From positions 942,501 to 1,006,500 of the forward strand of contig NZ_CP032418.1 of assembly GCF_003595195.1 (NCBI RefSeq): a stretch of DNA of 64,000 nucleotides, in the 5' to 3' direction. Under the pieces are notes generated by a model that did not search any database, was not told the origin of the DNA, and was given only the letters and a program-made list of their open reading frames with translations. The position numbers were made by a program, and so were the translations under genes. Shown here piece after piece: positions 1 to 64,000 of this stretch; within the stretch, counting starts at the first letter, position 1, and the number at the start of each line of letters is the position of its first letter. This stretch comes from Paenisporosarcina cavernae. Its GTDB lineage: Bacteria; Bacillota; Bacilli; Bacillales_A; Planococcaceae.

Positions 1-8
1 GATAAACG

Positions 9-3000
9 TTGTTTTTAAAACGTTTAGAAGTAATCGGTTTTAAATCCTTTGCAGATCGAATTGGTATTGATTTCGTTCCTGGAGTAACCGCGGTTGTTGG
101 TCCGAATGGCAGTGGAAAGAGTAATGTCACGGATGCGATACGATGGGTACTTGGAGAGCAATCCGCCAAGTCTCTTCGAGGTGCCAAAATGGAAGACGTT
201 ATTTTTGCTGGGAGTGATTCAAGAAAACCTTTGAACTTCGCAGAGGTAACCTTAGTATTAGATAATTCCGATCAACGAATTCCATTGGATTTTCATGAAA
301 TTAGTGTAACGCGACGAGTATTTCGTTCTGGGGATAGTGAATACCAAATTAATAAACAGTCCTGCAGATTAAAAGATATTACAGACCTTTTTATGGATTC
401 TGGCTTGGGTAAAGAAGCGTTTTCCATTATCTCACAAGGTCGCGTGGATGAAATATTAAATAGTAAAGCAGAAGATCGACGTTCTATCTTTGAGGAAGCT
501 GCTGGCGTGCTGAAATACAAGCTTCGTAAGAAAAAAGCAGAATCAAAATTATTTGAAACGGATGATAATTTAAATCGTGTGTTGGATATCTTGCATGAGC
601 TCGAAGGTCGAATGGAGCCATTAAGGGAGCAGGCATCAAAGGCAAAAGACTATGTGGAAATGACAACGTCGTTAAAGGATATCGAACTAAACGTTCTTGC
701 CTATGACTGGAAAGCGATGGAAGAAAAGAGTCAAGAGCTAGCAACCACTATGTCTCAGTTGACGAAAGAAAAAGAAAATTTGCAACAATCGATTGCATCA
801 TTAGAAGAATCATTAACGAAACAGCGTCTCGAGCTTGGTCAACAAGATACACGTCTTGACGAAGCACAAGAAGTATTAGTGGAAGCAAGTAGTGAGTTAG
901 AGCGGTGGGAAGGACGGAAGCTTTTATTCCAAGAAAAAAATACCAACGCAGCAACTCAAATTGCCAAACTAGAAGAAGAAAAACGGGCTTTGGAAAAAGA
1001 AATGGACAGTATCCAGTCGGAAATTTCCTCACTTGGTCAACGGAAAACCGAAAAAGAAACGCAATTAAAAGAAGCGAAAATTTCATCTAAACAACTGGAA
1101 CACCAAATGGTTAAATCATCAGCAGAAATTGAAGAAGAGCTAGAAGAATGGAAATCGAAATACATTGACCGTTTAAATGAAGAAGCAACGTTGAAAAATG
1201 AAGTAAAGAACATTTTACAGTTGTTGAGTTCAGAAGAAGCGCATCAATCTAAAGTATCTGGTGAATCATCTCAAGTACAACATGATTTAAGTGAATTGCA
1301 CCAAAATCGTCAGCAAGTAGAGCGTTCACTCAAGAGCATTCGTGAGGAGTTATCCGGTAAACGTGGCGCTTACTCCAAATCTTCCACAGAGTTAGAGGAA
1401 TGGAAACAAACACTTGAAAGTAAACAATCAATTCTATATAAGGCGTATCAGCATGCGCAACAATTAAAAGCGAGAAAAGAATCATTAGAAAACCTAGAAG
1501 CGGAATTCTCTGGGTTCTTTCAAGGTGTAAAGGAAGTTTTACAAGCTCGCGAAAAAGGACAGTTAAATGGAATTATTGGTGCTGTAGCAGAATTAATATC
1601 GGTGGATGCTGCCTATTCAAAGGCGATTGAAACCTCTCTTGGCGGTGCCTTGCAACATGTCGTGACAAAAACAGATCAAGATGCGAGACAAGCAATCCAA
1701 TTGTTAAAACAAAAGCGAATGGGAAGAGCAACCTTTCTGCCACTATCCGTCATGAAAGCCCGAAAGCTTTCTGGAGATGTGATTTCCTCTATCAAAGGTC
1801 ATCCCGCTTTCGTTGATACAGCAGATCGATTAGTGGAAAGTCAAGCAGAAAATCGCGTCATTATCGAAAATCTGTTAGGGAATGTCATCGTTGCAAAAGA
1901 CTTAGAAGGTGCTTCGAAGCTAGCAAAAGTACTTCAACACCGCTATCGAATCGTTTCTTTAGACGGCGATATTGTAAATGCTGGTGGTTCCTTAACGGGT
2001 GGAGCGTCGAAACAACAATCCTCCGTATTTACACGGAAAGCAGAATTAGAGCAACTCATTTCGCAAGTTCAAGAGTTAGAACATCAACTAGAACAGGCGG
2101 AAAAACAAGTAGCATCTTGGAAAGAAAAAGTTTCGCAACGTTCCGTGAAACTTGACGAAGAAAAGCAGCAAGGTGAAGAACTTCGTTCAAAAGAAATGGA
2201 ATTAGAGTTATCTTTACGACAAATCGACGAACAGGTCAAACGATTACAGGATCGCTTCACGATCACGGAATCAGAAAAAGAGCATATGGTCGATCGGCAA
2301 AAATCATTAGAAGTTCGTCAAATAGAAGCACAAAACCGATTAGAAAAAGTAGCCATCGAATTGACTCAAATGAATGAACAAATAGACCGGTTAACAAAAC
2401 TGAAAAACCAAGGACAACAAGAACGTGACCGATTGACAGAACTATCCGCAGAAATGCGTTCACAAATCGCGGTCTTGTCTGAACAAGTACTAACGATGGA
2501 AAAAACGTATACATCCGAAAGAAATCGGTTACAGTCAGTCCAAGATAAAGTCATCCAAGTAGACAAAGAGATTCGTTGGATTGCTACAGGGGAAGGTAAT
2601 TCAGGACCTTCTGAAGAAGAGATTGAAAAAGCTCTGCTCACTTGGATGGAGAAAAAGCAGCAGTCAAGTGAGATTGTTTTAGCGAGTAAAGAAGCTAGGC
2701 AACGCATCCAAGGGATGATTATTGAAATAGAACAAGCGTTAAAAGTGGAAAATGGCAAACTACAATATCAACTTGATACAATTCGAAAACTAGATGTGCA
2801 AATCAACCGTCTGGATGTTGAACAGCAAGCGCTAATCGAGCATCTAGATGAGACGTATCATATGGATGAAACAGAATTGCAATTACCTGACAGTGAGTCC
2901 TATGATTTAGCGGATGCTAGAAAGAAGCTAAAGCTATTGAAGCAATCGATCGAAGAATTGGGTTCTGTGAACGTTGGTGCAATAGAAGAATTCGAGAAAG

Positions 3001-3593
3001 TGTCAGAACGATTCGCTTTCTTAACCGAACAACGTCAAGATTTAGTAGACGCTAAAGAGACGTTGCATGAAGCGATCAAAGAGATGGATCAAGAGATGAC
3101 TTCTCGTTTTCATGATGCCTTCTTTGCGATTCGTGCTCAATTTACTAAAGTTTTCCGAGAATTATTTGGAGGCGGTAATGCAGATTTAATTTTAACCAAT
3201 CCAGAAGATTTACTTGGAACGGGTATTGAAATTGTCGCTCAACCACCAGGGAAAAAGTTACAAGCACTTAGCTTATTATCTGGTGGAGAAAGAGCGCTAA
3301 CTGCTATCGCTTTGTTGTTCGCTATCTTAAATATTCGTCCTGTACCTTTCTGTATACTAGACGAAGTGGAAGCTGCATTAGATGAATCGAATGTTGTTCG
3401 TTACAGTCAATATTTGAAGAAGTTTAGTCAAGACACACAATTTATCGTGATAACACATCGAAAAGGCACGATGGAAGGTGCAGACGTCTTGTATGGTATT
3501 ACGATGCAAGAATCTGGTATATCAAAATTAGTTTCCGTTAAACTCGAAGAAGAAGAACGAGAACTTGTGACACAAGGGAGCGCGAAAAATTGA
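9..3593 (+). CDS. smc: Chromosome partition protein SMC
   Basis: ATPase of the SMC-ScpAB condensin, which loads near the origin and organises and segregates the nucleoid. The 1194-residue length is normal. The N-terminal ATPase half carries Walker A GPNGSGKS at residues 31-38. Long Glu/Lys/Gln-rich coiled coils (about 170-500 and 670-1000) flank a hinge (about 510-660). The C-terminal half has the ABC signature LLSGGERA at 1089-1096 and Walker B FCILDE ending at D1118-E1119. The start is TTG at 9, giving the family N-terminus MFLKRLEVIGFKSF; only 8 upstream bases are in the window, so its ribosome site cannot be judged. The stop overlaps ftsY by 4 bases, so the two are translationally coupled. 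Confidence 0.98.
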   Translation: MFLKRLEVIGFKSFADRIGIDFVPGVTAVVGPNGSGKSNVTDAIRWVLGEQSAKSLRGAKMEDVIFAGSDSRKPLNFAEVTLVLDNSDQRIPLDFHEISVTRRVFRSGDSEYQINKQSCRLKDITDLFMDSGLGKEAFSIISQGRVDEILNSKAEDRRSIFEEAAGVLKYKLRKKKAESKLFETDDNLNRVLDILHELEGRMEPLREQASKAKDYVEMTTSLKDIELNVLAYDWKAMEEKSQELATTMSQLTKEKENLQQSIASLEESLTKQRLELGQQDTRLDEAQEVLVEASSELERWEGRKLLFQEKNTNAATQIAKLEEEKRALEKEMDSIQSEISSLGQRKTEKETQLKEAKISSKQLEHQMVKSSAEIEEELEEWKSKYIDRLNEEATLKNEVKNILQLLSSEEAHQSKVSGESSQVQHDLSELHQNRQQVERSLKSIREELSGKRGAYSKSSTELEEWKQTLESKQSILYKAYQHAQQLKARKESLENLEAEFSGFFQGVKEVLQAREKGQLNGIIGAVAELISVDAAYSKAIETSLGGALQHVVTKTDQDARQAIQLLKQKRMGRATFLPLSVMKARKLSGDVISSIKGHPAFVDTADRLVESQAENRVIIENLLGNVIVAKDLEGASKLAKVLQHRYRIVSLDGDIVNAGGSLTGGASKQQSSVFTRKAELEQLISQVQELEHQLEQAEKQVASWKEKVSQRSVKLDEEKQQGEELRSKEMELELSLRQIDEQVKRLQDRFTITESEKEHMVDRQKSLEVRQIEAQNRLEKVAIELTQMNEQIDRLTKLKNQGQQERDRLTELSAEMRSQIAVLSEQVLTMEKTYTSERNRLQSVQDKVIQVDKEIRWIATGEGNSGPSEEEIEKALLTWMEKKQQSSEIVLASKEARQRIQGMIIEIEQALKVENGKLQYQLDTIRKLDVQINRLDVEQQALIEHLDETYHMDETELQLPDSESYDLADARKKLKLLKQSIEELGSVNVGAIEEFEKVSERFAFLTEQRQDLVDAKETLHEAIKEMDQEMTSRFHDAFFAIRAQFTKVFRELFGGGNADLILTNPEDLLGTGIEIVAQPPGKKLQALSLLSGGERALTAIALLFAILNIRPVPFCILDEVEAALDESNVVRYSQYLKKFSQDTQFIVITHRKGTMEGADVLYGITMQESGISKLVSVKLEEEERELVTQGSAKN

Positions 3594-4582
3594 GTTTTTT
3601 TAAAAAAATGAAAGAAAAGTTTACGGGTGCTTCTGATCAAGAGGTATCAACAGAAAAGTACAAAGACGGATTGTCAAAAACACGTAACAGTTTTACGTCG
3701 AAAGTAAATGATTTGGTTGCGAGATACCGAAAAGTTGACGAGGACTTTTTCGAAGAATTAGAAGATCTTTTACTACAAGCAGATGTTGGTTTTGAAACCG
3801 TCATGGAATTAATGGATCAATTGCGTTTTGAAGTCCAACGTCAAAACGTCAAAGATACGTCGCAAATTCAATCTGTTATTTCAGAGAAGCTAGTGGAAAT
3901 CTACGAGTCAGGCGATGATAGCTCCAATGATTTACAGTATGCAACGGAAGGTCCAACAGTTTTCTTATTTGTTGGAGTAAATGGCGTTGGGAAAACGACT
4001 ACTATTGGAAAATTAGCACACCGATTAAAACAAGAAGGAAAAACGGTCATGCTTGCTGCGGGAGATACATTCCGTGCGGGAGCAATTGATCAGCTGCAAG
4101 TATGGGGTGACAGAGTAGGAGTAGAAGTGATTAAGCAAGCGGAAGGTTCTGATCCGGCCGCTGTTATGTATGATGCCATTCGAGCTGCGAAAAGTCGTCA
4201 AGTAGACGTGTTAATATGTGATACTGCTGGTAGATTACAAAACAAAGTGAACTTGATGAATGAGTTAACAAAAGTTCATCGTGTCATTTCAAGAGAGATC
4301 CCAGAAGCACCACATGAAGTATTACTGGCGTTAGATGCAACGACGGGCCAAAATGCACTGATTCAAGCGCAATCGTTCCAAAAAGCAACGAATGTAACAG
4401 GAATCGTCTTGACGAAGTTAGACGGTACAGCAAAAGGCGGAATCGTGCTAGCTATTCGAAATAAGTTGAAAATCCCTGTAAAATTCGTTGGACTAGGTGA
4501 AAAAATGGACGATTTACAACCGTTTGATACGGAAAAATATGTCTATGGTCTATTTGCTGAGGGCTTAGAAAAGGAAGAATAG
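3590..4582 (+). CDS. ftsY: Signal recognition particle receptor FtsY
   Basis: SRP-family GTPase that receives Ffh-ribosome complexes at the membrane and hands nascent chains to SecYEG. It has 330 residues: a short charged N-terminal region without a membrane segment, an NG-domain helical bundle (about 35-110), P-loop GVNGVGKTT at 129-137, DTFRAGA near 159, DTAGR at 211-215 and TKLDG at 275-279. The start is TTG at 3590, overlapping the smc stop (TTGA), with a GGGAG ribosome site just upstream inside smc. It lacks the long acidic N-terminal extension of enterobacterial FtsY, as usual in Firmicutes. Confidence 0.98.
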   Translation: MSFFKKMKEKFTGASDQEVSTEKYKDGLSKTRNSFTSKVNDLVARYRKVDEDFFEELEDLLLQADVGFETVMELMDQLRFEVQRQNVKDTSQIQSVISEKLVEIYESGDDSSNDLQYATEGPTVFLFVGVNGVGKTTTIGKLAHRLKQEGKTVMLAAGDTFRAGAIDQLQVWGDRVGVEVIKQAEGSDPAAVMYDAIRAAKSRQVDVLICDTAGRLQNKVNLMNELTKVHRVISREIPEAPHEVLLALDATTGQNALIQAQSFQKATNVTGIVLTKLDGTAKGGIVLAIRNKLKIPVKFVGLGEKMDDLQPFDTEKYVYGLFAEGLEKEE

Positions 4583-4639
4583 AGAGATAATTCTTTCGTT
4601 TATTCCCACGAATAACCACTTGTCGACAAGTAAAAATAC

Positions 4640-4668
4640 TTGATAGGTGCACATGTTCTCGATAAGAT
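4640..4668 (+). promoter_or_regulatory. Probable SigA promoter of ylxM-ffh
   Basis: TTGATA (4640-4645), a 17-bp spacer and TAAGAT (4663-4668), 27 bp before the ylxM start. The elements match the vegetative consensus at 5/6 and 4/6 with ideal spacing. It lies in the only gap of the ftsY-ylxM-ffh run, so ylxM-ffh probably has its own promoter as well as any readthrough from smc-ftsY. Inferred from sequence only. Confidence 0.6.
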
Positions 4669-4694
4669 GAACATACAATGGAGGGTGAAATACG

Positions 4695-5030
4695 ATGATT
4701 GTAGAAAAAACTACCCGTATGAATTTCCTCTTCGACTTTTATCAGTCGCTACTAACGGAAAAACAGCGGTCCTATATGGAATTATATTATTTAGATGATT
4801 TATCACTTGGTGAAATCGCCGACGAATATGAAATTTCAAGACAAGCTGTTTACGATAATATTCGACGTACAGAAGCCATGTTAGAAGAGTACGAAGAAAA
4901 ACTCGGCTTACTTTCAAAGTTTCAGCGACGACAAACTTTGTTAAAGCAACTGGAAGATGAATTGGCAGCTCTTTCGTCTGAGAAAGAGTCGCTACACCCA
5001 ATTATTCATCAACTAAGAGAATCCGAATAG
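4695..5030 (+). CDS. ylxM: YlxM/p13-family SRP-associated HTH protein
   Basis: Small protein of 111 residues whose N-terminal two thirds is a sigma-70 region-4-like helix-turn-helix; the segment [22 protein letters not shown] (about 36-57) is visible. The rest is a charged helical tail. The family (YlxM, or p13/UPF0122) is encoded next to ffh in Firmicutes and has been reported to modulate SRP function in streptococci. The ribosome site GGAGGGTG lies 9 bases before ATG. It is followed after 13 bp by ffh, so co-expression with the SRP GTPase is expected. Confidence 0.93.
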
Positions 5031-5043
5031 GAGGTGGGCGCAA

Positions 5044-6399
5044 ATGGCTTTTGAAGGGTTAGCAGAACGTCTACAAGGGACAATGCAACGCATAAAAGGT
5101 AAAGGGAAGGTAACGGAAGCAGATGTAAAAGAAATGATGAGAGAGGTTCGATTTGCCCTCATCGAAGCGGACGTTAATTTAAAAGTAGTAAAAGAGTTTG
5201 TAAAAAAAGTAAGTGAACGTGCGGTCGGTACGGATGTAATGAAAAGTTTAACACCCGGCCAACAAGTCATAAAAATCGTAAAAGATGAGTTAACGGATTT
5301 AATGGGAGGGGAAGAAAGTCCTCTTCAGTTTGCGAAAAAACCTCCTACTGTAATCATGATGGTCGGGTTACAAGGAGCAGGTAAAACGACTACCTCTGGT
5401 AAATTGGCAAATGTCCTTCGGAAAAAATACAATCGTAAACCATTATTAGTCGCCGCAGATATTTATCGTCCTGCGGCTATACAGCAATTAGAAACAATTG
5501 GAAAGCAGTTATCTCTACCTGTCTTTTCTATGGGGACAGATGTTTCTCCAGTAGAAATAGTCCGTCAAGCGCTAGAAAAGTCAAAAGAAGATTTGAATGA
5601 CGTGATCATAATCGATACGGCTGGTCGACTTCATGTCGATGAAGATTTAATGCAAGAATTAAAAGATATTCGAACTATTAAAGAGCCAGATGAAGTGTTC
5701 TTAGTTGTCGATTCAATGACTGGTCAAGATGCAGTCAATGTAGCACAGCAGTTTAATGAAACGGTTGGTATTACAGGAGTCGTGTTAACGAAGTTAGACG
5801 GTGATACACGTGGTGGAGCTGCTCTTTCTATCCGTTCAGTTGCAGAAAAACCGATTAAGTTCGTTGGTATGGGCGAGAAGATGGATGCATTAGAACCTTT
5901 CCATCCAGAGCGAATGGCTTCTCGAATTCTAGGTATGGGCGATATGATGTCGTTAATTGAAAAAGCGCAGGCAAATGTCGACGAAGAAAAAGCGAAAGAA
6001 ATGGAAGAAAAATTCCGCACCCAAACGTTCACATTTGATGACTTTGTCGAGCAATTACAACAAGTGAAAAAAATGGGGCCATTAGAAGATATTTTAAAGA
6101 TGCTTCCTGGCGCAGGAAAAATTAAAGGGCTAGAAAATGCAAAAGTAGACGAGAAACAGATGGGTAGAGTAGAAGCAATCATCTACTCCATGACGCCTGC
6201 AGAAAAAACAAACCCAGAGATTATTTCTTCTAGTCGAAAAAAACGAATTGCGACGGGATCGGGAACTTCCATTCAAGAAGTCAATCGATTATTAAAGCAA
6301 TTTGACGAAATGAAAAAAATGATGAAACAAATGTCTGGAATGACCCAAAAAGGCAAAAAGAAAATGAAAATGCCGGGATTTGACTCTTTATTCCGTTAG
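5044..6399 (+). CDS. ffh: Signal recognition particle protein Ffh (SRP54)
   Basis: GTPase and signal-sequence-binding subunit of SRP; it binds the 4.5S/scRNA and docks with FtsY. The 451 residues comprise an N domain (1-95), a G domain with P-loop GLQGAGKTT at 108-116, DIYRPAA near 139, DTAGR at 191-195 and a TKLDGDTRGG motif near 250, and a Met-rich M domain from about 300 ending in MKKMMKQMSGM and a Lys-rich tail. The ribosome site AGGAGGTG is nearly perfect. Its length is close to that of other Bacillales Ffh proteins. Confidence 0.98.
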   Translation: MAFEGLAERLQGTMQRIKGKGKVTEADVKEMMREVRFALIEADVNLKVVKEFVKKVSERAVGTDVMKSLTPGQQVIKIVKDELTDLMGGEESPLQFAKKPPTVIMMVGLQGAGKTTTSGKLANVLRKKYNRKPLLVAADIYRPAAIQQLETIGKQLSLPVFSMGTDVSPVEIVRQALEKSKEDLNDVIIIDTAGRLHVDEDLMQELKDIRTIKEPDEVFLVVDSMTGQDAVNVAQQFNETVGITGVVLTKLDGDTRGGAALSIRSVAEKPIKFVGMGEKMDALEPFHPERMASRILGMGDMMSLIEKAQANVDEEKAKEMEEKFRTQTFTFDDFVEQLQQVKKMGPLEDILKMLPGAGKIKGLENAKVDEKQMGRVEAIIYSMTPAEKTNPEIISSSRKKRIATGSGTSIQEVNRLLKQFDEMKKMMKQMSGMTQKGKKKMKMPGFDSLFR

Positions 6400-6434
6400 A
6401 TTTATAATAAATTTTAGGTGTTAAGAAAAAACAC

Positions 6435-6463
6435 TTTACAAAAGAAAAAATCCTTGATAATAT
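6435..6463 (+). promoter_or_regulatory. Probable SigA promoter of rpsP-khpA
   Basis: TTTACA (6435-6440), 17 bp, TAATAT (6458-6463), 38 bp upstream of the rpsP ATG. Both hexamers are within one or two changes of consensus, as expected for a ribosomal protein gene. No terminator is visible between ffh and rpsP, so readthrough from ffh is also likely. Confidence 0.65.
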
Positions 6464-6500
6464 ACTATCTTGTGTGAAACTATTCGGAGGTGCAAGAAAC

Positions 6501-6773
6501 ATGGCAGTAAAAATTCGCTTAAAACGTATGGGAGCTAAAAAATCTCCTTTCTATCGTATTGTAGTAGCTGACTCTCGTTCACCACGTGACGGACGTCAAA
6601 TTGAAACAGTAGGTACTTATAACCCACTTACAAACCCAGCTGAGTTGAAAATCAACGAAGAGTTGGCGTTAAAATGGTTAGCAAATGGTGCAAAACCATC
6701 TGATACAGTACGTAACTTGTTCTCTTCTCAAGGGATCATGGAGAAATTCCATAACTCTAAAATCGCGAAGTAA
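6501..6773 (+). CDS. rpsP: 30S ribosomal protein S16
   Basis: Ribosomal protein S16 (90 residues), a small-subunit assembly protein binding 16S rRNA. The N-terminus [26 protein letters not shown] is the family signature. I chose the ATG at 6501, with ribosome site CGGAGGTG at 6486-6493. An in-frame upstream start would add nine non-conserved residues and lie before that site. khpA follows after 14 bp. Confidence 0.98.
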
Positions 6774-6787
6774 TCGGAGGCGGCAAA

Positions 6788-7021
6788 ATGAAGCAGCTGA
6801 TTGAAACAATTGTGAAACCATTAGTAGATTATCCAGAAGACGTTCGAATTGAAATGGATGAAAGTCCAAATCGTATTGTCTACAAACTATCTGTTAACCC
6901 AGAAGATATGGGCAAAGTCATTGGTAAGCAAGGTCGTGTTGCGAAGGCAATACGAACGATTGTGTATTCAGCAGCGAGCAGTCACCACCAAAAGAAGACA
7001 TACGTCGATATTTTGGACTAA
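6788..7021 (+). CDS. khpA: KH-domain RNA-binding protein KhpA (YlqC)
   Basis: A 77-residue single KH-domain protein. The RNA-binding GxxG loop is GKQG at 46-49 within VIGKQGRVAKAIRTIV. In other Firmicutes KhpA pairs with KhpB/Jag to bind many transcripts and affects cell division and elongation. The ribosome site GGAGGCGG lies 6-7 bases before ATG. It closes the rpsP unit and is followed at once by a terminator. Confidence 0.95.
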   Translation: MKQLIETIVKPLVDYPEDVRIEMDESPNRIVYKLSVNPEDMGKVIGKQGRVAKAIRTIVYSAASSHHQKKTYVDILD

Positions 7022-7027
7022 ATAGAA

Positions 7028-7058
7028 AGGGGGGAGCTTATAGTTCCTCTCTTTTTTT
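7028..7058 (+). terminator. Rho-independent terminator after khpA
   Basis: AGGGGGGA (7028-7035) pairs with TCCTCTCT (7045-7052), allowing two G-U pairs, followed by a run of seven T. It begins six bases after the khpA stop codon. B. subtilis has ylqD between ylqC and rimM; here the remaining 255 bp to rimM contain no convincing gene. Confidence 0.7.
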
Positions 7059-7313
7059 GTTTTCAATGAAAGAATCGTCTCCTAGAGATGGGTTGTGAGG
7101 AAAAGGTATAGAGACAATCGAATATCTCATAGAATCGATTCCTCCCAGGTACTACTTCCATCGAATTTTATGGATGCCATTCTAAAATAGTTATTTTTGA
7201 GTAAAATAAATGTATCCAGACGGAACGATAAGACAATAGCTTTCCGAAAAGATTTTCATGATAAAATGAGCATAGCTGAAAAATACATTCGTTAAAACGT
7301 ATGAGGTGTATAT

Positions 7314-7826
7314 ATGAATTGGTATAACGTAGGTAAAATTGTGAACACCCACGGAATTCGTGGCGAAGTGCGCGTCATTTCAAGTACGGATTTTCCAGAA
7401 GAGCGATTCGCAGTCGGTAGTAAGTTAGGGTTATTTAAAAAAACGGACAAAAAACCGTTGCCATTAATCGTTGCTTCCCATCGGAAACATAAAAATTTCG
7501 ACTTGCTTACCTTTGAAGGATTTTCCACGATTGAAATGGTGGAAGGGTTCCGAGATGGCATTTTAAAGGTGTCGGAAAATCAATTAGAAGAACTGGAAGA
7601 TAATGCATTTTATTTCCACGAAATCATCGGTTGTAAAGTGATCGACCTGGATGGAAATGATATCGGTGAAGTGCAGGAGATTCTTCAAACTGGTGCGAAT
7701 GATGTATGGGCAATAAAGAACAGTGCGGGCAAAATGCATTACATTCCATATATTGAAGACGTGGTGAAAGAAGTAAACATTGAGGAACAAGTGATCAAAA
7801 TTGATGCACTGGACGGGTTATTATAA
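7314..7826 (+). CDS. rimM: Ribosome maturation factor RimM
   Basis: 16S rRNA processing factor that binds S19 during 30S head assembly. It has 170 residues: an N-terminal RimM beta-barrel ([19 protein letters not shown] near the start) and a C-terminal PRC-barrel ([16 protein letters not shown], about residues 97-112). The ATG follows a TGAGGTG ribosome site. A -10-like TAAAAT lies about 50 bp upstream, but I see no good -35 hexamer. The stop codon overlaps the trmD ATG by one base. Confidence 0.97.
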
Positions 7827-8572
7827 TGATGCAAATTGATGTTCTTTCTTTATTCCCAGAAATGTTCGAGGGAGTATTTGGAAGTTCTATATTAAAAAAA
7901 GCGCAAGAAAAAGATGCAGTTTCATTGAAGGTGACGGATTTCAGGGCATTTTCAGGAAATAAACATAACCAAGTGGATGATTATCCTTATGGTGGTGGTG
8001 CCGGAATGGTATTAAAACCAGAGCCCTTATTTCGAGCGGTGGAATCTGTACGAGATGATCAGAAGACTCCGCGGATCATCTTAATGTGTCCTCAAGGGGA
8101 ACGGTATACCCAAGCAAAAGCAGAGGAATTGGCGAAAGAAGAACATCTCATTTTCTTATGCGGTCATTATGAAGGGTACGATGAACGAATTCGCGAATTC
8201 CTAGTGACAGATGAAATTTCCATAGGTGATTTTGTTTTAACCGGTGGTGAACTGGCTGCGATGACGGTAATCGATAGTGTCGTTCGTTTGTTGCCAGAAG
8301 TTCTTGGGAATAAACAGTCACATATCGGAGATTCATTTTCAACGGGACTTCTTGAACATCCTCAATACACAAGACCAGTTGAATTTGAAGGAATGATGGT
8401 ACCGGAAGTTTTACGCTCTGGAGATCATGCAAAAATCGATGAATGGCGAAAAAAAGAATCCCTTTATCGAACGTGGAGTAGACGTCCAGACTTATTAACG
8501 GATTATGTATTAACAGAAAAAGAGCAACAATGGATTAAAGAATTCGTGACAAGAAAAAACCTTGACAGCTAG
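7826..8572 (+). CDS. trmD: tRNA (guanine-N1-)-methyltransferase TrmD
   Basis: Makes m1G37 in tRNAs that read CNN codons, using S-adenosylmethionine, and so prevents +1 frameshifting. It is a SPOUT trefoil-knot enzyme of 248 residues. Visible motifs are [15 protein letters not shown] (54-68), [10 protein letters not shown] (112-121), [11 protein letters not shown] (132-142) and the catalytic-Asp motif GDSFSTGLL (D169). The start at 7826 overlaps the rimM stop; a second ATG directly follows, so the first residue is uncertain by one codon. Confidence 0.98.
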
Positions 8573-8601
8573 TTGCACCCACCAGATTAATATGCTATTA
8601 T
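8573..8601 (+). promoter_or_regulatory. Probable SigA promoter of rplS
   Basis: TTGCAC (8573-8578), 17 bp, TATTAT (8596-8601), immediately after the trmD stop codon and 92 bp upstream of rplS. Spacing is ideal. A perfect TTGACA also occurs at 8562-8567, but it has no -10 at proper spacing. Confidence 0.6.
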
Positions 8602-8607
8602 TTATCT

Positions 8608-8692
8608 TGTACTTTTCTGTGAAAGTACCGAATTACGATGTTCCGCTGCTGCCATAGTCGCTGGTAAGAGCATTGATCTAAGGAGAGAAAAA
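8608..8692 (+). ncRNA. Possible ribosomal protein L19 leader of rplS
   Basis: The roughly 85-nt untranslated leader between the promoter and rplS opens with a strong hairpin (GTACTTT 8609-8615 with AAAGTAC 8622-8628). The GC-rich segment that follows can form further stems before the AAGGAGAG ribosome site. Low-GC Gram-positives are known to carry an autoregulatory L19 leader here. I infer identity from position and hairpin, not from a covariance match. Confidence 0.45.
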
Positions 8693-8693
8693 C

Positions 8694-9038
8694 ATGCAAA
8701 ACATTATTACAGAAATCACAAAAGATCAACTTCGCACGGACCTTCCTGAGTTTCGTCCTGGAGACACTGTACGTGTACACGTTAAAGTTGTCGAGGGTAC
8801 TCGCGAACGTATCCAAATGTACGAAGGTGTTGTCATCAAACGTCGTGGTGGCGGAGTAAGTGAAACATTTACAGTTCGTAAAATTTCTTACGGTGTAGGT
8901 GTGGAACGTACATTCCCTGTACACACTCCAAAAATCGCAAAATTAGAAATCGTACGTAAAGGTAAAGTACGTCGTGCTAAATTGTACTACTTACGTAACC
9001 TACGTGGGAAAGCTGCACGTATTAAAGAAGTACGATAA
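8694..9038 (+). CDS. rplS: 50S ribosomal protein L19
   Basis: Large-subunit protein L19 (114 residues) at the 30S-50S interface. The conserved stretch [20 protein letters not shown] and the C-terminal [16 protein letters not shown] are clear. The ribosome site is AAGGAGAG. It is set off by its own promoter and leader upstream and a strong terminator downstream, so it is probably monocistronic, as expected for a gene with leader-mediated feedback. Confidence 0.98.
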
Positions 9039-9050
9039 GTGTAAATGCAT

Positions 9051-9086
9051 AAGAGAGCCTGGGATATCCTGGCTCTCTTTCTTTTT
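9051..9086 (+). terminator. Rho-independent terminator after rplS
   Basis: AAGAGAGCC (9051-9059) and GGCTCTCTT (9071-9079) form a perfect 9-bp stem followed by a T-rich tract. The -35 hexamer of the lepB promoter overlaps the tail. Confidence 0.9.
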
Positions 9087-9113
9087 GCAGAGAAGCCATT
9101 TTATTTGTACAAT
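9085..9113 (+). promoter_or_regulatory. Probable SigA promoter of lepB
   Basis: TTGCAG (9085-9090), 17 bp, TACAAT (9108-9113), 30 bp before the lepB ATG. It starts within the T tract of the rplS terminator, a compact arrangement of terminator and promoter. Confidence 0.6.
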
Positions 9114-9142
9114 GAAAAGAGAGAAATCAGGGAGGCAAAGGA

Positions 9143-9703
9143 ATGGAACAAGTAAAAAAAGAAAAAGTAGAGTTTTGGGAATGGGCAAAAGCTTTATTAA
9201 TTGCATTTGGACTAGCGTTTCTTATTCGTTATTTCTTATTCACGCCAATTGTGGTGGACGGAGAATCGATGATGCCTACGTTAGAAGATGGCGATCGTAT
9301 GATCGTGAACAAGATTGGCTACAATATCGGCGAACCTAATCGATTTGATATTATCGTTTTCCATGCACCTGAGAAAAAGGACTATATCAAACGTGTAATC
9401 GGACTTCCTGGTGACCATATTGAATATAAAAATGACCAATTGTATATAAATGGCGAAGCAATTGACGAGCCATATTTAGATCCATATAAATCGCAAATTT
9501 CAGAAGGTACATTAACAGAAGATTTTACTTTAGAAGAAATTATTCAAATGGATAAAGTGCCAGAAGGGCATATTTTTGTAATGGGAGATAATCGCCGTTA
9601 TAGCAAAGATAGTCGCCATATCGGAGTCGTTTCCATTGATGAAGTAATCGGTAGTACAAGTGTTATTTTCTGGCCATTTGACGAAATAAGTGTAGTGAAT
9701 TAG
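9143..9703 (+). CDS. lepB: Type I signal peptidase
   Basis: Membrane-bound peptidase that removes Sec/Tat signal peptides outside the membrane. It has 186 residues with a single N-terminal membrane segment (about 15-35). Catalytic Ser42 lies in GESMMPTL, Lys83 in YIKRVIGLPGD, and the box-E motif GDNRRYSKDSRHIG is near the C-terminus. This is the short Bacillus Sip type. B. subtilis 168 does not keep a signal peptidase gene between rplS and rbgA, so this position is a family variation. rbgA follows after 15 bp. Confidence 0.96.
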   Translation: MEQVKKEKVEFWEWAKALLIAFGLAFLIRYFLFTPIVVDGESMMPTLEDGDRMIVNKIGYNIGEPNRFDIIVFHAPEKKDYIKRVIGLPGDHIEYKNDQLYINGEAIDEPYLDPYKSQISEGTLTEDFTLEEIIQMDKVPEGHIFVMGDNRRYSKDSRHIGVVSIDEVIGSTSVIFWPFDEISVVN

Positions 9704-9718
9704 AAGGAGGACTAGTGA

Positions 9719-10597
9719 ATGACCATTCAATGGTTTCCTGGACATATGGCAAAAGCCAGAAGAGAAGTTACAGAGAAGCTCAAATTAGTAGATATCATTT
9801 TTGAGCTAGTTGATGCTAGACTTCCATTGTCTTCTCGAAATCCAATGATTGATGAAGTTGTTGGTCAAAAAGTTCGTCTTCTTATTTTAAACAAAGCAGA
9901 TATGGCAGATGAGCAAGAAACAAAAAGATGGATTTCTTATTTTGAGGAACAAGGAAAACGCGCAATTGCGATTAATTCCCTAGAAGGGAAAGGACTCCAA
10001 GTTGTTACAAAAGCAGCGGGAGAACTACTTTCTGAAAAGTGGGAACGAATGGCTGCTCGTGGACTAAAACCTCGTGCAATACGTGCGATGATTGTTGGTA
10101 TTCCTAACGTTGGAAAATCGACATTGATTAATCGGTTAGCGAAAAAAAATATCGCGAAAACGGGTAATACTCCAGGCGTAACGAAAGCTCAACAATGGAT
10201 AAAAGTAGGGAAAGAACTTGAACTATTAGATACTCCAGGGATTTTATGGCCAAAGTTTGAAGATCAAACTGTCGGTTACAAATTAGCGTTAACCGGAGCC
10301 ATAAAAGATACCATTACGAATATGGAAGATTTAGCAGTCTACGGACTTCACTTTTTACATGAACATTATCCAGCAAGATTGCAAGAACGTTACGGGTTAA
10401 CAGAAATAGATGAAGACTTAGTAAATGTCTTTGATCATATTGGGAAACTTCGTCGAACGTTTGCAGGCGGTGGAGAAATAGATTACGATGCAGTATCTGA
10501 ACTAATCGTTCGTGACATTCGAGGTCAACAACTTGGCCGTCTGAGTTTCGATTTCGTTCGTTCTATTGCAAAAGAAAACCTAGCAGAGAATACGTAA
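9719..10597 (+). CDS. rbgA: Ribosome biogenesis GTPase RbgA (YlqF)
   Basis: Circularly permuted GTPase needed for late 50S assembly (incorporation of L16, L27 and L36 in B. subtilis). It has 292 residues. Motif order is permuted: G4 NKAD at 58-61 comes before G1 GIPNVGKS at 127-134 and G3 DTPG at 171-174. A C-terminal helical RNA-binding domain follows (about 200-292). The ribosome site AGGAGG is strong. It is probably cotranscribed with lepB and ends at a terminator. Confidence 0.97.
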
Positions 10598-10605
10598 ACA
10601 ATGTG

Positions 10606-10637
10606 CCATGGACAACCTTGTTCATGGTGTTTTTTTT
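10606..10637 (+). terminator. Rho-independent terminator after rbgA
   Basis: CCATGGACAA pairs with TTGTTCATGG (one G-U), with a very tight loop, followed by a run of eight or more T. It starts nine bases after the rbgA stop. Confidence 0.75.
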
Positions 10638-10772
10638 GTAAAAGAATGCATTCAGTCTCATTTCCCATGTGGAATGGAAGGGCGAATTGGTTAAAAGAAT
10701 GGATTTCTTCCTCTAGCCCCATGAATTTCATTTCAACTGTGACGATAATACTTATAGAGAGTGTGGATTTAC

Positions 10773-11537
10773 ATGAAAATATCTCAAATTCGGGAGCAAC
10801 TTTTTCTATTAGAAGAAAAAAACGATTGGTCCGAAAGTTTACAACAGGACACTCGTTTAGGAGTGCAAAAATTGCTCGCGCAATGGGAAAAACGAAACGA
10901 AATCAATCGATTAAAAGAAGCGATTTTCCAAGAAAAAGTTCAGTTTGATCAATCGTACAACACAAACAGTCAGGAGTTAATTGCAGGAATAGACGAAGCT
11001 GGCAGAGGCCCATTAGCAGGTCCAGTTGTAACAGCAGCCGTTGTATTTTCTTCCTATCCCGCATCGTTAGTAAACGTTCATGATTCCAAACAATTACGAA
11101 AAGAAGAAAGAGAGCGATTAGCTGAAATCATTGAACGGGAAGCACTCGCTTATTCGATACATATCCAATCTCCAGAACGAATTGATGAAATTAATATTTA
11201 TGAAGCGACAAGGGAATCGATGGGTATTGCACTTCATTCCTTAAAACATAAACCTTCCATCGTGTTAATAGATGCGATGACAATTGATACGTCCCATCGT
11301 CAACATTCGATTATAAAAGGGGACACGAAAAGTCTCGCTATTGCTGCAGCATCTATTTTAGCGAAAACGACACGCGATAGATTAATGGATGCATATGATA
11401 AAGAATTTCCGCAATACGGGTTTGCACAACACGCTGGTTATGGCACGAAGAGACATGTGGAAGCACTACACGAATATGGACCATGCACGATCCATCGAAA
11501 AACATTTGAGCCGATAAAATCGCTCATTCAACGGTAG
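10773..11537 (+). CDS. rnhB: Ribonuclease HII
   Basis: Endonuclease that cleaves RNA in RNA-DNA hybrids and single ribonucleotides in DNA. It has 254 residues from the ATG at 10773. The N-terminal helical extension (1-70) is typical of Bacillus RNase HII. Active-site D74-E75 lie in GIDEAGRGPLAGP, followed by HDSKQL (103-108) and D167 in LIDAMT. An in-frame GTG 12 bases earlier is possible, and no strong ribosome site decides between them. ylqG follows after 11 bp. Confidence 0.95.
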   Translation: MKISQIREQLFLLEEKNDWSESLQQDTRLGVQKLLAQWEKRNEINRLKEAIFQEKVQFDQSYNTNSQELIAGIDEAGRGPLAGPVVTAAVVFSSYPASLVNVHDSKQLRKEERERLAEIIEREALAYSIHIQSPERIDEINIYEATRESMGIALHSLKHKPSIVLIDAMTIDTSHRQHSIIKGDTKSLAIAAASILAKTTRDRLMDAYDKEFPQYGFAQHAGYGTKRHVEALHEYGPCTIHRKTFEPIKSLIQR

Positions 11538-11548
11538 GAGGGCAAGCG

Positions 11549-13366
11549 ATGACATCATTTCCATCCATACAACCAAATAGCCAATCTATCCCGGTATCCG
11601 AGAAAGGATTGAGCTTGAAAAGCGGTCAAGTCTTTCATGGGACGATTACGAAACTATTTCCGGATCAAATGGCGGAAGTGCAAGTGGGCAATCAAAAAAT
11701 GATGGCGAAGCTAGAAGTACCTTTAAAAGCAGGAGATGCACACTTTTTCCAAGTAACGAAAGCAAGCCCAGAAATGCAAATTAAAGTCGTTACAAGCCCT
11801 CTACAAGGCCAACAAGGTTCCTCTGCATCCATTAGTCAGCTTTTAGATTCGATGCAGCTTCCAAAAACGGAAACAATGGAACAGTTAGTAAAATTTATGG
11901 TGAAAGAACAAATTCCGCTATCTAAAGAGCAATTGCTGCAAGCGGATCAGTGGCTTAAAGCATTGCCTGCTAACGTTTCTAAAACAGAAGCGCTTCAGGC
12001 AATCCAAAAAATGATTCAGTTAAAAGCACCATTTACAACAGAAGTATTTCAATCATTGATTAGTGGACAGTCAAAAGAAGGACTTCAACCATTTATCACA
12101 CAATTGAAACAATTACTTCCAATGGAGCCAAATATTCCGAACGCAACAAAACAACAATTGTTGCAGAACATTCAAAATGTGACGGTCCCATTTCAAAAAG
12201 AAGTGGTCCTAACAACTGTAGGAGTTTTGTTACATCAAGTAATGAACGAAGAAGGCTCTATTAGCGCGAGGGCTGCTGCATTACAATTTTTAAAAGAAAC
12301 GAATTTAAGCACGCAGATAAGCTCTATTTCAAGCTTTACTTCTTCTACCATCAAGCAAATGGTGGCGAATCCTGCAACCGTTCTTTCCATGGCTCAAGAG
12401 TTCGTCCAGAAGGCGCCACTCTCAGTAGAACAACGCACCACCATGCAATCCCTTCTTTCTGTGGTACAAGCGGCCGAAAGCTCACCGAGTATGAAAGCGA
12501 GTGCTTTACCTGTACTTTCGAATGAAGTCCTAAAAGCCGGCACGCAGTTAATGCAACAAGGGAATTTTCAATCGACAGAAGTGACGTCGTTACGTGATCA
12601 ATTTGTGCAATTGTTGCAACAAGTTAATGGAGAGAAAGGTTCTTCATTTCCAATGCAAGCACTTCAGAAAGCTTTGCAGGAGACAAATTCGATTGTGGTA
12701 CGAAAAGCAATCGTCGAAGCAAATTTGCAAGTGGAATCCCAAGTCAATCTTCGAGCAATGGATCAAGCAATTAAATCGACTCTTCAAGCAACAGGAATCT
12801 TTTATGAAGGACTTCTGCAAACAAAAGGTGACCCTGCACCAGGAATTGTGGAAAGTTTAAAACCTCAATTGTTGGCGTTATTAGCAGAACATCCAGTGTC
12901 GGCTGCGCTAAAAGAAGCATCTGAACAAGTAGTACACCGACTAAACGGTTTACAATTACATTCAGGCGAAAATGGTCCGCAACAACAAATTTTGATGCAA
13001 ATTCCGCTCGATTTTTTTGGTCGAAAAATGGACGCAACTTTACAGTGGAATGGACGCACGAAAGAAAATGGACAAATCGATGCCAACTATGCACGGATTA
13101 TGTTCTATCTCGATTTAACTTCCATGAAAGAAACCGTCATTGATATGCAAATTCAAAATCGAGTCGTGACAGTGACCATTTTTAATGAGGATTCTCCGAT
13201 GAGCGGTAACGTACAATCGTTTCAGAAAGCCTTAAAAGCGGGTTTAGCAGATAAAGACTATCAATTGTCCGGTGTCTTCTTTAAACCCTTTACACAAGCT
13301 CCAGAACAGGCAAATAAGCAAAAGGCACGTATAGAGGGAACGACAGGAGTGGATATTAAAATATGA
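11549..13366 (+). CDS. ylqG: YlqG-like protein with FliK-like C-terminal region
   Basis: Protein of 605 residues, rich in Gln, Lys and Ser with repeated helical segments and no membrane span. The C-terminal portion (about 470-595: QIPLDFFGRKMDATLQWNG, then a beta-rich stretch and SFQKALKAGLADKDYQLSGVFF) resembles the FliK hook-length-control domain in its pattern of strands followed by an amphipathic helix. Function is unestablished. It overlaps ylqH by 4 bases, so the two are translationally coupled. Since YlqH resembles the C-domain of FlhB, the natural FliK partner, a paired role is plausible but is my inference. The symbol follows B. subtilis synteny. Confidence 0.75.
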   Translation: MTSFPSIQPNSQSIPVSEKGLSLKSGQVFHGTITKLFPDQMAEVQVGNQKMMAKLEVPLKAGDAHFFQVTKASPEMQIKVVTSPLQGQQGSSASISQLLDSMQLPKTETMEQLVKFMVKEQIPLSKEQLLQADQWLKALPANVSKTEALQAIQKMIQLKAPFTTEVFQSLISGQSKEGLQPFITQLKQLLPMEPNIPNATKQQLLQNIQNVTVPFQKEVVLTTVGVLLHQVMNEEGSISARAAALQFLKETNLSTQISSISSFTSSTIKQMVANPATVLSMAQEFVQKAPLSVEQRTTMQSLLSVVQAAESSPSMKASALPVLSNEVLKAGTQLMQQGNFQSTEVTSLRDQFVQLLQQVNGEKGSSFPMQALQKALQETNSIVVRKAIVEANLQVESQVNLRAMDQAIKSTLQATGIFYEGLLQTKGDPAPGIVESLKPQLLALLAEHPVSAALKEASEQVVHRLNGLQLHSGENGPQQQILMQIPLDFFGRKMDATLQWNGRTKENGQIDANYARIMFYLDLTSMKETVIDMQIQNRVVTVTIFNEDSPMSGNVQSFQKALKAGLADKDYQLSGVFFKPFTQAPEQANKQKARIEGTTGVDIKI

Positions 13367-13653
13367 GTGACAATCAGGAAAAACGAAAAGAAGCTGTCGC
13401 TTTATCGTATTCTCCTGCTTCTGATGCGCCTCCGATTATTTTGGCGAAGGGAAAAGGGAAAATTGCAGAAACCATTTTGTCGAAAGCTGCAGAACATAAT
13501 ATTCCAATTCAAGAAGACCCTTCGTTAGTGTCGCTTCTGGGACAATTAAACATCAATGAAGCAATACCAGAGGAGTTGTATCAAGCAGTTGCAGAGGTAT
13601 TTGCATTTATTTACCGAGTCGACAAAGAACATGGCTTAAAACGTAGGATATAA
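13363..13653 (+). CDS. ylqH: YlqH, FlhB C-terminal-domain homologue
   Basis: Soluble 96-residue protein of the EscU/YscU/HrcU/FlhB switch family. It aligns with the part of FlhB after the self-cleavage site: AVALSYSPASDAPPIILAKGKG here against AIALKYEDGKMDAPVVIAKGAD in the FlhB of this window, then IPEELYQAVAEVFAFIYRV against IPEEFFRAVAEVLAYVYRI. The NPTH autocleavage motif and all membrane segments are absent, so it mimics the cleaved cytoplasmic fragment. The start overlaps the ylqG stop by 4 bases (ATGA). Confidence 0.85.
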   Translation: MSDNQEKRKEAVALSYSPASDAPPIILAKGKGKIAETILSKAAEHNIPIQEDPSLVSLLGQLNINEAIPEELYQAVAEVFAFIYRVDKEHGLKRRI

Positions 13654-13696
13654 ATGTCGGAATATTTCATGTTTACGTGATATTGTTCCACTTATG

Positions 13697-13725
13697 TGGA
13701 CATTGTTTGACAGTTTTTATACAAT
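13697..13725 (+). promoter_or_regulatory. Probable SigA promoter of sucCD
   Basis: TGGACA (13697-13702), 17 bp, TACAAT (13720-13725), 46 bp before sucC. CCAC-TTAT-GTGG (13688-13699) forms an inverted repeat that overlaps the -35 hexamer and could be an operator. A TTGACA at 13706-13711 has no correctly spaced -10 and is less likely. Confidence 0.5.
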
Positions 13726-13771
13726 GGTTAAGGTAGTAAATACTGACAGTAGTTTGATTGGAGGATTTTAG

Positions 13772-14932
13772 ATGAATATCCATGAGTATCAAGGAAAAGA
13801 ACTCCTCAGACAATATGGTGTAGCTGTTCCAAACGGTAAAGTTGCTTTTTCACCCGAAGAAGCAGTCAAAACTGCGAAAGAACTAGGCTCTGAAATTATT
13901 GTTGTCAAAGCGCAAATCCATGCAGGTGGACGTGGTAAAGCTGGTGGAGTAAAGATCGCAAAGAATTTAGACGAAGTTCGTGCATACGCAAAAGAACTTT
14001 TAGGTAAAGTGCTTGTGACACACCAAACTGGACCAGAAGGTAAAGAAGTGAAACGTCTTTACATTGAAGAAGGTTCAGATATTCAAAAAGAGTACTACTT
14101 AGGTTTAGTACTTGACCGTGCATCTTCTCGTGTAACGCTGATGGGTTCCGAAGAAGGCGGGATGGATATCGAAGAAGTAGCAGAAGCTACTCCGGAGAAA
14201 ATCTTCAAGGAAGAAATTGATCCAGTTATTGGATTAACAGGCTTCCAAGCACGTCGTATGGCATTTAACATGAACATTCCTGCTAACCTTGTGAACAAAG
14301 CTGCGAAGTTAATGTTAGGTCTATATGATTCATTTGTAGACAAAGATGCTGCAATCGTTGAAATCAACCCTCTAGTAGTTACTGGTGGCGGGGATGTAGT
14401 TGCACTTGATGCTAAGTTCAACTTCGATGCTAACTCTTTATACCGTCACAAAGACATTTTAGAACTTCGTGACTTTGACGAAGAAGATGCAAAAGAAATT
14501 GAAGCATCTAAATATGACCTAAGCTATATTTCTTTAGATGGAAACATCGGATGTATGGTAAACGGTGCTGGACTTGCTATGGCTACAATGGACACGATTA
14601 GCTATTACGGCGGAACACCCGCTAACTTCCTTGACGTTGGGGGCGGTGCCACTGCTGAGAAAGTAACGGAAGCATTCAAAATCATTCTTTCTGATAAGAA
14701 TGTAAAAGGAATCTTCGTTAACATTTTCGGCGGTATCATGAAGTGTGACGTAATTGCAGAAGGTGTTATTGCTGCTGCGAAAGAAGTTGGATTACAAGTA
14801 CCTTTAGTTGTTCGTCTTGAAGGAACAAACGTAGATCTTGGTAAAAAACTTCTGAACGAATCTGGCTTAAATATTATTGCAGCTGATTCCATGGCAGATG
14901 GCGCACAAAAAATCGTGGAACTAGTAGGCTAA
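13772..14932 (+). CDS. sucC: Succinyl-CoA synthetase, beta subunit
   Basis: ADP-forming succinate-CoA ligase beta chain (386 residues). With SucD it makes ATP from succinyl-CoA in the TCA cycle. An N-terminal ATP-grasp domain ([34 protein letters not shown] near 46-62) is followed by a CoA-ligase domain with [10 protein letters not shown] near 315. The ribosome site is TTGGAGGA. sucD follows after 18 bp, giving the usual two-gene operon. Confidence 0.98.
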
Positions 14933-14950
14933 GAAAGGCAGGGACGAAAC

Positions 14951-15853
14951 ATGAGCGTATATATTAATAAAGATACGAAAGTAATCGTACAAGGTATTAC
15001 GGGATCGACTGCTCTTTTCCATACAAAACAAATGCTTGAGTATGGTACTAAAATCGTTGCAGGTGTTACACCTGGTAAAGGCGGTACTGAAGTAGAAGGC
15101 GTTCCTGTATTCAATACAGTAGAAGATGCAGTAAAAGCAACTGGCGGTAATGTGTCTGTCATTTACGTACCAGCTCCATTTGCAGCAGATGCAATTATGG
15201 AAGCAGTAGATGCTGATTTAGATATGGCGATCTGTATTACAGAACATATTCCAGTATTAGATATGGTGAAAGTAAAACGTTACATGGAAGGCAAGAAAAC
15301 TCGTCTTGTTGGACCAAACTGCCCTGGAGTTATCACTCCAGAAGAATGTAAAATCGGTATTATGCCTGGATACATTCACAAAAAAGGTCACGTAGGAGTC
15401 GTTTCTCGCTCGGGTACATTAACGTACGAAGCAGTTCACCAATTATCGCAAGAAGGTATTGGACAATCTACAGCTGTTGGTATCGGTGGAGACCCAGTAA
15501 ATGGTACTGACTTTATTGACGTTCTTTCTGCGTTTAATGAAGATCCAGACACGTATGCTGTTGTAATGATCGGTGAAATCGGTGGAACAGCTGAAGAAGA
15601 AGCAGCTGCTTGGATTAAAGCGAACATGACAAAACCAGTCGTAGGATTCATCGGTGGCCAAACAGCTCCAGAAGGAAAACGTATGGGCCATGCTGGTGCG
15701 ATTATTTCTGGTGGTAAAGGTACTGCGAAAGACAAAATCAAAGCAATGAACGATGCAGGCATGGAAGTTGCTCCAACTCCTTCTGTTATCGGTGAAACAT
15801 TAATCAAAGTGATTAAAGAAAAAGGCATTTACGACAAATGTAAAACTCATTAA
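14951..15853 (+). CDS. sucD: Succinyl-CoA synthetase, alpha subunit
   Basis: Alpha chain (300 residues) with the CoA-binding Rossmann domain ([16 protein letters not shown] near 14-29) and the phosphorylated active-site His247 in [10 protein letters not shown]. It pairs with SucC in the TCA cycle. The ribosome site is GGCAGGG. A strong terminator begins 10 bases after the stop codon, and then the first tandem repeat array begins. Confidence 0.98.
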
Positions 15854-15863
15854 TCATTGATGG

Positions 15864-15903
15864 AAGCTCGGAACGTTGATTATTCAGCGTTTCGGGCTTT
15901 TTT
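15864..15903 (+). terminator. Rho-independent terminator after sucD
   Basis: AAGCTCGGAACG (15864-15875) pairs with CGTTTCGGGCTT (15888-15899) along its length, with two G-U pairs, and ends in a run of six T. The repeat array starts about 38 bp further on, outside the expected transcript. Confidence 0.88.
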
Positions 15904-15940
15904 GATGGGGATTGCGGACTGGAGCTCGTTGGAGACAGGG

Positions 15941-16225
15941 AGTGTCCCAATGTTTGGGAAAAGTGTCCTAATGTTCGGGGAAAGTGTCCTAATCTTGCCG
16001 CGAAGAGTCCCAATGTTGCAGGAAAGTGTCCTAATGTTTGGGGAAAGTGTCCTAATGTTTGGGGAAAGTGTCCTAATCTTGCCGCGAAGAGTCCTAATGT
16101 TGACGTGAAGTGTCTTAATGTTGCCGCGAAGTGTTCTAATGTTGACGTAAAGTGTCCTAATGTTGCCGGAAAGTGTCCTAATGTTGCCGTGAAGTGTCCC
16201 AATTTCCGTCGAAAGCGTCCTATTA
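15941..16225 (+). repeat. 21-bp tandem repeat array 1 (13 units plus a partial)
   Basis: Thirteen direct repeats of exactly 21 bp (15941-16213) and a partial unit. The core AGTGTCCTAATGTT is nearly constant; the last seven bases vary (for example TGGGGAA, GCCGCGA, GACGTGA, GCCGTGA). Units 3-4 and 7-8 are near copies, so an 84-bp block was probably duplicated. Because 21 is divisible by 3, several frames stay open and give artefact reading frames on both strands, with no ribosome site or start context. The array lies between the sucD terminator and the dprA promoter. It is the same family as the array at about 24811, in opposite orientation. Function unknown. Confidence 0.97.
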
Positions 16226-16321
16226 TAGATTCGCACTTGGCATGCTATATTTCACACTGAAAATTATTCACTTCCGTCTTTTATTCCGCAAAACCCTAAA
16301 AACAAAACTTTACGCTATCTA

Positions 16322-16350
16322 TTTACCTTTATGCTGAAAATCACTATAGT
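16322..16350 (+). promoter_or_regulatory. Probable SigA promoter of dprA
   Basis: TTTACC (16322-16327), 17 bp, TATAGT (16345-16350), about 90 bp before dprA. The predicted transcription start is near 16357, right at the base of the hairpin at 16359-16382. Confidence 0.55.
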
Positions 16351-16358
16351 AAGAGTAG

Positions 16359-16392
16359 GCGGCGCATCAACCGATGTGTCGCTTTATTTTTC
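16359..16392 (+). terminator. Terminator-like hairpin at the 5' end of the dprA leader
   Basis: GCGGCGCATC (16359-16368) pairs over its whole length with GATGTGTCGC (16373-16382), with two G-U pairs and a 4-base loop, followed by the T-rich tract TTTATTTTTC. It sits just after the predicted dprA promoter and 50 bp before the gene, so it is either an attenuator, a 5' mRNA-stabilising hairpin, or a terminator for readthrough from the repeat region. Confidence 0.6.
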
Positions 16393-16441
16393 TTATGGTT
16401 ATTTGCTATTTCCTTGGTAATCACATGTTGGGAGGGAGTCA

Positions 16442-17335
16442 ATGAACACATCATTTGAAGAAAAATTGTTGGCACTACATTACGTATTTCCAGTTCCGTT
16501 AAATCGCATTCAATCGCTTTTAGAACGAGATCCTACACTGGATTACGTGGAAAAAATGAGCATTCCCCAGCTCGCATCTGTTTTAAAATTATCGTATGAT
16601 CGCTCAAAAAGATTGCAGCTTGCATACGCAAAATCTCTTCAAACTTCACTCCTCTCTGCTTATCAAAAACATTCCATTTATCCTATCTCTTATTTTCATT
16701 CCAATTATCCAATATCTCTAAAACGTCTATACGATCCACCTGGATTTTTATATGCAAAAGGTCAAATTTCTTATTTAAATGAGTCGAAATTTGTCGCTAT
16801 TATTGGATCTCGAGAAGCGGGAAGTTATTCAAAATTAGCGATGAAATTTATTATTCCACCACTTGTGAATGAAGGTGCTGTTATTGTTTCTGGAATGGCA
16901 AAAGGTGCAGACACGTTCGCTCATAAAGAAACCGATTTATTAGGTGGAAAAACGATTGGAGTTCTCGGTCATGGTTTTTTTCATCAATATCCAAAAGAAA
17001 ATGCGGCGTTATTCACTTCATTTGCTGAAAAACAGCTATTAATCACCGAGTATCCACCCTATGTGGGACCAAAAAAGTGGACATTTCCGCTTCGTAATAG
17101 AATAATTAGTGGCTTGTCCCAACTAGTAATCGTAACGGAAGCGAAAGAAAAAAGCGGGACTGTTAGTACTATGCAGCATGCGTTGGACAATGGAAAAGAA
17201 GTGTTTTGTGTGCCTGGACCGATATCCTCTCCATTATCAATTGGGCCACATCAATTATTATTAGAAGGTGCAAAACCTATATGGAATGGGTATCAAGCGG
17301 TGCTTGAATTACAAAATTCTTCCTTCGAGAAATGA
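16442..17335 (+). CDS. dprA: DNA-processing protein DprA (Smf)
   Basis: Loads RecA on incoming single-stranded DNA during natural transformation. It has 297 residues: an N-terminal helical region and an extended Rossmann fold with VAIIGSREAGSYSK (about 118-131), VSGMAKGADTFAH (about 154-166), FPLRNRIISGLS and AKEKSGTVST motifs. No C-terminal winged-helix domain is visible, as in other short Bacillus forms. The ribosome site GGAGGGAG lies close to ATG. topA follows after 90 bp. Confidence 0.96.
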   Translation: MNTSFEEKLLALHYVFPVPLNRIQSLLERDPTLDYVEKMSIPQLASVLKLSYDRSKRLQLAYAKSLQTSLLSAYQKHSIYPISYFHSNYPISLKRLYDPPGFLYAKGQISYLNESKFVAIIGSREAGSYSKLAMKFIIPPLVNEGAVIVSGMAKGADTFAHKETDLLGGKTIGVLGHGFFHQYPKENAALFTSFAEKQLLITEYPPYVGPKKWTFPLRNRIISGLSQLVIVTEAKEKSGTVSTMQHALDNGKEVFCVPGPISSPLSIGPHQLLLEGAKPIWNGYQAVLELQNSSFEK

Positions 17336-17425
17336 AAAATGGTTGCATTAATAAGAAAACTATTATACATTTTGCAACAGGACTTGTTACAGAACAATTT
17401 GTACCTCTACAGGGAGGAAATGATG

Positions 17426-19501
17426 ATGGCAGATTATTTAGTAATCGTAGAATCGCCAGCAAAAGCGAAAACGATTGAACGATATTTAGGAAAAAAGTAC
17501 AAAGTAAAAGCATCGCTCGGACATGTACGTGATTTACCACGTAGTCAAACTGGAGTAGATGTCGACAACAACTATGAGCCTCGATATATTACGATTCGAG
17601 GTAAAGGTCAAGTCATGCAAGAATTGAAAAGTGCAGCAAAAAAAGCGAAGAAAATTTATCTCGCAGCCGATCCAGATCGCGAAGGAGAAGCAATTGCGTG
17701 GCACTTAGCACATGCGTTAAATATTGATATACAATCCGATTGCCGTGTTGTATTTAATGAGATTACAAAAGACGCTATTAAAGAATCATTTAAACATCCA
17801 CGACCAATTGATATGGATTTGGTGGATGCACAGCAAGCGAGAAGAATTTTAGATCGACTTGTTGGGTATAATATCAGCCCTATTCTATGGAAGAAAGTCA
17901 AAAAAGGATTATCGGCTGGACGTGTTCAATCCGTTGCATTACGTTTAATTATTGACCGGGAAAATGAAATAAAAAATTTCACGCCTGAAGAGTACTGGTC
18001 CATCGATGGTCAGTTTGAAAAAGGAAAAAAGGCATTTGAAGCTTCTTTTTATGGTGCCGGAAAAGAGAAAGTGAAGTTAACAAATGAAGAGCAGGTTAAA
18101 GAAATATTAGGTAAGATGAAGGGCAATGATTTCAACGTCACGAAAGTTACGAAAAAAGAACGAAAACGAAATCCGGCTCCATCCTTTACAACTTCTTCTT
18201 TACAGCAAGAAGCTGCTCGTAAATTAAACTTCCGTGCACGAAAAACAATGATGTTAGCTCAACAACTTTATGAAGGTCTAAACATTGGGAAAGAAGGCAC
18301 AGTTGGGTTAATTACCTATATGCGTACTGATTCTACTCGAGTATCGGATACGGCAAAAACTGATGCAAAATCCTATTTAGAGGAAGCTTACGGCAAAGAA
18401 TACATTGGGAATGCGACACATGCTTCTAAAAAATCAGCAAAAGCGCAAGATGCTCATGAAGCGATCCGTCCTACAAGTGTCATGCGTCATCCTGATACGT
18501 TAAAAAATGTATTGTCTCGGGACTTACATCGATTGTACAAACTGATTTGGGAGCGTTTCATTGCCAGTCAAATGGCTCCCGCAGTATTAGATACGGTAGC
18601 AGTAGATCTTGAGAATAATGGAGTTGTATTCCGTGCAAATGGTTCACAAGTGAAGTTTGCAGGATTTATGAAGTTGTACGTAGAAGGTAACGACGATCAA
18701 GTGGAAGAAAAAGACCGTATTCTACCAGTAATGGTAGAAGGGGATGTCGTGAAAAAAATCGATTTAGATCCGAAACAACATTTCACACAACCACCTCCTC
18801 GCTACTCAGAAGCACGTCTTGTCAAAACATTAGAAGAGTTAGGAATAGGTCGCCCATCGACTTATGCCCCTACATTAGATACGATTCAAAAACGTGGGTA
18901 TGTTGCGTTAGATGCAAAACGTTTTGTTCCAACGGAGTTAGGTAGTATCGTCCATGAGCTTGTCTTAGAATTCTTCCCAGATATCATCAATATTGAGTTC
19001 ACTGCTCAAATGGAGAAAGATTTAGATGAAGTAGAAGAAGGACAACAGAAATGGGTTACGATCATTGATAATTTCTACAAGAAATTTGAAAAAGATTTAG
19101 CAATTGCTGATAAAGAAATGGAAAAAGTAGAAATCAAGGACGAGCCTGCTGGAGAAGATTGTGAGAAATGTGGCTCTCCTATGGTCTTTAAACTTGGCAG
19201 ATACGGTAAGTTTATGGCGTGTAGCAATTTTCCAGATTGCCGTAATACAAAGGCAATCGTAAAACCAATAGGCGTCGAATGTCCAACGTGTCATAAAGGG
19301 GAAGTAGTAGAACGTAAAAGTAAAACAAAACGAATCTTTTACGGATGTAATCGTTACCCTGAGTGTGATTTTGTTTCTTGGGATAAGCCAATTTCAAGAC
19401 CTTGTCCAAAATGTCAGTCCTTGTTAGTGGAGAAGAAGTTGAAAAAAGGCATTCAAATTCAATGTACATCTTGTGATTACAAAGAAGATGCTCAATCGTA
19501 A
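17426..19501 (+). CDS. topA: DNA topoisomerase I
   Basis: Type IA topoisomerase that relaxes negative supercoils. It has 691 residues from the ATG at 17426, which gives [22 protein letters not shown] and sits 8 bases after GGGAGG. An in-frame reading 29 codons longer starts before that site and adds unconserved sequence. Toprim motif DPDREG is at 82-87 and the catalytic Tyr298 in [10 protein letters not shown]. The C-terminus has three four-Cys zinc fingers ([24 protein letters not shown] and partners), the usual Bacillus number. Confidence 0.98.
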
Positions 19502-19525
19502 CAATAAAGAAAGTAGGTATATAAC

Positions 19526-20836
19526 GTGTCAGTATCAGTAAATGTAATAGGTGCAGGACTTGCTGGTAGTGAAGCTGCTTGGCAATTAGCGAAGAGAGGC
19601 GTGAAAGTACGTCTTTATGAAATGAGACCTGTACGTCAAACAGCAGCACATCATACAGACAAATTTGCAGAGCTAGTTTGTTCCAACTCATTACGAGCAA
19701 ATAATTTAACGAATGCGGTTGGCGTAATTAAAGAAGAAATGCGTCAACTAGATTCGATTATTATTCAATCAGCGGATAAATGTGCTGTACCTGCTGGCGG
19801 AGCTTTAGCGGTTGACCGCCATGAATTTGCAGCACATGTCACGGAAGCTGTGAAACATCATCCAAATGTCGAAGTCATTAACGAAGAAGTGACGGAAATA
19901 CCAGAAGGAATTACGATTATTGCGACTGGTCCACTTACTTCCACTGCATTAGCAGAAAAAATTCAACAATTGACTGGTCAAGACTATCTATATTTTTACG
20001 ATGCAGCTGCTCCAATCGTGGAAAAAGATAGTATTGATATGGATAAGGTTTACTTGAAATCACGTTATGACAAAGGGGAAGCTGCCTATTTAAATTGTCC
20101 AATGACAGAAGAAGAGTTTGACCGTTTTTATGATGCACTTATCTCTGCGGAAGTTGTGCCGCTCAAGGAGTTCGAAAAAGAGATTTACTTTGAAGGTTGT
20201 ATGCCGTTTGAAGTAATGGCAGCACGAGGCAAGAAAACCCTTTTGTTTGGTCCTATGAAACCAGTTGGATTAGAAGATCCTAAAACAGGAAAAAGACCTT
20301 ACGCTGTTGTCCAATTAAGACAGGATAATGCAGCTGGTACGCTTTATAATATCGTTGGTTTTCAAACGCACTTGAAATGGGGACCTCAAAAAGAAGTCCT
20401 TCAATTGATTCCTGGTCTGGAGAACGTAGAAATAGTGCGCTACGGTGTGATGCATCGCAATACATTTATTAATTCTCCAACCGTTTTGAAAAAAACCTAT
20501 CAATTACAATCGAATCCTTCCATCTTTTTTGCTGGTCAAATGACGGGGGTTGAAGGATATGTTGAGTCTGCTGGTAGTGGACTGATTGCGGGTATTAATG
20601 CAGCGAAATTAGCGCTGGGTGAAGAATTAGTGGAATTCCCTTCAGAGACGGCACTAGGTAGTATGGCTAGATACATTACAGAAGCGGATTCGAAAAACTT
20701 CCAGCCGATGAATGTGAACTTTGGATTATTTCCGGATTTACCAAAAAGAATTCGTTCGAAAGCGGAAAGAGCGGAAGCACATGCTAATCGTGCATTAGAT
20801 ACAATTCAAAATTTTAAGAAAACACTAGACATTTAA
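19526..20836 (+). CDS. trmFO: Folate-dependent tRNA U54 methyltransferase TrmFO
   Basis: FAD-dependent enzyme that makes m5U54 in the tRNA T-loop with methylenetetrahydrofolate as carbon donor; formerly Gid. It has 436 residues. The FAD dinucleotide motif [17 protein letters not shown] is at about 10-26, followed by the conserved [11 protein letters not shown] and a [11 protein letters not shown] motif. The start is GTG at 19526 with AGTAGGT about 7 bases upstream. It ends with a strong terminator, so it is separated from xerC. Confidence 0.98.
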
Positions 20837-20842
20837 TTTGAG

Positions 20843-20881
20843 AAAAGCTTCTACTTATTGCTATAATGTAGAAGCTTTTTT
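20843..20881 (+). terminator. Rho-independent terminator after trmFO
   Basis: AAAAGCTTCTAC (20843-20854) and GTAGAAGCTTTT (20868-20879) form a perfect 12-bp stem with a 13-base loop and a T tract. Because the stem ends in A:T pairs it may serve both strands. Confidence 0.92.
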
Positions 20882-20903
20882 GTATAGAAAGGCGGTGGCA
20901 AGG

Positions 20904-21800
20904 ATGAGTAATTTACCTGAAGGTGTAAAAGAATTTTGGGAATACATACAACTGGAAAAAAACTACTCCGTCCATACGATTCGAGAATACGAAAGCGACT
21001 TAGCAGAATTTATTGCGTTTTTAACTCGGGAAGGAATTTCATCTCCAAAGGACATTGAATACCGTGATGCACGACTATATGTGACAGAACTATATAATAA
21101 AAAATTAAAACGGACGACTATTTCCCGAAAAATATCGGCTATTCGTTCGTTTTATAAATTTGGAAATAGACAGTATGGCTGGAAAGAGGATGCATTTCGG
21201 TCTCTCTTTCATCCGAAAAAAGAAGAAAGACTACCTCACTTTTTTTACGAAGAGGAGTTAGCAAAATTATTTGAAACAGTCGAGGGTGATGATTTTCTTT
21301 CGATTCGTAATCGTGCAATTTTAGAACTCCTTTACGCAACGGGAATGCGTGTAAGTGAATTAACGGGACTGACACTTCGTGATGTGGACGTCCGAATTCA
21401 AGTCGTAAAAGTTATGGGAAAAGGCAGAAAAGAACGGTATATTCCATATGGTCAATTTGCGCATGATGCATTGGAAAGGTATTTGGAACATTCGCGACCA
21501 AAGCTAATGAAAAATGCCTCCCATCAACAAGTCTTTGTCAATCAAAAAGGCGATCCGTTAACCGATCGGGGAGTTCGGTATATTTTGAATGAATTAATGA
21601 AAAAATGCTCCTTACAAACAAAAATTTATCCCCATATGCTTCGGCATACATTTGCCACTCATTTATTAAACAATGGAGCTGACATGCGAACGGTGCAAGA
21701 GCTACTAGGGCATAGTCACTTGTCATCTACTCAAGTCTATACGCATGTTACAAAAGATCACTTACGAGCTACATATTTACAATCGCACCCACGTGCGTAA
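20904..21800 (+). CDS. xerC: Tyrosine recombinase XerC (CodV)
   Basis: Chromosome-dimer resolvase acting with XerD at dif. It has 298 residues from the ATG at 20904, with AAAGGCGG 8 bases upstream; an upstream in-frame TTG would begin inside the trmFO terminator. An N-terminal SAM-like core-binding domain ([16 protein letters not shown], about 21-36) precedes the catalytic domain with R149, K173, H244-R247, H270 and nucleophile Y279. All six residues are present. It is the first gene of the xerC-hslV-hslU-codY operon known from B. subtilis. Confidence 0.97.
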
Positions 21801-21820
21801 TTGGAAGGAGAAATTCATTT

Positions 21821-22366
21821 ATGGGAGAAATACATGCAACGACAATATTTGCTGTTCAACATAAAGGGAAAGCTGCGATGGCAGGAGATGGACAAGTAAC
21901 ACTAGGAAATCAAGTAGTTATGAAACATACCGCTAAAAAAGTTCGCCGATTATTTAATGGAAATGTATTAGCCGGATTTGCGGGATCAGTTGCAGATGCG
22001 TTTACATTATTTGAAATGTTTGAAGCAAAATTACTGCAATACAATGGCAACTTGAGCCGCGCGTCAGTCGAATTAGCTAAAGAGTGGAGAAGTGACAAGA
22101 TGCTTCGTAAACTAGAAGCCATGCTACTTGTCATGGATAAAGAAACGCTTCTTCTTGTATCGGGTACTGGGGAAGTAATTGAACCAGACGATGGAGTGTT
22201 AGCAATTGGATCAGGTGGGAACTACGCGCTAGCAGCAGGTCGAGCTCTAAAACAGTATGCAGGTGATCAATTGTCAGCTGAGGAGATGGCGAAAGCAGCA
22301 TTAACGACTGCTGCCGATATATGCGTATTTACAAATCATCAGATTATCGTGGAGGCGCTAAATTAA
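21821..22366 (+). CDS. hslV: ATP-dependent protease subunit HslV (ClpQ/CodW)
   Basis: Peptidase ring of the HslUV protease (181 residues). The proteasome-like fold is seen in [23 protein letters not shown] and [14 protein letters not shown]. The N-terminus is [10 protein letters not shown]. The B. subtilis protein begins MSSFHATTIF and was reported to use an N-terminal Ser; here residue 2 is Gly, so catalysis by Thr after removal of a short propeptide, as in E. coli, is more likely. The stop overlaps the hslU ATG by one base. Confidence 0.97.
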
Positions 22367-23763
22367 TGACTAAAGATATGTATACACCGAAAGAAATCGT
22401 GCAGTATTTAGATCGGTCCATTGTAGGTCAAGCGGATGCGAAAAAATCGGTTGCTATTGCACTACGAAATCGCTACCGTCGTAGTATGCTTCCAGAAGCA
22501 TTAAAACAAGAAGTAATCCCTAAAAATATACTAATGATTGGACCAACAGGAGTCGGAAAAACGGAAATCGCTCGTCGTATTGCCAAATTGACAAAAGCTC
22601 CATTCATCAAAGTGGAAGCGACGAAATTTACGGAAGTTGGCTACGTTGGAAGAGATGTTGAATCGATGGTCCGCGATTTAGTGGAATCTAGTGTTCGTTT
22701 AGTGAAAGAAGAAATGATGGAGCAAGTGAAAGCAGAAGCAGAAGTTATGGCGAATGAAAAAATTGTTCGCTTACTCGTTCCGGCATTAAAGAAAAAACAA
22801 GCATCCAACAATCCCTTCGAAATGCTTTTCCAACAAAAGGTGGAGAATGAAGAAGAAACGGAACTCGAAGACACGGAAATTCGAACGAAACGTTCACAAG
22901 TTGCAGAGGACTTGAAGAATGGCAAATTAGAAAATGAATATGTCACCGTAAGTATTACCGAACAACCTTCTAATTTGTTTGACGCTATTCCAGGCGCAGG
23001 AATGGATGGAATGGGACAAAACATGCAAGATGCATTGTCTCAGTTAATGCCGAAGAAAAAAACAAAACGCAAGCTCCAAGTGAAAGATGCACGAAAAGTA
23101 TTAATTACAGAAGAAGCATCCAAGTTAATTGATAAAGAAGAACTTCACGCCACCGCTGTAGAAAGAGCAGAACAACATGGGATTATCTTTATCGATGAAA
23201 TGGACAAAATAGCATCAAAAGGTGGAAGTGGGTCTTCTGCTGACGTTTCACGAGAAGGTGTCCAGCGTGATATATTGCCAATCGTTGAAGGATCCACTAT
23301 CCAAACGAAATATGGTGCGGTGAAAACGGATTATGTTTTATTCATCGCAGCAGGTGCATTCCACATGTCAAAGCCTTCTGATTTAATCCCAGAGCTTCAA
23401 GGTAGATTTCCTGTTCGAGTAGAGCTTGAAAAATTAACGAAGAATGACTTTGTTCGGATATTGCAAGAACCGGAGTATTCTTTAATTGAACAATATAGAT
23501 CACTCCTTGCTACAGAAGAAGTGGAAATTACATTTAGTGAAGAAGCACTCGAGAAAATTGCGGAAATAGCAACTGAGGTAAACGAAGCTACAGACAACAT
23601 CGGCGCACGAAGATTGCACACGATATTAGAGAAGCTTTTAGAGGAATTATCCTATAAAGCATCGGATATTGGTCCGGCAACGATCGAAATCACACCAGCA
23701 TATGTCGAAACAAAACTACAAAAAATTGCAAAAAACAAGGATTTGTCACAATTTATACTTTAA
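22366..23763 (+). CDS. hslU: ATP-dependent protease ATPase subunit HslU (ClpY)
   Basis: AAA+ unfoldase that feeds HslV (465 residues from the ATG at 22366, with GGAGGCG 8 bases upstream). Walker A GPTGVGKT is at 59-66, and Walker [10 protein letters not shown] lies in the second half. An I-domain insertion (about 110-240) contains acidic and Met-rich segments. The extra in-frame codons upstream overlap hslV and are not family sequence. codY follows after 85 bp. Confidence 0.98.
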
Positions 23764-23848
23764 TTGAAATAATTTCACTTCCAAAAACGATTAAAAACCT
23801 TTAGAATATTTAATAAATAACTGTTTTTCAAAACAGGAGGCCAACAGA

Positions 23849-24628
23849 ATGAATTTATTGGAAAAAACAAGAAAGATTAACTCGATGCTTCAAGCTTCTG
23901 CAGGTAAGCCGGTTAACTTTAAAGAAATGTCGACAACCTTAAGTAATGTCATTGAGTGTAACGTTTTTATCGTTAGCCGTAAAGGGAAACTTTTAGGTTT
24001 TGACATTAACCAACAAATCGACAATGATCGTATGATGAAAATGATGGAAGAAAAACAATTTCCTGAAGAGTACACTAAAAACTTGTATAAAGTGAGTGAA
24101 ACATCATCGAACCTAGATGTATATAGCGAGCACACAGTATTCCCTGTGGAAAACCGTGAACTTTTCAAAGATGGTTTAACAACAATTGTACCAATTATCG
24201 GTGGTGGAGAACGTTTAGGAACACTGATTCTTGGAAGATTAAAACAAGAATTTGAAGACGATGATTTAATCCTTGGAGAATACGGCGCAACTGTAGTTGG
24301 TATGGAAATTCTACGCGAGAAATCCGAGCAAATCGAAGTAGAAGCGCGTAGCAAAGCAGTAGTTCAAATGGCAATTAACTCACTTTCATACTCTGAGCTA
24401 GAAGCAATTGAACATATTTTCGAAGAACTAGATGGAAATGAAGGATTACTTGTTGCATCTAAGATCGCAGACCGCGTTGGAATCACTCGTTCGGTTATCG
24501 TAAATGCCCTTCGCAAACTTGAAAGTGCAGGCGTAATCGAATCGCGATCTCTAGGAATGAAAGGAACGTACATTAAAGTACTAAATGACAAATTCCTTTA
24601 TGAACTATCCCAATTGAAACTACGTTAA
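23849..24628 (+). CDS. codY: GTP- and BCAA-sensing global repressor CodY
   Basis: Transcription factor that represses amino-acid uptake, biosynthesis and, in B. subtilis, the fla/che promoter when GTP and branched-chain amino acids are high. It has 259 residues: a GAF ligand domain (1-155), a linker helix, and a winged HTH ([21 protein letters not shown], about 203-223). The ribosome site is AGGAGG. It lies directly upstream of the flagellar operon, its known target, but I find no clear AATTTTCWGAAAATT box there. Confidence 0.98.
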
Positions 24629-24634
24629 AAAATT

Positions 24635-24674
24635 AACCCGTAAACGGATGATCAACATCTGTTTGCGGGTTTTT
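24635..24674 (+). terminator. Rho-independent terminator after codY
   Basis: AACCCGTAAACGGATG (24635-24650) pairs with CATCTGTTTGCGGGTT (24656-24671) along all 16 positions (two G-U pairs) with a 5-base loop and a T tract. It is the strongest terminator in the window. Confidence 0.95.
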
Positions 24675-24810
24675 ATATTCTACACTTTTAAATAGAAGAA
24701 ATTCATAGAAAGGGGATGATTGAATATGGCGAGTATGTATTCTAAATGGATTGAACGTGCTTGATTGGCAGATAAGACTGAGGCAATTATAGAGTGTTTC
24801 ATAAGAGATT
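24675..24810. other. Gene-free stretch before array 2
   Basis: No supported gene. A 12-codon reading frame (ATG near 24726, after AAAGGGGATG) ends in TGA and may be a gene remnant or chance. No promoter of good quality is visible. Confidence 0.5.
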
Positions 24811-25241
24811 GAGACACTTACGGCGAACATTAGAACACTTACGGTGAACAATAGGACACTTACGGCGAACATTAGGACACTTACGGCGAACATTAGGACA
24901 CTTACGGCGAACATTAGGACACTTACGGCGAACATTAGGACACTTACGGCGAACATTAGGACACTTACGGTGAACATTAGGACACTTACGGCGAACATTA
25001 GGACACTTACGGTGAACATTAGGACACTTACGGCGAACATTAGGACACTTCCGGTGAACATTAGGACACTTCCGGTGAACATTAGGACACTTACGGCGAA
25101 CATTAGGACACTTTCCGTGAAGTTTAGGACAATTTCGAAGAACATTGGGACACTTGCACCGAACATTGGGACACTTGCACCGAACATTGGGACACTTGCA
25201 CGGAACATTGGGACACTCTCCCTCAACACTAGGACATCTTT
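24811..25241 (-). repeat. 21-bp tandem repeat array 2 (20 units plus a partial)
   Basis: Twenty direct units of exactly 21 bp (24811-25230), then a decayed partial. Read on the minus strand the unit starts with the same core, AGTGTCCTAATGTT, followed by CGCCGTA, so it is the array-1 unit in opposite orientation. Units 3-7 are identical; units 8, 10, 12 and 13 carry single substitutions; units 17-19 form a distinct subtype; unit 20 and the end are degraded. Several frames stay open as heptapeptide repeats. The substitutions change the amino acid in each of the three long frames I checked, so coding is unlikely. GC is about 48% in the common unit, above its surroundings. Confidence 0.97.
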
Positions 25242-25557
25242 CGAAAATACGCGACTTTACTTCAGCGATCAACAATCCCATTAAGATCTTCTTACTTCAT
25301 AGAAAGTTTCCGACTAAACAACATTCCCTAATACATTCTCCTAATTTATCATTTCAGATCAGCTTATCCTTATTCCATTTTTTTCATTTTTAGAGAGTTT
25401 CCTTTAGGCGATGGAAACAAATGCAAGTTATGATGTTATAAGAAGATCGAATTTTAGCGATTCAGAAGAAGGAAAAACAATTTCTTTATGACAAAATGCC
25501 CTATTATTCGATAAGTAGGATAGGGGAATGAGGGTAGTTGGAGAAAAAAACAATTTT
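25242..25557. other. Gene-free AT-rich stretch before fla/che promoters
   Basis: I see no reading frame with a ribosome site, no terminator and no match to a SigD promoter. The sequence is AT-rich with T/C-rich runs near 25300-25400. It may hold upstream control sites for the fla/che operon, but none is recognisable by eye. Confidence 0.5.
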
Positions 25558-25585
25558 TTGTCTAAAAACAGGTACTATGTACTAT
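25558..25585 (+). promoter_or_regulatory. Possible upstream fla/che promoter (SigA type)
   Basis: TTGTCT (25558-25563), 16 bp, TACTAT (25580-25585), about 105 bp before flgB. The hexamers are moderate. B. subtilis also has more than one promoter before flgB. Confidence 0.4.
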
Positions 25586-25605
25586 TAAAAAGTACGTAAT
25601 GCGCA

Positions 25606-25634
25606 TAGACACTATATTACATATTCTTTACAAT
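25606..25634 (+). promoter_or_regulatory. Probable main fla/che promoter (SigA type)
   Basis: TAGACA (25606-25611), 17 bp, TACAAT (25629-25634), 55 bp before flgB. Each hexamer is one change from consensus and spacing is ideal. It would drive the 26-kb fla/che transcript. Confidence 0.6.
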
Positions 25635-25689
25635 GAAAGAGTATTGTTAGAAAACCGTAATTTTAATGGAAAATAGTGGGGTGAACTAG

Positions 25690-26079
25690 TTGAGTATTTT
25701 CAGTGGAACCATTCAAAACTTGGAAAATGGGTTACAATATTCGACAACTAAACAGAAAACAATTGCGCAAAATATCGCAAATGTTGATACTCCTAATTAC
25801 AAAGCAAAAGATGTGACCTTCGAGCAGTTTTTTCAGCGAGCGAAGCAGGCATCCTTGCCAGCATACCGGACCAATGACAGGCATTTTGACTTTAAAATGC
25901 GTGATTATTCTCCGGGTGTTTTTAATTACGCAAATATCCGTTACCGTCAAAACGGCAACGGTGTAGATATGGACAAAGAACAAGCTAACTTGGCGACAAA
26001 CCAAATTTATTATAATGCACTAATTGATCGTGTAAATGGAAAGTTAAATTCATTACAAACGGTTATTAAAGGAGGCTAA
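25690..26079 (+). CDS. flgB: Flagellar proximal rod protein FlgB
   Basis: Rod subunit next to the MS ring (129 residues), exported by the flagellar type III system. The rod-family motif is clear: IAQNIANVDTPNYKAKDVTF (about 25-44). The start is TTG at 25690 with GTGGGGTG upstream; the N-terminus MSIFSGTIQNLENGLQYS fits B. subtilis FlgB. It is the first gene of the fla/che operon; the stop overlaps a possible flgC start. Confidence 0.96.
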   Translation: MSIFSGTIQNLENGLQYSTTKQKTIAQNIANVDTPNYKAKDVTFEQFFQRAKQASLPAYRTNDRHFDFKMRDYSPGVFNYANIRYRQNGNGVDMDKEQANLATNQIYYNALIDRVNGKLNSLQTVIKGG

Positions 26080-26084
26080 TGCGT

Positions 26085-26546
26085 ATGAGTATTTTCCATA
26101 GTATGAATACCACCGCATCTGCACTAACTGCGCAACGTCTACGAATGGATGTCATTTCGTCTAATATGGCAAATGTCGATACAACTAGAGGAAAGATAGT
26201 TGACGGAGAATGGCAACCATATCGACGAAAGACTGTAACGCTGCAACCTAAAGGTGGTTCATTTTCAACTATGCTTTCCACTGCAATTGGAACTGCTGGA
26301 AATGGCCAAGTAGGAAATGGCGTAAAAGTAAGTCGAATTAAAGAAGATACCGAAACACCTTTTAAATTAGTTTACGATCCAAGTCATCCAGATGCGAATG
26401 CAGAAGGATATGTCGAAATGCCGAATGTGGATCCTCTTAGAGAAATGGTTGATTTAATATCTGCTACTCGCTCGTATGAAGCGAATGTCACTGTTTTCAA
26501 TGCTAATAAAGCGATGCTCACAAAGGCTTTAGAAATAGGGAAATAA
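26085..26546 (+). CDS. flgC: Flagellar proximal rod protein FlgC
   Basis: Rod subunit (153 residues) with the N-terminal LRMDVISSNMANVDTTRGK motif and the C-terminal DLISATRSYEANVTVFNA helix shared by axial proteins. I chose ATG 26085, which has GGAGG 9 bases upstream and gives MSIFHSMNTTASAL. An ATG six bases earlier overlaps the flgB stop but is only 3 bases from the ribosome site. Confidence 0.96.
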   Translation: MSIFHSMNTTASALTAQRLRMDVISSNMANVDTTRGKIVDGEWQPYRRKTVTLQPKGGSFSTMLSTAIGTAGNGQVGNGVKVSRIKEDTETPFKLVYDPSHPDANAEGYVEMPNVDPLREMVDLISATRSYEANVTVFNANKAMLTKALEIGK

Positions 26547-26563
26547 AGTAAGGGGGAAATAAT

Positions 26564-26869
26564 GTGGCAATTCAAGGTATAACAAGTGCTTTACCACTAA
26601 ATAAAATGACTACAGGAACTATTCAACAGCCTACTCCGATGGAATCACAGCAACAATTCGGAGCGATGTTGAAAGATGCCCTCTCAAATGTGAACGAACA
26701 ACAAAAAGTTAGTGATGTGTTAACGAATAAGTTAATCCGGGGAGAGCAAGTTGAATTGCATGATGTCATGATTGCATCACAAAAAGCGAGCATCACGTTA
26801 AATGCGACACTTGAAATTCGGAACAAGGTAATAGAAGCTTATCAAGAAATTATGAGAATGAGCGTCTAA
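26564..26869 (+). CDS. fliE: Flagellar hook-basal body protein FliE
   Basis: Joins the MS ring to the rod and is an early export substrate. It has 101 residues, small and helical, with the conserved C-terminal VMIASQKASITLNATLEIRNKVIEAYQEIMRM. The start is GTG at 26564 preceded by AGGGGGAA; the overlapping ATG two bases earlier is out of frame. Confidence 0.95.
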   Translation: MAIQGITSALPLNKMTTGTIQQPTPMESQQQFGAMLKDALSNVNEQQKVSDVLTNKLIRGEQVELHDVMIASQKASITLNATLEIRNKVIEAYQEIMRMSV

Positions 26870-26907
26870 TATCCTGTTAATTTACTCACCATAACCGGAG
26901 GAAACTA

Positions 26908-28482
26908 ATGAATGAGCGTATAACCAAATTAAGAACAGATCTTACCCGGTTTTGGGGAAGTCGAACGAAAAAACAAAAAGGTACCATGATTGGAACTGCA
27001 ATTGGCGTTATTCTGTTAGCTGCGATTGTCACATTTTTTGCTACTAGAACTTCATATGTCCCATTATTCAAAGATGTGTCTCCAGCTGAAATAGGAAGAA
27101 TAAAAGAAACGCTTGATTCACAAGGTGTTCCGAATCAAATTGCCCCAGGTGGAACGAGCATCTTAGTTCCAGAACAGCAAGTTGACGGGTTACTAGTCCA
27201 ATTAGCGGCAGAAGGTTTTCCGCAATCTGGCACAATTGATTATTCGTTCTTCAGTCAAAATGCCGGTTTCGGGATGACGGATAACGAATTTAATGTATTG
27301 AAATTAGCATCCACTCAAACGGAACTAGCTAATTTAATGAAAAGTATCGAAGGCGTAAAAGATGCTAAGGTAATGATTACAATGCCGGAGGAAGGCGTGT
27401 TTTTAACACAGGATTCCCAAGTAGCTAGTGCCTCGATTATCTTAAACACACAGCCAGGTCAGCAATTTTCAGAATCACAAATCAAGGCAATGTATAATCT
27501 TGTATCGAAAAGTGTTCCAAATTTAGCGACAGAAGATATTGTCATCACGAATCAATATTCGGAGTACTACGATTTAAATCAACCATCTAATGGTACTGCT
27601 GTGTTAGATCAAATGGCGATAAAGAAAGAAATTGAACGTGATTTGCAGCGTCAAGTACAAACGATGCTTGGAACATTGATGGGCCAAGATAAGGTAATCG
27701 TTTCTGTTACAACTGATGTTGATTTCCAACAAGAACAACGCGAAGAAAACTTAGTAGAGCCAGTTGATAAAGAAAATATGGAAGGTATTCAACTGAGTGT
27801 TCAGCGAATTACCGAAACATATTCTGGTGGAGACTTCGTTGGCGGTACTCCAGAAGGGGAAGATCCAACAGATGACTTTACTAACTATGTGGAAGGTACA
27901 AATGGGTCAGGAGATTACGAACGTGTGGAAGAGACGATTAACAATGAAGTAAATCGTATCCGAAAAAACATTGTCGAAAGCCCTTACCATATTCGAGATA
28001 TAGGGATTCAAGTGATGGTCGAACCTCCAAATCCTGAGGATCCAACCTCTATGCCAAATGGTGTCGAGCAAGATATCGAACAGATTTTATCGACAATTGT
28101 TCGAACTTCCATCGACAAAGATGTCGCAACAGAATTAACGGACGATGTGTTAGCGCAAAAAATCGTTGTCTCCGTCCAACCATTCGCTGGTAAAACAACA
28201 GACTTAGCATCCGCGCAATCGGTTATTCCGTGGTGGGTATATGTGGTTGGTGGAATTTTACTTGTTGCTGTCATCCTACTAGTGTTCTTCATTATTCGTT
28301 CTAGAAGAGAAAAAGAAGAAGAATTGTTACTAATGGAAGAACGCATTCCAGTAAATGTGGAAGATATTAATAATGAAAAAGAAACAGAAAGTACTGTTCG
28401 TCGTAAACAACTAGAGAAAATGGCGAAAGATAAACCAGATGATTTTGCAAAATTATTGCGTACCTGGATTGCGGAAGATTAA
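26908..28482 (+). CDS. fliF: Flagellar MS-ring protein FliF
   Basis: Forms the membrane MS ring, the base of the motor (524 residues). It has N-terminal (about 27-46) and C-terminal (about 440-463) membrane spans and YscJ-type ring-building motifs between them (RIKETLDSQGVPNQIAPGG, QTELANLMKSIEGVKDAKVM). A cytoplasmic tail (LEKMAKDKPDDFAKLLRTWI) binds FliG. The ribosome site is GGAGGAAAC. Length is near the Bacillus norm. Confidence 0.97.
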   Translation: MNERITKLRTDLTRFWGSRTKKQKGTMIGTAIGVILLAAIVTFFATRTSYVPLFKDVSPAEIGRIKETLDSQGVPNQIAPGGTSILVPEQQVDGLLVQLAAEGFPQSGTIDYSFFSQNAGFGMTDNEFNVLKLASTQTELANLMKSIEGVKDAKVMITMPEEGVFLTQDSQVASASIILNTQPGQQFSESQIKAMYNLVSKSVPNLATEDIVITNQYSEYYDLNQPSNGTAVLDQMAIKKEIERDLQRQVQTMLGTLMGQDKVIVSVTTDVDFQQEQREENLVEPVDKENMEGIQLSVQRITETYSGGDFVGGTPEGEDPTDDFTNYVEGTNGSGDYERVEETINNEVNRIRKNIVESPYHIRDIGIQVMVEPPNPEDPTSMPNGVEQDIEQILSTIVRTSIDKDVATELTDDVLAQKIVVSVQPFAGKTTDLASAQSVIPWWVYVVGGILLVAVILLVFFIIRSRREKEEELLLMEERIPVNVEDINNEKETESTVRRKQLEKMAKDKPDDFAKLLRTWIAED

Positions 28483-28497
28483 TGGAGGGGAACAGCT

Positions 28498-29511
28498 GTG
28501 TCTAGGAAAGAAAAAGAATTATCAGGAAAACAAAAAGCTGCTCTTCTCTTAATCTCGCTAGGGCCAGAAGTTTCTGCCTCCGTCTATAAGCATTTAAATG
28601 AAGAGGAAATTGAAAGACTTACATTAGAAATATCTGGCGTGAAAAAAGTAGAACCAGAAGTGAAAGAAGATATTATAGAAGAATTTCACAATATTGCGCT
28701 TGCACAAGACTACATTTCACAAGGTGGAATTGGGTATGCGAAGACGGTTTTAGAGAAAGCGTTAGGAACGGATCACGCCCAAAATATTATTAATCGCTTA
28801 ACATCATCGTTACAAGTACGACCATTTGACTTTGCGAGAAGAGCGGACCCAGCGCAAATACTGAATTTTATTCAAAATGAACATCCGCAAACGATTGCGC
28901 TAATCCTATCTTACTTAGATGCAGGACAAGCAGGGATTATTCTTTCCTCTTTACCTCAAGAGGTACAAGCGGATATTGCGAAACGGATTGCCACAATGGA
29001 TTCTACTAGTCCAGAAGTAATCAGCGAGATAGAATCCGTGTTAGAAAGAAAGTTAAGTTCCACTGTAACGCAAGATTACACAGAAACGGGTGGAATTGAC
29101 GCGGTCGTAGAGGTGTTAAACGGTGTAGATCGACAAACAGAGAAAACTATATTGGATGCACTGGAAATACAGGATCCGGAACTCGCAGAAGAGATCAAAA
29201 AACGCATGTTTGTATTTGAAGATATTGTGACACTTGATAACCGTTCGATCCAACGAGTGGTACGTGATTGTGAAAATGAAGATCTTTTATTATCTATGAA
29301 AGTTTCTAGCGAAGAAGTAAAAGATATTATCTTCCGTAATATGTCTCAGCGTATGGCTGAAACATTCCGCGAAGAAATGGAAATCATGGGCCCTGTACGA
29401 CTTCGTGATGTTGAGGAAGCGCAATCTCGCATTGTCGCAACCATTAGAAGGTTAGAGGATGCTGGAGAAATCATCATTGCTCGTGGCGGAGGAGATGACG
29501 TCATTGTCTAG
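28498..29511 (+). CDS. fliG: Flagellar motor switch protein FliG
   Basis: Rotor protein that contacts MotA and sets torque and direction (337 residues). FliG N, middle and C domains are all present, with EHPQTIALILSYLD in the middle domain and the charged C-terminal torque helix VQDIIFRN-like segment (SSEEVKDIIFRNMSQRMAE). The start is GTG at 28498 after GGAGGGG. fliH begins inside its last codons. Confidence 0.98.
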   Translation: MSRKEKELSGKQKAALLLISLGPEVSASVYKHLNEEEIERLTLEISGVKKVEPEVKEDIIEEFHNIALAQDYISQGGIGYAKTVLEKALGTDHAQNIINRLTSSLQVRPFDFARRADPAQILNFIQNEHPQTIALILSYLDAGQAGIILSSLPQEVQADIAKRIATMDSTSPEVISEIESVLERKLSSTVTQDYTETGGIDAVVEVLNGVDRQTEKTILDALEIQDPELAEEIKKRMFVFEDIVTLDNRSIQRVVRDCENEDLLLSMKVSSEEVKDIIFRNMSQRMAETFREEMEIMGPVRLRDVEEAQSRIVATIRRLEDAGEIIIARGGGDDVIV

Positions 29512-30274
29512 AATTATTCGTCCTATCCAAACCAATTCGCAAGAGGAGAACTCGAGAGCGATTCAACTAAAAAAGCTTTTCGTTCCACCTGTGAATGAAG
29601 CCGAATCCGAATTAACTCTATCTCAAGTCATGGCGGAACGTGAACGATTGTTATCGGATGCCTCGGAACAAATTGAAACAGAAAAGAACAACCTAGAGTG
29701 GATGAAATCGCAGGCGATCGAAGAAATACAACTTGCGAAACAAGCTTGGGAAGATGAAAAATTGCAGCTACAGCAACGCGCATATGAAGAAGGTTTTGCA
29801 CAAGGATATGAAGAAGGGCTACACAAAGCGACGAGCGATATGGCAAACGATTTGCGTGAGGCAAACGAAACAATGCTACATACGCATGAAAATGCCAAAA
29901 AATATATTGCCGAACAAGAACATGTCATTTTAGATCTAGCGCTTAAAAGTGCTGAAAGAATTCTAGGACACGCCCTAGATCAAAACGATGAGGAATTCTT
30001 AGCAATTGTGAAACGAGGGCTGAAAGAAGCTCGGGAGATGAAAGAGATTAAATTATACGTCTCACCGAAATATCACGACCTTGTTTCCTCGAATTACGAC
30101 GATTTATCGGCAATATTCCCTGTGAATGTGCCATTTATGATTTTTGTGAATGAAGATCTTCAAGACAAACAGAGTTATATCGAAACGAATCATGGTCGCA
30201 TAGTCATTGGTATTGATGCACAGCTAAATGAACTTCGCTTAAAGCTAAGCGAACTCTTAGATAGTAAGGAGTGA
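29504..30274 (+). CDS. fliH: Flagellar export ATPase regulator FliH
   Basis: Peripheral stator of the FliI ATPase (about 256 residues). A long Glu/Gln-rich helical middle region with FAQGYEEGLHKA precedes a C-terminal V-ATPase E-subunit-like domain (HVILDLALKSAERILGHAL). The start is uncertain. TTG at 29504 has GGAG 9 bases upstream; ATG at 29495 is nearer consensus as a codon but sits only 2 bases after GGAGG. Both overlap the end of fliG. Confidence 0.93.
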   Translation: MSRIIRPIQTNSQEENSRAIQLKKLFVPPVNEAESELTLSQVMAERERLLSDASEQIETEKNNLEWMKSQAIEEIQLAKQAWEDEKLQLQQRAYEEGFAQGYEEGLHKATSDMANDLREANETMLHTHENAKKYIAEQEHVILDLALKSAERILGHALDQNDEEFLAIVKRGLKEAREMKEIKLYVSPKYHDLVSSNYDDLSAIFPVNVPFMIFVNEDLQDKQSYIETNHGRIVIGIDAQLNELRLKLSELLDSKE

Positions 30275-30279
30275 TTCAC

Positions 30280-31605
30280 ATGAAAGCAGCTACACTGGCA
30301 GAACATATTCCACAAATACCAACATGGAAAAAATATGGTCGAGTCATTCGTGTAGTCGGTCTCATGATTGAATCACAAGGACCTGAAAGTTCAATCGGAG
30401 ATGTATGCCTCATTCACGTGAATCGTTCGAATGGACAAAAAGTAATATTGAAAGCCGAGGTAGTAGGTTTTCAAGACGAAATTGTGGTGTTAATGCCATA
30501 TACCAACATTCGAGATATTTCGATTGGATGTTTAGTAGAAGGAACAGGTAAACCGTTAGAAGTGAAAGTGGGACCAGCACTAATCGGAAAAGTACTCGAC
30601 TCTATGGGTCTACCAGTAGACGGTTCTTCATTACCAAAAGGTTTGTTGTCCACTATTACGGAACAAGATCCTCCAAATCCGCTAACTCGACCACCAATCG
30701 ATGAGAAATTAGAAGTTGGAGTAAAGGCGATTGATGGCATGTTAACAGTCGGTAAAGGGCAACGAGTTGGTATTTTCGCAGGATCTGGTGTCGGAAAAAG
30801 TACACTGCTTGGAATGATCGCGCGGAACACGAATGCAGACTTGAATGTAATTGCGCTAATCGGTGAGCGTGGACGAGAAGTGCGCGAGTTTATCGAACGT
30901 GATTTAGGTCCGGAAGGATTAAAGCGCTCCATCGTTATTGCAGCAACGTCCGATCAGCCAGCATTAATGCGAATTAAAGGAGCATTTACTGCAACCGCAA
31001 TTGCGGAATATTTTCGAGACAGGGGCATGAATGTCATGCTCATGATGGATTCCGTCACTCGAGTCGCCATGGCACAACGGGAAATTGGACTTGCTGTTGG
31101 TGAACCTCCTGCGACAAGAGGGTATACCCCTTCAGTATTTTCCATCTTGCCAAAACTGTTAGAAAGAACGGGAACGAACCTACATGGTACGATTACCGCT
31201 TTTTACACCGTTTTAGTGGACGGTGATGACATGAACGAACCAATCGCGGATGCTGTTCGTGGAATTCTAGATGGACATATTGTGTTAGACCGTACGCTTG
31301 CGAATAAAGGGCAATTCCCTGCCATCAATATTTTAAAAAGCGTCAGCCGGTTGATGAATCACATTTCTGATCAAGAGCATGTCACGGCTGCAGAGTATTT
31401 ACGAAATTTGTATTACCAGTACGACAAATCGGAAGATTTAATTAACATTGGTGCTTACAAAAAAGGGTCATCGAAAGAAATTGATGAGGCGATACAGTAT
31501 GAACCGTTAATCGTCGATTATTTAAAGCAAAATTATTTAGAAAAAGTTCCAATGGACACAAGTATCTCGCAACTTCGGCAATTAGGCAGTAGGAGTGAAT
31601 CATAA
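30280..31605 (+). CDS. fliI: Flagellum-specific ATP synthase FliI
   Basis: ATPase of the flagellar type III export apparatus (441 residues), homologous to F1-beta. P-loop GSGVGKST is at 168-175, followed by GERGREVREFIERDLG and the MMDSVTRVAMAQREIGLAVGEPP core. ATG 30280 is chosen because AAGGAG lies 8 bases upstream; an in-frame GTG at 30271 overlaps that site. The fliH stop is just before it and fliJ overlaps its end (TAATG). Confidence 0.97.
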   Translation: MKAATLAEHIPQIPTWKKYGRVIRVVGLMIESQGPESSIGDVCLIHVNRSNGQKVILKAEVVGFQDEIVVLMPYTNIRDISIGCLVEGTGKPLEVKVGPALIGKVLDSMGLPVDGSSLPKGLLSTITEQDPPNPLTRPPIDEKLEVGVKAIDGMLTVGKGQRVGIFAGSGVGKSTLLGMIARNTNADLNVIALIGERGREVREFIERDLGPEGLKRSIVIAATSDQPALMRIKGAFTATAIAEYFRDRGMNVMLMMDSVTRVAMAQREIGLAVGEPPATRGYTPSVFSILPKLLERTGTNLHGTITAFYTVLVDGDDMNEPIADAVRGILDGHIVLDRTLANKGQFPAINILKSVSRLMNHISDQEHVTAAEYLRNLYYQYDKSEDLINIGAYKKGSSKEIDEAIQYEPLIVDYLKQNYLEKVPMDTSISQLRQLGSRSES

Positions 31606-32051
31606 TGACAGCGTATAACTATCGATTTGAAAATGTCCTCACATTGCGTGACCAAGAAAAAACGGAAATGGAAGTCGCTTACAAAGATTCCGTTCGACAT
31701 TTTGAAGATGTAGCTACTAAGCTTTATGACCTTCTGAAGAAAAAAGAGAATACGTTAGAAAATCAACAGATGAATTTAGAAAAAGGTTCGACAATGGATG
31801 ATTTTCATCATTACACTCGATTCATTAATGGATTAGAACGATCCATCAATGACTTACAACAAATCGTTGTGCAAGCTCGTATTAAAATGAATTGGCATGA
31901 AGAAAAGTTGATTGAAAAAAATATGGAAGTTCGAAAATATGAGAAAATGCGAGAAAAAGATTACTCACAATTTATCGAATTGCAAAACAAAAACGAAATG
32001 AATCGATTAGATGAACTATCAACATTGGCATTTCGACAAAAGAGAATGTAG
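31605..32051 (+). CDS. fliJ: Flagellar export chaperone FliJ
   Basis: Coiled-coil stalk of the export ATPase and escort for rod and hook chaperones (148 residues). It is almost wholly helical and charged (YRFENVLTLRDQEKTEMEVAY at the start), with low sequence conservation as usual. It is identified by position between fliI and the MotE-like gene. Start and fliI stop overlap. Confidence 0.93.
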   Translation: MTAYNYRFENVLTLRDQEKTEMEVAYKDSVRHFEDVATKLYDLLKKKENTLENQQMNLEKGSTMDDFHHYTRFINGLERSINDLQQIVVQARIKMNWHEEKLIEKNMEVRKYEKMREKDYSQFIELQNKNEMNRLDELSTLAFRQKRM

Positions 32052-32060
32052 GTGGACAAA

Positions 32061-32672
32061 ATGGCAAAAGCAAACAAAAAAACGACAGAAATGGATAGAA
32101 TGCCTGGTGAACCAAAAGAGCCAGGTATGATTCAAAAGTTATTTCTTTGGATTGTTATCCCTATTTTGTTTGCAGTAGCAGTCTTCCTCATCATTGCACA
32201 ATTTGCCAATATTAACGTTTTTGATAGTGTGAAAAGTGCTTCAGATGTACTTCCATTTATCAGTTCAGAAGAGCCTCAGTCAGACGCAGATCGAGCGAAA
32301 GTTTTCGAAGAACGTGTTGTCACGCTTCAAGCACAAATACAGGAAAAAGAAGCGCAAATTGCAAAATTACAAACAACACTCGATGACTCCGATTCTGAGA
32401 AGGAAGCACTATTAATAGAACAAGAACGTTTGTTAGATGAAATTGCGGTATTAGAACGACAATCGACTGATTCGAAACGAGACTTTGATGAAATCATCTC
32501 GACATTTGAACAAATGTCTTCTAAAGCAGCAGCTCCTGTCATTACAAATATGAGTGATGCAGAAGCGATAAGGATCCTTACAAATGTTACTCCAGAAGTA
32601 TTAGCTGGTATTTTAGAGAAAATGACTCCTCAAGATGCAGCAAAATATACGGAATTGATGTCTAAACAATAG
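32061..32672 (+). CDS. MotE-like flagellar protein (YlxF family)
   Basis: Single-pass membrane protein (203 residues) with a membrane segment at about 27-47, a coiled coil (about 90-150) and a C-terminal MgtE-N/MotE-type motif (DAEAIRILTNVTPEVLAGILEKMTPQDAAKYTELM). B. subtilis YlxF sits at the same place between fliJ and fliK. In other bacteria MotE helps MotAB assembly or chaperones it. ATG 32061 is chosen over a GTG 9 bases earlier, which lies in the AGGTGG ribosome site. Confidence 0.85.
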   Translation: MAKANKKTTEMDRMPGEPKEPGMIQKLFLWIVIPILFAVAVFLIIAQFANINVFDSVKSASDVLPFISSEEPQSDADRAKVFEERVVTLQAQIQEKEAQIAKLQTTLDDSDSEKEALLIEQERLLDEIAVLERQSTDSKRDFDEIISTFEQMSSKAAAPVITNMSDAEAIRILTNVTPEVLAGILEKMTPQDAAKYTELMSKQ

Positions 32673-32702
32673 CAAACGAATCATTGAAAGGAGGTGAAAA
32701 AA

Positions 32703-33962
32703 ATGATCACACAACTATCCACTACATCCGTGTCGAAAACTAGTACTTCAACTACGTCTACTTCAGAAGTTGCGGCATCTAGTAAAAAAGTTAATGAAGG
32801 AACACAAAAGTCGACGAACTTTAAATCCGTCTTTAAACAAATTCATCAATCGGCCGGAAAAGAACCTACTCCAAGTGATTCTACTTCGACTACCGCAGAG
32901 AAATTAGGAGAAGTTCAGGATATCTTACAAGCAGACTCAATAGAAGATTTGTTCGGAGCACTTGGTCTTCCAACTCCTCCTGTTAGCGAATTAGAATCGA
33001 TTACATTGGAATCTCTTTCGGACATGCTAGGTTTGAAAGTGGAAGAAGTCTCAGACGAACTAAAAGATCTTTTAGATGTGACAGAGCTTCCTAATTCGTT
33101 AATGGAATTAGTGCAGATAGTAGAAAAAGAAATGCCTGCTATGCTCACTAAATTAACAGAGAGCTTAACAAATGTCAGTGCAACCGATTCAAAAGGCTTA
33201 TCTCAAGTACTACAAGTCATAAAAGCTGCAGAACTAATTCTTCCGAAAACAGACTTACTTTGGAAGCAAGAATTAGCAGTGTTCCAGTTAAAAGATTTGA
33301 TGAAGAAGCTAGAATCAGCTATGCAACAAGTAGTATCAAAACAAAATGCACAACCAGCACAAACTAGACTAGCGATTTGGAATACGTCAACAAGTGTTCA
33401 TCGTACGACAGAAGTACACGTCACAGAGACACAAATCGTGCAGAAGACGGTACAACAAACAGAACAATCTAGTTCTACGTTGAATGGACAACTGCCACAA
33501 ACGAAAACAGAAACTGTCACAATAACATTGCCTACTGTAAAAGCCGCTCAATCAGAAAGCTTTGTGAAAGAATTTCAAGCGATTATGAATCGATCACAAT
33601 TTGGTCAAGCTGGCGGGACAACAAAAATGTTAATCAAATTGTACCCAGAACATTTAGGAACGATTCGAGTTGAATTGGTCTCACGAGATGGAGTCATGTC
33701 TGCTAGATTGTTGGCAAATACATCTCTAGGAAAAGAAATGCTCGATTCTAGTTTGCACCAACTGAAACAAGCATTCCATCAACAAGCATTGCAAGTTGAC
33801 CGGATTGACGTTTCACAAGCTTTACAAGACTCTAACAGGCAAGAAAAACAATCATTTAATGGAGCATTCCAGCAACGTTCTCAACAAAATGACACAAAAC
33901 AAGAAGAAGAGTCACAAGAAGATACATCCTTCCAAGATGTATTAATGGAAATGGAGGTTTAA
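32703..33962 (+). CDS. fliK: Flagellar hook-length control protein FliK
   Basis: Molecular ruler that switches export specificity through the FlhB C-domain when the hook is complete (419 residues). A Ser/Thr/Gln-rich low-complexity N-terminal and middle region is followed by the Flg_hook domain (LIKLYPEHLGTIRVELVSRDGVMSARLLANT, about 306-336). ATG 32703 has AAAGGAGG 6 to 8 bases upstream. flgD follows after 2 bp. Confidence 0.95.
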   Translation: MITQLSTTSVSKTSTSTTSTSEVAASSKKVNEGTQKSTNFKSVFKQIHQSAGKEPTPSDSTSTTAEKLGEVQDILQADSIEDLFGALGLPTPPVSELESITLESLSDMLGLKVEEVSDELKDLLDVTELPNSLMELVQIVEKEMPAMLTKLTESLTNVSATDSKGLSQVLQVIKAAELILPKTDLLWKQELAVFQLKDLMKKLESAMQQVVSKQNAQPAQTRLAIWNTSTSVHRTTEVHVTETQIVQKTVQQTEQSSSTLNGQLPQTKTETVTITLPTVKAAQSESFVKEFQAIMNRSQFGQAGGTTKMLIKLYPEHLGTIRVELVSRDGVMSARLLANTSLGKEMLDSSLHQLKQAFHQQALQVDRIDVSQALQDSNRQEKQSFNGAFQQRSQQNDTKQEEESQEDTSFQDVLMEMEV

Positions 33963-33964
33963 AA

Positions 33965-34606
33965 ATGGCAAATTCGCAAGCAATCAACAGCAATTTCTAT
34001 TTATCGCAAGTACAACAAACGCGTAAAACAGGAAACAGTGCACTCGGAAAAGACGAGTTTTTAAAAATTTTAATGGCTCAACTTCAAAACCAGGATCCAA
34101 CAAATCCCATGAAGGACAATGAATTCATTGCACAAATGGCTCAATTTTCTTCATTAGAACAAATGACAAATATGACCAAAGCATTCGAATCATTTGCAGA
34201 TGGTCAACAACAAATGCAATTAATTCAGTACAATTCATTCGTTGGAAAAGAAGTGACTTGGCACGAATTAACAGAAGAAGTAACTGAAGACGGTAAACCT
34301 GTTGTAAACGAAGGAAAGGGTGCAATCCAATCTGTCAAATTCGTGGATGGATCTGTAGAGTTTACATTAACGGATGGTAAAGTCATCAATCCAGGAAATA
34401 TTTCAGAAGTAACTAGTTCAAGTACAAGCTCCAATTCACTAGTGGAAGCAAGTATGTTAATTGGAAAAACCGTCACGTATGACAAAGATGGAGCAGATAC
34501 TTCAAGTGAAGTCGTATCCGTTACAAACAAAGGTGGCAAATTAGAATACGTTCTAGCAAACGGTGAAAAAGTTAATTCATCTCAATTCACAACAATAAGC
34601 GAATAG
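33965..34606 (+). CDS. flgD: Flagellar hook-capping protein FlgD
   Basis: Scaffold that caps the growing hook (213 residues). The N-terminal signature is clear: LGKDEFLKILMAQLQNQDPTNPMKDNEFIAQMAQFSSLEQM (about 27-67). A Ser-rich linker and two beta-rich halves follow (VSVTNKGGKLEYVLANGEKV near the end). The ribosome site is GGAGGTTT. Confidence 0.97.
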   Translation: MANSQAINSNFYLSQVQQTRKTGNSALGKDEFLKILMAQLQNQDPTNPMKDNEFIAQMAQFSSLEQMTNMTKAFESFADGQQQMQLIQYNSFVGKEVTWHELTEEVTEDGKPVVNEGKGAIQSVKFVDGSVEFTLTDGKVINPGNISEVTSSSTSSNSLVEASMLIGKTVTYDKDGADTSSEVVSVTNKGGKLEYVLANGEKVNSSQFTTISE

Positions 34607-34621
34607 ATCGGAGCAACGCAT

Positions 34622-35005
34622 ATGGACAAATTGAACATTCAACGCGTTCCAGTGCACCCGGGAATCCTGCAAACATCAGTGAAACCCAAACCATCGCTTC
34701 CACCTAAGCAATCGTTTTTGCAACATTTACAACACGCCACAGATGCAGTAGAACTTAAAGTAAGTAAACACGCATCTCAACGACTAGTTGAAAGAAATAT
34801 TACCATTTCAGAAAAAGAATGGATGCAAGTAACCGATAAAGTAATGGAAGCACGTAAAATGGGTATGAAAGATTCACTCGTGTTAATGGATCAAGCTGCA
34901 CTTATCGTAAGTGCGAAAAATGCTACTGTCATAACAGCCATGGACCGCAAGGAAGCGCAAAACCAAATCTTTACAAACATCGATGGAACGATCATATTAA
35001 ATTAA
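34622..35005 (+). CDS. TIGR02530-type flagellar operon protein
   Basis: Protein of 127 residues matching, from memory, the flagellar-operon family placed between flgD and flgE in many Firmicutes. It has a Pro-rich N-terminus and a conserved C-terminal domain (LKVSKHASQRLVERNITISEKEW, then ALIVSAKNATVITAMDR). No signal peptide or membrane segment. Function is not established; a role in hook assembly is inferred from position. B. subtilis 168 lacks a gene at this point. Confidence 0.82.
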   Translation: MDKLNIQRVPVHPGILQTSVKPKPSLPPKQSFLQHLQHATDAVELKVSKHASQRLVERNITISEKEWMQVTDKVMEARKMGMKDSLVLMDQAALIVSAKNATVITAMDRKEAQNQIFTNIDGTIILN

Positions 35006-35086
35006 TCGGCAGGACCTCGAATAGGATGCCGACGAGCTGCTGACTGATAGACGCAGACTCAATCCAATCTAGGAGGAAAACAAACA

Positions 35087-36004
35087 ATGTTACGTTCAAT
35101 GTACTCAGGAATCAGTGGATTAAAAAACTTCCAAACAAAATTAGATGTAATTGGGAACAATATCTCCAACGTAAATACGTACGGATTCAAAAAGGGTCGT
35201 ACCGTTTTCAAAGACCTTATCTCGCAAACAGTATCAGGTGCATCTGCTGCAACAGCAACACGCGGTGGGGTTAACCCGAAACAAGTTGGACTAGGTTCAC
35301 AAATCGCAGCAATCGATACCATCCACACTGGTGGGTCAATGCAATCAACAGGTCGCGTACTTGACCTTGCCATCTCAGGAGACGGCTTCTTCCAAGTGGC
35401 GGATGGAAATGCAACAAGTTATGGAGCTAAACTTTTCACTCGTGCAGGTAATTTTTACATGGACAACAAAGGTTATTTAGTTAATGGAGATGGTAAATAT
35501 CTAGTTGGTGTTGCTGATCAAGCTGGTGCAGCTGCTGCAGGAACTACTTTTACTAACGCTGCTGCCGCAAATGCTATAACTTCAGCTGTAGATGGTACAA
35601 ATCCAGCTGCTGCAGGTAATTATCAAGTAAAACCTATTCGTATTCCGACAGACGCTCAAAGCATGTCAGTTGGTCAAGATGGTGTTGTAACATTTGTTGA
35701 TTCTGCCGGTACTCTTCGTTATGCAGGTCAAGTAGTTTTAACAAAATTTTCAAATTCAGGTGGACTTGAAAAAGTTGGAGCAAATTACTTTCAAGAATCC
35801 GCTAACTCTGGTGTCCCATTCTTTGCAGCTGCAACTCAGCAAGGTATGGGTTCGATCAACTCTGGTTTCCTAGAAATGTCGAACGTTGACCTTTCAGAAG
35901 AATTCACTGAAATGATCGTTGCACAACGTGGTTTCCAAGCAAATACACGTATCATCACAACTTCAGATGAAATCTTGCAAGAACTAGTTAACTTAAAACG
36001 TTAA
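35087..36004 (+). CDS. flgE: Flagellar hook protein FlgE (FlgG-like)
   Basis: Hook subunit of the Bacillus type, historically named FlgG (305 residues). The axial N-terminus MLRSMYSGISGLKNFQTKLDVIGNNISNVNT and C-terminal MIVAQRGFQANTRIITTSDEILQ are conserved. Compared from memory with the 264-residue B. subtilis protein it carries about 40 extra residues, mainly an Ala/Thr/Asn-rich insert (AAAGTTFTNAAAANAITSAV, about 147-180) in the surface domain. The ribosome site is AGGAGGAA. It is followed by 227 bp before swrD. Confidence 0.95.
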   Translation: MLRSMYSGISGLKNFQTKLDVIGNNISNVNTYGFKKGRTVFKDLISQTVSGASAATATRGGVNPKQVGLGSQIAAIDTIHTGGSMQSTGRVLDLAISGDGFFQVADGNATSYGAKLFTRAGNFYMDNKGYLVNGDGKYLVGVADQAGAAAAGTTFTNAAAANAITSAVDGTNPAAAGNYQVKPIRIPTDAQSMSVGQDGVVTFVDSAGTLRYAGQVVLTKFSNSGGLEKVGANYFQESANSGVPFFAAATQQGMGSINSGFLEMSNVDLSEEFTEMIVAQRGFQANTRIITTSDEILQELVNLKR

Positions 36005-36054
36005 TACTAAAATCTCATTTTAGAAATTAACAATTATAGAATAAGGGTGTCAAA

Positions 36055-36229
36055 AGACGGCGACTCCTGCGGAATAAAGAGCGGACGAGACCCCGCAGAG
36101 CAGTGATCTTCTGCTCGAGGAGGCTCGAACGTTCTTCCGCGGAAAGCGTCCGTCTAAAGAAATCCGAAGGATTCAAAATACAACATACAAAGGGGGGCTG
36201 GGCCGGCTCCCTCCGAGCTCGGCCCTTTT
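36055..36229 (+). repeat. GC-rich palindromic intergenic element between flgE and swrD
   Basis: AGACGG (36055-36060) pairs with CCGTCT (36150-36155) and GCGGAA (36069-36074) with TTCCGC (36135-36140), giving a long imperfect stem. Inside it GAGCAG/CTGCTC (36098-36103 and 36111-36116) forms a hairpin. AATCC-GAA-GGATT (36161-36173) and a strong GC hairpin (36200-36225) follow. Composition is far more GC-rich than the operon around it. It resembles, from memory, dispersed intergenic palindromes of Bacillaceae genomes. It contains no convincing gene, although a reading frame from GTG 36103 runs open into swrD. Confidence 0.75.
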
Positions 36230-36231
36230 CT
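36189..36231 (+). promoter_or_regulatory. Split ribosome site and hairpin before swrD
   Basis: The only good Shine-Dalgarno sequence before swrD is AAAGGGGGG (36189-36197), 34 bases from ATG. Between them GGGCCGGCTC (36200-36209) pairs with GAGCTCGGCCC (36215-36225; one bulged T). With this hairpin folded, about 8 unpaired bases separate the site from ATG, the usual distance. The hairpin is also followed by TTTTCT and could act as a weak terminator. Confidence 0.5.
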
Positions 36232-36453
36232 ATGATTGAATTAACACGATTAAACGGACATCCATTTTCTTTAAATGCTTTATACATAGAAACAGTAGAG
36301 TCATTTCCAGATACGACGATCACATTAACAAACGGTCGGAAATATGTAACGAAAGATTCTGCGGAAGAAGTACAAGCGAAAATTCTCGCGTTTTACCAGT
36401 CTGTACAATTACTATCGAACCCCCATTTAAGAGGTGATTTGGATGAAGAATAA
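36232..36453 (+). CDS. swrD: Swarming motility protein SwrD (YlzI, FlbD family)
   Basis: Small protein (73 residues) needed in B. subtilis for enough motor power to swarm. The FlbD-family N-terminus MIELTRLNGHPFSLNALYIETVESFPDTTITLTNGRKYV is clear. ATG 36232 gives this start; a longer frame from GTG 36103 would add 43 residues encoded by the palindromic element and has no ribosome site. It overlaps fliL by 11 bases. Confidence 0.93.
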   Translation: MIELTRLNGHPFSLNALYIETVESFPDTTITLTNGRKYVTKDSAEEVQAKILAFYQSVQLLSNPHLRGDLDEE

Positions 36454-36868
36454 ATTATTAACGATTATGCTCATTATTTTAGTTTCCATTACACTCATTG
36501 GAGTAGTTGCACTTATTTTAGTTATGCAGCTAAACAAAGGGGAAGAAGATACCGCTCCTACAATTGATGAAATTGTGGAAGCATCTATCGACGTACCCGA
36601 AATTACAACAAATTTAGCTGGTAATGACTTCATTCGCCTTTCATTAAAAATACAGACTGATAGTAAAGAAGCTGCGGAAGAATTAGCAAAACGTGATTTC
36701 CAAGTGAAAAATATCGTGATTCAACAGCTCTCCGAAATGACAGCAGAAGACTTAAATGGCAAAGATGGAAAAGCAACATTTGAAAATGCGTTAAAATTGC
36801 AAGTGAATGAGTTAATGCAAGATGGTGAGGTACAGCAAGTGTATATTACCTCCTACATTATTCAGTAA
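36443..36868 (+). CDS. fliL: Flagellar basal body-associated protein FliL
   Basis: Single-pass membrane protein (141 residues) at the stator-rotor interface that supports motor function. The N-terminal membrane segment is at about 6-28; an outside domain contains EITTNLAGNDFIRLSLKIQTDS and VQQVYITSYIIQ at the end. ATG 36443 lies 6 bases after GAGGTG; an in-frame GTG 9 bases earlier overlaps that site. Confidence 0.96.
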   Translation: MKNKLLTIMLIILVSITLIGVVALILVMQLNKGEEDTAPTIDEIVEASIDVPEITTNLAGNDFIRLSLKIQTDSKEAAEELAKRDFQVKNIVIQQLSEMTAEDLNGKDGKATFENALKLQVNELMQDGEVQQVYITSYIIQ

Positions 36869-36897
36869 TTGCACCAAATGGATAGGAGGTGGGGAAA

Positions 36898-37896
36898 ATG
36901 GCTGGAGATGTTTTATCGCAAAATGAAATCGATGCGTTATTATCGGCTCTCTCAACTGGTGAAATGACCGCTGATGAAATAAAAAAAGAAGAAGAAACGA
37001 AAAAAGTTAAAAACTACGACTTTAAACGTGCGCTTCGGTTTTCTAAAGATCAAATCCGAAGTTTGACCCGTATACACGAAAACTTTGCACGATTGCTAAC
37101 AACTTTTTTCTCCGCACAACTAAGAACGTACGTGCAAATTTCGGTAGCTTCTGTCGATCAAATTCCTTTCGAAGAATTTATTCGATCCATACCGAACATA
37201 ACTTTGATTAACGTCTTTGAAGTTCCACCGTTAGATGGCAATATCTTAATGGAAATAAACCCGAATATAGCGTATTCCATGCTCGATCGTTTAATGGGTG
37301 GAGCGGGAATTTCCACAAGTAAAATCGAATCGTTAACGGAAATTGAGTCGAAAATCATGACAAATCTTTTTGAGCGATCCTTCGATAATCTACGTGAAGC
37401 TTGGATGAACATTTCGGACATTGATCCTATTTTGACCGAATTAGAAGTAAATCCACAATTTTTACAGATGATTTCTCCAAACGAAACGGTGGTTGTAATT
37501 TCCTTTAACACGATTATTGGAGAAACAAGTGGGATGATTAATATTTGTATTCCACATGTCGTATTAGAACCAATCGTTCCAAATTTATCGGTTCGTTACT
37601 GGATGCAGACGAATAAAAAAGCTGTATCTCCAGAACAATTGGCAATTTTAGAAAATCGAGTAAAGTCAGCTAGTTTACCGGTTGTAGCAGAATTAGGACA
37701 TTCTGAAATAACAATTGAAGATTTCCTTCTCTTACAACCGTTAGATGTTATACAATTAAATCAGAAAATTGAAGAACCTCTCGTGCTTCGAGTAGGAAAT
37801 ATTCCGAAATTTACTGTCCAACCTGGTCAACTGAAAAAGAAAATGGCCGTCCAGGTAATGGAAACCTTGAAAGGAGGAAATGACGATGATGAGTGA
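36898..37896 (+). CDS. fliM: Flagellar motor switch protein FliM
   Basis: C-ring protein that binds CheY-P (332 residues). The N-terminal CheY-binding peptide is DVLSQNEIDALLSAL (about 4-18), followed by a CheC-like middle domain and a C-terminal SpoA domain (LLLQPLDVIQLNQKIEEPLVLRVGNIPKF). The length equals that of the B. subtilis protein. ATG 36898 follows TAGGAGGTGG. It overlaps fliY by 11 bases. Confidence 0.98.
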   Translation: MAGDVLSQNEIDALLSALSTGEMTADEIKKEEETKKVKNYDFKRALRFSKDQIRSLTRIHENFARLLTTFFSAQLRTYVQISVASVDQIPFEEFIRSIPNITLINVFEVPPLDGNILMEINPNIAYSMLDRLMGGAGISTSKIESLTEIESKIMTNLFERSFDNLREAWMNISDIDPILTELEVNPQFLQMISPNETVVVISFNTIIGETSGMINICIPHVVLEPIVPNLSVRYWMQTNKKAVSPEQLAILENRVKSASLPVVAELGHSEITIEDFLLLQPLDVIQLNQKIEEPLVLRVGNIPKFTVQPGQLKKKMAVQVMETLKGGNDDDE

Positions 37897-39040
37897 CGAT
37901 ATGCTCTCCCAAGATGAAATAGAAGCGTTATTACGAGGAGAAACAATTGAACCGAAAGAAACAGCACCTGCATCTGAAAAAGAAATAAATGTCGATGACT
38001 ACCTAGACAATATTGCGAAAGACGCTCTGGGAGAAATCGGAAATATTTCTTTTGGTAGCTCAGCAACAGCTCTTTCCGCACTTTTAGGACAGAAAGTAGA
38101 AATCACGACACCGACTGTCGGTATGATTAATAAGAATAAGCTGGTGGAGGAATTTCCACATCCGTATGTGGCCGTTGGAGTTGAATATACAACGGGATTA
38201 ATTGGTTCCAACCTTCTTGTCATTAAACAAAGCGATGCAGCAATTATTGCGGACTTAATGTTAGGCGGAGATGGTTTAGCTCCAAGTCCTGATTTAAGTG
38301 AAATCCAATTGAGTGCTGTACAAGAAGCTATGAATCAAATGATGGGTTCTGCTGCAACATCTATGTCGACTGTATTCAATAAAAAAGTGGATATTTCGCC
38401 ACCTACAATTGATTTGTTGAATGTAGAAGAAAATGAAGGCACGGATCAAATTCCAGATGAAAACCTGTTAATTAAAGTAAGTTTCCGTTTGAAAATTGGA
38501 GAGTTAATCGACTCTAATATTATGCAATTGCTTCCGTTACAATTTGCCCTTGATTTAGTAAAAGGCTTAATGGGGGAAGAGGAAGTAGCAGTAACAGCAA
38601 CAGAAGCACCTCCAGTGCAAGAAGCACGTCCGGTTCAACAAGCTACACCTACTCAACAAGTTGCACAGCCAATGTACCAAGAACCAATTCAAACACAACC
38701 GCGTCAACAAGCGCAACAAGTGAATGTCCAACAAGCACAATTTACAAGCTTTGAGTCTAATCAATTAACTCAGGGTGAATCACGTAATTTAAATATGTTA
38801 TTAGATATTCCTCTTCAAGTAACAGTGGAATTAGGTCGTACGAAACGGTCCGTGAAAGAAATTTTGGAACTTACAAGTGGTTCCATTATTGAGTTAGATA
38901 AATTAGCTGGGGAACCCGTTGATATTTTAGTAAATGCACGATTAGTTGCCAAAGGGGAAGTTGTTGTCATTGATGAAAACTTCGGCGTTCGAATTACGGA
39001 TATTGTTAGTCAAGCAGATCGCTTAAATAACTTAAGATAG
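37886..39040 (+). CDS. fliY: Flagellar motor switch phosphatase FliY
   Basis: C-ring protein combining FliN with a CheY-P phosphatase (384 residues). It has an N-terminal FliM-like CheY-binding peptide (DMLSQDEIEALLRGE), a CheC-like domain with two helices bearing DALGEIGNISFGSSATALS and IQLSAVQEAMNQMMGSAATSM, a Gln/Pro-rich linker (about 235-290) and a FliN/SpoA domain at the C-terminus. Of three close ATG codons, 37886 has the best distance (8) from AAGGAGG. Confidence 0.96.
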   Translation: MMSDDMLSQDEIEALLRGETIEPKETAPASEKEINVDDYLDNIAKDALGEIGNISFGSSATALSALLGQKVEITTPTVGMINKNKLVEEFPHPYVAVGVEYTTGLIGSNLLVIKQSDAAIIADLMLGGDGLAPSPDLSEIQLSAVQEAMNQMMGSAATSMSTVFNKKVDISPPTIDLLNVEENEGTDQIPDENLLIKVSFRLKIGELIDSNIMQLLPLQFALDLVKGLMGEEEVAVTATEAPPVQEARPVQQATPTQQVAQPMYQEPIQTQPRQQAQQVNVQQAQFTSFESNQLTQGESRNLNMLLDIPLQVTVELGRTKRSVKEILELTSGSIIELDKLAGEPVDILVNARLVAKGEVVVIDENFGVRITDIVSQADRLNNLR

Positions 39041-39064
39041 TTTACTAATGGAGGAATACACACT

Positions 39065-39427
39065 ATGTCGAAACGTATTTTAATAGTTGACGATGCAGCA
39101 TTCATGCGCATGATGATTAAAGATATTTTATCTAAAAATGGCTTTGAAGTTGTTGGAGAAGCAGCGGACGGAGTTCAAGCAATTGAAAAATACAATGAAC
39201 TAAAGCCGGATTTAGTCACAATGGATATTACAATGCCAGAAATGGATGGAATTGCAGCGTTAAAATCGATTAAAGAAAAAGACCCGAGTGCGACAATTAT
39301 CATGTGTTCAGCAATGGGCCAACAAGCGATGGTAATCGATGCGATACAAGCTGGAGCAAAAGATTTTATCGTAAAACCTTTCCAAGCGGACCGTGTAATT
39401 GAAGCGATTCAAAAAGCGATAGGATAA
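39065..39427 (+). CDS. cheY: Chemotaxis response regulator CheY
   Basis: Single-domain receiver (120 residues). Phosphoacceptor is D54, with acidic D9-D10, a Ser in CSAMGQQ and Lys in VKPFQ. Phosphorylated by CheA; in Bacillus CheY-P binding to FliM/FliY favours counterclockwise rotation and smooth swimming. The ribosome site is GGAGGAA. Confidence 0.98.
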   Translation: MSKRILIVDDAAFMRMMIKDILSKNGFEVVGEAADGVQAIEKYNELKPDLVTMDITMPEMDGIAALKSIKEKDPSATIIMCSAMGQQAMVIDAIQAGAKDFIVKPFQADRVIEAIQKAIG

Positions 39428-39430
39428 TCG

Positions 39431-40114
39431 ATGGGGATGACTTACTTCAGAAGGAGTATATTGTCGTTCGGTGTCATTGCTATTCTAGTTTTAGTTTTGA
39501 ATAGTACATTTGTGAATGTAACCTTCGCTGAAGGGAATGAAACAGTAAATGACTGTATACAAAATCCAGATGAGTGTAATTCACCAGACTCCCCAGCTGC
39601 CGAACCGAGTTCCGATCCGGCAGCTGTAAGTTTGTCTGCGTGGGATTACATCAAAATGGTATTAGCACTTTTATTTGTTGTTGCTTTACTCTATATTGTC
39701 CTACGCTGGATCAATCGCAATAATCGTTCATACCAACGAAACCAACTTGTTCAAAATCTTGGCGGAGTGTCGATAGGTCAACAAAAATCCGTACAAGTTA
39801 TACAAGTAGGAAAATCATTATTGGTTGTTGGCGTTGGAGAAGATATTTCGATGTTAAAAGAAATCAAAGATGAAGAAGAAAAAGCGACGATTTTGCAGTC
39901 TTTTGATGAGAAACAAGACTTTTCGACGCCTATTCCGTATATTTCTGAGTTGATTCAAAAAATTCCTTTTCGTTCTGCGACTAATCATCAGAATGAAACC
40001 AATTCACCGCAATTCGGTGCAATGTTACATAAACGACTAGATGAAATTAAGAAAAAACGTAAAGATTCCTTATCTAGCATGGAGAGCTCCCGAAAGGAGA
40101 AGGATGATCAATGA
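39431..40114 (+). CDS. fliZ: Flagellar biosynthesis protein FliO/FliZ
   Basis: FliO-family assembly factor for the FliPQR export gate (227 residues). It has an N-terminal signal peptide (about 1-33, ending TFAEG), a short outside segment with two Cys (C42, C49) that could form a disulfide, a second membrane segment (about 74-93) and a cytoplasmic tail containing the FliO motif VQNLGGVSIGQQKSVQVIQVGKSLLVVGV. Start ATG 39431 has only a weak AGGAT ribosome site. It overlaps fliP by 4 bases. Confidence 0.92.
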   Translation: MGMTYFRRSILSFGVIAILVLVLNSTFVNVTFAEGNETVNDCIQNPDECNSPDSPAAEPSSDPAAVSLSAWDYIKMVLALLFVVALLYIVLRWINRNNRSYQRNQLVQNLGGVSIGQQKSVQVIQVGKSLLVVGVGEDISMLKEIKDEEEKATILQSFDEKQDFSTPIPYISELIQKIPFRSATNHQNETNSPQFGAMLHKRLDEIKKKRKDSLSSMESSRKEKDDQ

Positions 40115-40776
40115 ATGAGTTTTTACAATCTTTCGGAGAAAACGATCCTTCGACTATTTCAACTTCGATCAAGTTGCTCTTACTCTTAACGGTCTTGTCG
40201 TTAGCTCCAGCTATTTTAATATTAATGACATCGTTTGCTCGAATCGTCATTATCCTTTCTTTTGTTCGGACAGCATTGGCGACACAACAAATGCCACCGA
40301 ACCAAGTAATTATTGGTCTGGCACTGTTTTTGACATTTTTTATCATGTCTCCAACATTGCAGCAAGTAAATGAAGAAGCTTTGACTCCTCTGTTTGATGA
40401 AGAAATAACATTGGACGAGGCGTATTCAAGAGCAAGTGGTCCATTTATTGAGTTTATGAGTAAACACACAAGACAAAAAGATTTGGATTTATTTTTAAGC
40501 TATAACGGAGCAGAACGTCCGGAGTCTATTCAAGATATTCCGTTAACGATTATGGTTCCAGCATTTGCATTAAGTGAGATCAAAACAGCGTTCCAAATCG
40601 GATTTATGATTTTCATCCCTTTTCTTGTAATCGATATGATTGTAGCAAGTGTCTTAATGTCGATGGGGATGATGATGTTACCACCAGTAATGATTTCATT
40701 GCCATTTAAGATTTTATTATTCGTGTTAGTGGATGGATGGTATTTAGTAATGAAGTCGATACTTCAAAGTTTTTAG
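40111..40776 (+). CDS. fliP: Flagellar export gate protein FliP
   Basis: Main subunit of the FliP5-FliQ4-FliR1 export gate (221 residues). Four membrane spans are visible, with MTSFARIVIILSFVRTALATQQMPPNQVIIGLALFLTFF (about 46-84) as the family signature and MGMMMLPPVMISLPFKILLFVL near the end. It starts within the fliZ stop (ATGA). There is no cleavable signal peptide, unlike enterobacterial FliP. Confidence 0.98.
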   Translation: MNEFLQSFGENDPSTISTSIKLLLLLTVLSLAPAILILMTSFARIVIILSFVRTALATQQMPPNQVIIGLALFLTFFIMSPTLQQVNEEALTPLFDEEITLDEAYSRASGPFIEFMSKHTRQKDLDLFLSYNGAERPESIQDIPLTIMVPAFALSEIKTAFQIGFMIFIPFLVIDMIVASVLMSMGMMMLPPVMISLPFKILLFVLVDGWYLVMKSILQSF

Positions 40777-40789
40777 GGGATGATCCAAG

Positions 40790-41059
40790 ATGACAGGTGA
40801 AATGGTTATTTCTATAGCAGAACGTGCAATTTGGGTCATCCTGTATGTCTCTGGACCCTTGCTGTTAATTGCGTTGATAACGGGGCTTTTAGTGAGTATT
40901 TTCCAAGCGACGACGCAAATTCAGGAACAGACATTAGCCTTTGTTCCGAAAATCATAGCCGTTTTGGTCGGCATCATCTTTTTTGGCCCTTATATGCTTA
41001 CGCAATTGATTAGCTATTCAAAAGATATTTTTGAAAATTTAGTAAGGTATATCGGGTAA
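40790..41059 (+). CDS. fliQ: Flagellar export gate protein FliQ
   Basis: Small gate subunit (89 residues) with two membrane helices: GPLLLIALITGLLVSIFQATTQIQEQTLAFVPK carries the conserved QATTQIQE turn between them. It lies 13 bp after fliP and 4 bp before fliR. Confidence 0.97.
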   Translation: MTGEMVISIAERAIWVILYVSGPLLLIALITGLLVSIFQATTQIQEQTLAFVPKIIAVLVGIIFFGPYMLTQLISYSKDIFENLVRYIG

Positions 41060-41063
41060 CGCG

Positions 41064-41840
41064 ATGGATATTGTGATGCCAAATGTATCCGTTTTGTTAT
41101 TAGTAATTGCTCGCGTTTCTTCCTTTTTTGTCACGTTACCACTGTTTTCACATCGAACGATTCCAGCGATGCATCGAATTGGTTTTGCAGTACTTATTGC
41201 TTGGATGATGTACTTTACAATGGATGTCGAAGCTTTTGAAATAAATGGGCAATACTTATTACTCGTAATTAAGGAAGTAATTGTCGGTTTGTTTATCGGT
41301 CTATTAGCATATATCATCATGTCCGCTATTCAAGTTGCAGGATCATTTATTGATTTTCAAATGGGGTTTGCCATTGCCAATATTATCGATCCACAAACAG
41401 GTGCACAAAGCCCGTTACTTGGACAGTTTTTTAATACGTTAGCTTTGTTATTACTACTAGCGTTAGATGGTCATCATTTGTTGTTGGATGGTATATTTTA
41501 CAGCTATCAATTCATCCCTATGGACTCTGTTTGGCCGGCATTCGATTCGTCTAATTTCGTTGAATTTATCATGAAAACATTTACTGCAGTATTTGCTATT
41601 GCATTTCAAATGTCTGTTCCAATAGTTGCTACACTATTCTTGGTAGATGTTGCGCTTGGAATTACTGCAAGAACCGTTCCACAATTGAACATTTTCGTTA
41701 TCGGTTTTCCTATCAAAATAGGTGTAAGTTTTATTGTCTTAATTATTATGATGGCGGTTATGATCGCGGTTATCGAAAATTTGTTTGAAGTAATGATTGT
41801 AAGTATGCGAGATCTGATGATTATTTTAGGTGGTGGCTAA
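41064..41840 (+). CDS. fliR: Flagellar export gate protein FliR
   Basis: Gate subunit of about six membrane helices (258 residues). Family motifs are GFAVLIAWMMYF, QMGFAIANIIDPQTGAQSPLLGQF and IFVIGFPIKIGVSF. No strong ribosome site separates it from fliQ, so it probably depends on translational coupling. flhB begins at the fliR stop, which lies inside the flhB ribosome site region. Confidence 0.97.
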   Translation: MDIVMPNVSVLLLVIARVSSFFVTLPLFSHRTIPAMHRIGFAVLIAWMMYFTMDVEAFEINGQYLLLVIKEVIVGLFIGLLAYIIMSAIQVAGSFIDFQMGFAIANIIDPQTGAQSPLLGQFFNTLALLLLLALDGHHLLLDGIFYSYQFIPMDSVWPAFDSSNFVEFIMKTFTAVFAIAFQMSVPIVATLFLVDVALGITARTVPQLNIFVIGFPIKIGVSFIVLIIMMAVMIAVIENLFEVMIVSMRDLMIILGGG

Positions 41841-41841
41841 T

Positions 41842-42927
41842 ATGTTTTTGCTTCAAGTTGATTTGCAATTCTTCGCAGGAGAAAAGACAGAAAAAGCGAC
41901 TCCGAAAAAACGTCAGGACTCACGAAAAAAGGGACAAGTATTAAAGAGTCAAGATGTTACAAGTGCTTTAGTTTTGTTTTCCGTCTTTCTCTTTTTATGG
42001 TTTGGCGCTGGATTTATGAGAGAGCCGATTTTTGCGTTTTTCTATCAAACGTTTCAACAATACATATTAATGGAAGATTTGTCGGTGGAAACCGTCATGT
42101 TAATATATTCAGATTTATTAAAAGAAATGGCGATTGTTGTCTTACCGATTATGGCAATTGCTGTTATTGCAGGTATCGCAGGTAATTTCTTTCAATTTGG
42201 ATTACTTTTCACGGCAGAACCTTTAAAGCTTGACTTGAAAAAGTTAGATCCGATAAAAGGGTTTAAGCGGATTTTCTCCTTACGTGCAATAGTTGAATTA
42301 TTAAAATCTGTCTTAAAGATTTCGTTGATTGGCACAGTAACTTTCATTATATTATGGATGAACATTGACCAGGTTTTGGCCTTGTCGTTTAAGAGTCCTT
42401 GGGACACATTATCCACTGTTGCGTTATTAACGGTCTACATGGGACTGGGAGCATCCATCGTATTATTAGGGATCTCCATACTAGATTATTTTTATCAGAA
42501 ATATGACTATGAAAAAAACTTAAAAATGTCGAAACAAGACATTAAAGATGAACATAAAAATACAGAAGGTGATCCGATGATTAAATCTCGGATTAAGCAA
42601 CGACAACGTGAAATGGCAATGCGTCGGATGATGCAAGAAGTTCCTAAAGCAGATGTGGTCATCACGAACCCAACCCATTATGCGATCGCTTTAAAATATG
42701 AAGACGGCAAAATGGATGCTCCAGTTGTAATTGCGAAGGGTGCAGATTTTGTCGCTCAAAAGATAAAATTGATTGCGAAAGAAAACGATGTTGTCATGGT
42801 AGAGAACAGAGATCTTGCACGTGGAATGTACGACCAAGTAGAAATTGGCGACAGAATTCCAGAGGAATTTTTCCGAGCTGTCGCAGAAGTACTGGCGTAT
42901 GTGTATCGGATCAAGCAGAAAATTTAG
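41842..42927 (+). CDS. flhB: Flagellar export switch protein FlhB
   Basis: Membrane export component that switches substrate class after self-cleavage (361 residues). Four membrane spans in the first 210 residues are followed by a cytoplasmic domain with autocleavage motif NPTH at 276-279. N-terminal VDLQFFAGEKTEKATPKK is conserved. ATG 41842 has AGGTGG 8 bases upstream; a GTG 12 bases earlier is less likely. It is the parent of the cleaved-fragment mimic YlqH found at 13363. Confidence 0.97.
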   Translation: MFLLQVDLQFFAGEKTEKATPKKRQDSRKKGQVLKSQDVTSALVLFSVFLFLWFGAGFMREPIFAFFYQTFQQYILMEDLSVETVMLIYSDLLKEMAIVVLPIMAIAVIAGIAGNFFQFGLLFTAEPLKLDLKKLDPIKGFKRIFSLRAIVELLKSVLKISLIGTVTFIILWMNIDQVLALSFKSPWDTLSTVALLTVYMGLGASIVLLGISILDYFYQKYDYEKNLKMSKQDIKDEHKNTEGDPMIKSRIKQRQREMAMRRMMQEVPKADVVITNPTHYAIALKYEDGKMDAPVVIAKGADFVAQKIKLIAKENDVVMVENRDLARGMYDQVEIGDRIPEEFFRAVAEVLAYVYRIKQKI

Positions 42928-42950
42928 CTTAGGTGATGGGAGGAAAAAGC

Positions 42951-44984
42951 ATGCAAATTCGTGATATTGGTGTTTTATCGGCAGTTATTTTAATCGTTGC
43001 CATGCTGATTATTCCTCTCCCAGGATGGGCGTTAAGCTTTTTAATCATCATAAATATTACGTTAGCACTCATGGTGTTACTAACTTCAATGAACATGCAG
43101 GAAGCTTTACAGTTTTCGATTTTTCCATCGTTATTACTCTTGCTTACCTTATTTCGATTAGGGTTGAATGTTTCAACTACACGTGCAATTTTATCTGAGG
43201 GGCAAGCTGGTGGAGTAGTAGAGACGTTCGGAACGTTCGTTGTTGGTGGAAACATTTTAGTTGGTCTAGTAGTGTTCGTTATTCTGATCATTATTCAATT
43301 TATTGTTATTACAAAAGGTTCGGAACGTGTTTCGGAAGTCGCGGCTCGATTCACTCTCGATGCAATGCCAGGAAAGCAAATGAGTATTGATGCTGATTTA
43401 AATGCTGGAATGATTTCCGAAAAAGAAGCGCGTGAAAGACGAGAAAAAGTTGGAAATGAAGCGGATTTTTACGGTGCCATGGATGGTGCGACAAAGTTCG
43501 TAAAAGGGGACGCAATTGCTGGTATTATCATCGTTATTATTAACTTATTAGTTGGGATGATTATCGGGGTTGTTCAGATGGGCTTGCCGTTTTCTGAAGC
43601 TGCATTGCTTTTCTCAAAATTAACAGTCGGTGATGGAATCGTTTCTCAAATTCCTGCACTCTTAATTTCCACAGCAACAGGGATTGTTGTAACACGTGCT
43701 GCATCTGAAGGGAATTTAGGTGGAGATATTACCCGTCAATTGTTAGGTCAGCCCAAATTGCTATATGTAGCTGCTAGTACAATATTTCTACTAGGTATCG
43801 CAACACCTATTACCGATATCTTAACGATCCCAATCGCTGCAACATTAGCTATCAGTGCGTATATTATGTCGAAAAAAGCAAACGAAACGACAGAAGAGTT
43901 AGAAGAATATGAAGAAGAAATTACGACGGACGGCATGAAAAGTCCGGAAAATGTCGTTAATTTACTAAATGTTGATCCAATTGAATTTGAATTTGGATAC
44001 GGCTTAATTCCGTTAGTAGATACTGCTCAAGGAGGCGACTTGTTAGATCGTGTCGTAATGATTCGTCGTCAGTTAGCCCTAGAGCTAGGAATTGTCATTC
44101 CTGTTGTACGAATTCGCGATAACATTCAACTGCAACCGAATGAATACCGGATTAAAATCAAAGGAAATGAAATGGCTCGAGGGGAATTGCTTCTCGATCA
44201 TTATTTAGCAATGAGTCCGGGAGACGATGATTCCATCGAAGGTATCGATACGATTGAGCCATCGTTTGGATTGCCTGCAAAATGGATTACAGAACCCGTT
44301 AAAGAAGATGCCGAAATGCTTGGCTATACCGTAGTAGATCCACCTAGTGTCGTGTCCACGCATATGACGGAAATTATCCGAGCAAATGCGCACGAGTTAT
44401 TAGGTAGACAAGAAACGAAACAATTGCTAGATCACGTACGTGAAACCTATCCGATCTTAGTTGATGAGATAACACCAAGTCCACTTTCCGTTGGAGAAAT
44501 TCAAAAGGTATTGAGTAAATTATTAAAAGAGCACGTGTCTGTTCGAAATTTACCGATTATCTTTGAAACTCTCGCTGATTATGCAAAATTGACATCCGAT
44601 GTCGATATATTAACGGAATACGTTCGACAGTCTCTAGCTCGTCAAATTACATCTCAATATGCTGGGAATGAAGCATCTCTAAAGGTATTAACTGTCTCTG
44701 GTAAAGTCGAAAAAGTTATTGCGGACCATATTCAACAAACAGAGCATGGTAACTATCTATCCATTGATCCGAATGATTCGCAATCCATCTTAGAATCGAT
44801 TGCAAAAGAAGTCGATCGAGTTTCCTTAATCGATCAGACACCGGTAGTTCTATGTTCTCCAGCAGTAAGAATGTATTTACGGCAAATGACGGAACGATAC
44901 TTTCCTCAAATTCCAATTTTATCGTATAACGAATTAGAATCTTCTATTGAAGTGCAAAGTGTAGGGGTGGTGACGGTAGAATGA
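42951..44984 (+). CDS. flhA: Flagellar export protein FlhA
   Basis: Largest export-gate protein, a nonamer that docks chaperone-substrate complexes (677 residues). About eight membrane helices in the first 310 residues carry the FHIPEP-type segment RFTLDAMPGKQMSIDADLNAGMI (about 137-159). A soluble C-domain from about 330 follows. ATG 42951 lies 7 bases after GGGAGG; an upstream GTG overlaps the ribosome site. Its length matches B. subtilis. flhF overlaps its stop by 4 bases. Confidence 0.98.
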   Translation: MQIRDIGVLSAVILIVAMLIIPLPGWALSFLIIINITLALMVLLTSMNMQEALQFSIFPSLLLLLTLFRLGLNVSTTRAILSEGQAGGVVETFGTFVVGGNILVGLVVFVILIIIQFIVITKGSERVSEVAARFTLDAMPGKQMSIDADLNAGMISEKEARERREKVGNEADFYGAMDGATKFVKGDAIAGIIIVIINLLVGMIIGVVQMGLPFSEAALLFSKLTVGDGIVSQIPALLISTATGIVVTRAASEGNLGGDITRQLLGQPKLLYVAASTIFLLGIATPITDILTIPIAATLAISAYIMSKKANETTEELEEYEEEITTDGMKSPENVVNLLNVDPIEFEFGYGLIPLVDTAQGGDLLDRVVMIRRQLALELGIVIPVVRIRDNIQLQPNEYRIKIKGNEMARGELLLDHYLAMSPGDDDSIEGIDTIEPSFGLPAKWITEPVKEDAEMLGYTVVDPPSVVSTHMTEIIRANAHELLGRQETKQLLDHVRETYPILVDEITPSPLSVGEIQKVLSKLLKEHVSVRNLPIIFETLADYAKLTSDVDILTEYVRQSLARQITSQYAGNEASLKVLTVSGKVEKVIADHIQQTEHGNYLSIDPNDSQSILESIAKEVDRVSLIDQTPVVLCSPAVRMYLRQMTERYFPQIPILSYNELESSIEVQSVGVVTVE

Positions 44985-46090
44985 GAATGAAAAAAATTAC
45001 AGCTAAGTCAATGCCAGATGCTATGACGAAAGTGAGAGCGGAATTAGGCGAAGATGCGGTTATTTTAAATTCAAAAGTAGTTTATACAAATGGCATACTA
45101 GGGTTATTTAAAAAGAAGCAAATTGAAGTAGTTGCAGGATTAGAAGAAGTGTCGGTTCTCCAGTCGTCCAAATTAAACGCAGAAAAACCCGTTTCGCATC
45201 CGGTCACTACTTCTGTTTCGCCGGAACTGAAGCAAGAGCTTTCTGAATTGAAAAATATGATGAAAGAATTGAAACGGCCACACGTGAGTCATTTTCCAGA
45301 CGATATTGAATCACAGCTGAATTATCTACGCAATCAAGATGTAAACGAAGAGCTTGTCACGGAGATTGGTGATGAGCTTTTTGAGCATAAAAAAGCAACC
45401 GGAGAAGTACTCGACGCACCAACGTTTCTATCGATCACTAGCCGTGTTTTGAAAGAGAAATTGCAAGATTTGCCATTTGGTGGGCTTTCTTACCGGAAAA
45501 AATATATCAACATTTTAGGTCCAACAGGTGTTGGTAAAACAACGACAATTGCAAAAATGGCAGCACGTGCGGTTCTTGAAAAGAAAAAGAAAATAGGATT
45601 TATTACAACAGATACGTATCGAATTGCTGCGATTGAACAATTAAAAACGTATGCTAATTTGCTTCAGGCACCAGTTGAAGTGGTGTATAACAAAGAAGAC
45701 TTTGAACAAGCCAATCGCAATTACTTGGATGTTGACTTAGTTTTCATTGACACAGCTGGCCGCAATTATTTAGAAAGTAAATTTGTGGAAGAAATGAAAA
45801 ATTTGCTGCACTTTAATGACAGTGTCGCATCTTTCTTAGTACTTTCAAGTACATCTAAAGAGAGAGACATGCGTGCCATTATCGAGCAATTTTCCACTAT
45901 TCCAATCGATCAATTCATTATGACGAAAGTAGATGAAACAAGCTCAATCGGTGCAATTATCAATATTTTGATCGAACAACAAAAAGGTTTAGCCTATTTA
46001 ACTGATGGACAAGAAGTTCCCGAGGACATTACGGAAGCAACAGTAGACGGTTTGATAAAAATGCTATTAAAGGAGTATTCCTATGCATGA
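44981..46090 (+). CDS. flhF: Flagellar SRP-like GTPase FlhF
   Basis: Third SRP GTPase, which sets basal-body position and number together with FlhG (369 residues). An N-terminal basic B-domain (MRMKKITAKSMPDAMTKVRAELGEDAVILNSK) and linker precede the NG domain, with P-loop GPTGVGKTT at 180-188, DTYRIAA near 215 and DTAGR near 256. Start ATG overlaps the flhA stop (ATGA). It overlaps flhG by 8 bases. Confidence 0.97.
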   Translation: MRMKKITAKSMPDAMTKVRAELGEDAVILNSKVVYTNGILGLFKKKQIEVVAGLEEVSVLQSSKLNAEKPVSHPVTTSVSPELKQELSELKNMMKELKRPHVSHFPDDIESQLNYLRNQDVNEELVTEIGDELFEHKKATGEVLDAPTFLSITSRVLKEKLQDLPFGGLSYRKKYINILGPTGVGKTTTIAKMAARAVLEKKKKIGFITTDTYRIAAIEQLKTYANLLQAPVEVVYNKEDFEQANRNYLDVDLVFIDTAGRNYLESKFVEEMKNLLHFNDSVASFLVLSSTSKERDMRAIIEQFSTIPIDQFIMTKVDETSSIGAIINILIEQQKGLAYLTDGQEVPEDITEATVDGLIKMLLKEYSYA

Positions 46091-46961
46091 TCAAGCGGAG
46101 AAATTGCGCCTCCATATGTTGAAAAGCCAAGGGAAAATTGCTAAATCCATTGCGATAGTGAGCGGAAAAGGTGGAGTTGGGAAAAGTAATTTCTCCATGA
46201 ACTTTGCTTGTATGCTTGGAGAATTAAAGAAAAAAGTAGTCATCGTGGACATGGATCTAGGGATGGGGAATATTCATATTCTTCTCGGAAAATCTGTGCC
46301 TCGCAACTTAAAAGATTATTTAGAGGGTAAAGCCACTCTCGAAGAAGTAATGTTCGATGGTCCAAATGGAATCCAATATATTTCCGGGGGATCAGGTTTA
46401 AATGGAGTAGTCGAATGGACAGATGAGATGTATGAACGTCTTATCGTGGCATTTGAAGCATTGCAGCAACAAACTGATTTTATTTTGTTTGATATGGGAG
46501 CAGGTGCCACGAACAAAACGTTGGATTTAATCGTTGCAGTAGACGAAGTAATTGTCATTTCAACAGCAGAACCTACTTCCATTACGGATGCTTATTCCAT
46601 GATGAAATATATTTATTATAAAGATGCATCAAAAGATTTTTATTTAGTATGTAACCGAGCGTTCACTCCAGAAGAAGGTAAAGAAACAACTACTCGTCTT
46701 TCTTTTGCGATGAAAAAGTTTCTAGAGAAAGAGGTCGTAATTTTAGGTTCTTTACCTGAAGATGATGTTGTGCGCAAAGCGGTTCGAGAACAAATTCCAT
46801 TTAGCATTCGGTACCCAGAGGCATCCATCACTCGTTCGCTAAAGCTTATTGCCACCAAATTTGTGCAAAACGAGTTTGTGGAAGAACCTGAATCGGAAGG
46901 ATCATCATCGAACTTTATACAAAAACTACGCGGCATATTTTCACGAGGGAGGTCAGAATAA
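46083..46961 (+). CDS. flhG: MinD-like ATPase FlhG (YlxH)
   Basis: ParA/MinD-type ATPase (292 residues) that stimulates FlhF GTPase activity and controls flagellar pattern. The N-terminal DQAEKLR motif (3-9) is the FlhF-activating segment, followed by deviant Walker A GKGGVGKSN at 28-36, DMDLGMGN near 57 and a C-terminal amphipathic membrane helix (NFIQKLRGIFSRGR). The ribosome site is AAGGAG. Confidence 0.96.
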   Translation: MHDQAEKLRLHMLKSQGKIAKSIAIVSGKGGVGKSNFSMNFACMLGELKKKVVIVDMDLGMGNIHILLGKSVPRNLKDYLEGKATLEEVMFDGPNGIQYISGGSGLNGVVEWTDEMYERLIVAFEALQQQTDFILFDMGAGATNKTLDLIVAVDEVIVISTAEPTSITDAYSMMKYIYYKDASKDFYLVCNRAFTPEEGKETTTRLSFAMKKFLEKEVVILGSLPEDDVVRKAVREQIPFSIRYPEASITRSLKLIATKFVQNEFVEEPESEGSSSNFIQKLRGIFSRGRSE

Positions 46962-46963
46962 AT

Positions 46964-48049
46964 ATGGCTCCAACACCAATTCGGTTATTAATCGTGGATG
47001 ACTCTGCTTTTATGCGGAAAATTATTTCTGACTTCTTCCAAGATACACAAGATATTAAAGTGGTAGGTACAGCTCGAAATGGTAAAGACGCAATCGCGAA
47101 GATCTCCACACTACAACCTACCGTTTTAACAATGGATGTGGAAATGCCGGAAATGGACGGTATGGAAGCGTTAAAAGTCATTATGCAACGTACGCCACTT
47201 CCCGTGATCATGCTTTCTAGCTCTACGAAGAGCGGAGCAGAAAATACGATGCTCGCAATGGAATATGGGGCAGTGGATTTCATTGCAAAACCAAGTGGAA
47301 CTATTTCGCTCGACTTACATAAAGTGAGGGACGAGCTCATCGAAAAAATTCGTTCTGCTTCGACGATTTCGATGTCAAAATTAAAACAAACGAAAGAAAT
47401 TTCTACTGAATCAAAAGTTACACTTCCAAAAAGAATAAATAATCCGATATTACCTGTAGGAGACAAGATTATTTTGATCGGCACTTCTACTGGAGGTCCA
47501 AGAGCATTACAACAAGTGATCACAACGCTACCTGCTAATATTGCTGCGCCTATCCTAGTTGTACAGCACATGCCCGCAGGGTTTACGAAGTCACTTGCTA
47601 ATCGATTAGATCAACTTTCTGCTGTTCGAGTAAAAGAAGCCGAGAATGGCGATGTGTTAGAAGATGGGACTGTGTATATTGCGCCTGGAGGATTTCATCT
47701 TGAACTTTCGAAGCATCAGCAACGCTTCATAGCAAGTGTATCGAATGAGAAACCACCAAGAGCGAGTCATCGCCCGTCGGTGGATGTGTTGTTTGAATCT
47801 GCGAGTCAATTTCCTGAAGTAGCCAAAATAGTGGCGATAATGACGGGAATGGGATCAGATGGAACCATTGGTTTACGAGCTCTAAAAGAGAAAGGACAAG
47901 TTATTGCTATAGCAGAATCATCAGAATCATGTATTGTGTATGGCATGCCAAAAGCGGCAGTAGAGTCGGGTAATGTCGATGCAATCTGTCATCTGGAGGA
48001 CATTTCTTCTGTTTTAGTAAGAAGCTTGAACGAAAGGGGGGCCCTCTAA
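46964..48049 (+). CDS. cheB: Chemotaxis methylesterase CheB
   Basis: Response regulator and glutamate methylesterase/deamidase that resets chemoreceptors (361 residues). The receiver domain has D12-D13 and phosphoacceptor D58; the linker runs to about 165. The esterase domain has the Ser in GTSTGGPRAL, His in VQHMPAGFT and Asp in GMGSDGTIGL, a complete catalytic triad. cheA starts directly after its stop. Confidence 0.97.
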   Translation: MAPTPIRLLIVDDSAFMRKIISDFFQDTQDIKVVGTARNGKDAIAKISTLQPTVLTMDVEMPEMDGMEALKVIMQRTPLPVIMLSSSTKSGAENTMLAMEYGAVDFIAKPSGTISLDLHKVRDELIEKIRSASTISMSKLKQTKEISTESKVTLPKRINNPILPVGDKIILIGTSTGGPRALQQVITTLPANIAAPILVVQHMPAGFTKSLANRLDQLSAVRVKEAENGDVLEDGTVYIAPGGFHLELSKHQQRFIASVSNEKPPRASHRPSVDVLFESASQFPEVAKIVAIMTGMGSDGTIGLRALKEKGQVIAIAESSESCIVYGMPKAAVESGNVDAICHLEDISSVLVRSLNERGAL

Positions 48050-50095
48050 GTGGAGGTTAGCCAATATTTAGAAATGTTCATTGAAGAAAGTAAAGAGAAT
48101 TTGCAAGCATGTAGTGAGAATTTGTTAGAACTAGAGAAAAATCCTACTGATTTATCGATTGTAAACGAGATTTTCCGATCTGCTCATACGTTAAAAGGCA
48201 TGTCCGCAACGATGGGATATGAAGATTTAGCCGATTTAACACACAAAATGGAAAATGTGTTAGATGCGATTCGAAATGAAAAGATTGCGGTGACAACAGA
48301 GATTCTCGACGTTGTTTTTGTCGCTGTTGATCATTTAGAAGCAATGGTAATGGATATAGCAAGTGGTGGAGATGGAAAACGGGATGTCAGTGAAACGGTG
48401 ACACAACTAAACGCTATTGAAAAAGGTGAATCGTTAGCAGAAGTTGCTGCTACAACGGCTGCTCCCACACCATCGAAAGACGAATCGGAAACTTCAAGTG
48501 TATCTAAACTTACATACGATGAATTTGAGTGGACAGTGATCGATCAATCTAGAGAACAGCATTTTCATGCGTATGAAATTACAGTCGAACTTCGGGAAGA
48601 CTGCTTATTAAAAGCAGCGCGTGTATTTATGGTATTTGAATTACTAGAGAAAATGGGGGAAGTCATCAAATCCTCTCCTTCTGTTGATAAATTAGAAGAA
48701 GAACAATTCGATCAGCACTTTACAGTTGCGTTTGTGACACACGAATCTGCTGATGATGTCAAACAAAAAGTGATGAAAGTTTCAGAAGTGACAAATGTTT
48801 CGGTCCAAATGATTTCTAAGAACAATGCTGCTCCTAGCACTGCGGCTACTTCGATAACGGAAAATGCGCCACTTGAAAACAATGATGATAAGACCCCTGT
48901 TGTAGCGAAAGATCAAGCACCTGCAAAACAAGCAGTTCAAGCCGGGAATAAAACGATTCGTGTTAACATCGATCGATTAGACGTATTAATGAATTTGTTT
49001 GAAGAGCTTGTAATTGACCGAGGACGTTTACAATCTATTGCGGCAGATCTTAGCCATCCAGAGTTGGATGAAACCGTGGAGAGAATGACACGAATCTCAG
49101 GAGACCTGCAAACGATTATTCTTACCATGCGTATGGTACCAGTGGAAACGGTATTTAACCGATTCCCTAAAATGGTTCGTCAATTAGCGCGCGATTTAAA
49201 CAAAAAGATCAATTTAGAGATCATTGGTGCGGAAACAGAATTAGATCGTACGGTTATCGATGAAATTGGTGATCCACTCGTTCACTTAATTCGAAATGCG
49301 TTAGACCATGGAGTTGAACGCCCAGAAATACGTGTAGCAAACGGAAAACCGGAAGAAGGGACCGTTAGTTTACGCGCGTATCACAGTGGAAATCACGTGT
49401 TCATCGAACTTGAAGATGACGGTGGCGGTATTAATAAAGAGAAAGTTCTGCAAAAAGCGATTTCAAAAGGCATTATTACGCAAGAAAATGCAGCGATGTT
49501 ATCCGATCGACAAGTATTTGAATTGATCATGTCGTCTGGTTTCTCGACAGCTGACACCATCTCCGATGTTTCAGGACGCGGTGTGGGCCTAGACGTCGTA
49601 AAATCAACCATCGAATCGTTAGGTGGAACTATTACGATTGATTCAACAGAGGGTAAAGGATCATTATTCTCTATCCAACTTCCATTAACGTTATCCATCA
49701 TTTCGGTTATGTTAGTGGAAATGGAAAAAGAAATTTTTGCGGTTCCACTTTCTTCTATTATTGAAACAGCCATCATTCGTAAAAGTGATATCTTAAATGC
49801 GCATAATCAGCGTGTGATTGATTTCCGAGGAAAAGTAGTTCCTTTAGTCTTTTTAGATGAAACATTTGAAGTACCACGAGATGAAACGAAAGACGACGAA
49901 TTTTTATCTGTCGTAATTGTTCGAAAAGGTGAAAAAATGGCTGCCCTCGTGGTAGATTCGTTTATTGGACAACAAGAAGTTGTCTTAAAATCCCTTGGTA
50001 ATTATTTAACGAGTGTCTTTGCAATATCTGGTGCAACCATTTTAGGAAATGGCCAAGTAGCATTAATAGTAGATTGTAATGCTCTAATCAATTAA
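48050..50095 (+). CDS. cheA: Chemotaxis sensor kinase CheA
   Basis: Histidine kinase of the receptor array (681 residues). The Hpt domain carries phosphorylated H46 in SAHTLKGMSATMG. A P2 CheY/CheB-binding domain (about 160-260), a dimerisation domain (about 305-370), the HATPase with HLIRNALDHGVE and VSGRGVGLDVV, and a CheW-like domain at the end follow. The start is GTG at 48050 with AAAGGGGG 9 bases upstream. Confidence 0.98.
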   Translation: MEVSQYLEMFIEESKENLQACSENLLELEKNPTDLSIVNEIFRSAHTLKGMSATMGYEDLADLTHKMENVLDAIRNEKIAVTTEILDVVFVAVDHLEAMVMDIASGGDGKRDVSETVTQLNAIEKGESLAEVAATTAAPTPSKDESETSSVSKLTYDEFEWTVIDQSREQHFHAYEITVELREDCLLKAARVFMVFELLEKMGEVIKSSPSVDKLEEEQFDQHFTVAFVTHESADDVKQKVMKVSEVTNVSVQMISKNNAAPSTAATSITENAPLENNDDKTPVVAKDQAPAKQAVQAGNKTIRVNIDRLDVLMNLFEELVIDRGRLQSIAADLSHPELDETVERMTRISGDLQTIILTMRMVPVETVFNRFPKMVRQLARDLNKKINLEIIGAETELDRTVIDEIGDPLVHLIRNALDHGVERPEIRVANGKPEEGTVSLRAYHSGNHVFIELEDDGGGINKEKVLQKAISKGIITQENAAMLSDRQVFELIMSSGFSTADTISDVSGRGVGLDVVKSTIESLGGTITIDSTEGKGSLFSIQLPLTLSIISVMLVEMEKEIFAVPLSSIIETAIIRKSDILNAHNQRVIDFRGKVVPLVFLDETFEVPRDETKDDEFLSVVIVRKGEKMAALVVDSFIGQQEVVLKSLGNYLTSVFAISGATILGNGQVALIVDCNALIN

Positions 50096-50112
50096 AAAAG
50101 TAGGTGAGAATA

Positions 50113-50568
50113 TTGACAGAAGTTGCGACGAAAGAAGATATGAAAGTCATTGTATTCCAACTAGCAGGGAAAGAATATGTCATACCAGTTCATCAAGTGC
50201 AGTCCATAGAAAAAATTATGCACATTACGCGCGTTCCAAAAACTCCTTCTTACGTGAAAGGAGTTCTAAATCTTCGAGGAGTTGTCACTCCCATCATTGA
50301 TTTACGGGAACGTTTTGGGATTGAAACGAAAGTTGCAGACGATCATTCACGCATGATCATGGCGAAGGTTGGAGAACTAGAAGTAGGTCTAATTGTAGAT
50401 GCTGCGAATGATGTGTTAGACATATCGCCAGACATGATTGAGCCTCAACCGGACGTGGTTGGTTCTATTGAAAATACCTTTATTGAAGGTGTAGCAAAAA
50501 TCGACCGCCGCTTATTAGTCCTTCTCAACCTAGAACAAGTGTTGCATCCAGTGAAGCAGGACGTCTAA
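50113..50568 (+). CDS. cheW: Chemotaxis coupling protein CheW
   Basis: Links receptors to CheA (about 151 residues). The CheW fold is shown by VIVFQLAGKEYVIPVHQVQSIEKIM and VLNLRGVVTPIIDLRERF. I prefer TTG at 50113, 5 bases after AGGTGA. A GTG at 50104 in frame is inside that ribosome site. cheC begins 1 bp after its stop. Confidence 0.95.
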   Translation: MTEVATKEDMKVIVFQLAGKEYVIPVHQVQSIEKIMHITRVPKTPSYVKGVLNLRGVVTPIIDLRERFGIETKVADDHSRMIMAKVGELEVGLIVDAANDVLDISPDMIEPQPDVVGSIENTFIEGVAKIDRRLLVLLNLEQVLHPVKQDV

Positions 50569-50569
50569 T

Positions 50570-51196
50570 ATGGGTTTTCAACTGAAAATAACGTCCTTTC
50601 ATTTAGATGTGTTAAAAGAAGTGGGGAACATAGGAGCGGCACATGCTGCTACTTCCCTTTCTTCTCTTTTAGGGAAGAAAATCGATATGGTTGTACCAAA
50701 AGTAGAAATGGTTTCCTTTGACGACATGATGGAGTTAGCGGGAGGACCAGACGAAATAGTTGTTGGAATTTATTTACGAATTGAAGGAGATGCTTCCGGC
50801 GGAATGTTTTTCGTTTTGCCGATTCCTCAAGCAAATCGCTTCATTCAACGTCTTATTCATGACGACTCTTTCGATTTTGAGAAACCACCATTATCTGAAT
50901 TGGGATTATCCGCCATGCAAGAACTTGGAAATATTTTATCCGGCTCCTATTTATCGGCATTGTCGGACTTTACAAAACTAAATCTCTATCCAACACCACC
51001 GGCATTAACTGTGGATATGGTTGGAGCAATCATTAGTTTTGGATTAGTAGAACTGTCAGCAGTTAGTGATTATGCGATTGTCATAGATACATCCATCTTT
51101 GAAGAGGATTTAGAAGAAGAAGTAAAAGGACATTTCTTCCTCCTTCCTGATCCAGATTCTTTTCAAGTCATTTTCTCGTCGTTAGGTGTGGAATAA
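50570..51196 (+). CDS. cheC: CheY-P phosphatase CheC
   Basis: Adaptation phosphatase of the Bacillus system (208 residues). It has two phosphatase helices: LDVLKEVGNIGAAHAATSLSSLLG and LSELGLSAMQELGNILSGSYLSAL, each with the E-x-x-N pair. CheD binding stimulates it. It overlaps the region of the cheD ribosome site; cheD begins 1 bp after its stop. Confidence 0.96.
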   Translation: MGFQLKITSFHLDVLKEVGNIGAAHAATSLSSLLGKKIDMVVPKVEMVSFDDMMELAGGPDEIVVGIYLRIEGDASGGMFFVLPIPQANRFIQRLIHDDSFDFEKPPLSELGLSAMQELGNILSGSYLSALSDFTKLNLYPTPPALTVDMVGAIISFGLVELSAVSDYAIVIDTSIFEEDLEEEVKGHFFLLPDPDSFQVIFSSLGVE

Positions 51197-51197
51197 C

Positions 51198-51695
51198 ATG
51201 ATAGTAGTTGAACAAGTGGTGAAGGTTGGTATTGCGGATATGAATATTGTCACCGCACCTTCGACAATTCGAACTTCCGGACTTGGTTCATGTGTTGGTG
51301 TTGTTCTTTACGAAGAAACGAAACAAACTGCAGGAATGATTCATGTCATGTTGCCTGACTCATCCCTTGCACGATCGGATTCCTTAACTATTGCAAAATT
51401 TGCGGACACCTCTATCCCAGCCATGATAGAAACATTGAAAGTAGAAGGGATTGCCCCTTTTCGTCTCAAAGCTAAAATTGCAGGTGGGTCGCAAATGTTT
51501 CAATTAACAACAGCATCGGACAACATGCGAATAGGTCCACGAAATGTCGAAGCGGTAAAGCGTGTTCTTAGCGAATATAATATTCCTATTATTGCGGAAG
51601 ATACCGGTGGAAATAGCGGGAGAACAATTGAATTTGATCCCTCCACAAAAATGCTTGCAATTCGAACAGTGAATAAAGGAGAAAGGAGTATTTAA
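51198..51695 (+). CDS. cheD: Receptor glutamine deamidase CheD
   Basis: Deamidates chemoreceptor glutamines and binds CheC (165 residues). Catalytic Cys32 lies in SGLGSCVGVV and His49 in MIHVMLPDSS; KIAGGSQMFQ is also conserved. ATG 51198 follows TTAGGTGTGG; an upstream in-frame GTG overlaps cheC. The next gene starts immediately after the stop codon. Confidence 0.96.
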   Translation: MIVVEQVVKVGIADMNIVTAPSTIRTSGLGSCVGVVLYEETKQTAGMIHVMLPDSSLARSDSLTIAKFADTSIPAMIETLKVEGIAPFRLKAKIAGGSQMFQLTTASDNMRIGPRNVEAVKRVLSEYNIPIIAEDTGGNSGRTIEFDPSTKMLAIRTVNKGERSI

Positions 51696-52019
51696 ATGTC
51701 AGGTACACTACTTACTAATTTTTGGGCTGCATTACTTGGATTTACACTTTACTTTTTATCGTCCTTTCCATTTACATCACCCGTCAAAACGCTAGTAGCT
51801 TCATTTACGTGGGCATTTATTTTCTTCCTTCTCGCTTTTGTCGTTCGGTTTGTTATTCATTATGTAATGGAACCAAAAACTCCAGAAGCTTTAGAAGAAG
51901 TAGAAGGAGAACAATTATTAAAAGAACTCATTCAGCCTAACGCAGAGGACGCAACGAGTGAGCAAGTCGCACAAGTCGTGAAAACGATGTTAGATGAAAA
52001 TCATCAAGAAGCGCAATAA
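51696..52019 (+). CDS. Small membrane protein between cheD and sigD, unknown function
   Basis: A 107-residue protein I do not recognise. Two hydrophobic helices (about 6-24 and 31-57) precede a short acidic cytoplasmic tail (TPEALEEVEGEQLLKELIQP). It has a good ribosome site (AAAGGAG) and starts one base after the cheD stop, so it is clearly part of the fla/che operon. B. subtilis has no gene here. Its own stop codon lies inside the stem of the terminator that ends the operon. Confidence 0.85.
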   Translation: MSGTLLTNFWAALLGFTLYFLSSFPFTSPVKTLVASFTWAFIFFLLAFVVRFVIHYVMEPKTPEALEEVEGEQLLKELIQPNAEDATSEQVAQVVKTMLDENHQEAQ

Positions 52020-52053
52020 TCTCATTGTCTTAAATGGCAATGGGATTTTTTTT
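52018..52053 (+). terminator. Rho-independent terminator ending the fla/che operon
   Basis: AATCTCATTG (52018-52027) pairs with CAATGGGATT (52038-52047), one G-U, followed by eight T. It overlaps the stop codon of the preceding gene. It separates fla/che from sigD, which are joined in B. subtilis. Confidence 0.88.
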
Positions 52054-52245
52054 GTGAAATAAAGAATCGCTGAATACTCTAACTTTTCACCAATAAAATG
52101 TATTCCTGAATCATAAAAAGCAATCCCGTTTTAATTTGTTTAGTCATTCGACAGGAAAATCTCCACATTCATTCAGAAACGGATTTACTTCTTGTGGATA
52201 AGAATGAAAAAATAGCGGAAAATTAGTAAATTACTTTAGCAAACT

Positions 52246-52275
52246 TTGTTGTGCTAAGTATATATTTGTTATAAT
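52246..52275 (+). promoter_or_regulatory. Probable SigA extended -10 promoter of sigD
   Basis: TTGTTG (52246-52251), 18 bp, TATAAT (52270-52275) with TG one base upstream (TGTTATAAT), the extended -10 form. It lies 33 bp before sigD, downstream of the terminator that ends fla/che. Confidence 0.65.
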
Positions 52276-52308
52276 AGTAGTATTACAGTCGTATTTGGGA
52301 GGGATTCC

Positions 52309-53082
52309 ATGTCACGTACATCCGCAACTGATGAACAGACCTATTGGCAGCTATGGATTGAAAAACGTGATCCGGATGCTGGCGATATTTTAATACGTAA
52401 ATACACGCCCCTTGTCCAATACCACGTTCAGCGGATTGGAGCGGGTATTCCGAAAAATGTTTCCCGTGATGATTTGAAAAGTTTAGGAATGATGGGTTTA
52501 TTTGATGCGCTAAATAAATTCGAACCATCTCGAGATTTGAAATTTGATACGTATGCTTCCTTTCGAGTTCGAGGAGCAATCATTGACGGTTTGAGAAAAG
52601 AAGATTGGTTGCCACGTTCTACTCGGGAGAAATCGAAGAAATTAGAAGCAGATATTGAAAAGTTAGAGCAGAAACTAATGCGACATGCGACACCGGAAGA
52701 AGTAGCAGATTTTACAGGGAATACCGTGGATGAAGTGTACCGAACTGTCCAAGAACACTTTTTCTCTAATGTGCTATCAATTGATGAACAACTCCAAGAT
52801 CAAGATGAGGCGGAGGGCAAGAGCTTTGTCATTCGCGATGATTCGACGAAAACACCGGAACAAGAATTGGTGAAAGTAGAACTATTAGGAGATCTTGTCG
52901 AACAAGTGGGTCAGTTAAATGAAAAAGAACAACTGGTTCTAAGTTTATTCTACACAGAAGAGTTAACGCTAACGGAAATTGGGGAAATGCTTCAGCTTTC
53001 TACTTCTCGCATTTCTCAAATTCATTCCAAAGCCTTATTTAAATTAAGAAAGTCGCTAACTAGTGAAATGATTAATTCTTAA
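52309..53082 (+). CDS. sigD: RNA polymerase sigma factor SigD (sigma-28)
   Basis: FliA-type sigma factor for flagellin, motors, chemoreceptors and autolysins (257 residues). Region 2 (LKSLGMMGLFDALNKFEPSRDLKFDTYASFRVRGAIIDGLRKEDWLPRSTRE, about 58-108), region 3 and region 4 (LTEIGEMLQLSTSRISQIHSKAL, about 220-242) are all present. The ribosome site is GGGAGGGA. It has its own promoter and is followed by two short genes. Confidence 0.98.
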   Translation: MSRTSATDEQTYWQLWIEKRDPDAGDILIRKYTPLVQYHVQRIGAGIPKNVSRDDLKSLGMMGLFDALNKFEPSRDLKFDTYASFRVRGAIIDGLRKEDWLPRSTREKSKKLEADIEKLEQKLMRHATPEEVADFTGNTVDEVYRTVQEHFFSNVLSIDEQLQDQDEAEGKSFVIRDDSTKTPEQELVKVELLGDLVEQVGQLNEKEQLVLSLFYTEELTLTEIGEMLQLSTSRISQIHSKALFKLRKSLTSEMINS

Positions 53083-53095
53083 TCGAGGTGCCATC

Positions 53096-53395
53096 ATGAG
53101 TTTAAAAGGTGTTGAACTCCAAATTGCCATTCCGAAAACATTTGATGCTGGAAAAATGGCAGATCAATCGAATCAATCGATGCTCTCTAACCAAGCATCT
53201 GCTGCAAATGCTTCTTCAAGACAGTTAGAAAAAAATCGTGCTAGTGTAGTAGATTCGAAGGAATCGGAAAAAACGGGACAATTTTCGGAAAATAGCAATC
53301 AGCAGTTTTCTGATCAAAATAAAAAAGAATCAAACGAAGAAAATGCTAAAATGGAACATCCATATAAAGGCAACTTCTTTGATTTTAGTGGGTAG
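53096..53395 (+). CDS. Small post-sigD protein, unknown function
   Basis: A hydrophilic 99-residue protein, rich in Ser, Asn, Gln and Lys, probably disordered. Conserved-looking ends are MSLKGVELQIAIPKT and HPYKGNFFDFSG; comparable short proteins, from memory, follow sigD in several Bacillales and are often mislabelled as sigma-factor subunits. It has no sigma region. The ribosome site is GAGGTG. Function unknown. Confidence 0.8.
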   Translation: MSLKGVELQIAIPKTFDAGKMADQSNQSMLSNQASAANASSRQLEKNRASVVDSKESEKTGQFSENSNQQFSDQNKKESNEENAKMEHPYKGNFFDFSG

Positions 53396-53401
53396 GATTA
53401 C

Positions 53402-53908
53402 ATGACAGGTATTAGCATAGGATTATTATTTATTCTACAAATCGTGGCATTTTATTTTATTGTCATGCTGTACATGAAAAATACAAAATTACAGGAAATT
53501 GAACGTAACCAACAAAAATTATTGCAGGAGATGGAAGATTCTATTTCCTTATATCTGCAAGATATTCAAGAAGAAAATGATCGTTTAATTCGCGAATGGA
53601 AAGCTGCTCAAATCAAGGAGGACGCTTCTAAGGAAAAAGATGAGCTTTCGATTCAAAAGAAAGAAAGGCAACCTATACCATCAGAAGAAATCCCTAAAGT
53701 TCAAATCACGACTCCTAAAGCAAAAGCGGCAGGGGCTTACAAACAAGCACTACTCACTTCTAATCCTGTCTCGCCAGAACTCGAGTCGGAAGAACAAACA
53801 GTCCATCGTCTGGCGAATGAAGGAAAGACAGCAGAAACAATTGCCAAACAATTGGGTAAAGGGAAAACAGAGATAGAACTGCTATTAAAATTTAATCGGT
53901 CGACTTGA
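53402..53908 (+). CDS. swrB: Swarming protein SwrB (YlxL) homologue
   Basis: Single-pass membrane protein (168 residues). N-terminal membrane helix at about 5-23, coiled coil at about 27-65, a charged linker, and a C-terminal helix-turn-helix-like segment (TVHRLANEGKTAETIAKQLGKGKTEIELLLKF). B. subtilis SwrB stabilises switch and export assembly. Identity rests on domain layout and position after sigD. The stop overlaps the -35 of the rpsB promoter. Confidence 0.8.
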   Translation: MTGISIGLLFILQIVAFYFIVMLYMKNTKLQEIERNQQKLLQEMEDSISLYLQDIQEENDRLIREWKAAQIKEDASKEKDELSIQKKERQPIPSEEIPKVQITTPKAKAAGAYKQALLTSNPVSPELESEEQTVHRLANEGKTAETIAKQLGKGKTEIELLLKFNRST

Positions 53909-53933
53909 TTCTGTTCTCTAGATATGGTATATT
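53905..53933 (+). promoter_or_regulatory. Probable SigA promoter of rpsB
   Basis: TTGATT (53905-53910), 17 bp, TATATT (53928-53933). The -35 overlaps the swrB stop codon. The transcript would have a leader of about 110 nt, in which TAAG/CTTA segments (near 53971-54000) can pair; I cannot assign this to a known leader family. Confidence 0.6.
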
Positions 53934-54048
53934 TGCAAATGGTGTTAATACACACGCATTTTGATGAAACTAAGTGGTCCTTCTTATAGGTCTTAATTTC
54001 AAAGGATAAATGCGGAGGGAAAAAAACCAAAAACAGGAGGAAACACAC

Positions 54049-54774
54049 ATGTCAGTAATTTCTATGAAACAATTACTTGAAGCTGGTGTACATTTCGGAC
54101 ACCAAACTCGCCGTTGGAACCCAAAAATGAAGAAATATATCTTCGTTGAGCGTAACGGGATCTACATCATCGATTTACAAAAAACGGTGAAAAAATTAGA
54201 AGAGGCATACAACTTCATGCGTCAAGTTGGAGAAGAAGGCGGAAAAGTACTTTTCGTTGGAACAAAAAAACAAGCGCAAGAAGCAATTAAAGAAGAAGCA
54301 GAACGTTCAGGTATGTACTATGTTAACCAACGTTGGTTAGGTGGTACGTTAACGAACTTCGGTACTATTCAAAAACGTGTTAACCGTTTAAAAGCTATTG
54401 AAAAAATGGAAGAAGACGGCACATTCAATGTTTTACCGAAAAAAGAAGTTGTTCAATTGAAAAAAGAACACGAACGTTTAGTGAAATTCCTTGGCGGAAT
54501 TCGCGATATGAAAGGTGTTCCGGACGTAATGTTCGTTGTTGACCCTCGTAAAGAGCGTATCGCTGTAGCTGAAGCAATTAAATTAAACATTCCACTAGTG
54601 GGTATCGTTGATACAAACTGTGATCCAGATGAAATCGATTATGTTATCCCAGCAAATGACGACGCTATTCGCGCTGTTAAATTGTTGACTGCTAAAATGG
54701 CAGACGCATTAATCGAATCTAAACAAGGTGACGAACAAGCTCCAGCTGAAGAAGAAGTAGTAGCTGCAGAGTAA
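54049..54774 (+). CDS. rpsB: 30S ribosomal protein S2
   Basis: Small-subunit protein S2 (241 residues). N-terminus [32 protein letters not shown] is diagnostic. ATG 54049 lies 8 bases after AGGAGG; an in-frame ATG 39 bases upstream adds unconserved residues. The C-terminus is acidic, as usual. A perfect terminator follows, so it is mainly expressed apart from tsf. Confidence 0.98.
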
Positions 54775-54787
54775 TTCACATGTATGT

Positions 54788-54827
54788 AAAAGGTGATAAG
54801 CGGCCAATCCACTTATCACCTTTTTTT
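54788..54827 (+). terminator. Rho-independent terminator after rpsB
   Basis: AAAAGGTGATAAG (54788-54800) pairs perfectly with CTTATCACCTTTT (54812-54824) with an 11-base loop and T tract. Confidence 0.95.
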
Positions 54828-54927
54828 GAGAACTGATGGGAATTATTTTCCTTTCAAACGAATCTAACGCATAATAGATATGCACTTAAACTTTCGTATT
54901 ATAAATAGTTGACTGGAGGAATTTATC

Positions 54928-55812
54928 ATGGCAGTAACAGCTCAAATGGTAAAAGAATTGCGTGAAAAAACTGGCGCAGGAATGATGGATTGTAAAAAAG
55001 CATTAGTACAAACTGACGGTAATTTAGAAGCGGCGATCGATTTCCTACGTGAAAAAGGTCTGTCTAGTGCTGCAAAGAAAGCAGATCGTATTGCTGCTGA
55101 AGGTACTACTTATATTTTAGTTGAAGGTAATGAAGCAGTAATTCTTGAAGTAAATGCGGAAACGGATTTCGTTGCTAAAAACGAAAATTTCCAAGCATTA
55201 GTGAAAGAATTAGCAGAACACTTATTAGCTACAAAACCTGCATCTGTAGATGAAGCAATTGCATCAACGATGTCAAACGGTTCTACAGTAGCAGATTATA
55301 TCTCTAATGCGATTGCAAAAATCGGAGAGAAAATCACGCTTCGTCGTTTCGAAGTTCGTACGAAAACAGATGCAGATGCATTTGGTCCTTACTTACACAT
55401 GGGTGGACGTATTGGAGTATTAGTTGTTCTTGAAGGTTCAACTGACGAGCAAGCTGCGAAAGATGTTGCAATGCACGCTGCAGCGTTAAATCCTCAATAT
55501 ATCTCGCGTGATGAAGTATCTGAAGATGAAGTTGAACGTGAGCGCAAAGTATTAACAGAACAAGCGTTAAACGAAGGCAAACCTGAAAACATCGTTGCGA
55601 AAATGGTGGAAGGTCGTCTTGGAAAATATTTCGAAGACATTTGTTTACTTGACCAATCATTCGTTAAAAATTCAGATCAAAAAGTACGTGATTTCGTAAA
55701 TTCTACTGGCGGTAAAGTAACGGACGTGATCCGTTATGCTGTTGGTGAAGGAATCGAAAAACGTCAAGATAACTTCGCTGATGAAGTAATGAGTCAAGTT
55801 AAAGGAAACTAA
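54928..55812 (+). CDS. tsf: Elongation factor Ts
   Basis: Guanine nucleotide exchange factor for EF-Tu (294 residues). The N-terminal UBA-like domain [44 protein letters not shown] and the core motif [12 protein letters not shown] (about 76-87) are clear. The ribosome site is TGGAGGA. I see only weak promoter candidates between the rpsB terminator and the gene. Confidence 0.98.
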
Positions 55813-55838
55813 TAACTGAATTCCATATGTTTTATCTT

Positions 55839-55868
55839 AGGGAGCACGCGTTTGTGTTCCCTATTTTT
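55839..55868 (+). terminator. Rho-independent terminator after tsf
   Basis: AGGGAGCAC (55839-55847) pairs with GTGTTCCCT (55854-55862), one G-U, then a run of five T. pyrH starts 26 bp later, so this is likely a partial terminator or attenuator. Confidence 0.75.
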
Positions 55869-55893
55869 CGAGAAAAATTAATGGAGGGGTTTT

Positions 55894-56619
55894 ATGAGCC
55901 AACCAACATATAAACGAGTAGTGTTAAAACTAAGCGGGGAAGCACTTGCAGGTGAGCAAGGATTTGGTTTATCTCCTCAAATTATTAAATCTGTTGCAGA
56001 ACAAGTGAAAGAAGTTGTCGAACTTGGAGTGGAAGTTGCTGTAGTTGTAGGTGGCGGAAATATCTGGAGAGGCAAAGTAGGTAGTGAGATGGGCATGGAC
56101 CGAGCAACTGCTGATTATATGGGAATGCTTGCAACTGTCATGAATTCTCTTGCACTGCAGGATTCGCTTGAAAAATGTGGAATTCAAACACGTGTTCAAA
56201 CATCTATTGAGATGAGACAAGTGGCAGAGCCTTATATTCGTCGAAAAGCGATTCGACATCTTGAAAAGAAACGTGTAGTAATCTTTGCTGCAGGAACTGG
56301 AAATCCATATTTCTCTACGGATACTACCGCCGCACTTCGAGCTGCCGAAATTGAAGCAGATGTAATTTTAATGGGAAAAAATAATGTAGACGGGGTTTAT
56401 TCGGATGATCCGAAAACGAACGCATCGGCAGTAAAATACGATACTTTATCCTACTTAGATGTTATTTCTCAAGGGTTGCAAGTAATGGATTCAACTGCTT
56501 CTACTTTATGTATGGACAACGACATTCCACTTATCGTATTCTCGATTATGGAAGAAGGTAATATTAAACGTGCCGTTAGTGGTGAAGCTATTGGTACAGT
56601 TGTTAGGAGGACTATTTAA
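55894..56619 (+). CDS. pyrH: UMP kinase
   Basis: Amino-acid-kinase-fold enzyme that makes UDP from UMP (241 residues); bacterial type, GTP-activated and UTP-inhibited. Visible motifs: [16 protein letters not shown] near the start, [11 protein letters not shown] (about 50-60), [19 protein letters not shown] and [13 protein letters not shown]. The ribosome site is TGGAGGGG. The stop overlaps the frr start by one base (TAATG). Confidence 0.98.
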
Positions 56620-57176
56620 TGACGAAACAAGTGATCGAACAGACAAATGAAAGAATGACAAAAGCTATTAGTGCCTTAAGTCGCGAACTTTCAACTATTC
56701 GTGCTGGTAGAGCAAGTGCTTCTCTTTTAGATAAAATTTCCGTTGACTACTACGGTGCTCCTACCCCGATTAATCAATTAGCTGGCGTTTCCACTCCAGA
56801 AGCTCGTCTTTTAACCATCCAGCCATATGACAAAACGGTTTTAGGCGAAATTGAAAAAGCCATACTCAAATCGGACCTAGGAATCACTCCAACAAATGAT
56901 GGATCGATGATTCGAATTGCGATTCCTGCTTTAACAGAAGAACGCCGCAAAGATTTAGTAAAAGTCGTGAAAAAAGAAGCGGAAGAAGCAAAAGTAGCAA
57001 TCCGTAACATTCGACGTGATGCCAATGATGATTTAAAAAAAGCAGAAAAAAATGGTGACATTACGGAAGATGATTTACGTGGATATTCAGAAGACGTTCA
57101 AAAACTAACCGATGATTATATTGTGAAAATTGATGCGGTTGCAAAAGAAAAAGAAAAAGAAATATTAGAAGTGTAA
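56619..57176 (+). CDS. frr: Ribosome recycling factor
   Basis: Splits post-termination ribosomes with EF-G (185 residues). The family pattern is clear: [36 protein letters not shown] (about 20-55) and [25 protein letters not shown]. It is tightly coupled to pyrH. A terminator follows after 10 bp. Confidence 0.98.
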
Positions 57177-57186
57177 GATAGCATTT

Positions 57187-57227
57187 GCTGCAGATAATCT
57201 CCTTTGGGGATTCATGTGCAGCTTTTT
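57187..57227 (+). terminator. Rho-independent terminator after frr
   Basis: Outer stem GCTGCA/TGCAGC (57187-57192 and 57217-57222), inner stem AATCTCC/GGGGATT, then five T. Interior mismatches make it a two-part stem. Confidence 0.75.
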
Positions 57228-57586
57228 CATTTCTGCATGTGTTCTTCTCCTTTATTGGACTGACATAGAAGGTAATTGCACACTATTCTACCTACCTTAT
57301 ATCATACATATTCTATTTTCACTAAAACTCTCCCACTACCCATTTTCTACTTCTTTTCTTCATTAGATGGTTAGCTTTATATTTGAAGGACGTTTCATGC
57401 TATGCAATCTATTATCTGAAAAATAACTAAAACATGTTTCCTCCTCTATCGAGAACTTTTAAAGACTACTGTACGTCTTATTAAATTCCTTATAGAATTT
57501 CGTATCAACTGGAAGTAAAACGTGTCTACTTTTGATATGATAGGAAAGACACGTATGCAAGATGAATCATGTTCGGAGGATTTTTA
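57228..57586. other. Gene-free stretch before uppS with an inverted repeat
   Basis: About 360 bp, AT-rich and C/T-rich, without a supported gene. ACGTGTCT (57520-57527) and AGACACGT (57547-57554) form a perfect 8-bp inverted repeat, spaced 19 bp, 33-67 bp before uppS. TATGAT near 57536 lies between the arms as a possible -10, but I find no good -35. This may be an operator or an RNA hairpin. Confidence 0.5.
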
Positions 57587-58381
57587 ATGTTTACTAAATG
57601 GAAATGGCGACAAAAAGAACAACAAACGCTATCTATAGAAGAGCGTATTTTGCATGCAAAAAAAGAGCTAATACCAGGTCATTTAGCGATTATTATGGAT
57701 GGAAATGGCCGGTGGGCAAAAAAAAGAGCATTACCTCGAGTTGCAGGTCATCATGAGGGAATGAAGACTGTACGAAAAATTACTAGACTAGCAAATGAAT
57801 TGGGAATTCAATGTTTAACTGTATATGCTTTTTCAACAGAAAACTGGAAACGTCCAAAAACAGAAGTTGAATTTTTGATGCGTTTGCCGGAAGAATTTTT
57901 AAGTACGTACTTACCCGAATTAATGGAACAAAATGTCCAAGTGAAAATGATGGGGCATTTGGATCAAGTACCTTCACATACTATTCAAGCGGTACAAAAA
58001 GCAGTAGAGTCGACAAAAGACAATACAGGTCTTATTTTAAACTTTGCACTAAACTATGGCAGTAGAGCGGAAATCGTCCATGCTGTTAAGAATCTTGCAA
58101 AGCAAGTTAAAGCTGGAACGTTGCTACCTGAAGATATAACAGAAGAATCGATTACATCACATTTAATGACGTGCCAGTTGGTAGAGCCAGATTTGCTTAT
58201 TCGTACCAGCGGAGAAGTTCGCCTCAGCAACTTCATGCTTTGGCAATTAGCCTATACAGAATTTTGGTTTACGGATACATTATGGCCAGATTTTGATGAA
58301 AGTTGTTTGCTTGATGCTATTGAAGGTTATCAAAAAAGAAATCGTCGGTATGGTGGTTTGAAGGGAGAAGAAACAGTTTGA
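57587..58381 (+). CDS. uppS: Isoprenyl transferase (undecaprenyl diphosphate synthase)
   Basis: Makes undecaprenyl diphosphate, the lipid carrier of wall synthesis (264 residues). Catalytic Asp38 lies in IMDGNGRWAKKR (36-47); the C-terminal motif is IRTSGEVRLSNFMLWQLAYTEFWF. ATG 57587 lies 6 bases after CGGAGGA; an in-frame TTG 18 bases earlier overlaps that site. The stop overlaps the cdsA start. Confidence 0.97.
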   Translation: MFTKWKWRQKEQQTLSIEERILHAKKELIPGHLAIIMDGNGRWAKKRALPRVAGHHEGMKTVRKITRLANELGIQCLTVYAFSTENWKRPKTEVEFLMRLPEEFLSTYLPELMEQNVQVKMMGHLDQVPSHTIQAVQKAVESTKDNTGLILNFALNYGSRAEIVHAVKNLAKQVKAGTLLPEDITEESITSHLMTCQLVEPDLLIRTSGEVRLSNFMLWQLAYTEFWFTDTLWPDFDESCLLDAIEGYQKRNRRYGGLKGEETV

Positions 58382-59172
58382 AGCAACGTATCATTACAGG
58401 AGTAATCGCAGCTGGATTGTTTATACCAGTCGTATTTTTTGGCGGATTGACTTTTTCTCTTCTTATTTATGCTATTGCCACGATTTGTTTGTATGAAATG
58501 CTTCGAATGAAAAAGCTTTCCCTGTTTTCTGGACATGGAATCATCTCATTGTTTGCGCTATATGTGTTTTTAATGCCAAATGAATGGGCAAAACAGCTTT
58601 TTCAACGATTTGATTATAGTAAGATTGATTTGGCTATTTTTTCGATTTTAATCATGCTAGCATATACAGTCTTAGTGAAAAATCGCTTCACATTTGATGA
58701 TGCAGCGTTTGCCATTTTGAGTAGTTTATATATTGGAATTGGGTTTTATTATTTCATCGAAACTCGACATGCCGGTTTAGAATTTGTTTTATTTGCACTA
58801 CTAGTAATATGGATGACTGATACTGGAGCGTATTTTACGGGAAGACGATTTGGGAAGCACAAGCTCTGGCCAGATATTTCTCCAAATAAAACAATTGAAG
58901 GTTTTGTAGGGGGAATTGTAACGGCGATCATTTTTGTACTGATTTTTCAACTCCTGTATCCGCTTACTAGTTCTTGGACGTATTTATTCGTCGTAACGAT
59001 CATTGCTTCGATCGTGGGACAAATTGGGGACCTAGTTGAATCAGCGATTAAACGCCATTATCATGTCAAAGATTCTGGGACAATTTTACCTGGTCACGGA
59101 GGGTTACTCGATCGATTCGATAGCTTGATTTTTGTGCTACCGGTTATACATTTATTACACTTTGTCGGATAG
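58378..59172 (+). CDS. cdsA: Phosphatidate cytidylyltransferase CdsA
   Basis: Makes CDP-diacylglycerol from phosphatidate and CTP for phospholipid synthesis (264 residues). About seven to eight membrane helices are followed by the family signature [28 protein letters not shown] (about 222-249). The start is TTG at 58378, overlapping the uppS stop (TTGA), after AAGGGAG. Confidence 0.97.
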
Positions 59173-59185
59173 GGAGTTTTTCACT

Positions 59186-60334
59186 ATGAAAAAGAAATTG
59201 AGCTTACTTGGATCAACTGGTTCGATTGGCATTCAAACGCTCGATGTCATTCGCGAACATTCAGAACGTTTGCAATTAGAAGCAGTATCCGCTGGTGAAA
59301 ATATAAAAGAATTACGAAATGTTATACAAGAATTTTCCCCTAAACTAGTTTCAGTGAAATTGGAGCAGGATGCATTAACGTTACAACGAGAGTTTCCCAA
59401 AGTGGACTTCTCATATGGCAGTCAAGGTCTGATCGACGTGGCTACTTATTCGACAACTGATACTCTTGTAAATGCAGTATTAGGAAGCGTGGGACTTCCT
59501 GCGACGCTAAAAGCAATTGAATCAGGAAAACATATTGCTCTAGCTAACAAAGAAACATTGGTAACTGCTGGCCATCTCGTAATGGAAGCTGCAAAAAAGC
59601 ATCAAGTAACAATCTTGCCTGTTGATAGTGAACACTCTGCGCTATTCCAAGCCTTAAATGGAGAAAAATTAGAACAAGTTGATCGTCTAATTTTAACTGC
59701 CTCTGGAGGGAGTTTCCGAGACAAGTCGAGAGAAGATTTATCAAATGTGTCATTACAAGATGCGTTAAATCATCCGAATTGGTCGATGGGAGCTAAAATT
59801 ACGATTGACTCCGCAACGATGATGAACAAAGGATTAGAAGTAATTGAAGCACATGTACTATTTGGTATTCCATATGATCAAATAGATGTTGTCTTGCATC
59901 GTGAAAGTATTATTCATTCTTTAGTAGAATTTCAAGATACAAGCGTGATGGCGCAATTAGGAACGCCGGACATGCGTGTACCTATTCAATACGCTTTAAC
60001 ATATCCAGATCGTCTTCCAAGGAAAGAAGCGAAACGATTAAATTTAGTTGAAATAGGTAAACTTCATTTTGAAGAAATGAATTTAGAGCGATTTAAAGCT
60101 TTACGACTTGCATATGATGCAGGTAGAGTAGGTGGATCCATGACGACTGTGATGAATGCGGCGAATGAATCTGCAGTAAAATTGTTTCTCCAAGAAAAAA
60201 TTTCGTTTTTAGAGATTGATGAAGTAATTGAAAGAGCGATGATGTCACATGGTACCATTGCTGCACCTGATTTAGACACCATTCTTGAGATAGACGCTGT
60301 CACAAGAAAATCGATTGAAAACGTGATAAACTAA
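59186..60334 (+). CDS. dxr: 1-deoxy-D-xylulose 5-phosphate reductoisomerase
   Basis: NADPH-dependent second step of the MEP isoprenoid pathway (382 residues). Nucleotide-binding [17 protein letters not shown] is at 9-25, the catalytic motif [12 protein letters not shown] near 150, and [22 protein letters not shown] near 210. ATG 59186 lies 9 bases after AGGGAG; an upstream in-frame ATG lies inside cdsA. Together with uppS it supplies lipid II carrier. Confidence 0.98.
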
Positions 60335-60378
60335 ATCGCAGATAGAAAGGCTATTCTGCGAATTGAAGGTGGGACAAC

Positions 60379-61638
60379 ATGGAAACAACGATAGCGTTTA
60401 TCTTAATATTTGGTTCCCTCGTTTTTTTTCATGAACTAGGGCACTTTATCTTTGCGAAAAGAGCAGGGATATTAGTTCGAGAATTTGCAATTGGATTCGG
60501 TCCGAAAATTATTGGTTACACAAAAGGCGAGACAATCTACACCCTTCGTTTACTGCCCATTGGCGGCTACGTTCGAATGGCTGGCGAAGATTTAGATAAA
60601 ATCGACTTAAAACCAGGCTACCGAATAGCGATTGAGTTAAATAAAAAGGAAGAAATCTCCAAAATTATTCTGAATCAAAAAAACCCTTCGCCTCAACAGC
60701 TATTTGTCGAAGTGGAGAAAGCGGATTTAGAAAAAGATCTTTTTGTAGAAGGATATGACGAAGAAGAGAAATTTGTACGGTACTCGGTAGCTAGATCTGC
60801 TGTTGTAGTTGAAAATGGAACGGAGACAGTGTTAGCACCCTATGACCGACAGTTTAATTCGAAGAAATTATCACAACGAGCAATGGCGATTTTTGCTGGG
60901 CCATTGTTTAACTTCATTCTAGCTTTTTTCATCTTTCTAGCGATTGGGTTAATCCAAGGTGTACCTACAATGGAACCCGTTATTTTTGACACGCAAGAAA
61001 ACGGACCAGCTGCTCAAAGTGGTTTGTTGAAAGGTGATGTGGTGACAAAGATTAACGGTGAATCAATCGCAACCTGGGACGACATGGCGAGAATTATTCA
61101 GGAAAATCCTAATCAGCAACTTGATTTTACTGTTTCACGAGACGGTCAAGAAAAAGAAATGTCCATTGTTGCGGATTCAATCAAAAATGGGGAAGAAACT
61201 GTTGGGCAAATTGGTGTGTATTATCAAAGTCCATTAGAAAAAAATCCATTGAAGGCGGTTCAGAATGGAGCTACTCAAACAGTGGATTGGACGATTCAAA
61301 TTTTCCAATTGTTAGGAAAATTAATTACGGGACAATTTTCTATTGATGCCTTATCCGGACCAGTAGGTATTTATCAAGCAACGGATGAAGTTGCTAAATT
61401 TGGTGTGTTCAGTTTAATGAACTGGGCGGCTATCTTGAGCATTAACTTAGGAATTATGAATTTACTTCCACTTCCAGCACTCGATGGAGGAAGACTTCTG
61501 TTTTTCTTATTTGAAGGACTCAGAGGAAAACCGATTGATCGTCAAAAAGAAGGAATGGTTCATTTAGTGGGAATCATGCTTTTGATGGTACTGATGATTG
61601 TTGTGACATGGAATGATATTCAACGGTTTTTCTTTTAA
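60379..61638 (+). CDS. rseP: Site-2 metalloprotease RseP (RasP/YluC)
   Basis: Intramembrane protease that cleaves anti-sigma factors such as RsiW and clears signal-peptide remnants (419 residues). The zinc motif HELGH is at 18-22 in the first membrane helix; one PDZ domain (about 195-275, PVIFDTQENGPAAQSGLLKGDVVTKING) and the second site NLLPLPALDGGRLLFF (about 361-376) follow. A stem TCGCAG/CTGCGA without T tract lies in the 44-bp gap after dxr. Confidence 0.97.
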   Translation: METTIAFILIFGSLVFFHELGHFIFAKRAGILVREFAIGFGPKIIGYTKGETIYTLRLLPIGGYVRMAGEDLDKIDLKPGYRIAIELNKKEEISKIILNQKNPSPQQLFVEVEKADLEKDLFVEGYDEEEKFVRYSVARSAVVVENGTETVLAPYDRQFNSKKLSQRAMAIFAGPLFNFILAFFIFLAIGLIQGVPTMEPVIFDTQENGPAAQSGLLKGDVVTKINGESIATWDDMARIIQENPNQQLDFTVSRDGQEKEMSIVADSIKNGEETVGQIGVYYQSPLEKNPLKAVQNGATQTVDWTIQIFQLLGKLITGQFSIDALSGPVGIYQATDEVAKFGVFSLMNWAAILSINLGIMNLLPLPALDGGRLLFFLFEGLRGKPIDRQKEGMVHLVGIMLLMVLMIVVTWNDIQRFFF

Positions 61639-61690
61639 ACAAAGTTGTGTGAACGTGTATCGAAAATTATAGATTTGAGGTTTTTTATCA

Positions 61691-63394
61691 ATGAAACAAA
61701 GTCAAACATTTATACCAACATTACGCGAAGTACCTGCAGATGCAGATGTGAAGTCTCACCAATTATTATTGCGTGCTGGCTACATCCGCCAAAATACAAG
61801 TGGAATTTATTCCTATTTACCATTAGGAAAGAAACTTCTTCAAAAAATTGAAGCTGTTATTCGGGAAGAAATGAATGCTGTTAGTGCAGTCGAAGTCTTC
61901 CTTCCTGCTATGCAACAAGCAGAATTATGGCAAGAAACAGGTAGATGGTTTTCGTATGGACCAGAATTAATGCGTTTAAAAGATCGCCATTCTAGAGATT
62001 TCGCGTTAGGCGCTACCCATGAAGAAGTCATTACTTCTCTCGTTCGAGATGAAATTAAATCCTATAAAAAATTACCACTCGCTCTTTATCAGATTCAAAC
62101 AAAGTTCCGTGATGAGAAAAGACCTCGCTTCGGCTTACTGCGTGGACGAGAATTCATCATGAAAGATGCATACTCTTTCCATGCAACGAAAGAGAGTTTA
62201 GATGAAATGTACGAACAAATGAAACAAGCGTACACCAACATTTTTACTCGTCTAGGATTGAATTTCCGAGCAGTAATCGCAGATTCAGGAGCTATTGGTG
62301 GAAAAGATACGCATGAATTCATGGTCTTGTCTGATATTGGAGAAGATACGATTGCCTATTCGGATCAGTCTGACTATGCTGCTAATATTGAGATGGCAGA
62401 AGTAAACGTGAACTATCCTCGTTCCGATGCGCAGTTATTGACTGTAGAGAAAGTAGAAACACCTCAACAAAAATCGATTGAGCAAATCGCGAACTATTTG
62501 AACGTGAAGCAAGAGGATTGCATAAAAACGCTAGTCATAAATGTAGACGATGAGTTAATGCTCGTATTAATTAGAGGTGACCATGAATTAAACGAGATTA
62601 AGTTAAAAAATGCACTTAATGCAAAACAAATTGAAATGGCATCCGACGAACTCATTCAAGAACTTCTTCAAAGTGAACCAGGATTTATTGGCCCTGTCAA
62701 AATACCTTCGACGATAAAAGTAATTGCTGATCATGCGATCTCTTCAGTAGTGAACGGTGTATGTGGTGCGAATGAATCCGACATGCATTTAGTTAATGTA
62801 AATCCAGAACGCGACTTTGCAATTGACCAATACGAAGATTTACGTTTCATTCAAGAAGGGGATCCTTCTCCAGATGGGAACGGAACGATTCGATTTGCAA
62901 AAGGAATCGAAGTTGGACATGTCTTTAAACTAGGCACGACTTACTCTGAACCGATGAAGGGGCTCTTTTTAGATGAGAATGGTCGTAATCAGCCATATAT
63001 CATGGGATGTTATGGAATAGGCGTTTCACGTATTCTAGCTGCAATGGCAGAACAATTCCAAGATGATCAAGGGTTTACTTGGCCGAAAGACATTGCTCCA
63101 TATGATGTTCACCTTGTTCCTATTCAAATGAAAGACGAGGAACAAGCTACACTCGCAACTGATCTGTATAAATTACTAACGTCGTACCGATATGACGTTC
63201 TATTAGATGACCGAAACGAACGCGCAGGAGTGAAATTTACTGATTCTGATTTAATTGGTGTCCCAGTGCGAGTAACAATTGGGAAGAAAGCATCTGAAGG
63301 AATTGTAGAAGTGAAATTCCGAACATCAGGGGAATCAAAGGAATGTAAACGAGAAGAATTATTAGATGTACTTCAAAAATTTGGAGGAAATTAA
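61691..63394 (+). CDS. proS: Prolyl-tRNA synthetase
   Basis: Class II aminoacyl-tRNA synthetase, bacterial type (567 residues). Motif 1 and 2 regions show [52 protein letters not shown] (motif 2), then an editing (INS) insertion domain (about 230-390), motif 3 [17 protein letters not shown] and the anticodon-binding domain. ATG 61691 follows TGAGGT. polC begins immediately after its stop. Confidence 0.98.
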
Positions 63395-64000
63395 ATGTCT
63401 GAATTAGCTGAAAAAAACAATCGTTTGCTTCTTCTTTTACAGCATCTTGAGTTAACAGCGGATGAACATATGATGTTTTTTGAAGCGGCAACATTAGAAC
63501 GAATGACTGTGCATAAAAAAGAGAGAAAATGGCGATTTGCCATCTCTCTTCGTTCTGTTTTGCCAGTGAATATGTATGAATTGTTTACTACTAGGCTTCG
63601 CGAAAAGTTCTTAGGAATTGCGGATGTCCAAGTAGTTTTTCGTTGTGAAGAAGACACGATAGATGAATCACTGTATCTAGATTATTGGAAATATGTCATG
63701 CACGAACTGGCCGATATCTCTCCACCAATTAAAGAATGCTTAATGAATCAAGCTCCAACAATTACGACTCAAAAACTGATTGTGGCGTGTCGGACGGAAC
63801 TAGAACTAAGGACTATTAAGCAGAAATATGTGGAGAAGATTCAAGCTTGTTATGCATTATTTGGTTTGCCGGAAAAAATTGTGGATGTTCAGCTTGTGGA
63901 AGCATCTGCTGAGCTAGAAGCAGAACAACAAGCGTATGTAGAGCAGAGAAGAAAAGAAGAAGAAGCTCTTGAGAAGAAAGCATTAGAAGATCTGCAAAAA
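63395..64000 (+). CDS. polC: DNA polymerase III PolC, N-terminal part (runs off the window)
   Basis: First 202 codons of the Gram-positive replicative polymerase PolC, which in full length is about 1,440 residues. It starts at ATG 63395, one base after the proS stop, with TTGGAGGA upstream inside proS. The visible N-terminal domain (MSELAEKNNRLLLLLQHLEL...) precedes the OB, exonuclease, PHP and polymerase domains, which lie outside. The reading frame is open to the window end; truncation is due to the window. The last visible part is a Glu/Gln-rich helical segment typical of the linker. Confidence 0.95.
   Translation, partial: MSELAEKNNRLLLLLQHLELTADEHMMFFEAATLERMTVHKKERKWRFAISLRSVLPVNMYELFTTRLREKFLGIADVQVVFRCEEDTIDESLYLDYWKYVMHELADISPPIKECLMNQAPTITTQKLIVACRTELELRTIKQKYVEKIQACYALFGLPEKIVDVQLVEASAELEAEQQAYVEQRRKEEEALEKKALEDLQK

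Follow-up and report, generated by a model that had tools for sequence, protein, structure and literature searches.

A NERD-zinc gene bracketed by 21-bp repeat arrays as candidate partner of dispersed satellites in Paenisporosarcina cavernae

The two 21-bp repeat arrays in the stretch of P. cavernae DNA analysed here (64,000 bp, the window) belong to a family that is dispersed over the 2.54 Mb genome (G000), and two other arrays of this family, with a core identical to that of the window arrays, bracket a gene encoding a NERD-zinc protein. This bracketing, the adjacency of such genes and arrays at most of the loci sampled, and the way in which the repeat core varies with the protein are new here. 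Based on the dispersal, the adjacency, the core-protein covariation and the catalytic-type residues, all read from sequence, the window arrays are probably copies, spread through the genome, of an array that one NERD protein binds as its cognate target. A NERD-satellite unit would then consist of a NERD-zinc gene with a direct-repeat array just downstream, and often one upstream.

Arrays and neighbouring genes in the window

The two arrays and the features around them are as follows.

14951..15853, + strand: sucD-type succinyl-CoA ligase gene (Pfam), ending 87 bp upstream of array 1
15941..16234, + strand: array 1, 14 units of 21 bp with the core AGTGTCCYAATGTT (chaining)
16442..17335, + strand: dprA (Pfam), starting 208 bp past array 1
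23849..24628, + strand: codY (Pfam), ending 169 bp ahead of array 2
24635..24671, + strand: hairpin resembling a terminator, between codY and array 2 (terminator scan)
24798..25238, - strand: array 2, 21 units of 21 bp with the same core as array 1 (chaining)
25690..26079, + strand: flagellar basal-body rod gene (Pfam), the next gene after array 2

Both arrays lie where the initial annotation had placed them, behind sucD and codY, and were recovered there by TRF (bounds 15941-16203 and 24813-25217) and by chaining, which gives one unit more in each than the 13 and 20 originally counted. The core AGTGTCCTAATGTT has 31 matches in the window with at most two mismatches, where shuffled sequence predicts 0.48, and 30 of these are inside the two arrays; the matches and their strands agree with the description of a common core on opposite strands ~9 kb apart. 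The spacers are mostly GCCGxxA or TGGGGAA in array 1, in which the terminal units are degenerate, and mostly CGCCGTA in array 2. A strong terminator had been described in front of each array; the one after codY is returned by the terminator scan, and the one after sucD can be seen by eye and is absent from the scan list. A new promoter behind each array is not borne out, as the 25 promoter-like matches in the region are no more than the 25.9 expected by chance. The genes flanking the arrays are all named by Pfam matches. The apparent bracketing of the dprA-codY block is incidental, as the window arrays are two of 22 such loci on the chromosome; neighbouring loci are separated by at most 9.5 kb in 3 cases (1.6 under random placement, P 0.22) and by at most 12.5 kb in 5 (2.15 under random placement, P 0.046).

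The array family across the chromosome

With the window arrays included, the G000 family has 355 units in 25 blocks at 22 loci. The proposed whole-genome check for further arrays is thus positive, consistent with the original view of a dispersed element for which local slippage alone is insufficient. Each unit has the conserved core and a spacer that differs from array to array, with a period of 21 bp, from which a small number of units depart at 20 or 22 bp. Core matches with at most one mismatch number 115 forward and 106 reverse, and the reversed pattern has a single match. Consensus entropy over 23 arrays is 0.17 bit at unit positions 1-14 and 1.53 bit at positions 15-19, a comparison biased in favour of the core since the units were chosen by core score. 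Units are alike inside an array, and spacers recur there.

A coding repeat, for which 21 being a multiple of three and the overlap of 16 of the 25 blocks by ORFs of at least 100 aa, the majority of which consist mainly of array sequence, might speak, is unlikely: there are 20- and 22-bp units in G000 and 19-22 bp units at NERD loci, open frames are present on both strands and the arrays are placed between genes. For the 515-aa ORF at 435,819, the likelier start lies past the array. An RNA element was also rejected, as the window has no Rfam match at the gathering threshold and the window arrays fold no better than shuffled sequences (z +1.4 and +2.1). Given this folding, the DNA-level role or selfish satellite favoured by the initial annotation is the better class of explanation. 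The recurrence of spacers within an array and the lack of an Rfam match in the window also set these repeats apart from a CRISPR array, and the array flanks in G000 have nothing in common that counts as an element, apart from a palindrome near some of them.

Arrays of the window type are absent from eight genomes of the same genus (G001-G008), which argues against a role shared throughout the genus. The 14-mer core occurs once in G005 and once in G006, and GTGTCC pairs or triples occur in none of the eight; G003 has a single TGTCC triple, of a different type. A lack of arrays both elsewhere in the genome and in close relatives had been put forward as grounds for doubting a shared functional role; the close relatives do lack them, and G000 has others.

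Arrays of this kind might, when bound by a protein, organise the chromosome by stabilising the nucleoid or marking transcript ends. Such a role would accommodate a 21-bp unit, which corresponds to two helical turns, and the finding that 17 of the 22 loci follow the leading strand (P 0.017, on the assumption that the origin lies at base 1 and the terminus opposite it). This bias also means that array orientation, described at first as not tied to transcription, is not entirely free. An apparent preference for sites between convergent genes (8/22 versus 12/80, P 0.035) was withdrawn when one locus proved to be misclassed, the corrected count being 7/22 (P 0.12). Given the array-free genomes of the genus, the presence of several private cores per genome and the retention of nuclease-type residues (below) that an architectural protein would not need, we consider chromosome organisation a quite unlikely explanation.

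NERD-zinc genes adjacent to arrays

The bracketed gene in G000 (G000:C1:1699787-1700755, minus strand) is ~0.73 Mb from the window arrays. Proteins of this kind are ~320 aa long and have a NERD nuclease domain (PD-(D/E)xK-like), a zinc ribbon with four cysteines and, at the C-terminus, a region taken for a winged helix; the model obtained for the protein of locus L134 has a mean pLDDT of 43.6, too low to reveal how this region folds. Pfam NERD (PF08378) matches all five proteins scanned with 46 to 77 bits (curated cut-off 22.1), the catalytic-type D-E-K residues are kept in 93/96 and the four zinc cysteines in 96/96. One of the five has a sub-threshold match (E 0.00046) to an IS91 transposase zinc-binding domain.

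The NERD protein was picked out by clustering ORFs near arrays, in nine species. An ABC-transporter-like ORF cluster, likewise present in nine species, is ascribed to a large gene family. Two samples were taken from the top of the list returned by an HMM built from the nine NERD proteins found near arrays. In the first, from the same bacterial family, the gene has its own array beside it at 28 of 30 loci, compared with 4 of 60 control stretches, which were drawn from 20 of these genomes (Fisher P 9e-17). All nine genes behind the search profile are among these 30 loci and, when they are removed, arrays are present at 19 of 21 (P 1e-12 versus controls). The second sample, of further NERD loci, has arrays at 54 of 60, as do 4 of 5 further NERD copies in G000 and a Gracilibacillus NERD locus from outside the family. 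In two of the four array-bearing controls, the core is that of a NERD copy fetched from the same genome (L413 with L377, L422 with L457). By the rule used, 9 of 96 loci have no array; one of these is L382, whose genome, G248, contains 43 TGTCC triples.

The arrays at NERD loci also have a ~21-bp period, with cores that differ from the window core; 961 of 1,236 unit spacings are exactly 21 bp, in a tally that mainly admitted spacings of ~18-22 bp. An array is downstream of the gene at 78 of the 87 array-bearing loci and upstream at 36, and where the motif is on both sides its orientation is the same at 30 of 31 loci. The median distance is 69 bp from the stop codon to the array and 95 bp from the array to the open frame when upstream. 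This closeness could be read as a NERD protein that binds the flanking array to regulate itself or to be held harmless, with the dispersed arrays acting as a sponge for a dangerous nuclease that might be released in the course of phage defence. Many diverged NERD copies per genome would fit such an arrangement, as would the faint resemblance, in profile searches, between the NERD region of two of four scanned proteins and PglW, MAD6, MkoA and HEC-02B; the G000 protein and that of L134 gave no defence-protein similarity. An operator would not be expected downstream of its gene, where most arrays are, and regulation or sequestering by itself leaves the arrays at 22 loci unexplained. We therefore regard it as rather unlikely.

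Adjacency does not always indicate a cognate pair. The G184 NERD gene close to TGTCC arrays has another core at its flanks (L375), which makes one of the nine first adjacencies non-cognate, and in G166, G184 and G238 the first-found NERD gene is 2-4.4 kb from a TGTCC array. Profile matches are present in 237 of 261 same-family genomes, so gene presence alone is no predictor of dispersal, and the cores of the other five G000 NERD copies are not dispersed within the 317 kb examined. Among the copies fetched, repeat abundance would fit the presence of the cognate gene in G000, G225, G226, G244, G202 and G190, but not at L382 of G248.

Covariation of core and protein

Cores are similar in 135 of 268 pairs of loci with a protein identity of 50-80% and no flank homology, and in 46 of 2,952 pairs with an identity below 40%. 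The Mantel correlation is 0.31 (P 0.0005, the floor for 2,000 permutations), a value from which shared ancestry has not been removed, and core similarity between nearest neighbours is 0.65 versus 0.28 overall. The NERD part (0.32) and the C-terminal part (0.26) covary equally well with the core.

Were the arrays neutral minisatellites, tolerated as intergenic slippage products, with NERD genes merely located in repeat-prone places, the likeness of units within an array would be as slippage predicts, and it would be natural that 176 of 261 same-family genomes have no TGTCC triple. This is very improbable when set against arrays at 19/21 and 54/60 NERD loci versus 4/60 controls, against cores that covary with the protein in the absence of flank homology, and against a ~21-bp period with a conserved core and free spacer that recurs across genera.

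Relationship to known systems and proposed explanation

The initial annotation could not assign the arrays to a described family; they do fit the 20-21-nt satellites that Subirana and Messeguer described in prokaryotes. As set out in PMC8161180, these satellites, already described from Bacillus and there of unknown function, have constant 20-21-nt units that share a short signal, a species-private sequence and several families per genome, with a length noted as two helical turns; Subirana and Messeguer proposed for an unknown protein on them the chromosome-organising role considered above. The arrays described here similarly have a tandem unit of constant length, are private to the species (22 loci in G000, none in the eight genomes of the genus) and keep a short core (0.17 versus 1.53 bit, for units chosen by core score). 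They differ from the satellites as described there in having a candidate cognate gene per family with which the signal covaries. The words 'NERD' and 'nuclease' have 0 occurrences in the main texts of PMC8161180, PMC6749651 and PMC8625621, and, among the open-licence PMC papers listed, no title or abstract opening links NERD genes to tandem repeats.

The closest parallel in organization is with REP, BIME and REPIN sequences and RAYTs. As described in PMC2817692 and PMC3116915, RAYTs belong to the IS200/IS605-like tyrosine transposases, and the REPs on either side of the gene are palindromes in inverted orientation. As in that system, cognate extragenic repeats flank the gene, several kinds occur per genome, the repeats are dispersed between genes, and repeat and protein covary. 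In contrast, the protein here is a NERD nuclease with a zinc ribbon, with no Y1 transposase in the five proteins scanned, and the repeats have the same orientation on both sides of the gene and are tandem, helically phased and non-palindromic, with a core that is not self-complementary. Likeness to PglW (BREX) and MAD6 is confined to weak matches that fall well short of the curated cut-offs; the two models cover kinases of greater length (1,391 and 612 positions), whereas the zinc-ribbon protein here has no kinase match and is tied to arrays.

In the explanation preferred here, gene and array would form a REP/RAYT-like unit assembled from unrelated components. The NERD protein would read a core of ~8-10 bp and, with one core per 21 bp, bound copies would all be on one face of the DNA, with binding along the array presumably cooperative. 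The NERD domain might then nick or cut the DNA and so stimulate slippage or recombination inside arrays, resulting in their growth and homogenisation, and occasional ectopic copying could carry them to new intergenic sites, in the manner proposed for REPs and their RAYTs. Some paralogs may keep their array at the gene, whereas that of the paralog behind the window arrays is present at 20 loci in addition to the two at its gene. These data suggest that the satellites each have a dedicated DNA-binding nuclease. That the 20-21-nt satellites of Bacillales as a class are cognate targets of a large and diversifying NERD nuclease family, an independent second REP/RAYT-like solution, is a broader proposal for which the chances seem to us nearly even.

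Catalogued satellites with no known function or partner now have a candidate partner gene, and the question reduces to a binding assay. If the explanation is correct, these are REP/RAYT-like genome residents built on another nuclease fold, and a fixed unit length alongside a variable sequence is explained. As each gene has its own target sites beside it, the loci would constitute a natural recognition-code library, from protein sequence to 8-10-bp core, with dozens of protein-site pairs from which DNA recognition could be decoded.

Distribution beyond the genus

In a class-level search, the GTGTCC form was found in 3 of 398 genomes, including G000, and the reversed control matched 2, so that outside the family this form is at background. 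A wide pattern scan of genome contigs, loose and with many chance matches, was used only for Bacillales examples; among the matches listed (120 loci), one, L134, has a NERD-zinc gene. Three plasmid queries had no match, nor did a phage search with a one-protein tblastn query, which could miss distant relatives. The 99 stretches from a viral-contig scan, inspected by HMM only, contained no NERD match, and a further search returned no relative. A NERD search in another bacterial family, with no positive control there, gave 0/23, and PDB has no real relative. Constancy of the core is also seen in the close pair G225 and G226, which differ at 2 of 324 core bases and 12 of 435 spacer bases (P 0.03). 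In both, the leader contains a hairpin.

Arrays of a 21-bp repeat across the Paenisporosarcina cavernae genome

The window contains two arrays of one 21-bp repeat on opposite strands:

15941-16234, + strand: array 1, in the sucD/dprA interval
24798-25238, - strand: array 2, same repeat, in the interval from codY to a flagellar rod gene

The initial annotation's observation of a shared, inverted repeat is sound. Its core, AGTGTCCTAATGTT, has 31 matches in the window versus 0.48 expected, and the proposal that it is a dispersed element is borne out by the whole genome (G000, one contig of 2,537,131 bp; G, C and L numbers designate genomes, contigs and single loci read). With at most one mismatch, G000 has 115 core matches on the forward strand and 106 on the reverse, and one match to the reversed pattern. 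Reading 20 stretches around these matches, and the window, gave 22 array loci made up of 25 blocks (three or more units each), with 355 units and a combined length of 7.5 kb. This count leaves out a lone copy at 1,078,323 and a chain at 1,818,902 attributed to chance; the loci come from several merged match lists, and an array of weak units alone could be missed. The repeat is dispersed, and probably has a function, or is selfish, at the level of DNA, as was suggested initially; the dprA-codY neighbourhood of the window arrays is incidental.

Among the 335 units that score 11 or more of 14 against the core, positions 1-6, 9 and 10 hardly vary, position 8 takes T or C, and the spacer, positions 15-19, differs from array to array. 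Mean entropy over 23 array consensuses is 0.17 bit at positions 1-14 versus 1.53 at positions 15-19, a contrast in which selecting units on core score favours the core; TRF, used without such selection, recovers this core from the window arrays too. Spacers are more alike within one array, and higher-order patterns are common. This pattern suggests local growth of arrays, with the core kept constant from one array to the next. The 21-bp period corresponds to two helical turns. Predicted folding of transcripts of both window arrays was no better than that of shuffles, and Rfam at its gathering threshold had no match within the window.

ORFs of at least 100 aa overlap 16 of the 25 blocks and most are mainly array. 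One exception is a 515-aa ORF at 435,819, for which, on our reading, a likelier start with a ribosome-site-like GGAAG lies ~70 bp past the array. Neighbouring genes were assigned after removal of array-overlapping ORFs, and the location of arrays between genes is thus partly by construction. An initial excess between convergent genes (8 of 22 versus 12 of 80, P 0.035) was lost when the 435,819 locus was corrected (7 of 22, P 0.12). Orientation follows the leading strand at 17 of 22 loci (P 0.017), with the origin assumed at base 1. A dispersed palindrome with A/T-rich sides, GATTTTCGGCTAGCCGAAAATC, lies beside or between several G000 arrays of the AGTGTCCTAATGTT family (L315-L318, L325 and L329, near 257, 358, 416, 436, 1816 and 1956 kb), suggesting an independent repeat or a terminator common to these arrays. 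At 487.6 kb (L319), two near-identical hairpins (31-base match, 90%) bracket an array, an arrangement suggestive of terminator duplication.

A NERD-domain gene in array loci

Clustering 680 ORFs from array loci revealed one cluster, encoding a ~320-aa protein, in the array loci of nine species, ~0.1 to 4.4 kb from the array; in G000, the gene sits between arrays at 1,699,434-1,699,706 and 1,700,895-1,701,209. A second cluster, also in nine species, was ABC-transporter-like by eye and was ascribed to a large gene family. All five proteins scanned contain the Pfam NERD domain (PF08378; E 9e-12 to 2e-21), and one has a sub-threshold match to the IS91 transposase zinc-binding domain. A profile from the alignment of the nine proteins (E <= 1e-15) matches 237 of 261 genomes sampled from the GTDB family, with 1 to 8 matches each among the candidates scored, at most eight per genome. 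D-E-K residues are present in 93 of 96 NERD proteins and four cysteines in all 96. The NERD region has weak similarity to the defence profiles PglW, MAD6, MkoA and HEC-02B in two of four proteins; the G000 protein matched no defence profile. That the last 60 residues form a winged helix is a guess, made from the sequence and from the order H-H-H-E-E in a structure model whose mean pLDDT, 43.6, is too low to trust. G000 has six long copies, one of them interrupted by a stop, and one fragment; the NERD family also decays in this genome:

G000:C1:574203-575117 (L404): long copy with an internal stop
G000 80952-81185 (L408): NERD fragment

Adjacency of NERD genes and arrays

The pairing of this gene with the arrays is the new part of the finding. 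An array was recorded where the 1.5 kb to one or other side of the gene contained a 7-mer repeated three or more times with a spacing of 18-22 bp or a multiple of it. By this rule, arrays are present at 28 of 30 NERD loci, the best profile match in each of 30 top genomes, versus 4 of 60 equal-length stretches at round coordinates in 20 of the same genomes (Fisher P 9e-17). All nine profile genes are within the 30 loci, and the test holds without them (19 of 21, P 1e-12). A second sample, 60 of the 120 matches without a locus among the 150 listed, hand-picked after omission of 10 with stops, had arrays at 54 loci. So did four of five further G000 copies, the fifth (L406) showing no more than weak 20-bp repeats in TRF, and the one locus from Gracilibacillus orientalis, outside the family. 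Over all samples, arrays occur at 87 of 96 NERD loci; the rule detected none at L382, L399, L406, L433 (truncated by a contig end), L434, L439, L447, L470 and L483. Arrays are downstream of the gene at 78 loci and upstream at 36 and, where the motif is on both sides, its orientation is the same in 30 of 31 cases. In G184, the NERD gene close to the TGTCCAAC arrays has a different core (L375), and this adjacency is therefore not cognate.

Core sequence follows the protein

Cores differ between NERD loci, as exemplified by TGTCCGATA, GGTGATAA, CGGTGGTAA, CGCTCATA, GACCATAT, GGCCGATT, TCTAGATT and GCACGTAA. Protein identity correlates with core similarity over the 85 loci that have five or more units (Mantel r 0.31, P 0.0005); with values of 0.32 for the NERD part and 0.26 for the C-terminal part, the data do not point to the latter in particular. 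As a check against simple local descent, flanks were compared with arrays masked. Cores are similar in 135 of 268 pairs whose proteins are 50-80% identical and whose flanks lack homology, versus 46 of 2,952 pairs with <40% identity, a comparison that does not fully remove shared ancestry. Close protein pairs with unlike cores also occur (L466/L481, L444/L459, L465/L476, L385/L380). Of the four control stretches with arrays, two have the core of a NERD copy from their own genome:

G166: L413 and L377
G171: L422 and L457

The other two (G189, G175) did not match the one NERD copy compared per genome, and the cores of the other five G000 NERD copies form no arrays in the 317 kb around the AGTGTCCTAATGTT family and in the window.

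Proposed mechanism and known systems

At the level of sequence, there is cognate adjacency at the sampled loci, core-protein covariation, a conserved core with a free spacer, helical phasing and dispersal of one core over G000. We infer that the NERD protein binds the core of its own array; its nuclease action would make arrays recombinogenic, and so, as we propose, result in within-array homogenisation and spread.

The arrays belong with the 20-21-nt satellites of PMC8161180, a paper that counts 22 to 29 of them per genome in B. weihaiensis, B. simplex and B. muralis, remarks that the unit spans two helical turns, and invokes an unknown protein or small RNAs. The words 'NERD' and 'nuclease' are absent from the main texts of PMC8161180, PMC6749651 and PMC8625621, and searches of open-licence PMC articles listed none whose title or opening abstract lines link NERD genes to such repeats. 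The nearest working model is REP/RAYT, a known repeat and transposase system, as described in PMC2817692 and PMC3116915. By analogy, the NERD-array unit would work like REP/RAYT, but it is not a member since the three defining features tested, the RAYT enzyme type, inverted flanking repeats and palindromes, are lacking.

Related arrays in other genomes

Eight same-genus genomes have no arrays of this kind; the traces seen are a single copy of the core 14-mer in G005, another in G006, and a lone TGTCC triple in G003. Of the 261 family genomes, 16 have GTGTCC three times at 20-21-bp steps (reversed control 0), and 85 have the looser TGTCC triple, with up to 205 per genome; the reversed TGTCC control matched fewer genomes, with at most 8 matches in any (G174). 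A Chryseomicrobium aureum contig carries the same repeat as contig 11 of G020; the GTDB family sampled is the one containing Chryseomicrobium, Caryophanaceae in NCBI and usually named Planococcaceae. In other genera, the 21-bp step and mostly TGTCC are kept and the remainder of the unit differs (AGTGTCCAACnAA, AGTGTCCGATA, AGTGTCTAGATTA, AATACTGTCC). Contigs end in or near arrays in G202 (C45, C66, C84, C85, C88) and G244 (C143); draft genomes thus break there, and array counts are too low. Arrays of a 21-bp unit, AGTGTCCTTACGACAAAAGTT, in the cyanobacteria Westiellopsis and Nostoc (L068, L069), with no NERD match in the 8-kb loci, are possibly unrelated.

G225 and G226 have many short elements (L345-L351), in which a leader containing the hairpin GCCGA-TAAAT-TCGGC precedes 3-11 units. 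These elements often come in pairs, spaced ~150 bp and joined by a conserved linker, and are on one strand throughout the seven stretches read. In a syntenic stretch with 98.3% identity between the two genomes, the bases that differ are 2 of 324 in cores versus 12 of 435 in spacers (P 0.03), 4 of 285 in leaders and 205 of 11,936 elsewhere.
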